From Candidatus Jacksonbacteria bacterium RIFCSPLOWO2_02_FULL_44_20 (GTDB taxonomy: Bacteria; Patescibacteriota; Patescibacteriia; UBA9629): a stretch of DNA of 39,890 bases. The notes under the pieces were generated by a model. The model did no database searches and was not told where the DNA came from. It saw nothing but the letters and a program-made list of their open reading frames with translations. The DNA is taken from the NCBI GenBank assembly GCA_001818155.1, contig MHJU01000038.1, forward strand, positions 1 through 39,890, in the 5' to 3' direction. Numbering within the stretch: the first letter of the stretch is position 1; each line of letters starts with the position of its first letter. This document shows positions 1 to 39,890 of the stretch, in pieces. A program made the translations under genes and the position numbers.

Positions 1-3
1 CAC

Positions 4-38
4 CCCCGTAATTTGTTTGCACAAATACGGGGTTTTTT
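4..38 (+). terminator. Rho-independent terminator of an upstream gene outside the window
   Basis: CCCCGTA(4-10)...TACGGGG(26-32) stem followed by TTTTTTCTTTT. Confidence 0.8.
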
Positions 39-180
39 CTTTTATATATGATCCAATATCAAACTTTGATGTAAGTAAAAATTGCTAATTGTTCCTCGTG
101 GAACAATTCAAATCGTAAACATTTTCGTATACTCCATAATGCCAAAAATTGCGTCCCTAACTTCCTATCCCATTAAATTA

Positions 181-254
181 TGGCTCCGGGACCTGGATTC
201 GAACCAAGATTACCAGGGCCAGAACCTGGCGTCCTACCATTAGACGATCCCGGA
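181..254 (-). tRNA. tRNA-Gln (anticodon CTG), CCA encoded
   Basis: Minus strand TCCGGGATCGTCTAATGGTAGGACGCCAGGTTCTGGCCCTGGTAATCTTGGTTCGAATCCAGGTCCCGGAGCCA: acceptor, D, anticodon (CCAGG-TTCTGGC-CCTGG) and T arms all pair; GGTTCGAATCC T-arm. Confidence 0.95.
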
Positions 255-305
255 AAAACTATTATTAATACTTATTCGTTAAGACAAACGAATTGCGAAA
301 CTATA

Positions 306-1091
306 TCACACTCCTTGCCTATCTTCAACCCCATTTGGTGGCTTTATAGAATAAGTAGAGAGCGGTTGCGCCGCCTTCCACGCCAAATTAAACAATACGC
401 GCATGGTGTCCGCAATGGTTTGATCTTCAATGCGAACGACAAATAAGTTGAATTCGTGCAGACGAAACATGGCGCACACATTGCCATACAACATATTATC
501 ATTATGTATCAGTTCGCCGTCCGCGACGCGCATGCGGTATGTTGCCCCTGCGATTCTTAAAAAACTTCGCGCGATGCGCCGGGCTTCTTTTGTGTCCGCG
601 ATAATTTCGCGGACGGCAATGCCGCGCTCTTTTATTTTTTCCGCGATGTTAAGCGACGCGTGGGGAAATAATTTTTCCACCGTTACCAAGTTTGACCACG
701 CGCAGAAACTATGCGCCTGCACAACTTCTTCATAAATGCGTTCAATTCCTACTTCGCCTTCCAGTATAACTACTTGCGGTTTCCCGGTTGAAGTTGCGCG
801 GAGGGCCGCAAGTTCTGGCAAAGCAGTTTCAAGTTCAGCCATGTTTTTTCTCAAGCGCGCGATAAGCGTTGATGGATCCGTTGCGTGATAATACTGCCGT
901 TTCCCAACAACCACCTTTTCAAGAAGCCCTCGCTTTAAAAGTTCGTCTATATACAAATACACCGTGGGGCGCTTGATCCCAGTTTTTTGCGCGATCTGCG
1001 CAACTGATGCACTGCCAAGCGACAAAGCCGCGAGATAGATTTTTGCGGCTTTGTCGTTTATTCCAAGTGATGAAAGTATGGCACTGTCCAT
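306..1091 (-). CDS. TrmB-family-like transcriptional regulator (N-terminal wHTH)
   Basis: MDSAILSSLGINDKAAKIYLAALSLGSASVAQIAQKTGIKRPTVYLYIDELLKRGLLEKV HTH pattern; start moved to ATG 1091 because the track start (1115) is a TTG inside the predicted promoter. Confidence 0.8.
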   Translation of the reverse strand: MDSAILSSLGINDKAAKIYLAALSLGSASVAQIAQKTGIKRPTVYLYIDELLKRGLLEKVVVGKRQYYHATDPSTLIARLRKNMAELETALPELAALRATSTGKPQVVILEGEVGIERIYEEVVQAHSFCAWSNLVTVEKLFPHASLNIAEKIKERGIAVREIIADTKEARRIARSFLRIAGATYRMRVADGELIHNDNMLYGNVCAMFRLHEFNLFVVRIEDQTIADTMRVLFNLAWKAAQPLSTYSIKPPNGVEDRQGV

Positions 1092-1097
1092 GAAACC

Positions 1098-1125
1098 ATG
1101 ATAGCAAATATACAAATTTTGTCAA
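1098..1125 (-). promoter_or_regulatory. Sigma70-type promoter of the TrmB-like gene, predicted leaderless
   Basis: TTGACA(1125-1120)-N16-TATCAT(1103-1098), six nt before ATG 1091. Confidence 0.55.
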
Positions 1126-1151
1126 TAATTCTGACGATATTTAACTACTCT

Positions 1152-1176
1152 AATGCCTTATTAAAGGCATTTTTTA
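1152..1176 (+). terminator. Terminator-like hairpin in a divergent intergenic region
   Basis: ATGCCTT-ATTA-AAGGCAT followed by TTTTT. Confidence 0.5.
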
Positions 1177-1187
1177 GTTAAAATTTT

Positions 1188-1201
1188 ATATCAATTGATA
1201 T
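1188..1201. promoter_or_regulatory. 14-bp perfect palindrome, candidate operator
   Basis: ATATCAATTGATAT, located between the divergent regulator and ABC operon. Confidence 0.45.
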
Positions 1202-1205
1202 TATT

Positions 1206-1235
1206 ATAGACAATCGGCAACAAAATAGTTATACT
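1206..1235 (+). promoter_or_regulatory. Candidate promoter of ABC importer operon
   Basis: TAGACA-N17-TATACT. Confidence 0.5.
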
Positions 1236-1305
1236 GTATTGTTTTAATAATACTCCCGCGATTAGTGGTGGGGTCATCATCATTCATGCGGGAAACATCA
1301 TCTTT

Positions 1306-2304
1306 ATGAAAAAAACATACATCATACTCGCGGTGATTATTGCGGGTTTCATCGGCATCTTTTTAGTCCTGTTCGGAATTTCCAACGCGCCTAAAACAAA
1401 AACATCGGCAGAACCCCTGCGGATTGGTGTTAATCCGTGGATCGGGCATGGTTTATATTATGTTGCAAAAGAAAAAGGCTTTTTTGAGAAAGAAAAACTT
1501 AATGTTGAGTTGATTCCGGTTGACGATCTTGGTATAGGCAGACAACTTATTGCCACAGATAAACTTGAAGCGCTCTCTATTACCCCAGAAACTGCCGCCA
1601 TCCTTGGCGATGCGGCAATATCAGCTCAAGCGGTTGCAATGACCGATACAAGCGAGGGCGCGGATGGCATTATTGTTTCGCAAGACATCAAAGATATTGC
1701 AGACTTAAAAGGGAAAAGTGTCGCGTTTGAAATTGGCTCGCCTTCGCATTTTTTCTTATCGTATCTTTTAGATAAAAGGGGGTTGACGACAGATGATCTT
1801 ACTGTGGTAAATACCATAGCGCCAGACGCGGGAGCGGCGTTTGTCGCTGGCAAGGTGGATGCCGCGGTAACATGGGAGCCGTGGCTTTCCAAAGCGTCGG
1901 AGCGGGAAGGCGGGCGATTGCTTGCAACCTCAAAAGAAACGCCGATTCTGCCGGCAATTCTCATCTTTAGAACAGAGGTAATACAGAAACGTCCGCAGGA
2001 TATTCAAGCAGTTTTGCGCGCCTTGTTTGCGGCGCGGGAGTGGATTCTTGCCAATCAAGGCGAAGCGGTGGCGATTATTGCCAAAAACTTCGGAATTACA
2101 GATCAGGAAGTTACCGAACAGCTCCCTACATTCCGTTGGTTCAGCTACGAAGATAATGTGAGCGAATTTACCGAAGGAGGGTACTCCGCGCAAAATCTTA
2201 TACAAACCGCCGGGGATTTGTGGCTGAAACTGGGGCTTATTAAAAACAAAATCAATGCCAAAAACCTTGTTGATTCATCGCTGATTAAAAATCTTTACAA
2301 ATAA
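1306..2304 (+). CDS. ABC transporter substrate-binding protein, NitT/TauT (NMT1-like) type
   Basis: N-terminal TM/signal; LRIGVNPWIGHGLYYVAKEKGFFEKEKLNVELIPV...DAAVTWEPW typical of NMT1/SsuA-like SBPs. Confidence 0.85.
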   Translation: MKKTYIILAVIIAGFIGIFLVLFGISNAPKTKTSAEPLRIGVNPWIGHGLYYVAKEKGFFEKEKLNVELIPVDDLGIGRQLIATDKLEALSITPETAAILGDAAISAQAVAMTDTSEGADGIIVSQDIKDIADLKGKSVAFEIGSPSHFFLSYLLDKRGLTTDDLTVVNTIAPDAGAAFVAGKVDAAVTWEPWLSKASEREGGRLLATSKETPILPAILIFRTEVIQKRPQDIQAVLRALFAAREWILANQGEAVAIIAKNFGITDQEVTEQLPTFRWFSYEDNVSEFTEGGYSAQNLIQTAGDLWLKLGLIKNKINAKNLVDSSLIKNLYK

Positions 2305-2316
2305 ACAACAGGATAT

Positions 2317-3048
2317 ATGCGAGAAACAGAACTCACAAAACAATTAGAATATATTGACTACATTGAAGGCACAAAAAAAATTCTTGAACAAAGCAAGGCG
2401 GAAACCGCGCCGTATAAGGTAACCATTTTGGGGGAAAAATTTATTGTGTATCCGAATGTTTTTTCTCCAAAATACTTCAATGACACAGAACTGTTTGCCG
2501 AAAATTTGCCGATTAGAAAAGGAGAGGAACTGCTAGAAATCGGTCCGGGAACTGGAGCAATTTCAATAATTGCTGTTTATAAAGGCGCTCAAAAAGTTTT
2601 AGCGATTGATATTAACCCCGACGCCGTTTCAAATACGCAGGCGAACATTGCACTGCATCAGATGAAGGAGAAAATTGAGGTAAGGCAGGGAGATATTTTT
2701 GAACATCTTCAAACGGAAGAGAGATTTGACATCATTTTTTGGAATACGCCGTTTGGATTTATAGAAAATCAAGATATCTCTGATTTAGAAAAGGCAGTAT
2801 ATGATCCGGGTTATAAATCCACTGAAAGGTTCATAAGAGAAGCAAGGGAGCATTTGAAGGAAGGTGGCAGAATTTTAATCGGATTTAGCACAACATTAGG
2901 CAGATTAGATTTGCTTCAAAAATTTGCGGAAGACGCGGGATTGTCGTTAAAGCTGATATATGAAACGAAATCAGAAGAAACGCATCCTGTGAAGTTTGAG
3001 ATATTTGAAGCTGTGTCAAACATATATGACCTTACAAAGACACAATAA
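2317..3048 (+). CDS. Class I SAM-dependent methyltransferase (PrmC/RsmC-like)
   Basis: LLEIGPGTGAISIIA motif I, AIDINPDA, and NTPFG at the NPPY-like position. Confidence 0.8.
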   Translation: MRETELTKQLEYIDYIEGTKKILEQSKAETAPYKVTILGEKFIVYPNVFSPKYFNDTELFAENLPIRKGEELLEIGPGTGAISIIAVYKGAQKVLAIDINPDAVSNTQANIALHQMKEKIEVRQGDIFEHLQTEERFDIIFWNTPFGFIENQDISDLEKAVYDPGYKSTERFIREAREHLKEGGRILIGFSTTLGRLDLLQKFAEDAGLSLKLIYETKSEETHPVKFEIFEAVSNIYDLTKTQ

Positions 3049-3061
3049 GTTGTATAAAAGC

Positions 3062-3832
3062 ATGTTGGCAATTTCTGGGCTTGTAAGCGTTCTTTTAGCA
3101 TGGTCGCTTGTTACCTACACCGGTTTTATCAAGCCGTTTTTCCTGCCGACGCCAACATCGGTTGTATCCGCCGCAGTCTCGCTCTTTGTAAGCGGCGGCT
3201 TAATCGCTGATGCATCCGCAAGCGTCTCCAGAATTCTGCTCGGATTTCTTGTGTCTCTTGCGATCTCTCTGCCCATTGGCATTCTGCTTGGAGTTTCAAG
3301 AATGTTTGAGGCGTTTGTAAAACCGGTTATCGCGTTTGTGCGGTACATTCCTCCATCCGCGTTCATTCCGCTTGCGATTATCTGGTTTGGCATTGGCGAC
3401 TCGCAAAAAATTGCCATACTTGTTATAGGCATTGCGCCGTATCTTGCGCTTCTTATTGCCGATGCCGCAATAAACACCCCTTTGGAATTGATAGACGCCG
3501 GCCGCGCATTGGGCGCAAACAGAATAAATACAATTTTTAAAGTAATCCTGCCAAGCTCGCTTCCGGGGATTTGGGACGCATGCCGGCTCATGATTGGCGC
3601 AGGATGGACATTTGTGATTATCGCGGAAATTGTCGGCGCTTCCTCTGGCTTGGGACACTTGATGATTGAATCGCAAAGATTTTTACGCACCGCAAACATC
3701 TTTGCCGCAATTATCATTATCGGATTTTTAGGACTTATAACTGATTACTTTTTTGAAATAACTTACAAGCTCCTGTTTCCATGGAGCGAAAAAACACATG
3801 CTGGAATTGAAACACATTACAAAAGTGTATAA
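3062..3832 (+). CDS. ABC transporter permease, NitT/TauT (SsuC/TauC-like)
   Basis: Multiple TMs; EAA-like loop DAGRALGANRINTIFKVILPSSLPGIWDACRLMIGAGWTFVIIAE; start chosen at internal Met downstream of the methyltransferase stop. Confidence 0.85.
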   Translation: MLAISGLVSVLLAWSLVTYTGFIKPFFLPTPTSVVSAAVSLFVSGGLIADASASVSRILLGFLVSLAISLPIGILLGVSRMFEAFVKPVIAFVRYIPPSAFIPLAIIWFGIGDSQKIAILVIGIAPYLALLIADAAINTPLELIDAGRALGANRINTIFKVILPSSLPGIWDACRLMIGAGWTFVIIAEIVGASSGLGHLMIESQRFLRTANIFAAIIIIGFLGLITDYFFEITYKLLFPWSEKTHAGIETHYKSV

Positions 3833-4559
3833 CACAGAACCCAGACATCTCGTGGAAGTAATTTCAGACCTTACGCTTTCTGTTGCTGATGGAGAATTTA
3901 TCGCGCTTGTCGGCCCAAGCGGTTGCGGAAAAACAACGCTTTTAAAAATGGTTGCCGGGCTTGTTCCTCAAACAAGCGGTGAGATTTTTTTAGATAAACA
4001 AGCCGTTTCTAGTCCTGGCAAAGAGCGCGGCATTATATTTCAAAACTTTTCTCTTTTTCCATGGCTGACAGTGCGAGACAATATCGCGTTTGGTCTGAAT
4101 CTATGCAAGATGGATAAACAAAAAAAAGAAACGGCTGTAAACCGCTACTTGCGCATAACCGGCTTGGAGAAGTTCGCCTCGTTTTATCCGCGAAATCTAT
4201 CTGGGGGTATGCAACAACGCGTTGCGGTTGCGCGCACTCTTGCAAATAACCCGCGCCTTCTACTTATGGACGAACCCTTTGGATCGTTAGACGAGCAGAC
4301 GAGATCCCTCATGCAAGAGTTTCTCATAGAGTTGTGGGAGAAAGAGAGAAAAACCGTCATTTTTGTTACCCATGATGTGCGCGAGGCGATATTCCTTGCT
4401 GATACCGTATACGTTACAACGCCGCGTCCTCTTGCAATCAAACAAAAATTTGCAATCCCTTTTGCGCGTCCGCGCTCTCACGCGCTGAAACTGACGAAAG
4501 AATTTTTTGACTGGGAGACGCGGGTTGCGCACGCGATTGCAACTGATTTTGGAGAATGA
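3798..4559 (+). CDS. ABC transporter ATP-binding protein, NitT/TauT (SsuB/TauB-like)
   Basis: Walker A GPSGCGKTT, signature LSGGMQQRVAVART, Walker B LLLMDEPFGSLD. Confidence 0.92.
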   Translation: MLELKHITKVYNTEPRHLVEVISDLTLSVADGEFIALVGPSGCGKTTLLKMVAGLVPQTSGEIFLDKQAVSSPGKERGIIFQNFSLFPWLTVRDNIAFGLNLCKMDKQKKETAVNRYLRITGLEKFASFYPRNLSGGMQQRVAVARTLANNPRLLLMDEPFGSLDEQTRSLMQEFLIELWEKERKTVIFVTHDVREAIFLADTVYVTTPRPLAIKQKFAIPFARPRSHALKLTKEFFDWETRVAHAIATDFGE

Positions 4560-4565
4560 TATAAT
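4537..4565 (+). promoter_or_regulatory. Candidate nfo promoter
   Basis: TTGCAA-N17-TATAAT. Confidence 0.5.
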
Positions 4566-4603
4566 AGAGACACAAAAATAAAATATCAAAAAAGGTTTAA
4601 TCT

Positions 4604-5464
4604 ATGCCACTTTTCGGGGCTCATGTTTCTATCGCCGGAGGTATTGATAAAGCGGCAGAGCGCGCTTACAAACATGGTTGCGAGGTGATGCAAATTTTTT
4701 TACAATCACCTCAAACCTTCAAGACTCCGCAAACAACGCCGGAACAGACGAAGAAATTTTTTGTTTCGCTTAAAAAATATGATATTCAGCGAGTATACGT
4801 TCACGCGCCTTATTTAATTAACCTCGCGTCTTCGAATAATAAAATCCGCTATGGTTCTATCGGTCTTATACGGAAAAATCTTGAACGCGCGAGCGGGCTT
4901 GGCTCCGTCGCGCTTATGACTCATATCGGAAGTTACGGCGGAGAAGATAAAGAAAAAGGCCTAAATACTGTTGTGCAATCGCTTACAAAAATTCTCAAAG
5001 GCTATGCCGGTTCATGCCAACTTTTGCTAGAACTGTCAGCTGGAAGCGGAAAAATAATTGGCTCGCAATTTGAGGAAATGAAAATTATTCTTGCGGCAAT
5101 TCATGACTATCCCATTGGAATTTGCCTTGATACCGCGCATATTTTTGCTTCTGGCTACTCGCTTGATGGAGCGCTAAATATCAATCAAACACTTAAAGTA
5201 TTTGATAAAAACATTGGCTTATCAAAGTTGAAAGTTATTCATTTAAATGATTCTTTAGTTCCTTTTGGGAGCAAAAAAGACCGCCATGCAGATATTGGAG
5301 ACGGAAAAATTGGGCTCCAAAATTTCAAAGTTCTCATCAATCACCCAAAACTGCGCGCAATTGATATGATTCTTGAAACGCCTGGGGGTGTTGATCGGCG
5401 TTTACAAGATATGCGACTGCTAAAAACTTTTCGCGCATCAACGGTTGGTAAAAAAAGGGAATAG
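4604..5464 (+). CDS. nfo: Endonuclease IV (AP endonuclease)
   Basis: FGAHVSIAGGIDKAAERA...CLDTAHIFASGY...HLNDS...HADIGDGKIG family motifs. Confidence 0.93.
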   Translation: MPLFGAHVSIAGGIDKAAERAYKHGCEVMQIFLQSPQTFKTPQTTPEQTKKFFVSLKKYDIQRVYVHAPYLINLASSNNKIRYGSIGLIRKNLERASGLGSVALMTHIGSYGGEDKEKGLNTVVQSLTKILKGYAGSCQLLLELSAGSGKIIGSQFEEMKIILAAIHDYPIGICLDTAHIFASGYSLDGALNINQTLKVFDKNIGLSKLKVIHLNDSLVPFGSKKDRHADIGDGKIGLQNFKVLINHPKLRAIDMILETPGGVDRRLQDMRLLKTFRASTVGKKRE

Positions 5465-5473
5465 TTTTCCACA

Positions 5474-5502
5474 TTGTTAAAAGTATAAAACGATGATATA
5501 AT
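5474..5502 (+). promoter_or_regulatory. Promoter of pilin-like gene with extended -10
   Basis: TTGTTA-N17-TATAAT with TGA immediately before the -10. Confidence 0.6.
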
Positions 5503-5531
5503 TTTACACAAAAGAAAAACAAAAACAAAAA

Positions 5532-5707
5532 TAGAGCCGTCGTAAAATAATAAAAAATACAAAAAAATCTCTAAAAGTAAAATAAAAAAAGGCGACGGCT
5601 TTTCTTAATAGACGGCTCTAATTACTGTTAATAACTAAAAAGGACTTACATGTTTGTAATCAATGCGAAGAAATTTTTATAAAGCATGAGACCAAACACG
5701 TAGGTCC
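5532..5707 (+). promoter_or_regulatory. Structured 5' leader of the pilin-like gene
   Basis: Box A TAGAGCCGTCG (5532-5542) complementary to box B CGACGGCT (5593-5600) and to box C GACGGCTCTA (5611-5620); 15-bp stem 5642-5656/5693-5707. Confidence 0.6.
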
Positions 5708-5734
5708 AATTAGAAAGGAGGTGATAAGCACTAC

Positions 5735-6226
5735 ATGAATATATTTCAAAGAATTCGGAAAAATGCCCGAGGCATTTCAATGCCGGAAGTAATGGCAAGC
5801 ATAACTGTAATGGCGTTACTTGCCGGAACAGGGGTTACAAGCGCGGTCAATCAAATCAGTAAATCCAGAATTGTCGCAACGATGGATGAAATGAAAGCCA
5901 TTTCCATCGCGCTTGATCAATATCAACAAGATAATTCTGGAGGCACAATCTCAACGATCACAACGCTTGTATCGTCCAATTATCTAACAGAAGGTTTTAC
6001 CCATACACCGGACACTGATATGAAAACCGATTGGAAAGAGGATACGTGGGGGAACCTTTATCTGTTAAAGCCTCCATCTATTGATATTGACGGAGATTAT
6101 CTGCGCGGTTCATTAGAATCAGCTGGGGCAGATGGCGTATTGGCCGATGATCCAGCTACAACAAGCATAAATGAAGCCAGTGATAACATCAAAATAACTC
6201 TAGAGCCCATGGTTTCAAGTGGTTAG
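5735..6226 (+). CDS. Type IV pilin / pseudopilin-like protein
   Basis: Prepilin-like N-terminus RGISMPEVMASITVMALLAGTGVTSAVNQ; preceded by a strong SD. Confidence 0.75.
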   Translation: MNIFQRIRKNARGISMPEVMASITVMALLAGTGVTSAVNQISKSRIVATMDEMKAISIALDQYQQDNSGGTISTITTLVSSNYLTEGFTHTPDTDMKTDWKEDTWGNLYLLKPPSIDIDGDYLRGSLESAGADGVLADDPATTSINEASDNIKITLEPMVSSG

Positions 6227-6257
6227 TCGTTAAAAAAAGACAAAAAATAAAGGTTAT

Positions 6258-6295
6258 TGCCCAAGAGACCTATGTACAAGGTCTTTTGGGATTTT
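6258..6295 (+). terminator. Rho-independent terminator after pilin-like gene
   Basis: CCCAAGAGACCT...AGGTCTTTTGGG followed by ATTTTG. Confidence 0.6.
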
Positions 6296-6332
6296 GAGAA
6301 AAATATTCACAGGTTATCCACATATTTTTTAC

Positions 6333-6361
6333 TTGACGAAATGACTAATAATAGCTAAAGT
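6333..6361 (+). promoter_or_regulatory. Candidate promoter of the surface protein gene
   Basis: TTGACG-N17-TAAAGT. Confidence 0.45.
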
Positions 6362-6552
6362 AGAAGTATTAAGTATTAAAAAAATTGCATATTTAACTAG
6401 TGCGGAGTAGAGATCATACTACAAGTTTATTTCATCATTCATTGCTTGTTGCTAAAACAAAAAAATGCGCAGACAATGAATATGAGGTAATTAATGCACC
6501 CTTATAAAAATCGCTAGTAGCGATTCAAAGGAGGATAAGGTCTTAGCTCCGT

Positions 6553-8214
6553 ATGAGATTGAAATTTTTCATCTCTTTTATAGGCTTGCTTTTGGCGCAA
6601 GTTTTTTTTGTTGTTGCACATGCGCAAACGCTACCAATTCCGCCGACAATTCTTAAGCCAGATACGTCTGCGATCACAACTGCAAAACCGTTTATTGCTG
6701 GGGTAAGTCCAAACGATACTATTGTTGAAATTACAGTTGACGGAGCGATTATTGGAAATACTATAACAAATAATCATTCGTCAGGCACCGGAAACTTCTT
6801 TTTTCAAGTTGAACAACCGATTATAACTGGTATACATACAATTGAAGCTCGTTCTATTGATATATCAGATCAAGGGCTAAAAAGCGAATTATCAAAAAGC
6901 CTAATAGTTACAATCATTCCGTTTGGCGCTCCTACACTTTTACTAAATGATGAGACATTGCTTACTCGCGCCTTTACATATTTTGAAGGCGTTGCGCATC
7001 AAAATTCCCGCATTCATGTTTTTATTGATGATGTAGATGTTGAAACTTTTGAGGTTGGGGAGCATCCATCTGGCGCAGTTGGATTCAGTCGCATATTTGC
7101 TGTACCTATTAAAAATGGAGAGCACGCTATCTATTTGAGAGCAGAGGACGAGAGCGGGCGCTTTTCATTAGCAAGTCAGTCAAAAAAAATACGCATTGTT
7201 GATTTTCCGGCGCCGACGATCCTTACGCCTGTTTCAGGATCAGAAACTATAATAGATACGCCTCTTGTCTCTGGTATTGCATTTAATGAAAGCAAAGTGA
7301 AAATTTTCGTAAATGGACACGAAGATGGAGAAATCACAGTAAAAAATACTCCTTCCGGCATCGGAACATTCTCCTACACGATCGTGAACCGAATTTCTCG
7401 CGGGCAATCCTTTACTGTTTATGCGCTGGCATATGATAAAAAAGGACGGATAAGCAATGATTCTAATCATGTGGATTCTCGTATTGCGCACTATTACATA
7501 CCTCCGACTCTTTTTGCGGTTTCCGGAAAATCTAGGACACCGCTTGTTACAGGCGTTGCGCATAATGACTCCACAATTGCGATTTTTGTTGACGGCAAGC
7601 GAGATTCTACAATAACGCCTGTTAATCATCCTTCCGGCACATTATACTTTGAAGCGAGGATTCAAACACCACTTTCATCAGGCGCGCGCAGAATAACTGC
7701 GCAAGCGTTTGATGCAATGAAAAAACCGAGCGAGAAATCTAATACTATTGTTGTTACTTATACTGATCCCGCGTCACCTAAAACTCCAGAGATTACAAAA
7801 TCGGTCACGGATGAAAAAGAACAACCAAAAGAAGAACAAAAAACAGAGCCGAAAACAGGGGAGGTAACGACAGATGATGAAGAACAATCAAAAATAACTA
7901 CAGATACAGAAGAAGAAACACAATCAAAGGAAACTGCGCCTGAAGAAGTAGCGCAAAAAACTTCCACTAATTGGCCACTTTTCTTGGGAGTGCTTCTTCT
8001 CGTTGTGCTTGCAATCATATTTATCGCATGGTACTTGGGGAGCAAACGACAGCTATTAAATGAAGGTATTGATAAACTTTTTAGTGAAGACGACGATAGT
8101 CCGACGACTCAAAGCGACCCATCTCTATTCTTAGACAATTTTGAATTGCCAAAAAAAATTGATTCCGATCGTCTAGGAATTGATGATGTCCCGCCGCCTC
8201 CGCCGTCAATTTAA
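6553..8214 (+). CDS. Secreted/anchored surface protein with repeated Ig-like domains and C-terminal TM
   Basis: Signal peptide; repeats of the type P.l.GvahNdstI.IFVDGk.d.tit..NhpSGt..F; TM LFLGVLLLVVLAIIFIAWYLG; SD AAAGGAGGA upstream. Confidence 0.8.
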   Translation: MRLKFFISFIGLLLAQVFFVVAHAQTLPIPPTILKPDTSAITTAKPFIAGVSPNDTIVEITVDGAIIGNTITNNHSSGTGNFFFQVEQPIITGIHTIEARSIDISDQGLKSELSKSLIVTIIPFGAPTLLLNDETLLTRAFTYFEGVAHQNSRIHVFIDDVDVETFEVGEHPSGAVGFSRIFAVPIKNGEHAIYLRAEDESGRFSLASQSKKIRIVDFPAPTILTPVSGSETIIDTPLVSGIAFNESKVKIFVNGHEDGEITVKNTPSGIGTFSYTIVNRISRGQSFTVYALAYDKKGRISNDSNHVDSRIAHYYIPPTLFAVSGKSRTPLVTGVAHNDSTIAIFVDGKRDSTITPVNHPSGTLYFEARIQTPLSSGARRITAQAFDAMKKPSEKSNTIVVTYTDPASPKTPEITKSVTDEKEQPKEEQKTEPKTGEVTTDDEEQSKITTDTEEETQSKETAPEEVAQKTSTNWPLFLGVLLLVVLAIIFIAWYLGSKRQLLNEGIDKLFSEDDDSPTTQSDPSLFLDNFELPKKIDSDRLGIDDVPPPPPSI

Positions 8215-8793
8215 TTAAATAAAATTCACAACCGCAAAGTACACCACAGCGCTTGTCAAAAATCCCAGAATGAGTTCGGAAAGGGTGTGCATGCGAAGCG
8301 CGTAACGAGACTTAGCAAGGAGCAGAATAAAAAATGCGCCGATCAGGAAATACCATGATGATATTTGAAGTCCAAGGAATAAAACGAGAAATGTGATGCC
8401 GCCGATATGCACAGAGAGTTCGTACTTGAAATAGATAATCGCGATACTGTAAATGACATTAATGATAACGCTTGCAAGAAGCGCTGACATAATTATCGGC
8501 GCATTGCTTAAAAATAGGGAAACGGTGTAACTTAGAGAAAAGACAATTGTTGTGACGATAAGAAGTCCAGCGCGGCGTTTTTTGTTTTTAACATCGGTGT
8601 CAATTCTGCCGTGAATAAGGAGTTCTCCATAAAAAAGCCCGGGAATCATAAAACAGATGCTAAACAAAAGTGTAAGCCAAAAAAATCGCTCATACCATGA
8701 TGAGACAGAAAGAAGAATTGAAAGTATGAGCGCCGTCCCAAAGGTAACGACGGGATTTATAATCAAGGAGATTAGATAATAAAAACGAAACAT
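8215..8793 (-). CDS. Integral membrane protein, possibly PAP2-related
   Basis: Several TM helices; C-terminal SRYALRMHTLSELILGF resembles the SR...H...(D/E) end of PAP2 proteins. Confidence 0.5.
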   Translation of the reverse strand: MFRFYYLISLIINPVVTFGTALILSILLSVSSWYERFFWLTLLFSICFMIPGLFYGELLIHGRIDTDVKNKKRRAGLLIVTTIVFSLSYTVSLFLSNAPIIMSALLASVIINVIYSIAIIYFKYELSVHIGGITFLVLFLGLQISSWYFLIGAFFILLLAKSRYALRMHTLSELILGFLTSAVVYFAVVNFI

Positions 8794-8795
8794 TG

Positions 8796-8820
8796 AAAAA
8801 CCCGACCGTTAATGGTCGGG
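8796..8820 (-). terminator. rpoC terminator
   Basis: Minus strand CCCGACC-ATTAAC-GGTCGGG-TTTTTC. Confidence 0.85.
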
Positions 8821-8828
8821 ATTTTGTT

Positions 8829-11800
8829 TTACTCTGCCTTTGGTTCTGCAAAAGTTTTGCGAAAACCGGTTCCTGCCGGAATGAGACGGCCGATGATCAC
8901 ATTTTCTTTCAGCCCGCGCAAGCGATCAACCTGCCCGGTAATCGCGGCCTTAATCAAAATTTGAGATGTCTGCTGGAACGAGGCGGCGGAAAGGAAAGAA
9001 CTTGTATTCAACGAGGCTTTGGTCATGCCGAGGAACACGCGTTCATACTCTGCCGCAACCTTGCCTTTTTGGAGTCCACGATTTGTACGTTCAATTTCTG
9101 TAGCCTCCATAACCTCGCCTACAATAAGCGACGTGTCTCCCGGTTTTGTAATAGTAGCTCGTGAAAACATCTGCCGCATGATAATTTCCAGATGCTTATC
9201 ATTCAAATCCTGTCCTTGCGACGCGTAGATTTGCTGAATTTCGGAAACTATGTATTCTCTCACGGCTTCCTCGCCTCTCAAGCGGTATAATTCTTTCAAG
9301 TCAAGAGCTCCATCGGTAAGCGGTTGCCCTTTGAAAACCAAATCCCGATCTTGCACAACTAACGCTGTTGTTTTAGGAATGATGAACATTTTTTTATTTT
9401 TCTCATCAGATGATAGAATTTCAACTATGGCTCCGCCCTCTTTCTCATCTTCAGACACCAGCGCTTTGCCGTCAAACGGAGCAAGCACTGCCGGTTTTTT
9501 AATGCCACGCGCCTCAAAAAGTTCTTCAACGCGCGGTAGTCCTTGGGTGATATCCTCGCCGACCACGCCTCCGGTATGGAACGTGCGCATAGTAAGTTGC
9601 GTGCCCGGCTCTCCGATGCTTTGCGCGGCTATAATGCCAACAGCGGTGCCGCGTTCAACAAGAGTGTTGTAGCTTAAGTCCCAGCCGTAACATTTTTGGC
9701 ATATACCCTCAAACGCAATACATTTTGAAACAGAACGAATCACAATTTCTTCAACATCGGAGTCGCGAATAATCGCCGCTTTTTCTTCATCAATAATAGT
9801 ATCGCGCGGAATAATTACATTTCCATTTTTATCATTAACATCTTCAAGCGTCACGCGCCCGAGCGCGCGTTTCCACATTTCACGGCTCATAACTCCGCCC
9901 ATCGGCTTAATAAGATGCCCTTTGCGCGCCCCGCAATCCTGCTCTGTTACAACAATGTCCTGCGCGACATCAATAAGCCTGCGCGTCAGATACCCGGCAT
10001 TTGCGGTGCGAAGCGCGGTGTCGGTAAGCCCTTTTCTCGTACCGTGCGTTGATATGAAGTATTCCAATACGTCAAACCCTTCTCTGAAGTTCGCTTTTAC
10101 AGGAAGTTCAATAGTCTCGCCCGATGGGGACGTTACGAGCCCCTTTGTTCCCATCATCTGTGTTGTCTGCCCCCAGCTTCCGCGAGCGCCGGATTGAATC
10201 ATGGAATAAACCGGATTTAGAGTGTCGCGCGATAAAACTATTTTTGCAAGGTCTGTGATGCGATCTTTTACGCTTGCCCAAATTTCAATAATTTTTGCAT
10301 GCTTTTCTTCCAGAGACAAAAGTCCCATTGTATATTGTTTAGAAACTGTATCAACTTCTCTTTGCGCTTCTTCAAAAATTTGTTCGCGCTCCGGAAGCGG
10401 TGGAAGATCGGCCATTGCCCATGTAAGCCCGGAACGAGTAAGATATTTAAATGAACCCTGCATCAGCGTGTCCAAAAATTCCGCTGTGCGCTCCCGTCCG
10501 CAACTCTGCAGAGCAACTCCGACAAGCCGTTTCAACTTTGAGTTATCCATCTGTTCATTTATGAATTGGAGTTCATTTGGGAGAAACGAATTAAAAATAA
10601 TGCGGCCAACGCTAGTGTCGCAAAATTTATCATTGATCCGAACGCGAATTTTATCGTGAAATCCGATTTGGCTGTATTGATGGGCGGAAAGCGCGGATTC
10701 CTGATTCAGAAAGGTATGTCGCAAGTCCTTCGCCTCGTCTTTTTCATTCTGAAGCGTTGTAAGATAGTAACAGCCAAGCACCATATCTTTTGACGGAACA
10801 GTAATCGGATCCCCTGTAGCAGGTTTTAACAAATTTTTACTTGCAAGCATTATGTTTTTCGCTTCCCATTTTGCCTGTTCGGTTAAAGGAACATGCACAG
10901 CCATCTGATCGCCGTCAAAGTCCGCATTGAACGCCGCGCATACAAGCGGATGCAACTGAATCGCTTTTCCTTCAATCAAAATCGGATTGAACGCCTGAAT
11001 GCCAAGACGATGCAATGTAGGCGCGCGATTTAGAAGCACATGAGCGTCGGTGATAATTTCGTCCAGCACATCCCACACCGCCGGATCTCCAGTTTCTATG
11101 AAACGGTTCGCGCTTCTCACATTGTGAACTACTTCGCGCGAGATCAGCTTGCTGATGACAAACGGACGGAACAATTCAAGCGCCATTATTTTTGGAAGGC
11201 CGCATTGATGAAGTTTCAAACGCGGGCCTACAACAATAACGCTTCGTCCGGAATAATCAACGCGTTTTCCAAGAAGATTCTTCCTAAATCGCCCTTGTTT
11301 GCCTTTTAGCATATCTGCGATTGATTTCAAAATGCGTTTTTGTCCTGTTGAGGCGGTAACGGTTTTACCGCGGCGGGCCGAATTATCAATGAGCGCGTCC
11401 ACAGCCTCCTGCAACATGCGTTTTTCATTGCGCTGTATCACTTCAGGAGCTCCAAGTTCCTTTAGACGCTTCAGCCGGTTGTTCCTGTTTATAACGCGAC
11501 GATAAAGATCATTTAAGTCCGAAGCCGCAAAACGTCCGCCGTCCAGTTGCACCATCGGACGCAAGTCGGGCGGGATCACAGGGATCACGTTCATGATCAT
11601 CCATTCAGATCGTAAACGATTATTATAAAATGCTGAAAGAATCCGGAGCCTCCGATCAATTTTTATTGGAGCCCCGACCCCATCTTTCTGTTTTTTCGCT
11701 AAAAGGATTTTTATCTCTGCTCCGAGATTCACTTTTGAAAGCAATTCCTGAATCGCGTCCGCTCCGATTCCGGCCGTAAATACGTGTCCGTACTTCAACG

Positions 11801-12548
11801 CCAAATCCTGATACTCAAGTTCAGAAAGAATTTTGAGCGGTTTTAAGTTTGTCAGTTCTTTTTTCGCCGTCGCATATTCATCTTCCAGTTCCTTAAGTTT
11901 TTCGCCTTCCTGCAGTTCAACCGCTTTCACATGTTTCAAAACATTGCGAGCGTCCAGCCCCTTTTTGCGTGATTCAACTTCCACTTCGCGGACTCGCCCC
12001 CCGGCTTGTTTCTCAAGCGATTTGCGTTTTGAACGATACTCATCCTCAACCTCTTTCAAGGACTCGGCTTTAAGTTTCTCGTCAACTGACGTAACGATAA
12101 AGTTTGCAAAATAAAGCACCTTTTCAAGTTCCCCACTTGTAATGCCAAGAATGATAGCAGTGATTGACGGAACGCCGCGCGCGAACCAAATATGCGAAAC
12201 CGGGGCCGCAAGTTCAACATGCCCCATGCGTTCGCGGCGCACAAGAGAGCGGGTTACTTCAACTCCGCACTTATCGCATACGACTCCTTTATACCGCACT
12301 CGCTTGTACTTGCCGCAATAACATTCCCAATCTTTTGACGGACCGAAGATTCGCTCGCAGAATAATCCCTCCATCTCCGGTTTTTGCGTGCGGTAGTTGA
12401 TGGTCTCCGGTTTAGTAACTTCTCCATAGGACCAGCTTCTGATTGTTTCAGGCGAAGCGAGTTTCAAACGAATCGCATCAAAATCCGGCGTTTTTAACGT
12501 TTCCAAATGGGAAAAAATCGTTGTCTTAGTTGTTGAAGGAGTCGGCAT
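8829..12548 (-). CDS. rpoC: DNA-directed RNA polymerase subunit beta'
   Basis: [24 protein letters not shown] zinc finger; [15 protein letters not shown] catalytic motif. Confidence 0.99.
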
Positions 12549-12630
12549 ACGAAAATCTCAAATATTTAATTTCAAATAACAAATTCTTCTTGCGGTATAA
12601 AAATTTGACATTTGAAATTTATAGTTCAAA

Positions 12631-15600
12631 TTATTCTTCCTCTGCGATCACCTCTTCCTTAACCTGCTCGCCTTCTTTGAACAATTCAACATCAAGGCCC
12701 AATCCTTTAATTTCGCGAAGAAGAACATTGAAAGATTCAGGGATATTAATCCGATCAATAGCCTTGCCCCTGATAATAGATTCATAGGCTTTGCTCCTGC
12801 CAGGGACATCGTCTGATTTGATTGTAAGCATTTCCTGAAGCGAATAGGCGGCGCCGTATGCCTCAAGCGCCCACACCTCCATCTCTCCGAAACGCTGACC
12901 GCCGAAACGAACTTTTCCGCCAAGGGGTTGTTGTGTTACAAGTGAATATGGCCCGATAGAGCGCTGATGAATTTTATCGTCAACCAAGTGATTGAGTTTC
13001 ATTATGTACATGACGCCAACTGTTGTCCTCTGATGAAACGGCTCGCCTGTTCTCCCATCGTAGAGTTGAAGTTTCCCGTCTTCAGGAAGGCCGGCTTTTT
13101 TAAGTTCGGCGCGGATCGTCTTTTCCGGAACTCCGTCAAGAACCGGCGAGGCAACTGTGTAATTGAGCGCGCGCGCGGCAAGTCCAAGATGCGTCTCCAA
13201 AATTTGCCCTAAATTCATACGGCTTGCAACTCCGAGCGGATTTAAAATAACATCAACAGGCGTGCCGTCTTTAAGATGCGGCATATCCGCAATCGGAAGG
13301 ATGCGGGAAATCACGCCCTTGTTTCCATGGCGTCCTGCCATTTTGTCTCCCACCTGCACCTTTCGCAGGTTTGCGACAGATACCTGAATTGTTTTAATAA
13401 CACCTGCCTGGAGCTTATCTCCATTTTCACGAGAAAAAATTCTCACGTCAACCACTTTCCCTTTTTCACCATGTTCAAGGTAGAGCGAGGAGTCGCGCAC
13501 ATCCTTTGCTTTTTCTCCAAAAATTGCTCGTAAAAGTTTTTCCTCGGCTGAAAGCTCGGTCTCTCCTTTTGGCGTAATTTTACCTACCAAAATATCGCCG
13601 GACTCAACTTCTGCGCCGATGCGGATAATGCCGTCGGAATCCAGATCTTTTAACCGTTCTTCAGAAACGTTCGGAATATCGCGCGTTACTTGTTCGGGCC
13701 CGAGTTTTGTGTCGCGCACATCAATAGTATAATCTTTAATATGAATAGAGGTGTATACGTCGTTGCGAACAAGCCGTTCTGAAATAATCACCGCGTCTTC
13801 AAAATTCCATCCCTCCCAAGGCATAAACGAAACAAGCACATTCTGTCCAAGCGCAAGTTCTCCATGATCAACTGATGAACCGTCGGCAATTATTTGGCCT
13901 TTAAGAATTTTCTCACCAAGCGAAACGATCGGCCGCTGATTCAGGCATGTAGAAGCGTTTGAGCGTTTAAATTTTGAAAATTCATAGACTGTCTCTCCGC
14001 TTTTCCCGTTAATAACGACTTTATCGCCGGAGACATATGTTACAACTCCGGCCTCTTTTGAAATTTTTACATGTCCGGAACTGTACGCGGCGCTCTCCTC
14101 AACTCCGGTGCCAACAACCGGCGCTGTCGGCTTGATGCACGGAACCGCCTGCCTCTGCATATTCGTTCCCATAAGCGCGCGCACAGCGTCGTTGTGCTCA
14201 AGAAACGGAATAAGCGATGTTGATATGGAAACAATCTGCTTTGGCGAAACGTCCATATAATCCACCTTCCACGCATAATCAAATGTCGGCTCGCCGCGAA
14301 ATCTCATTTCAACTTTTTTATCAATTATAAATCCATGCTCGTCCACTGCTGTTGTCGCAGGAGACGTCGAGCCTTTTTCCTCTTCAAACGCGTCAAGATA
14401 CACAATTTCTTTTGTCACGCGCGGACGCACAGGAATATATTCTGTAAGTGCCGCATCTTTTTTTAACCGTTCTGCGTCTTCTTTTGCGATCGTTTGATCC
14501 TCCTTCACGAGTGTCGCGCCGCCTTCGCTTATAATATCAAGCCGCGCAATTTCTCCGATAGGCGATGTTCCGTCGTTTTTCACTTTATTAAGGACGCGCA
14601 GATACGGGGTTTCAAGAAAACCGTACTCATTCACGCGCGCGTAACAGGCAAGGTGTCCGACAAGCCCGATATTTGGGCCTTCAGGAGTTGCAATCGGACA
14701 AATGCGCCCATAATGAGTGCGGTGTACGTCTCTCACTTCAAAGCCCGCGCGATCGCGCGAAAGCCCGCCAGGGCCAAGCGCAGAGATGCGACGCTTATGT
14801 TCAAGTTCAGCAAGCGGATTGGTTTGATCCATAAACTGCGCAAGCGCCGAAGACATGAAGAATTCGCGCACAATGCCGGACACGGGACGAGAGTTGACAA
14901 GTGAAGACGGAAGAAGCGCATCAACCTCATAAGTTGACATGCGATCTTTAATAATGCGCTCCATGCGCGCAAGCCCGACGCGCATCCGATTCTGCAAAAG
15001 TTCCCCGACAGTTCTGACTCTGCGGTTTCCTAAGTGATCAATATCATCCGCAATTTCTTGTGAATTATTGAGCCGAATAATTTCTTTGATAATCGCAACC
15101 AGATCATCTTTCAAAAGCACGCGATGTTCTTTATCAAACGGAAAATCTAGTCCGAGTCGCCTGTTGATTTTGTATCGGCCGACTTTTCCAAAATCGTAAC
15201 GATCAAAATCAAAAAACATTGAGTGGATCAACCCCTTTGCATTCTCCGGTGTTGCGAGATCTCCTGGACGAATGCGTTTATACACCTCAATTAAGCCGTC
15301 ATCTTGTGTTTTCGCGACGTCTTTTTCAATAGTTCGTTCAATAAAGGAATGTTCTGAATCTGTATTAACATCTTTGAAAAGTTCCTTGAGTTCATCGGAT
15401 CCTCCATATCCGAACGCGCGCAGAAGCGATGTGATTGCGACTTTGCGTTTTCGGTCAATTTTTACCCAAATTACGTCTTTATTTGATGTTTCAATTTCCA
15501 GCCACGCCCCGCGGTTTGGAATAATTTTTGCGCCGTAATAGTTGCGCCCTTTGCGATTTTCCGATGTGAAAAAAATTCCGGATGAACGCACCACCTGTGA

Positions 15601-15990
15601 AACAACAACGCGTTCTATGCCGTTTATCACAAATGTTCCGTTGTCGGTCATGAGCGGGAAATCGCCGAGAAAAATTTCCTGCTCTTTTTCATCCCCGGTT
15701 CGTTTATTTCTAAGTTTTGCGCGAACCCGAAGCGGCGCTTCGTACGTAACATTTTTTTCGCGCGCAAGTTTTTCGGTAACCTTGGGTTCGTCCAAATAGT
15801 AATCAAGAAACCACAGTTCCAAATCGCGGCCGCTGAAATCTCGCATTGGAGATACCTCTTCCAAAAGATCTTTTAATCCTTGGCGGAAAAACCACTCGTA
15901 CGAGTCCGTCTGAATTTTAATGAGATCGGGAAGCGTTTCGCTTTCAGCAAACTTCGTAAAAAAAAGTCTTTTTTGCCGGTTTGTTGGCAT
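12631..15990 (-). CDS. rpoB: DNA-directed RNA polymerase subunit beta
   Basis: Canonical RpoB motifs (SQFMDQTNPLAELxHKRR region, GDKMAGRHGNKG); start set at MPTNRQKR (ATG 15990) rather than the TTG at 16017. Confidence 0.98.
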   Translation of the reverse strand: MPTNRQKRLFFTKFAESETLPDLIKIQTDSYEWFFRQGLKDLLEEVSPMRDFSGRDLELWFLDYYLDEPKVTEKLAREKNVTYEAPLRVRAKLRNKRTGDEKEQEIFLGDFPLMTDNGTFVINGIERVVVSQVVRSSGIFFTSENRKGRNYYGAKIIPNRGAWLEIETSNKDVIWVKIDRKRKVAITSLLRAFGYGGSDELKELFKDVNTDSEHSFIERTIEKDVAKTQDDGLIEVYKRIRPGDLATPENAKGLIHSMFFDFDRYDFGKVGRYKINRRLGLDFPFDKEHRVLLKDDLVAIIKEIIRLNNSQEIADDIDHLGNRRVRTVGELLQNRMRVGLARMERIIKDRMSTYEVDALLPSSLVNSRPVSGIVREFFMSSALAQFMDQTNPLAELEHKRRISALGPGGLSRDRAGFEVRDVHRTHYGRICPIATPEGPNIGLVGHLACYARVNEYGFLETPYLRVLNKVKNDGTSPIGEIARLDIISEGGATLVKEDQTIAKEDAERLKKDAALTEYIPVRPRVTKEIVYLDAFEEEKGSTSPATTAVDEHGFIIDKKVEMRFRGEPTFDYAWKVDYMDVSPKQIVSISTSLIPFLEHNDAVRALMGTNMQRQAVPCIKPTAPVVGTGVEESAAYSSGHVKISKEAGVVTYVSGDKVVINGKSGETVYEFSKFKRSNASTCLNQRPIVSLGEKILKGQIIADGSSVDHGELALGQNVLVSFMPWEGWNFEDAVIISERLVRNDVYTSIHIKDYTIDVRDTKLGPEQVTRDIPNVSEERLKDLDSDGIIRIGAEVESGDILVGKITPKGETELSAEEKLLRAIFGEKAKDVRDSSLYLEHGEKGKVVDVRIFSRENGDKLQAGVIKTIQVSVANLRKVQVGDKMAGRHGNKGVISRILPIADMPHLKDGTPVDVILNPLGVASRMNLGQILETHLGLAARALNYTVASPVLDGVPEKTIRAELKKAGLPEDGKLQLYDGRTGEPFHQRTTVGVMYIMKLNHLVDDKIHQRSIGPYSLVTQQPLGGKVRFGGQRFGEMEVWALEAYGAAYSLQEMLTIKSDDVPGRSKAYESIIRGKAIDRINIPESFNVLLREIKGLGLDVELFKEGEQVKEEVIAEEE

Positions 15991-16005
15991 GGGAATAAAA
16001 TTTTG

Positions 16006-16074
16006 ATCCCGATACAAATAAAATCGGGATATACAAAAAGAAAAATACCCTTAATATCTTCTGTCTTAAAGGGT
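16006..16074 (-). promoter_or_regulatory. Tandem hairpins in the rpoB leader, the first terminator-like
   Basis: Minus strand ACCCTTTAAGACAGAAGATATTAAGGGT-ATTTTTCTTTTT, then ATCCCGAT-N9-ATCGGGAT, then rpoB ATG. Confidence 0.5.
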
Positions 16075-16236
16075 TTTTAAATCCCGTTCCTAGTTCCTGT
16101 AAAAGGAATTGCCGATCATGAAGTATAGTTTCCGTGAAATAAACGGTTTAAGGCGAATATCCCAGAAACTAAAATGAGTTCGCAATTAAAGTATTTCCAC
16201 CCTACCAAAGAAAAAAAATCATGTCAATAGCGCGTG

Positions 16237-18924
16237 TCAGCCCATTTTGCTCAATCTCGCAAATACGAGAAATATGATTGTGAAGAATACGCCCATTGCA
16301 AACGGCGCTACCATTGATAGCCAGTTTCGTTTTCCCGGCTTGAACCTCTTTAAGAACAGAGAATTAGAGACTACTGATACCGAGCTTAACGCCATTGCCA
16401 AACCAGCAAGCTCCGGCTTTAAAACTAATCCGATTCCTACAAAGAGGCGCGCGGCAATCGGGATTCCTAAAACATTGTAAAACAGGGCGAAAAACATGTT
16501 CTGTTTAATTTTACCCATGGTTTCTCGGCTCAAATTGATCGCGGTTAAAACATCGCGTAAATCATTTTTAATAATAATAATCCCTCCGGTTTCCATGGCA
16601 ACATCTGTGCCCGATCCCATCGCAATGCCTAAGTCTGCCTGCGCAAGCGCAGGAGCATCGTTAATGCCGTCGCCGACCATTGCCACCTTGATTCCCGTTT
16701 TTTGCATCTTTTTTATCTTTTCTGCTTTGTCTTCTGGTAAAACTTCTGCCAATACATTTTTAATGCCGGCTTGGCGCGCGATTGCGTCAGCTGTGCGGCG
16801 ATTATCGCCGGTGATCATAAATACTTTGATGTGCCGATCTTGCAAAGCGCGCACCGCTTCCACTGTTGTTTCTTTAATAGTGTCCGCAACCGCAATAAGC
16901 CCGAGAATTTCTTGAGGAGAAGCCAATATCATCACTGTTTTTCCGCTCTCTTCCAGTTTGCGAATTTTGCGTTCAATTTTTAGAAGTGCATCGGTTGACA
17001 ATCCCACAACATCTGTAATCATTCTGCGATTTCCTAAATAATAAGTAATGCCGTTTTGTGCGCCCTGTACACCGTGCCCTGGAATCGCGCGAAAACTATC
17101 CGCCTCCACAAGTGGAATAGATTCTTTTTTTGCGTATTTAACAATCGCTTCTGCAAGCGGATGCTCGGAAAGTTTTTCTAAGCTTGCCGCGATAGAAACG
17201 ATTTTTTCTTCGTCTGCCATAGTAGCGCTTACGACATCAGTCACCTCCGGCCTTCCTTTTGTTAGGGTGCCTGTTTTGTCAAACACTATTGCCTTTACCT
17301 TACACGCCGCTTCAAGCGGCTCTCCTCCTTTGATAAGAATGCCGTGCTCTGCGCCTTTGCCCGTGCCAACCATAATCGCGGTTGGCGTCGCAAGCCCAAG
17401 AGCGCACGGACAGGCAATAACAATGACGGCCGTAAATGCCATGAGTGAAAACGCGAGACTAGCTCCAAACGCCAAGTACCACATCAAAAAAGTCGCTATG
17501 GCAAGAAAAATAACAACAGGCACAAAGTAGGCGGAAATTCTATCCGCGAAAGCCTGGATCGGGGCTTTTGACCCCTGGGCTTCTTCAACGATTCGGATAA
17601 TCTGGGCGAGCGTTGTCTCGCTTCCCACTTTGGTTGCCGTAAATTCAAAACTGCCGTGCTTGTTGATTGTTGCGCCAATAACGGTAGCTCCGGGATTTTT
17701 TTCAACAGGGATGCTTTCGCCGGTAATCATGGACTCATCCACCGAGGATTGCCCCTTTAGAACCGTGCCGTCAACCGGTATTTTTTCGCCCGGGCGAACC
17801 ACGATTATATCGCCTACTATCACCTGATCAATCGGAACATCCGCGACTACGCCATTTTTACTCACACGCGCGGTCTTGGCTTTGAGCCCCATCAATTTTT
17901 TAATCGCATCCGATGTGCTCCCTTTTGTTTTTGCTTCAAGCCACTTGCCTAAAATGACAAAGGTAATGAGGAATGCGGCAGTTTCAAAGTAAATCTCTGG
18001 AATTTTTTCTCCGTTTAAACCGACAACACTGCCTGTTTCCGCAACATAGCTCGCGAATTGCCACAGGCTGTAAAAAAAAGCTGTTGAAGTGCCGATGGCG
18101 ATAAGACTATCCATGTTAAAAGTCTTCATTCTCAAACTGCTCCACATGCCCTTATAAAACCCCGCGCCGATAATGAATTGCACTGGAGTCGTCAAGATAA
18201 GCGAAACAATGCCAATGTATGGCAATATCGCCACGCGTCCGGGAAGAAACCAGAAGAAATCCAGTAACATAAAGTACAGCATTGGCAGACTCAAAACCAA
18301 ACCACATACAAATTTTTTCCAATATACTCTGATGCCTTTTTCGCGTTCTTTTCGCTCGGCTTCAGCATCTCCGCTCACAGCCAGCCGCGCTTTATAGCCG
18401 GACTTTTCTACCGCGCGAATAAGCTCTTCAACTGTTGTTTGTGAGGCGTCAAACACAACTCGCGCCTTTTCCGCCGCGAAGTTGACATTAACTGCGCTCA
18501 CGCCAGAAACTTTCTTTAATCCTCGCTCAATCAATCCGGCGCATGATGAACAATGCATGCCGGAGAGCGCCAGATACACTTGATTTTCTTTCTTTTCGCT
18601 TGGCGTCATGCCGGCCTTTGCAATAACCGCCTCTTGCGCTCCGATCATCGGTGAAACAACTTTTTTTTCAAACGCATCAAGCGTTGTTTGAGGCATCTGC
18701 TCGCGAGTGCGGCTGACAACAACGCCGATATAGCCCGCTCTAGTAATTGCTTGAGTAATGGTCTCGCTAGACACCTCCTCCGGCGCTGACAGTTCACCGG
18801 AACCATCTGCCGCGTTTATTTTAATATCGGCAATGCCAGCAATTTCCGAAAGTTCCGCCGTGATAATTTTTTCGCAGGACTCGCAATGCATCCCGTCAAT
18901 TTTAAGATGTAGTTTTTCATTCAT
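16237..18924 (-). CDS. copA: Cu(I)-translocating P-type ATPase, two N-terminal HMA domains
   Basis: GMHCESC and [43 protein letters not shown]. Confidence 0.94.
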
Positions 18925-18991
18925 AGATTTTTAGTATAGTTATTATAAGTTAACAGCCTCCTTGCCGACGACGCGTAGCGCATCGGTAATT

Positions 18992-20314
18992 TCATTCCAC
19001 CACGATAAATTTTCCGCGATACATTCCCATAGAACAAGAAAAAAATATTTCACCAATGTTATTCGGAGTGAAGGTGATGACATTTTCTCCAGGGCGAAGA
19101 GTGCGGCTAATTCCGTAATCTGGCATAACTAACGACGCGGCGCAGGTGAATGAAGACGTGGAATTTATAATCCATTTTATCGGACGGCCTCTTTCCACTC
19201 TAAAGGAATTAGGCGAATAGCCGCGAGCGTTTTGTGTCATCCGCACCACTTGCTCTTGTTTATTTTCAGTCACAGCATCAGCAGTGCTACTCCCTGTATT
19301 TAACCCGACTAACCTGCTCCCGTTTGTAATGTTAAACCAGCCAAGAAATATAACAGCGAGTCCGGCGGTCATGAACAACAAGCGCGCCTTTCGTCCTTTG
19401 AATACCGACGTTAACCCGCCAATGCCAAGAAGCCCGGGCGCGGTGCCGATAGCAAAGAGCCCCATAATCGCCATGCCTTGCCAAAAACTGCCGGTGGAAA
19501 CCGCGTAAAGTTGCATTGCTTGAGTGAAACCGCACGGTATAAAGAATGTCAAAGCTCCCATCACAGTAGCGCCCTTGCGGCTATACTCTTTTACTTCCCC
19601 TTGCAAGCCGAAAAGTCGCGCTATGCAAGCTGGCAAGGCAATGCTTTTATCTCGCAGGATGGGAAAAATTTCTATCAATTTCAAGCCGAAAAATATCATC
19701 ACTCCGCCAATCGCCATCGTTATAATTCCAAGCACATTGGAAGACGGATTAAAAGCTTTGCCTATAAGACCGATCGCTCCTCCCAAAAGAGCGTATCCGA
19801 GAATGCGGCCGATGTTGAAATAAATATGCGGCCGAAATTTTTGGGCTGTCGTTGCTTCAGGGTGTTGCTCTGCATGCCGCGCCGAAAGGCTAAGCACGAG
19901 TCCTCCGACAAGCGCCATACATGTTGATACTCCGGCAACCAAACCAACAAAAAGCGCCACCGCCACGCCCGATTTTGAAGCGCCAACATCCATATTAAGT
20001 AGACCAAACCATCTAGCGGCAAAGTATATCACCAATATAAGTACAGCGGCTTTAGCTAGATCTTTATAATCAGCGCTGTTTTTTGAAATCCACGGCAGTT
20101 TTTGTTTGTCGCCAATTTCATAGCCGGCTTCTTGAACCGCTCGCGCAATCTTCTCGTCGCTCGGGCGATTCCCAGCATAGGTAATTTCAGCGAGCGCCAA
20201 TTTTTGGTTTATGTGAACCGCGTTAACGCCGTGAATTTTTTTCAGTTGTCCGCTTACAAGCAGTTCGCAGGATGCGCAATGCATTCCGCGAATAGGAATT
20301 TTTATTTTATTCAT
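18992..20314 (-). CDS. HMA domain + SafE/DsbD-like membrane domain + cupredoxin-like C-terminus fusion
   Basis: GMHCASC; GVSTCMALVGGLVLS...FIPCGFTQAMQLYA; C-terminal RGYSPNSFRVERGRPIKWIINSTSSFTCAASLVMPDYGISRTLRPGENVITFTPNNIGEIFFSCSMGMYRGKFIV. Confidence 0.85.
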   Translation of the reverse strand: MNKIKIPIRGMHCASCELLVSGQLKKIHGVNAVHINQKLALAEITYAGNRPSDEKIARAVQEAGYEIGDKQKLPWISKNSADYKDLAKAAVLILVIYFAARWFGLLNMDVGASKSGVAVALFVGLVAGVSTCMALVGGLVLSLSARHAEQHPEATTAQKFRPHIYFNIGRILGYALLGGAIGLIGKAFNPSSNVLGIITMAIGGVMIFFGLKLIEIFPILRDKSIALPACIARLFGLQGEVKEYSRKGATVMGALTFFIPCGFTQAMQLYAVSTGSFWQGMAIMGLFAIGTAPGLLGIGGLTSVFKGRKARLLFMTAGLAVIFLGWFNITNGSRLVGLNTGSSTADAVTENKQEQVVRMTQNARGYSPNSFRVERGRPIKWIINSTSSFTCAASLVMPDYGISRTLRPGENVITFTPNNIGEIFFSCSMGMYRGKFIVVE

Positions 20315-20391
20315 ATAGAATTTTGAATTTAATTGATAACAAAAAATCGCCGACGAGCAATAATTTTACTATCAAAACAATTTTTGAAGAG

Positions 20392-20868
20392 TTAATAAAG
20401 TAAAGCTATTGCTCGTAAAGCGATTTCATGGCTTTCAAAAAGCGCGAGCCACGCGAGCATTTTTTTTCTGGATTGTAATCGTATAGAAGTAGTATAGAAA
20501 CGGCTACTCTGTTTGTAATGCCTGAATTTTATCTGCGCCGCGAGGAACATTTCGTTTTTAGAAATTTTAAGATAAATAATTGCGGCTATGATGAGCGAAC
20601 TAAGCGACAAAAACGAATTTTCAAACAAAGTTTCTGTGAAGCGGCGCGCAGATGTAAGATGAAAATTGAAACAGTTCTCCGCGGTTCCCATACTGTGCGG
20701 AATAGAAACGACGGAAGAGCCGTTCGCGCAATGCTCGGAAACAGCCTTTGTCGCCGACATGCCAGCTCTCATTCCGCCCATCGGGCAAAAGAATATGAAG
20801 ATGGCAATACTTGTCATCGCCCCAACCGTTAACCATGAAACTAATTTTAGAAAGTGCGGTGATTTCAT
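20392..20868 (-). CDS. Small membrane protein of the copper cluster, function unknown
   Basis: TM segments; FCPMGGMRAGM and HSMGTAENCFNFH metal-ligand-rich loop; same strand and directly upstream of the HMA/SafE gene. Confidence 0.55.
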   Translation of the reverse strand: MKSPHFLKLVSWLTVGAMTSIAIFIFFCPMGGMRAGMSATKAVSEHCANGSSVVSIPHSMGTAENCFNFHLTSARRFTETLFENSFLSLSSLIIAAIIYLKISKNEMFLAAQIKFRHYKQSSRFYTTSIRLQSRKKMLAWLALFESHEIALRAIALLY

Positions 20869-20931
20869 ATTTTTAGATAACTTAAACCGTATCAGAACAC
20901 AATTTTTTAAGCAAGAGTCGGAGCGTCTGAT

Positions 20932-22479
20932 TTAAGAGGAACTCGCGCGTTCGCGCATTTCGCTGGCATAATCGGAAAAATCGCGGAATAAAAATATAAT
21001 AGTTTTGTATGGCGCTTCAAAAAGAAGATCAAAAATCATGATAATCAAATTGTATCTGGAGAATTTGCCGACGATCCATTTGCCGCTCGCAAGAATAGGA
21101 AGCGCAAAAAAGGAAAGAATTTCGCGCCCGACCGAGCGAAACCGTAAAATAACCAAAAGCCGATCAGCTGTGAGGCGTATGCGGATTGCAAGATAGGTAA
21201 CGAGAGTCATAAAAATAATGAAAAGCGCGCCGGAGACCGGGTTAAAATTCAGGCGATAAAGCGCGTAGACAATCGCGCCGTAAGTAAGAATATACATTGT
21301 AAAAAACATGCTGTGAAAAATAAAACTCCGCAAAATTGACCGCTCGCGCGGAATTTGTATAGCGCCGTCAAGCGCGGACTGATGAGCGCGCAGGATATTT
21401 TCTGTTTCCTGCAAAATAAATTTCGCGTTTGCGACAGAGCCGACGCGAATGCCGAGCGTTAAGATAAGAAGGAGAACAATTGGAAAAATTAAATTGATTC
21501 CCGCGTTGGTGTAGTTTAGAGGAAGCCCGCGCAATCGTTCATAAGGAAGTTCAATAATAAATACAAGGACAAGTTTTGTCGCAAGAAGATAGAGAAAGCT
21601 ATACCAGATCTGCCGTTTTACTTTGCGCGTTAAGTGCGCATTCATATTATGAAGCACTGTGCCACACTCTGATGTAAAATCATGAAAGTCGCCTTTATAT
21701 TTTTTGATAACCTCATCAAGAACAAGGAAAATAACTGAATAAGGCTTTACCAAACGGAGCACCTCCTTATATAACGCGTGGCGTTCATACGAGGAAATCC
21801 GCGCCGGAAGCGTTATCACATCTTCTACCATTTCTTTGTTCAATTTCATGGAGAACCATGTGCGGTGCCATTCCTGAATAAAAAAATAAGCAATAAGCGG
21901 AGGATCAGCCTTGAGGAGAGTACGAGAAATTGCAGTCAACAAAAAACAATGTTCCTGCTCTTTGGTAATTGTAAATTTAGGAAACGAAAGCCTTGAGGCA
22001 AGCTCTCTTAACATTGCATCAACAAGCGCGCGTTCATGCTCAATAAGCCCAAGCGCGTCTTCTATTTCAACTGCCATGAGCGAAAACAGCCATTCGCGAG
22101 CGCGAGCCGGAGACAATGAGTTATCGGAACCGATAAATGTTTGAGCGGAAAGATATTTTGCGATTACAGCTTCAACTTTTTTTACAACAGTGTCTGTAAC
22201 GTCGCTCTCTATAATATATTCCGCGAGCACGAGCTCCTGTAACAATGCTTCCCCGCGAGGAGAATCGGACGCGCCAATCAACATGAGACGTTTGATAATT
22301 CTTTCAATGGCATAACGTCTCCAGACGTGCTCATCATGAAACCCTACGATATTGCGGAGTTTTTCGTATTTTTCAATATATTGGCTCAACCTCTTGTCTA
22401 CCTTGAGACGCGCGCCTTTTTGAATCGGGCGGTTGGCAGAGGCAATTAATTTTTCAAGAAAGTCTTTGTCCATACTCAT
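20932..22479 (-). CDS. Hypothetical multi-TM membrane protein
   Basis: 515-aa ORF with C-terminal TM helices; 4-bp ATGA overlap with xseB. Confidence 0.75.
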   Translation of the reverse strand: MSMDKDFLEKLIASANRPIQKGARLKVDKRLSQYIEKYEKLRNIVGFHDEHVWRRYAIERIIKRLMLIGASDSPRGEALLQELVLAEYIIESDVTDTVVKKVEAVIAKYLSAQTFIGSDNSLSPARAREWLFSLMAVEIEDALGLIEHERALVDAMLRELASRLSFPKFTITKEQEHCFLLTAISRTLLKADPPLIAYFFIQEWHRTWFSMKLNKEMVEDVITLPARISSYERHALYKEVLRLVKPYSVIFLVLDEVIKKYKGDFHDFTSECGTVLHNMNAHLTRKVKRQIWYSFLYLLATKLVLVFIIELPYERLRGLPLNYTNAGINLIFPIVLLLILTLGIRVGSVANAKFILQETENILRAHQSALDGAIQIPRERSILRSFIFHSMFFTMYILTYGAIVYALYRLNFNPVSGALFIIFMTLVTYLAIRIRLTADRLLVILRFRSVGREILSFFALPILASGKWIVGKFSRYNLIIMIFDLLFEAPYKTIIFLFRDFSDYASEMRERASSS

Positions 22480-22685
22480 CCGGTGAAATCAGAAAATTGC
22501 TTTTTTATAGAAACGATCTGGTTCTCCACTTCCTGAAGCCGTTTCTTGCAGATCGTCGCGAGTGAAAGCGCTCGCTTAAAAAGTTCAATGCCGCCTTCAA
22601 GGTCAACGTCGCCGCGCTCAAATTCGTGGACAATCTGTTCAAGTTCTTTGAAAGCGTGTTCAAAAGATGATGGTGTTTCTGTCAT
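22476..22685 (-). CDS. xseB: Exodeoxyribonuclease VII small subunit
   Basis: SSFEHAFKELEQIVHEFERGDVDLEGGIELFKRALSL, adjacent to xseA. Confidence 0.9.
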   Translation of the reverse strand: MTETPSSFEHAFKELEQIVHEFERGDVDLEGGIELFKRALSLATICKKRLQEVENQIVSIKKQFSDFTG

Positions 22686-22691
22686 TTTGAT

Positions 22692-24296
22692 TTAGGATTT
22701 GACAATTGGAATTTTTTGCATCGTATCTTTTACCTCTCCGGTTATAACACCCTCATACGGATACACTAATATCTCGTCCCCTGGAGCAACTTCAGAGGCG
22801 GATCGGAGCAGTTTATCTTTAGTTTTCACAATACTATACCCGCGCTTCAACGTATTTTTAGGCGAGTAACTTCTGACAAGTTTATAGCACTCCAAAAATC
22901 GGTTCCGATTGAGTGTATACCATTTTTCCGTATGCAACAAGCATTGCGAGCGCGCGCGATTCACGGCCTCTTTCCGCTCAAAAATGATGCGAATATATTG
23001 ATCGGCAAAAATCGGCAGACGCGCAATGATCTGCCGACCGTGTTCGATGCGATGCGCGATGTGCGACCCGGCTCTCATTACCGCAGTATACGCCGCGCGT
23101 TTTTTGTTCGCGAGTATTCCGGAAAGCGCGTGTTCAATAAATCGCGTGAAGCCATAAATATCAGACAATAATTCTTCACGATTCGGAGTAACAAGTTCAG
23201 CCGCGTTTGACGGAGTTGAAGCGCGTTTATCAGCGGCAAGCTCCGCAAGCGACCAGTCCTTTTCATGTCCTACAGCAACAAGAACCGGGAGACGGGAAGA
23301 AAACACCGCGCGCGTTACCTCTTCTGAATTGAACGACTGCAAATCTTCCATGCTTCCGCCTCCGCGGGTTAGCACAATAATATCAAGCGTCTCAACTTGA
23401 TTCATATACTTGATAGACCCGCAAATTTCTTTGACAGAGCCGACTCCCTGCACCCGGACAGGCGCAAAATGAATTGTAATGCCGCCCATTCTGGCGCGTA
23501 GCACTTTAATAAAATCGCTGTAGGCGGCGGAGTTTTCTCCGGTAATTAAACCGATGGCGCGGGGTAAAAAAGGGAGCGGACGTTTTCGCGCGTGATCAAA
23601 CAATCCTTCGGCCGAGAGTTTCGCCTTTAACTTCTGAAATGCCGCGGCAAGCGCGCCGACTCCTGAAAGTCGCATCTCCAAAACTCGTAAACCGAACCGC
23701 CCGCTTTTCGGTGAGACCTGCGGCCGCGCTTTCACAACAACCTCAATTCCAGAGGAAAGTTCTACGTTCCAATGATATTTATGCGCCGTCGGAAACCAGC
23801 AGTTGAGAACTCCGTATTCGTCCTTCAGCTGAAAAAACGTAAGGTTCTCGCGAAAGGTGGAAATGTCTCCGGCCTCGCCTTTAATAAACACTTCCTCACC
23901 TGAAAGAATCGTGTTGATGTAGACGAGAAAATCGGATACCGAAAAAACATATCCGCTCGTGTTTAGTTCAATCGCGCCCTTTTCGCGCCGATCGCGCTCC
24001 AGTTCTATGCGGCGAATTGCGGATCGCGCAAACATTTTGAGCGTACCGTCCTCTGTGGTGGTGTAAAGAACTTTGAGCTCATCTGGAACCGTCTCAAGCG
24101 ATAAACTCATCAGCGTTTTCACAGCTTGGCGTTGTACTGTAATAGACGCGTCTTCAAATTTTTGTATAACTGCTTTTACAATCTCCGGCGCGCGATCTTT
24201 TGGAATTTTGCTTTCGCCGATTTCTTTCAACGCACGCGATCGTTCCAGCGCTTTACTGGAAGAGAGGTTGGAGAGAAGCGTGTCAAAATCTGGCAT
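22692..24296 (-). CDS. xseA: Exodeoxyribonuclease VII large subunit with N-terminal HEAT-like extension
   Basis: SVSDFLVYINTIL...VFIKGEAGDIS OB-fold; GLITGENSAAYSDF; VLTRGGGSMEDLQSFNSEEVTRAVFSSRLPVLVAVGHEKDWSLAELAADKRASTPSNAAE. Confidence 0.93.
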   Translation of the reverse strand: MPDFDTLLSNLSSSKALERSRALKEIGESKIPKDRAPEIVKAVIQKFEDASITVQRQAVKTLMSLSLETVPDELKVLYTTTEDGTLKMFARSAIRRIELERDRREKGAIELNTSGYVFSVSDFLVYINTILSGEEVFIKGEAGDISTFRENLTFFQLKDEYGVLNCWFPTAHKYHWNVELSSGIEVVVKARPQVSPKSGRFGLRVLEMRLSGVGALAAAFQKLKAKLSAEGLFDHARKRPLPFLPRAIGLITGENSAAYSDFIKVLRARMGGITIHFAPVRVQGVGSVKEICGSIKYMNQVETLDIIVLTRGGGSMEDLQSFNSEEVTRAVFSSRLPVLVAVGHEKDWSLAELAADKRASTPSNAAELVTPNREELLSDIYGFTRFIEHALSGILANKKRAAYTAVMRAGSHIAHRIEHGRQIIARLPIFADQYIRIIFERKEAVNRARSQCLLHTEKWYTLNRNRFLECYKLVRSYSPKNTLKRGYSIVKTKDKLLRSASEVAPGDEILVYPYEGVITGEVKDTMQKIPIVKS

Positions 24297-24310
24297 GAGT
24301 TTAGTTATTG

Positions 24311-25290
24311 TTAATGAGAAGCATTTTTTATTTCCTCTACTTTTGAACGCAAATCGGTTATCAATTTCGGGAACTGATCTCCAGTACTCAATTTACTCAT
24401 TGTTAATAATTCACCAACTCTACGAAGCATGCCGTTTCCAAAAACTTTATCAATCTTGCGCAACCACATCACCTGCCCATTAAAATACGCTTTTTGCAAA
24501 TCAGTCCAAATAGTTTGACGCGCCTCGTCAAATGTCTGATGACTGCGCTCTGCTTCTTTGCACCCAAGTCCGTCAAGTATTGGATCAAGTAGAGTAATCT
24601 CCTTCTTGTATGCTTGAAAGTTGAGTGGGTTTTCTACCATTGCAATTGTGGCTTCTCTAATCTCTTTCCACCACTGCTCTTTAGTCCTCTTTTATCAATT
24701 TCGCGCAAATAATAATTTAACCTGTCCTTACCGCGTCCTGATACATCTACGGCGTAATCAGCGTGCGCAATCGTTACCTCTCGCGCGATTCTTTCAGTGA
24801 TTACTTCATTAAAACATTGAAAATTTATAGCCAGTGGACATTCCCGCCATACTGATTTAAATCCACTCTTTACAGACCGTCTATCAGGCAACGACTCAAA
24901 AAATTCAGAGGTGCGATAGTACCATTCAGACGAGATTGCGTGGAGCAATTCATGAATAACTATTCCACAGTTAGCTTCTGCTGTGTCAGATATAAGAATC
25001 CAATCATTATGCTTCCATTGAAAGCCGCCCACATCAGAAAACGGCAAAAAAACAATTCTCTTTGTGTCATACGGCCGAGAGGGAATGCCGAGAGTTTGCA
25101 AATGCTCCTGAATAAAATCAATGGCATGGTCAACAACCTCTTGTTGCAACGGACTTTTTTCTCTCTGCGAAAGCAACTCGCCGTTGATTTCAATGTCATC
25201 AAACCGCTTTGGCTTAGCATCAACATACTCCATGTAGTCGGTCAATTCCTTTGCTCTAAAAATTTTACTCCCTTGTTCCATATTTGACAT
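24311..25290 (-). pseudogene. Zinc-metallopeptidase-like gene (HELLH) split by a -1 frameshift
   Basis: ORF 24634-25290 contains CGIVIHELLHAISSEW; past the A4 tract (24690-24693) the other frame continues KRTKEQWWKEIREATIAMVENPLNFQAYKKEITLLDP into ORF 24311-24640. Confidence 0.65.
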
Positions 25291-25337
25291 TACTTTTTGA
25301 TTTTGTTATATTAAAAAAGTTGAATTTTTTTAATATA
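25284..25337 (+). promoter_or_regulatory. Promoter of AAA_14 gene with 12-bp inverted repeat starting at the -10
   Basis: TTGACA(25284)-N17-TATATT(25307); TATATTAAAAAA(25307-25318)/TTTTTTAATATA(25326-25337). Confidence 0.6.
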
Positions 25338-25351
25338 CAAACACTAAAAAT

Positions 25352-26602
25352 ATGCAAAATCGCCATATATTTCAAAAAATTTGGGATGAAATTGACTCGC
25401 AAGATATTATCATCTTAAACGGAGCTCGGCAAGTCGGGAAAACCGCGCTTTTAACAATGATAAAAGAAAAACTCTTAAACGAGCGAAAAGTGCCTTCATC
25501 GCATATACATTGGTTTGATCTGGAAAAAATAGACGATTTAAGTATTTGGTCAAATCAAACAACAGCTCTCGGAATACTGCCATTGAAGGATCAGTCCAGG
25601 CGCTATCTATTTATTGATGAATTCCAAAAATCAAAGGACATCGGTTCTATTCTCAAAGTGCTTCACGATCATCATCCGCAGTTTAAAATTATCGCTACAG
25701 GTTCTGCGTCCTGGTACCTGACCATTGATGAAAGTATGGCTGGAAGAAAACGCGTTTTTACGATTTGGCCGCTTTCGTGGCGCGAATATGCGGCTTGGCA
25801 AGGGTTCCATGAACTTTATAATGCGGCTCTCAAAAATATACAAAACATTGACCAAAATCTTCTCTTTAAACTCAACACTGAATTTGTTAAATTTGTCGCT
25901 TATGGCGGCTATCCGGCAGTGGTTGCAACGGAAAAAAAAGAGGAGAAACCCTTGATCTTAAGAGAACTCGTGAACTCGTATATTCTGCGGGACGTGCAAC
26001 TCGCGCATTACTCTGCAAACCCGATGCAGATTGAAAAGATTCTGACCATGCTTGCGGGCAATGTCTCCTCTTTATTGGATGTGCAATCCCTGTCCGCTAA
26101 TTCCGGATTAGGACGAACTGCGCTTTTAAACCGATTGGATCTATTAAAAAACACCTTTATCCTTCATCTTAACAAACCGTATTTTACTAATAAAATTAAA
26201 GAACTTGTTAAAAATCCGAAAATGTATCTCGTAGACACCGGTTTGCGTCATAGTATAATGAAAAATTTTTCTACCCTGCCGCAAACGACGGACTTTGGCT
26301 ATGCGGTTGAAAATGCTTTGGTCACAGAATTATATAAAACAGGCGAGACGCTTGATGAAATCTATTACTGGCGCACAAAAATCGGACAAGAAGTTGATAT
26401 TGTGTTAAAAAATGAAAATTCCGCTACTCCGATAGAGATAAAATCCGGAAGCATCGCGTCCATACCGTCTAACATGAAGGCATTTATTCGCCTGTATAAA
26501 CCTTCACGCGCTTATGTATTGAATTGGTCATCAATTCAGGAGATGCAATACGAAAACTGTATGGTTTATTTCCGTCCTTTATGGTTTCCGGTTCAGCGAT
26601 AA
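25352..26602 (+). CDS. AAA_14 / DUF4143 ATPase
   Basis: NGARQVGKTALL Walker A; YLFIDEFQKSKDI; C-terminal YYWRTKIGQEVDIVLKNENSATPIEIKSG. Confidence 0.9.
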   Translation: MQNRHIFQKIWDEIDSQDIIILNGARQVGKTALLTMIKEKLLNERKVPSSHIHWFDLEKIDDLSIWSNQTTALGILPLKDQSRRYLFIDEFQKSKDIGSILKVLHDHHPQFKIIATGSASWYLTIDESMAGRKRVFTIWPLSWREYAAWQGFHELYNAALKNIQNIDQNLLFKLNTEFVKFVAYGGYPAVVATEKKEEKPLILRELVNSYILRDVQLAHYSANPMQIEKILTMLAGNVSSLLDVQSLSANSGLGRTALLNRLDLLKNTFILHLNKPYFTNKIKELVKNPKMYLVDTGLRHSIMKNFSTLPQTTDFGYAVENALVTELYKTGETLDEIYYWRTKIGQEVDIVLKNENSATPIEIKSGSIASIPSNMKAFIRLYKPSRAYVLNWSSIQEMQYENCMVYFRPLWFPVQR

Positions 26603-26607
26603 ATGAC

Positions 26608-28272
26608 TTACTCCGCGACCCGGAACACCTCCTCAACCGTCGTTATTCCGCGAAGGGCTTTTAAGAGGCCGTCTTGCGCCATTGTGATCATGCCGCTTAA
26701 GCGCGCATAATCTGCGATTTTATTCTCTGAAATATCACCGCTATGTATCAGAGAAGCGATTTTCTTGTCAACCGGCAAAAATTCGTAAATGCCGATCCGC
26801 CCTTTGAACCCAAGCCCATGGCACTTTTTACAACTATGCCCCTGAAAAAAGGTTAAGTGATCAAAATCAATGCTTGCTTTCAAGTCCTTGGGGAGAAGCG
26901 CAAGCTCCTCTTTGGCGCGATCTAAAAGATGCGGATTTACGGCGAACGGCACTTTGCAGTTCTCGCACACTCGCCGCACAAGCCGCTGGCCAATAATTAG
27001 ATTCAAAGACGGCGCAAGCAGAAACGGTTTTATCCCCATCGCAAGGAATCGCGGAATCGCGGCTGAAGCGCTGTTTGTGTGAAGCGTTGAAATAACAAGA
27101 TGCCCTGTCAGCGCCGCGTTGATTGCGGTTTCCGCGGTTTCAAGATCCCGGATTTCGCCGACCATGATAATATCCGGATCTTGCCGTAAAATCGCGCGAA
27201 GACCGCTTGCAAATCCAGTTTTTGCACCTACCTCTGTTTGCACAATATTTTGAAGCCTGTACTCAATAGGATCTTCAAGCGTAATAATCTGGCTTTGTTT
27301 TTTATTGAGTGTCTGTAGAATTGTATATAGAGTCGTTGTTTTTCCGCTTCCTGTCGGGCCGGTTGTGATGATCATTCCATTTGGTTTTTTGATCTCGCGC
27401 TCTAAAACAGGAAGCGCGTGTTCATTGATGCCGAGTTCGGAAAATTTAAGAACCACGCTGTTTGGATTCAAAATGCGTATAACGATGCTCTCGCCGTATT
27501 GCGAAGGAAGAGTGGAGACGCGAAGATCAATAGAGTCCTCGCCGAGGCTGATGCTAAACGAGCCGTCTTGCGGTTCTTTCTCAACATTGAGTTTCAGCCG
27601 CGAAACAAGTTTGATTCGCTTTTTAATCTGGTTAAACTTTTCAAAATCAAGATCAAGCACATTATGAAGCACGCCGTCAATGCGAAAGCGAACTGAAATT
27701 TTATTCTCCTCCGGCTGAAGATGAATATCAGATGAGTTAATTTTTAGCGCAGAAGCAAGGAGGATATGCAAAGCCTCGCTTATGGAAGCTCCGGGAAGTT
27801 TTGCCACGATCTCGCGATAATCAAGAATTTCAATTGTGAGTTCTTTAATAGCGTTTTCGTCAAGCGAAATAACGCCGGCAGACTCTTCAGAGCGAATGAA
27901 TTTATAAGTTTTCCATGCCTCTTCAAGCCCGTCTTTCGTTGTTAAAGCGATTGTAGTTTTTACGTGATTTCTATTTTCTAATTCAGAGGCGAGCTTCCGC
28001 ACCTTTTCATTTTCAGGATTAAGCGCCGCGAGTTTGAGCGCGATCTTGTCTTTAAGATATGGAACAATCTCAAATTCACGCGCAGTGTGTTCAGGTATAA
28101 TTGAGGCCGTAGTTGTGGGAATTGTCTTTGAAACAAGATCAACAAACTCCACTCCGAGCATTTCCGCGCGTTTTTTTGCATTTTCAATTACACGAGCGCG
28201 GTCAAGTGAGCGCAGTTTTAGAGTGAGCGCCTGCTCTATTTTTGGGTCCGAGATTTGAGGGCGATTGGACAT
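26608..28272 (-). CDS. pilB: Type IV pilus assembly / secretion ATPase (PilB/GspE)
   Basis: GPTGSGKTTTLYTIL; GEIRDLETAETAINAALTGHLVISTLHTNSA; CENCK/CKKC zinc motif. Confidence 0.9.
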   Translation of the reverse strand: MSNRPQISDPKIEQALTLKLRSLDRARVIENAKKRAEMLGVEFVDLVSKTIPTTTASIIPEHTAREFEIVPYLKDKIALKLAALNPENEKVRKLASELENRNHVKTTIALTTKDGLEEAWKTYKFIRSEESAGVISLDENAIKELTIEILDYREIVAKLPGASISEALHILLASALKINSSDIHLQPEENKISVRFRIDGVLHNVLDLDFEKFNQIKKRIKLVSRLKLNVEKEPQDGSFSISLGEDSIDLRVSTLPSQYGESIVIRILNPNSVVLKFSELGINEHALPVLEREIKKPNGMIITTGPTGSGKTTTLYTILQTLNKKQSQIITLEDPIEYRLQNIVQTEVGAKTGFASGLRAILRQDPDIIMVGEIRDLETAETAINAALTGHLVISTLHTNSASAAIPRFLAMGIKPFLLAPSLNLIIGQRLVRRVCENCKVPFAVNPHLLDRAKEELALLPKDLKASIDFDHLTFFQGHSCKKCHGLGFKGRIGIYEFLPVDKKIASLIHSGDISENKIADYARLSGMITMAQDGLLKALRGITTVEEVFRVAE

Positions 28273-28299
28273 TTAATTTTAGAAATTAGAAATTTTCAT

Positions 28300-29016
28300 T
28301 CACTCCCATCCTTTCACCTGCAAGGCTTTTGCCGCGGCGTCCATCTGCGCCTCTTGTTTGGAAAATCCGTTCCCGTTCGCGACACACTCTTCCCCAAGAT
28401 ATACGCCAATTGTAAAGTGCTTCTCGTGATCCGGCCCTTTTTCGTTTAATACTTTGTATGTTGGAGTAACCCCGGCTTTCTCCTGCGCGGTTTCCTGAAA
28501 ACGTGTTTTAGCGTCCAGATATGACTGGTTTTTTAAGATATCAGGCAATTTTGATATGATGTTACGTTCAACAAACTCGCGCGCCGTATCCATTCCCTGA
28601 TCAATATAAATTGCGCCTATAAGCGCCTCAAAAGCGTTTGCCAAAATATATTGCCGCGCCTTTTGATTTTGATCTTTGCGCTCGCCTTTGCTCAAAAAGA
28701 GATGTTCATACAAATCAAACTCATTTGCCATTGTTCCAAGCATAGTGGCGTTCACAAGCGAAGCGCGCCAGTTTGTCATTTCGCCTTCCGGCGTTCTTGG
28801 GTAACGCTTAAACAGATATTCAGTTACCGCGAGTTCCAAAACCGCATCTCCCAAAAATTCCAGCCGCTCATTATGATCAAGCGGAAAATGCGGATTCTCA
28901 TTAATGTACGATTTATGCACAAGCGCTTGAGTTAAAAGCTTATTGTTATTGAAACGAATAGAGAGTTTTTTTTCAAGCGGGGAGAGGTCTTTCATTTTGC
29001 TTAAAATATTCATCAT
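28300..29016 (-). CDS. rnc: Ribonuclease III
   Basis: HNERLEFLGDAVLELAVTEYLF signature; C-terminal dsRBD; true start may be Met at 28995. Confidence 0.95.
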   Translation of the reverse strand: MMNILSKMKDLSPLEKKLSIRFNNNKLLTQALVHKSYINENPHFPLDHNERLEFLGDAVLELAVTEYLFKRYPRTPEGEMTNWRASLVNATMLGTMANEFDLYEHLFLSKGERKDQNQKARQYILANAFEALIGAIYIDQGMDTAREFVERNIISKLPDILKNQSYLDAKTRFQETAQEKAGVTPTYKVLNEKGPDHEKHFTIGVYLGEECVANGNGFSKQEAQMDAAAKALQVKGWE

Positions 29017-29419
29017 AAATTGCTCCTAAAACTCCGGAGACGAACTTCTGCGACGGCTCGCCGCTATATTCTTTAGCAAGCTCTAGAGCCTCGTTGATGG
29101 CGACTTTTGGTGGCACTTCGCGCTTATGCATTAGTTCATAAATTGCCATTCGTAAGAGGCTTCTGTCCAAAATTGCGAGCCGTTCAGAAGGCCAATCGGT
29201 CGTGTATTTGTTTATGAATTCATCAAGCGAAACTTTGTGTTCAATCACCCCGCTTGCAAAAGACTCAACAAAATTTAGATCAAATGATCCGTCCTGTCTG
29301 TGAAGCGACGAGAGATAGTCAATGTAAAAATGGAGATTTTCGGTGTCTTCGCCGTTAAAATCCCAGATAAATAAAACTTCAAGAGTTATGGCGCGCGAGC
29401 GGTGCCGATACATCGGCAT
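28973..29419 (-). CDS. nusB: Transcription antitermination factor NusB
   Basis: SRAITLEVLF...ILDRSLLRMAIYEL...PPKVAINEALELAKEY...KFVSGVLGAI. Confidence 0.9.
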   Translation of the reverse strand: MPMYRHRSRAITLEVLFIWDFNGEDTENLHFYIDYLSSLHRQDGSFDLNFVESFASGVIEHKVSLDEFINKYTTDWPSERLAILDRSLLRMAIYELMHKREVPPKVAINEALELAKEYSGEPSQKFVSGVLGAIYDEYFKQNERPLPA

Positions 29420-29432
29420 GGAAAATTGCGGA

Positions 29433-29582
29433 TTAGTATTTTTTACAACGCGGGCACTGGTGATGCGACTTTTTGGCGGAGCCGCAATTTAAGCACGCGC
29501 TCAATGTTTTCGGCTTCAAAAAATGGTGCGAGCGCCTTGTGCCGCGCCGAGCCCGAGTATGTTTTTTGATTTGAGTTGACAT
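29433..29582 (-). CDS. rpmF: 50S ribosomal protein L32
   Basis: Own translation MSTQIKKHTRARRGTRRSHHFLKPKTLSACLNCGSAKKSHHQCPRCKKY (49 aa, CxxC x2); not in the ORF track. Confidence 0.93.
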   Translation of the reverse strand: MSTQIKKHTRARRGTRRSHHFLKPKTLSACLNCGSAKKSHHQCPRCKKY

Positions 29583-29675
29583 TAATGAATACGATAGCAG
29601 AAATATAAACGGACTGTCAAACCTGATGCCGCTGGTTGCTCAAACGGTTCTATTATGATATGTTCCACTTTATTT

Positions 29676-30170
29676 ATGCTAAAAATCACAACAATCAGTA
29701 TTTTAGTTCTCTCTCTTATTATTGGAGCGCTTATAACAATTTTGAGCGTAAATCCGCTTCCTAGAGGAGGCTTAACCGGACAAAAAACAGCGCAAAAACA
29801 AAATCTCTCTTACACAACGATCACCATTTCCGGAGCGCGGATTGATGTTGAAATCGCTGATACGCCAAATACTCGCCGCTATGGGCTTTCAGGGCGGAGT
29901 GAGCTCAAAGACGGAAATGCCATGCTATTTATTTTTGAAAAGCCTGACTATCATGGATTTTGGATGAAAAATATGAGTTTTCCGATTGACATCATCTGGT
30001 TTAATGAAAACCGGAAAGCGGTAGATATTGCGAGCTTTGCAAAACCAGAGGGCGAGCATCCAAAAAAAATCTATATGCCCCGCGAAAAAGCGCTTTATGT
30101 TCTGGAAGCGAAGGCCGGATTTGCGAAAGAGAAAAAAATTGTTATAGGCGACGTATTTTCTTTGGAGTAA
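29676..30170 (+). CDS. DUF192 family protein
   Basis: VEIADTPNTRRYGLSGRSELKDGNAMLFIFEKPDYHGFWMKNMSFPIDIIWF. Confidence 0.9.
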   Translation: MLKITTISILVLSLIIGALITILSVNPLPRGGLTGQKTAQKQNLSYTTITISGARIDVEIADTPNTRRYGLSGRSELKDGNAMLFIFEKPDYHGFWMKNMSFPIDIIWFNENRKAVDIASFAKPEGEHPKKIYMPREKALYVLEAKAGFAKEKKIVIGDVFSLE

Positions 30171-30292
30171 ACTCAAACTACTGTTGCGAAAAACGCGCAA
30201 TCCGCGCTAATTTCAGCTCTTCCGCTTTAAACCCATTCCAACACCTCATTCGTAAGGGGAGAAGGTTATAAAGTACACTTTTTCAACACGCT

Positions 30293-30394
30293 CTAAGGGA
30301 TTTCCACTGCTCGTGTAACTAGTATCTCCAATTCAAAAAATTCTTTCGTCAGTTTCAGCGCGTGGGAGTGCGGACGCGTAAAAGGAAAACATGT
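30293..30394 (-). pseudogene. 3' fragment of a second NitT/TauT-type ABC ATPase gene
   Basis: Minus strand encodes PFTRPHSHALKLTKEFFELEILVTRAVEIP*; 53 nt (30333-30385) match 4458-4510 with 3 mismatches. Confidence 0.85.
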
Positions 30395-30401
30395 ATTTTA
30401 T

Positions 30402-30523
30402 ATAACGTCCCAGAATATGCGATGTTTGCCACTTGTATAATATGCCGAAGGCTCACCAGTGGCAAACATGGGCGGAGGCTTGCGGAGGTGCGGAACAAGC
30501 CGTAGCCGCATACACGCTGTTAT
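30402..30523 (-). repeat. attC-like nested dyad immediately 3' of ORF 30545-31276
   Basis: ATAAC/GTTAT outer arms; TATGCG/CGCATA; inner 12-bp ATGTTTGCCACT(30422-30433)/AGTGGCAAACAT(30458-30469). Confidence 0.5.
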
Positions 30524-30545
30524 GTGAAGTTTCATTTTTCAAATT
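30519..30545 (+). repeat. 27-bp inverted repeat, left copy
   Basis: GTTATGTGAAGTTTCATTTTTCAAATT; reverse complement of 31315-31341 with 2 mismatches. Confidence 0.9.
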
Positions 30546-31276
30546 TATTTTAACTCAAGATCATTAAGTGGTATGTAAGAATAATCATTTTCGGAGTTTA
30601 TTACTCCTTCCGGTGAACATTCTTTTGAATTAAAGAATACACCAGTTAATGCACAAAGGCCATTTTGGTATGAACAGTGCAAAGAAACCCAGGAATTATT
30701 TAATTTCGGACTGCCGTCTTCATCTGTTAGATAATAGTACCATACTCCATAATCTTTTCTATGTATGATACCCACAAATTTTAAATACAGATCATTTTTA
30801 TCTAAATTGCAATTTGTAGGTAGTTTACAAAAATCATCAACATAATACATTAAAGATTTTGCCATTTTGTTATCAGTTTCAATTATAGGAATAATTTTTA
30901 GAATGTCATCGGTGTTATTACTAATACATTGATATAGATTTGTGCTGGCGGTTAGATGAGGGGTAGTCAACACTTTATCTGATGTATTTTCAACTTTATA
31001 AATTTCACCAAAATTATAATACGATTCTTCCAATAGACTATTTTGTTGAAGGTTGGTAAATTGACTACTCGCTGTAATGTAATTTTGTATTTTTTGTTTT
31101 TGATCCTGAAATTCTTTATCGTCATATTCGTTCATCAAAACTTCATAAGCGTTAGTGACTTCCTTGAATTTATTCTCATTGGAAGTATTTTTTTCGCTGG
31201 ATTGTTGTGACAGCACAAATCCAAATATGATTATAATTACGACACATACCAGTAGGATGATTTTTGCTTTTTTCAT
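30545..31276 (-). CDS. Exported hypothetical protein, Cys-containing ectodomain
   Basis: MKKAKIILLVCVVIIIIFGFVLSQ N-terminal anchor; six Cys in the exported part; AT-rich. Confidence 0.75.
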   Translation of the reverse strand: MKKAKIILLVCVVIIIIFGFVLSQQSSEKNTSNENKFKEVTNAYEVLMNEYDDKEFQDQKQKIQNYITASSQFTNLQQNSLLEESYYNFGEIYKVENTSDKVLTTPHLTASTNLYQCISNNTDDILKIIPIIETDNKMAKSLMYYVDDFCKLPTNCNLDKNDLYLKFVGIIHRKDYGVWYYYLTDEDGSPKLNNSWVSLHCSYQNGLCALTGVFFNSKECSPEGVINSENDYSYIPLNDLELK

Positions 31277-31314
31277 AAATCTGGGTTAATTATAAATTTG
31301 CGGGTTTTTCTTAA

Positions 31315-31341
31315 AATTTGAAAAATGAAATTTCACTTAAC
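31315..31341 (-). repeat. 27-bp inverted repeat, right copy
   Basis: Minus strand GTTAAGTGAAATTTCATTTTTCAAATT; begins with GTTAAGT, which fits GTTRRRY. Confidence 0.9.
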
Positions 31342-31458
31342 TTATTTTTATACGAATTATTTTCGTAGTTGGATCTAAAATTTGTATAGTATACGAGCCT
31401 GTGTTACTTTGCAATAAGTATCAAACCTATCTGTACTTTAACAAACTATAAAGAAAGT

Positions 31459-31751
31459 ATGCAAATGCAATTAGAGCGAACAGAACAGGAATTACAAGTT
31501 AGAAACTATAGCCCCAAAACGGTAAAAAGCTATCTCTATGGGTTGCGGGAATATTTTGGTTTTAAAAAAATTAACTTGGAAATTTTGGACATTTTGTGCT
31601 TTCCAGAAAAGAAATTGAGGACATATTGCAGTCAACCCGGAATACAAAACATAAACTTTTATTATCGCTTGCCTATGGTGTAGGACTATGGGTCAGTGAA
31701 GTTACGGCATTGAGGGTGAGGGATATGGATTTAGAGGAAATGACTTATTAA
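31459..31751 (+). pseudogene. Decayed tyrosine recombinase/integrase
   Basis: Frame 1 QLERTEQELQVRNYSPKTVKSYLYGLREYFGFK (SAM-like N-terminal domain), then another frame VLSRKEIEDILQSTRNTKHKLLLSLAYGVGLWVSEVTALRVRDMDLEEMTY*; middle and C-terminal RHRY parts absent. Confidence 0.85.
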
Positions 31752-31866
31752 ACACACTCTAGAGATGCGCGCTCTTGCCTAAGTTTAATTTATGTGGTAT
31801 AGTCTTTGACACTTAATAATTGTTCTATAGAAAGTGGCCCTTCTTAAAGAAAGATGGGTGTGTGCT

Positions 31867-31904
31867 CTATACAGCAATTGTGAGATTAATAATTTGCTGT
31901 ATAG
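31867..31904. promoter_or_regulatory. 11-bp perfect inverted repeat upstream of DEAD-box gene
   Basis: CTATACAGCAA(31867-31877)...TTGCTGTATAG(31894-31904). Confidence 0.5.
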
Positions 31905-31946
31905 ATCCAAGATTTTTTTGGGTGTACACAGGAAATACACATATGT

Positions 31947-33182
31947 ATGTACCAACGCACCAGTTTAAGAACCGGGCGACAATTCCGTTCCAAAAGAATA
32001 AACTACTCTAGTTTTAGTAGAAGCCCAAGAGGCGCGCAAAGAGGCGGCGCGAGAGGAGGAAGAGGCGGGAGATTTAAGCCAGCTTTAGACATCGCGCAAT
32101 TTATTGAGAAATCAGCTCGCGGGATAGATGTAAAACAAGTGATCATCAAACATGCGTTTGGTGATTTTAATTTTTCTCCAGAGCTTAAACGCAACCTTGA
32201 AAGGAGAAATTATATTCAGCCAACGCCGATTCAAGATCAGGCGATTCCACATATTTTGGAAGGCCGGGATTTAGTTGGACTTGCTTCCACAGGTACCGGA
32301 AAAACCGGCGCGTTTCTTCTTCCATTGATTGAAAAAATTCACAAAGACCGCTCGCAAAAAGTTTTAATCATTGCGCCAACGCGCGAACTTGCCGAGCAGA
32401 TCAACTCTGAATTCAGAATGTTTGCGTATGGCATGAACATATTTTCCGCGCTCTGCATCGGCGGCATGCCGACATATAAACAATTGAACGCGTTAAAGAT
32501 GAACCCGCACGTTATCATCGGCACTCCGGGAAGATTGGGAGACATAGCGGATAGAAAAGCAATCGTTTTTTCATCTTTTAATAACGTCGTTGTGGATGAA
32601 ATTGACCGCATGCTGGACATGGGTTTTATAAAACCAATCGGCGATATTTTGAAATCGTTGAATCCAAAAAGGCAGTCTCTCTTTTTCTCCGCGACCATCC
32701 CGGCTCCTATCCGTAAATTGGCGCAACAGTTTTTGAATAATTTTATTATGGTTGAGATTCAGTCAGGCGTTACAGTGCACAACATAAATCAAAAAGTCAT
32801 CCGCACAGATAACCGAATAATGAAGTTTGATAAACTCAAAGAAATTTTGACCTTGCGCGAGGCCGAGAAAGTGCTTATCTTTAATGAAACAAAACGAGGC
32901 GTGGACGTGCTTACTCGGGACCTAAAGGACAGCGGGTTTAGAGCTTTGTGCATTCACGGCGATAAGCATCAGCGCGAACGGCAGAGATTTTTAACGCAGT
33001 TTAGGGAAAATAAAGTGCAGATTTTGGTTGCGACCGATGTCGCCTCGCGCGGGCTTGATATTAAAGACGTAACGCACGTGATTAATTACACGGTTCCTGA
33101 AACCTACGACGATTATATTCACCGCATCGGAAGAACCGGAAGAAGCGGAAGCAAAGGCACTGCAGTAACGTTTATTGAATAG
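31947..33182 (+). CDS. DEAD-box RNA helicase with RGG-rich N-terminus
   Basis: PTPIQDQAIP, ASTGTGKTGAF, VVDEIDRMLD, SAT motif, HRIGRTGRSG; N-terminal RGAQRGGARGGRGGRF. Confidence 0.95.
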   Translation: MYQRTSLRTGRQFRSKRINYSSFSRSPRGAQRGGARGGRGGRFKPALDIAQFIEKSARGIDVKQVIIKHAFGDFNFSPELKRNLERRNYIQPTPIQDQAIPHILEGRDLVGLASTGTGKTGAFLLPLIEKIHKDRSQKVLIIAPTRELAEQINSEFRMFAYGMNIFSALCIGGMPTYKQLNALKMNPHVIIGTPGRLGDIADRKAIVFSSFNNVVVDEIDRMLDMGFIKPIGDILKSLNPKRQSLFFSATIPAPIRKLAQQFLNNFIMVEIQSGVTVHNINQKVIRTDNRIMKFDKLKEILTLREAEKVLIFNETKRGVDVLTRDLKDSGFRALCIHGDKHQRERQRFLTQFRENKVQILVATDVASRGLDIKDVTHVINYTVPETYDDYIHRIGRTGRSGSKGTAVTFIE

Positions 33183-33185
33183 TCT

Positions 33186-34970
33186 ATGAACTATCAGGAA
33201 ATTCGCAATATCGCGATAATCGCGCACGTTGATCACGGCAAAACCACTCTCGTTGACCAGATGATGAGGCAGACAGGAATGAGCGAGGAAGGCGTGAGTA
33301 TGGATTCTAACGCGCTTGAAAAAGAACGAGGGATTACCATTTACGCGAAAAATGCGTCAATGTTTTATCGCGGAACGAAAATAAATATCGTTGATACGCC
33401 TGGGCACGCTGATTTTGGAAGCGAAGTTGAACGCGTCATCCGGTCAATTGACTGCGTTCTTTTAGTCGTTGACGCGGCAGAAGGGCCCATGCCGCAGACC
33501 AAATTTGTTCTGAAAAAATCGCTTGAGCTTGGATTGAAGCCCATTGTCGTACTCAATAAAATTGATAGAGCTGCGGCGCGGATAAACGAAGTCCACGATT
33601 TGGTTTTAGAACTCTTTATGGACCTCGGCGCGAATAACGAGCAACTGGACTTTGTAACTGTCTACACTATTGCCATAAAAGGCATAGCCAAACTGCATCT
33701 TGAAGATGAATCCGAGGATCTTACGCCGCTTTTTGAGACCATACTTAAACACGTGTCGCGAGCATTGCAAGATGCAAGCGCGCGCCTTCGCATGCAACCG
33801 TTTAATCTTGCCTACGATGATCACTTGGGACGCCTTGCGATCGGCAGAATTTACGAAGGAACCATAACAGTCGGACAAAAAGTTGTGATACAAAACTCCG
33901 CGCTTGAAAAAAGGCTGGCGAGAGTAACAAAATTATACACGTTCAATGGATTTAAAAGAGAGTCTGTTGAATCAGCTCTTGCCGGCGACATTGTGATGGT
34001 TGCCGGAATAACGGACATTGATATCGGCGAAACTATATGCGAAAACGAGGATCAGGAACCGCTTCCGGCAATTTCTATAGACGAGCCCACAATCTCACTT
34101 GATCTTCTTGTAAACAATTCTCCGCTTGCGGGGCGCGACGGAAAATTTGTAACAAATGGTCAAATCAAAGAGCGTCTGCAAAAGGAGCTTGAAGTAAATG
34201 TCGGGTTATCGGTTGATTTTTCTGGATCGGCGTATTATAGAATTTATGGACGAGGCGAAATGCATATTGCTATATTACTTGAGAATATGAGGCGCGAAGG
34301 ATATGAAGTCCAGGTTTCACAGCCGCAGGTGATTATCAAAGAAGTTGACGGCGTGAAATGCGAACCGTTTGAAGAATTAACGACGGATGTCCCGAGCGCT
34401 TGCTCTGGGGTTGTTATTGAAAAACTTTCGCGAAGACGCGGCAGAATGCTTCGTATGCAACAAATTGGGAACACAACGCGCATGGTTTTTGAAATTCCAA
34501 CGCGCGGGCTTTTGGGATACCGTGGCGAGTTTGTGGTGGATACGCGCGGGAATGGGATACTCGCATCAGAAGTTATCGGATTCAAACCTTATGTCGGCGA
34601 AATTGAAAAACATTTAACCGGCTCTATGGTTTCCATGACAACAGGTAAATCGCTCGGATTCGGGCTTTTTAATTTACAAGCGCGAGGGAATTTATACATC
34701 GGGCCAAATACCGATGTGTATGAAGGCATGGTTATAGGGAACGTCTCCAAAGGCAACGACATGGCAGTGAATCCAACTAAAGGAAAGCAACTCACAAATA
34801 TGCGCGCTTCTGGGACCGATGATGCCATCAACCTTACGCCCCCGGTTCCGATTACAATTGAACGTGGCCTTGAAATTATGCGCGACGACGAGTATTTGGA
34901 AGTAACCCCCAAAAATATCCGCTTGCGAAAACAAGTTTTGAAAGAAAACGAACGATTAAGGGCGAGGTAG
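33186..34970 (+). CDS. typA: Translational GTPase TypA/BipA
   Basis: AIIAHVDHGKTTLVDQMMRQTG; NIVDTPGHADFGSEVERV; VLNKIDR; family-typical C-terminus. Confidence 0.95.
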   Translation: MNYQEIRNIAIIAHVDHGKTTLVDQMMRQTGMSEEGVSMDSNALEKERGITIYAKNASMFYRGTKINIVDTPGHADFGSEVERVIRSIDCVLLVVDAAEGPMPQTKFVLKKSLELGLKPIVVLNKIDRAAARINEVHDLVLELFMDLGANNEQLDFVTVYTIAIKGIAKLHLEDESEDLTPLFETILKHVSRALQDASARLRMQPFNLAYDDHLGRLAIGRIYEGTITVGQKVVIQNSALEKRLARVTKLYTFNGFKRESVESALAGDIVMVAGITDIDIGETICENEDQEPLPAISIDEPTISLDLLVNNSPLAGRDGKFVTNGQIKERLQKELEVNVGLSVDFSGSAYYRIYGRGEMHIAILLENMRREGYEVQVSQPQVIIKEVDGVKCEPFEELTTDVPSACSGVVIEKLSRRRGRMLRMQQIGNTTRMVFEIPTRGLLGYRGEFVVDTRGNGILASEVIGFKPYVGEIEKHLTGSMVSMTTGKSLGFGLFNLQARGNLYIGPNTDVYEGMVIGNVSKGNDMAVNPTKGKQLTNMRASGTDDAINLTPPVPITIERGLEIMRDDEYLEVTPKNIRLRKQVLKENERLRAR

Positions 34971-34971
34971 G
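34948..34971. repeat. 24-bp direct repeat copy 1 (typA 3' end)
   Basis: ACGAACGATTAAGGGCGAGGTAGG identical to 36202-36225. Confidence 0.95.
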
Positions 34972-34980
34972 AAGACGAAC

Positions 34981-36117
34981 TCATGCCAAAATTTTGTCAA
35001 GGTGTTTGAGAAAATATTCAACCGGAAGAACTTGGATATTCCCATCCCATCGCGCGCGATTTCCACCATATATAAGATACGCGCGCGCCATTGGGTATTC
35101 TTTAAGAAATGCAAAAAGTCCTTTCAAATCATCTGTAGCGCCGCGCGCGCTGCGTTTCACCTCAATCGCCACAATCCCGCGCTCGCCATATAACACAATA
35201 TCCACCTCCTGACCCGCGATTGTGCGCCAAAAATACATTTGATAACCATAGCGCAGATAGTCATTCAAGGCGGCAATTTCCTGCATTACAAAGGTTTCAA
35301 GCGCCGCCCCATCAATATCTTCAGGTGTGTCAAGCGGACCTTTTGGGCGCAATGCTCGAAAGACGCCTGCGTCAAAAAAATAAAACTTCGGGTGCGCAAC
35401 TATCCGCCGTTTGGCTTTTTTGGTAAATACTGGAATCCGCTTTGCGATGAGCAAATCCTCAAGGATTGTAAAATAGTGTTCCACTACTTTGCGGTTGATT
35501 GCGCACTCTCGCGCGACCTCTGATATATTCAAAAGTTGCGCCTGCGAAAAACTCGCGGTCTCCAAAAAACGGCTAAACGCGCCAAGATTGCGTGTCAGCC
35601 CCTCTTGCTGAACCTCCTCGCGCAGATACGTCGCCACATACGACTCCACATATCGCCCCGGTTCGTGCTCATGAAATGTGGAAGGGAGGTGTCCATAGCG
35701 CAAAGCATGCGATAAAGTAAAATCATCGCCTAATTCAGATACGGTGAGCGGATGCATAAATAAAGTAAGCGCGCGGCCTGCGAGAAGATTTACATCTTTA
35801 CGCATAAGCTTGCGCGCGCTTGACCCTGTCAGAGCAAAAATAAGACCGCGTTCCTCAATCAGCCGATGCGCCTCATGGAGCAAAGCGGGGACTCTTTGCA
35901 CTTCATCTAAAACAACAATGTCATTCCACGGCATGGGGATTCTCTCTGCAAGCCGAGATGGTCTTGCTAAAAAATCGTTATATATCTCGGAATCAAGAAG
36001 GTCAAAATACAGAGCGCGCGGAAACTGCGCCTTGAGCCATGTGGTTTTTCCTGTACCGCGCGGGCCGAACAAAAAGAAGCTTTTATTTTTTGGTGGTATA
36101 AGTATTCTAGTATACAT
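34981..36117 (-). CDS. AAA_14 / DUF4143 ATPase
   Basis: FGPRGTGKTTWL; VVLDEVQRVP; MYFWRTIAGQEVDIVLYGERGIVAIEVKRSA. Confidence 0.9.
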   Translation of the reverse strand: MYTRILIPPKNKSFFLFGPRGTGKTTWLKAQFPRALYFDLLDSEIYNDFLARPSRLAERIPMPWNDIVVLDEVQRVPALLHEAHRLIEERGLIFALTGSSARKLMRKDVNLLAGRALTLFMHPLTVSELGDDFTLSHALRYGHLPSTFHEHEPGRYVESYVATYLREEVQQEGLTRNLGAFSRFLETASFSQAQLLNISEVARECAINRKVVEHYFTILEDLLIAKRIPVFTKKAKRRIVAHPKFYFFDAGVFRALRPKGPLDTPEDIDGAALETFVMQEIAALNDYLRYGYQMYFWRTIAGQEVDIVLYGERGIVAIEVKRSARGATDDLKGLFAFLKEYPMARAYLIYGGNRARWDGNIQVLPVEYFLKHLDKILA

Positions 36118-36152
36118 AACTCCATTTTATATAAAAAAGTGGAGTTTGTCAA
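36118..36152 (-). promoter_or_regulatory. Promoter plus 7-bp inverted-repeat operator of the AAA_14 gene
   Basis: TTGACA(36152-36147)-N17-TAAAAT(36129-36124); AACTCCA(36118-36124)/TGGAGTT(36140-36146). Confidence 0.6.
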
Positions 36153-36201
36153 GCCAAAAATTATTTTCGTTATGAAAGAATATGGTCTTTTTTGACAGAG
36201 C

Positions 36202-36225
36202 ACGAACGATTAAGGGCGAGGTAGG
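36202..36225. repeat. 24-bp direct repeat copy 2
   Basis: ACGAACGATTAAGGGCGAGGTAGG. Confidence 0.95.
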
Positions 36226-36252
36226 GGTGTGAAATTAAGAGAAACAAAAAAG

Positions 36253-36295
36253 AAAAGCTCCGACTTTGTCTGAACACAGTCGGAGCTTTTGGTTT
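36253..36295 (+). terminator. Bidirectional terminator, probably the original typA terminator
   Basis: AAAAGCTCCGACT(36253-36265)...AGTCGGAGCTTTT(36278-36290). Confidence 0.85.
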
Positions 36296-36304
36296 AGATT
36301 ACCT

Positions 36305-36634
36305 CTATATAAGAGGTCTCCTAAACAGCACCTCTACTATTTCCTCCGGCACACCCTTTAGCATCATCAGAGTCATAGGCATGATAGCCTCTTCTCTTTC
36401 TGATAAAGGAAATTGGCCACCTTCTATTTTATTCATTAATATCGATATCTCATCTTTAGATATCGGAAGACGGTCTGTTGGACCAACCACTTGCTTGACG
36501 TCCCCACTCCTGTCCACTGTTACCTCGCACTCATTGAGCCTTAAAGTGCGCAAATCAGCGGCGGGGAGATCAAAGCCAGTAAATTTCCATTCGATCCTTT
36601 GCCCATTTATCTCCATCATTGTCAAAGACCTCAT
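36305..36634 (-). CDS. Hypothetical protein
   Basis: 109-aa ORF; GAGG upstream of internal MMEINGQRIEWKFTGFDLP start; terminator downstream. Confidence 0.5.
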   Translation of the reverse strand: MRSLTMMEINGQRIEWKFTGFDLPAADLRTLRLNECEVTVDRSGDVKQVVGPTDRLPISKDEISILMNKIEGGQFPLSEREEAIMPMTLMMLKGVPEEIVEVLFRRPLI

Positions 36635-36747
36635 TGCACGGATCAGTCGTCCATGCTAAAGTTGTTCCGGGTATATAAAAGTATCTTAATGCGCATTTAC
36701 GCATTATCGTCCTCCAAGACGCACGAGCTTTTTTATACCCCTTTTTA

Positions 36748-36772
36748 TTTTCAACTGATTATCAGCTGAAAA
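36748..36772. promoter_or_regulatory. 25-bp near-palindrome
   Basis: TTTTCAACTGAT-T-ATCAGCTGAAAA, 1 mismatch, just downstream of minus-strand TTGACA-N17-TATGTT. Confidence 0.5.
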
Positions 36773-36887
36773 CCTGACAACATAGCAGAGTATTATAATT
36801 TTGTCAATACTAGCAGTCAAATAAGTATCTAATTTTACTCTAAAAATATGATAAAAATCAAACTATACATTATTTTGTTAAAATCTA

Positions 36888-36916
36888 TTGACACAAAATT
36901 GTCTCTTTGATACAAT
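36888..36916 (+). promoter_or_regulatory. Promoter of second TrmB-like regulator, predicted leaderless
   Basis: TTGACA-N17-TACAAT, 10 nt before ATG 36927. Confidence 0.65.
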
Positions 36917-36926
36917 AAAAACCGTT

Positions 36927-37757
36927 ATGCAACAGAGCGATCATACTATAGAAGAGGTACTTAAAACTATCGGTTTAAGCGAGAAAGAAGCGCAAGTTTA
37001 TCTGGGTCTTTTAGAGTTAGGAAGAGGAACAGTAAGCGCGGTGGCGCGTCGTGCCGGCATTAATCGCACATCAGGTTATCATCTATTAGATAGTATAATA
37101 GCAAAAGGTCTAGTGAGCGTTTCTGGAAAAGAGCCAAAGCAGGAATATGTTGCAGAGTCTCCAGATAAAATAATCGCGCTTTTAAAAAAGCAACTTGAAG
37201 CTGACGTAGCTCGGTTAAAGGCGGCAGAAGAATTAGTGCCCCAATTAAAGTCGCTTCACAATGTAACCAATCGTCCGCGCGTGAGATTTTATGAAGGCAA
37301 AGAAGGGTTGATGCAAGTTTATGAAGATACTCTCACATCGCGCGAGCCAATCCTCGCATACGCAACTTTTGAGGATATGCATAGAACATTGCCAAACTAC
37401 TTTCCTCTTTATTACAAACGCCGCGCGGCAAAGGGAATATATATTCGCGGAATTGTCCCTGACACTGAAATGGCTAGAGAAAGAATTAAACATAACCAAA
37501 AAGAAAAAAGAGAGGTAGCTTTAATTCCAGCGGACAAATTTTACTTCTCCCCGGAAATCAACATCTATGATAATAAAGTTATGATTGCCTCATGGAGAGA
37601 GAAATTGGGCATTATCATTGAAAGCGATGAAATCGCAGACGCTATGAAAAAAATTTACGAGCTCGCGTGGGTTGAGGCAAAACGTTTGGATGAGAAGAAA
37701 AGCGATCACAACCCCTTAAACATCGGCAAACCGTTTTCCGGGCTTACTGGCACATAA
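36927..37757 (+). CDS. TrmB-family-like transcriptional regulator
   Basis: EVLKTIGLSEKEAQVYLGLLELGRGTVSAVARRAGINRTSGYHLLDSIIAKGLVS HTH; ORF-track start (TTG 36888) is the -35 element. Confidence 0.85.
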   Translation: MQQSDHTIEEVLKTIGLSEKEAQVYLGLLELGRGTVSAVARRAGINRTSGYHLLDSIIAKGLVSVSGKEPKQEYVAESPDKIIALLKKQLEADVARLKAAEELVPQLKSLHNVTNRPRVRFYEGKEGLMQVYEDTLTSREPILAYATFEDMHRTLPNYFPLYYKRRAAKGIYIRGIVPDTEMARERIKHNQKEKREVALIPADKFYFSPEINIYDNKVMIASWREKLGIIIESDEIADAMKKIYELAWVEAKRLDEKKSDHNPLNIGKPFSGLTGT

Positions 37758-38569
37758 ATTGTACCAGCTCTTTCTTTTAACCCTTGAATATATTGATACT
37801 GCAAATATCGTTCTGTTAAACTTTCATTGATAATTTTTTGCGCGTCTCTCTGCCCTTGGGCTTCTATCCGTTTTCGTTCCGCTTCTTTTTGCTCTTTTGC
37901 TAGTATAAAATCAAAACGCTGGGCTTCTTGCTCGGCGCGCAATTTCTCTTCAATTGCATCTGCCAGTTTTTGCGGAAGAACCACATTTCTGATGAGCACG
38001 TCCTCAACCGCAAATCCTCGCTGGTTAAGTTGGGCTTTGATATTTTCCAAAATTTTTTGCCCGGCCTCTTCACGTTTTTCTGAATAAAGCGCGTTCGCAT
38101 CAAACTGCGCCACAACTCCGCGGATACTGCTTCGTATAGTTGGACGGAGAATTTTGCTTTCATATTCCTTTCCGATTTTTTTGTAAATTTCCGATGCTTC
38201 CGTGTCTATTATATGATACAGGGCAGTGATGTCTAAGTTTACGGTAAGCCCCTCTTTTGTAAGCACATTGATTGAGTCATCAGCCTTTATTTGTCCCTCT
38301 CCGGTGCGGGATGTCATAGTATAATCGTTCGTTTGTGTGCTCATTGCAACTACGCGCGCGAAAGGAATTTTGAACTGAAGCCCTGGTTGCAGTTCTCTGT
38401 CAAACGCGCGCCCAAAAAAATCCATCACACCCACATGCCCTGCAGGCACAACGGTAAGTGTGATGGAAAAAAGAATAAAAATAACCAAAAGAACGATAAA
38501 TAGGCCAACAGCGCGGCGCAGATTTTTCAAAAAAGGGATCTTGAATAACAAGTCTTTTTGGTCTATCAT
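37706..38569 (-). CDS. SPFH/prohibitin-family membrane protein
   Basis: VPAGHVGVMDFFGRAFDRELQPGLQFKIPFA...EVLIRNVVLPQKLADAIEEKLRAEQEAQRFDFILAKEQKEAERKRIEAQGQRDAQKII-type coiled region. Confidence 0.88.
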   Translation of the reverse strand: MIDQKDLLFKIPFLKNLRRAVGLFIVLLVIFILFSITLTVVPAGHVGVMDFFGRAFDRELQPGLQFKIPFARVVAMSTQTNDYTMTSRTGEGQIKADDSINVLTKEGLTVNLDITALYHIIDTEASEIYKKIGKEYESKILRPTIRSSIRGVVAQFDANALYSEKREEAGQKILENIKAQLNQRGFAVEDVLIRNVVLPQKLADAIEEKLRAEQEAQRFDFILAKEQKEAERKRIEAQGQRDAQKIINESLTERYLQYQYIQGLKERAGTIYVPVSPENGLPMFKGL

Positions 38570-38750
38570 AGAAGCGAGTCATTGTTTTGAGCCTGACGCT
38601 TTTGGTTTTTGACACGAACGCGCGAAGAGCAAAACAAGAATTATTAAAATACGATTACGATTATTATAGTATACTCCAAGATAATAGGAATTAAAAGCCT
38701 TGCAAAACGCGGCATTGCGTTTTCTAAAAGAGAGGTGTATTTTTCTAGAT

Positions 38751-39851
38751 ATGAAAATAGGCATACCAAAAGAGATCAAAGATAAAGAAAATCGCGTGTC
38801 GCTCGCGCCGGTTGGCGCCAAAATGCTTGTGAAGCAAAAACACGCGGTTATCATTGAAAAAAACGCAGGAGCTGGCGCGGGTTTTGAAGATACAGAATAC
38901 ACCGCGGCTGGCGCAAAAATTGGCACTGCTAGCGAGGTATGGAACACGGATTTAGTCGTTAAGGTAAAAGAGCCGCTTCTACATGAATATCATTTTTTGA
39001 AAGGACAAATGTTGTTTACGTATCTTCATCTTGCCGGCGTGACAAAAACTTTAACAGACGCGCTTTTGGAAACTAAAACAACCGGCATTGCGTATGAAAC
39101 TGTTGAGGACGAATATAAACGTTTGCCGCTTTTGGCGCCGATGAGTGCCATTGCCGGGAATATGGCAGTGCATGTCGGCAGTTATTATCTTGCGAAAGTA
39201 AACGGCGGCAAAGGGGTGCTTTTAGGCGAAGCGCTTGGAAATTTTTATGGCAAAGTGGTCGTTATCGGAGACGGAGTTGTCGGGCGGCACGCGGCAAAGA
39301 CGGCTTATGGAATGGGCGCGAGCGTATATCTTTTTGGTCGTCATGAGGAGCGGATGGGCCATTTACGCGAGAGCATCGGACGCGATGCGCATATTTTGTT
39401 GTCTCGTCCTAAAGATATTGCCAAAGAGGTGAAAGATGCGGATCTTATTATCGGAGCAGTGCTCGTAACCGGCGCAAAGGCACCATACGTTGTAACAAAA
39501 GAGATGGTAAAAACAATGCAAAAAGGATCGGTGATTGTGGACGTGAGTATAGATCAAGGTGGTTGCATTGAAACATCGCACCCAACTAAACATTCTGATC
39601 CGGTTTTTGCGCAGTATGGTGTTACGCACTATTGCGTTACCAATATGCCGGGCGCGTATCCGCGCACTTCAACGCTTGCATTAACTAGCGCAACTTTGCC
39701 ATATGTTCTCAAACTAGCTCAAAAAGGCATTGACGCTTTGCGCGAGGATAAAAATTTTTGTAAAGGACTCAATACATATAACGGACTTTTAACATATAAA
39801 CCGGTTGCGGAATCGTTAGAAATGATGCGGCAGTATCAAGAATTTGCATAG
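38751..39851 (+). CDS. ald: Alanine dehydrogenase
   Basis: MKIGIPKEIKDKENRVSLAPVGAKML; APMSAIAGNMAVHVGSYYL; VVIGDGVVGRHAAKTAYGMGA; VDVSIDQGGCIETSHPTKHSDPVF; start moved to ATG 38751. Confidence 0.92.
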   Translation: MKIGIPKEIKDKENRVSLAPVGAKMLVKQKHAVIIEKNAGAGAGFEDTEYTAAGAKIGTASEVWNTDLVVKVKEPLLHEYHFLKGQMLFTYLHLAGVTKTLTDALLETKTTGIAYETVEDEYKRLPLLAPMSAIAGNMAVHVGSYYLAKVNGGKGVLLGEALGNFYGKVVVIGDGVVGRHAAKTAYGMGASVYLFGRHEERMGHLRESIGRDAHILLSRPKDIAKEVKDADLIIGAVLVTGAKAPYVVTKEMVKTMQKGSVIVDVSIDQGGCIETSHPTKHSDPVFAQYGVTHYCVTNMPGAYPRTSTLALTSATLPYVLKLAQKGIDALREDKNFCKGLNTYNGLLTYKPVAESLEMMRQYQEFA

Positions 39852-39890
39852 TCGTTCATTGAAACATGAAACTCTTCATCGCAGTTAAAC

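Follow-up and report, generated by a model that had tools for sequence, protein, structure and literature searches.

Two near-identical inverted repeats enclose a single ORF in the window, i.e. the whole 39,890-nucleotide stretch of DNA analysed here (contig MHJU01000038.1 of Candidatus Jacksonbacteria bacterium RIFCSPLOWO2_02_FULL_44_20). These repeats very probably mark the two ends, head and tail, of a single gene cassette belonging to a decayed integron-like element. Relatives in which the element is intact show that ultra-small Patescibacteria use an integron-like system, the recombinase of which is devoid of a domain thought essential for integrons. The strict definition of an integron requires this domain, I2, and these recombinases fall outside it; the system is therefore termed integron-like.

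Anatomy of the element in the Jacksonbacteria genome

The two arms of the inverted repeat (positions 30519-30546 and 31314-31341, 28 nt each, 767 nt apart) are complementary at 26 of 28 positions (93%), or at 25 of 27 over the 27 nt originally described. The near-identical repeats around a single exported ORF reported in the earlier note are real, and none is expected by chance. No third copy of an arm with up to three mismatches occurs in the window (0 expected from shuffles), and the same genome holds no further copy of the arm-bounded unit. The enclosed ORF (30545-31276, minus strand), the stop codon of which overlaps the left arm, encodes a 243-residue protein with an N-terminal membrane or signal helix (MKKAKIILLVCVVIIIIFGFVLS). 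This protein is an orphan: searches of 96 relatives and of genomic and viral contig collections return one weak 30% match only and no convincing relatives, profile matches (DnaJ, OB-fold and others) are weak and far under the cut-offs, and the structure prediction (pLDDT 46) was set aside.

Read along the minus strand, the element comprises the decayed recombinase gene, attI, the cassette head, the exported ORF, the tail, a 126-nt attC and the head of a truncated second cassette. The unit contains no transposase, as had been correctly claimed; the relevant enzyme is a broken intI-like tyrosine recombinase encoded just outside it (31459-31752, plus strand), in the same divergent place as the intact recombinases of relatives. 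This remnant spans two frames, is frameshifted and internally deleted, and lacks the C-terminal catalytic half, and its second piece matches the XerA and integron integrase families NF040815 (1e-8) and TIGR02249 (1.4e-8) over about 50 residues. The attI-like site (31330-31356, minus strand; TTCGTATAAAAATAA G|TTAAGTGAAAT, also TTCGTATAAAAATAA-GTTAAGTGAAAT) is assigned by similarity to the attI of relatives, agreeing with their reference at 23 of 27 positions, the best of 200 shuffles reaching 18; attI proper covers 31342-31356, and the cassette head runs from 31341 downward on the minus strand. The head corresponds to the right arm (31314-31341, minus strand), with a core, GTTAAGT, that fits GTTRRRY, and the tail to the left arm (30519-30546, minus strand), which contains the R'' box ACATAAC. 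The attC-like site (30400-30525, minus strand) is arranged as R''-L''-variable hairpins-L'-R', scores 110.9 bits with covariance model R1 and belongs to a family with pair covariation. Its L boxes are partly decayed, and its R'' box and R' box (GTTATAT) each depart once from the consensus. The 27-nt head of the truncated second cassette (30380-30406, minus strand; GTTATATAAAATACATGTTTTCCTTTT) differs by one base from the first-cassette head in L039.

In known integrons, a cassette excises as a circle, with the crossover at G|TT. If we combine this crossover with the head/tail test described below, the whole mobile cassette is predicted to extend from G|TT to G|TT between 31340 and 30406 on the minus strand, i.e. 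about 935 bp. The earlier note's suggestion of a unit that moves or once recombined as a whole is right in kind, the arms being the ends of an integron-type cassette, but its 823-bp bounds have to be widened, as the predicted mobile unit includes the outlying attC hairpin.

In this genome the system looks dead, a relic, because the window copy is the only attC reported by the covariance model, no strong integrase-like match is found, the recombinase is broken and the L boxes are degraded. An excised, circular, rearranged or relocated copy of the window cassette was sought among the 96 relatives and in the genomic and viral contig collections, and none was found. The sister genus provides no clean empty site of the kind the earlier note had proposed to look for: the counterparts of the flanking genes lie on different contigs, and the DEAD-box helicase, which in the window comes after the element, is preceded there by another gene, with no integron. 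As its leader is nonetheless similar, the element was either gained here or lost there. The helicase leaders (about 31780-31946 in the window, and L110) are alike, carry an inverted repeat (CTATACAGCAATT) and are possibly a regulatory 5' region. Rfam returns no match.

The attC family, its arrays and their recombinases

DNA searches of the 96 relatives report full-length relatives of the window attC, often several per contig. The attC alignment (A2, 19 sequences), from which the structure was drawn by eye, displays four helices with a total of 33 pairs; for 23 of these, both bases are replaced in at least one sequence, and none of 500 shuffles covaries as strongly. Paired cells amount to 87% of the alignment vs 27-46% with partners slid by 1-3 columns; this percentage leans toward the drawn structure because the latter came from the same sequences, whereas the two-sided changes are independent of that. 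The in situ window attC by itself has a single-strand fold that surpasses shuffled sequences only slightly (z -2.1 and -1.7), so that the case rests on the covariation within the family, which supports an attC able to fold as a hairpin with R and L boxes. Alignment A2 reveals no obvious extrahelical bases, which set strand choice in integrons, within the L boxes, and an asymmetric spacer and a fixed outer-stem mismatch are present.

Of 193 class genomes, 94 contain attC sites according to the covariance model (E<=0.01), as do 41 of 240 genomes of the phylum (E<=1e-4), mostly outside the class; Candidatus Peregrinibacteria (L119) is a named record with such sites. When applied to recombinase relatives from other phyla, the model returns two sites in Ca. 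Peregrinibacteria, which belong to the Patescibacteria, and elsewhere two weak matches only. All 60 neighbouring attC pairs within 8 kb lie on one strand, the ORF is on the attC strand in 59 of 66 cassettes, and the median cassette measures 832 bp. A strong TIGR02249 match occurs in 71 genomes, 59 of which also possess attC (Fisher p=1.4e-13, uncorrected for kinship). Of the 22 such recombinases that have a listed attC at a distance of 12 kb or less, 21 are divergent with the array upstream, and 17 of the 22 upstream regions match well an attI with a G|TT insertion point beside the recombinase gene. Many cassettes (upstream regions of L039, L045 and L090) have in common a leader made up of the head, CCTTTT, a GC hairpin and an A/T-rich run. 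The sequence of the GC hairpin varies between cassettes, and the leader, which may be a shared non-coding element, is also present in the truncated second cassette of the window (30340-30406, minus strand).

The array recombinases are Xer-like. All 20 full-length array-linked sequences retain the catalytic Arg, Lys, HxxR, His and Tyr, and the I2 region is absent from each of them, about 43 residues of three IntI references being missing. The best solved-structure match of the Peregrinibacteria enzyme model (pLDDT 88.9) is IntI4; no helix is predicted at the I2 position in this model, and the alignment of the array recombinase to IntI4 skips residues 187-240. NF040815 (XerA_Arch / integron integrase) is the best or near-best family for the array recombinases, but it also spans recombinases of many phyla without such attC found alongside. 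In the tree, 15 of the 20 array-linked recombinases fall in a supported clade of 20 (99/99), which also holds five recombinases from outside the set of arrays studied here; the remaining five array-linked enzymes branch elsewhere, and the three IntI references form a separate clade. According to published work, cassette capture requires the I2 region, which has been reported from nowhere else and by which IntI is recognised (PMC7790495, PMC4792948, PMC9668308); IntI1 needs it (PMC7790495). A member of the same superfamily (L061, 1477-2442, minus strand), next to which no attC was detected, is longer by about 30 residues close to where I2 would lie. The Gracilibacteria relative of the recombinase (L122, 208-1017, plus strand) is interrupted by in-frame stops when translated with table 11, in keeping with TGA encoding glycine there.

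Head/tail matching and the predicted circle

Heads and tails were compared over positions 8-22 in 66 clean cassettes delimited by successive attC matches. A cassette's own head agrees with its own tail at 8.59 of 15 positions, against 5.12 across attC (n=66) and 6.21 after permutation of the tails inside each array (sd 0.29; maximum over 2000 shuffles 7.20). At least 11 of 15 positions match in 32 of the 66 cassettes, and across attC in one only; a long repeat is thus missing from about half of the cassettes. In the 32 matching cassettes, the paired stretch extends to about position 26 (median; range 20-36) and contains a conserved mismatch at positions 10-11, the head reading GAAAT in 25 and the reverse-complement tail GATGT in 24. 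The repeats are private to each cassette, with 30 distinct sequence bodies in 32. The covariance model does not favour this result, since the flanks were left out of it. Six of the 10 cassettes adjoining attI, including that of the window, reach at least 12/15, and the window pair, 28 nt long, has the mismatch at position 11 only. The tails of L036, L037, L041 and L042 are of another type, in which CCCGA (reverse complement) directly adjoins the R'' box on its outer side; this type, without a long inverted repeat, accounts for 8 of the 66 clean cassettes.

An integrated attC carries the head of the next cassette, and a cassette's own head and tail would be adjacent only in the predicted circle, where they could pair. 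The bottom strand of the window attC folds with -41.1 kcal/mol when given the circle flanks vs -24.8 in situ. In the intact elements of relatives, a tyrosine recombinase gene lies divergent beside attI, followed by a one-way array of cassettes, each formed by an ORF and an attC with the capacity to form a hairpin. Cassettes would be taken up, or set free as circles, through recombination at G|TT; the circle would bring head and tail together and, through their pairing, add as much as about 26 bp to the attC stem, and this long stem may promote folding or capture. We tentatively propose, giving it slightly less than an even chance, that a natural class of integrons in Patescibacteria recombines hairpin attC sites via a Xer-like recombinase that never had I2. 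The strand would be chosen through two features, the asymmetry of the spacer and the constant AA/TG mismatch of a private 26-bp stem formed in the circle only.

Alternative readings, known systems and significance

The same features could be read as a dif-module-like unit, in which the ORF is bounded by two dif-like sites in inverse orientation, namely attI and the R''-L'' arm of attC, that Xer-type enzymes would use as double strands, with no folded strand. The attI and attC arms resemble E. coli dif, and dif modules (pdif sites of Acinetobacter plasmids) have both dif-like arms and Xer-like enzymes without I2, as here. In a dif module, a gene moved by the host XerC/XerD is enclosed by two complete, inversely oriented dif sites; here the inverted repeat by itself holds one recombinase arm only, and attI and the attC arm jointly look dif-like and inverse. 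This reading is nevertheless improbable, as a covarying hairpin is conserved in every attC, the head/tail pairing makes sense in a circle only, the arrays are one-way, and a dedicated linked recombinase is found instead of the host Xer. Dif modules and the Xer-exploiting CTX phage, the folded single strand of which mimics dif (PMC4792948, PMC7790495), differ from the present system, which has its own array-linked recombinase, tandem arrays, attC at the cassette 3' end and an attI. The dif-like arms still link it to Xer systems and dif modules (PMC6449649).

An invertible segment, flipped by recombination between the arms for phase variation, would agree with inverted repeats flanking one gene next to a recombinase remnant. 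Inversion, which the earlier note had also envisaged, is unsupported: none of the 60 attC pairs has opposite-strand neighbours, the cassette ORFs keep to the attC strand in all but 7 of 66 cases and the recombinase is broken, so that we hold this reading for highly unlikely. Slimmer still is the chance that a transposase acting in trans mobilised the unit as a miniature transposon, or as an insertion ending in inverted repeats. Its near-identical inverted ends and the lack of an internal transposase would fit, but no target-site duplication lies outside the arms, the ends are private to each cassette, the genome contains no second copy as a unit, and attI and attC adjoin the unit. The integron reading is favoured by the covarying hairpins, by arrays that run in one direction and by the recombinase linked to them. 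Points against it are the lack of I2, the weak in situ fold, the cassettes devoid of a long repeat, and the fact that no excised, circular or rearranged copy of the window cassette was found among the sequences searched.

Like integrons, the system associates a divergent recombinase gene and an attI with a one-way array of single-ORF cassettes, and its attC sites share RYYYAAC/GTTRRRY-like ends, a foldable hairpin, a G|TT core and complementary head and tail. It differs from them in the lack of the IntI-specific I2 region, in L boxes that pair without an evident extrahelical base, in a spacer of 1 nt instead of 4 nt, and in a head/tail pairing of about 26 nt with a fixed 2-nt mismatch, as compared with a total of 9-11 nt in classical cassettes (PMC2727003); one class 1 cassette included in the present analysis gives 12.

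No report of the system was found in the literature on integrons in Patescibacteria, Parcubacteria and CPR, a scope from which subscription papers and preprints were mostly left out, and an earlier description is possible. The I2 region is held to have turned a Xer-like enzyme into an integron integrase, and software recognises integrons by it (PMC4792948, PMC7790495, PMC9668308); a widespread integron-like system without I2 would go unnoticed or end up among orphan attC clusters. If the proposed mechanism is true, hairpin integrons devoid of I2 would represent what has been proposed as the ancestral condition of modern integrons, and their private repeats of fixed length may record how cassettes are made. 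The system would offer living material on the origin of integrons and the birth of cassettes, and would enable these ultra-small bacteria, which have few genes, to exchange genes by way of cassettes.
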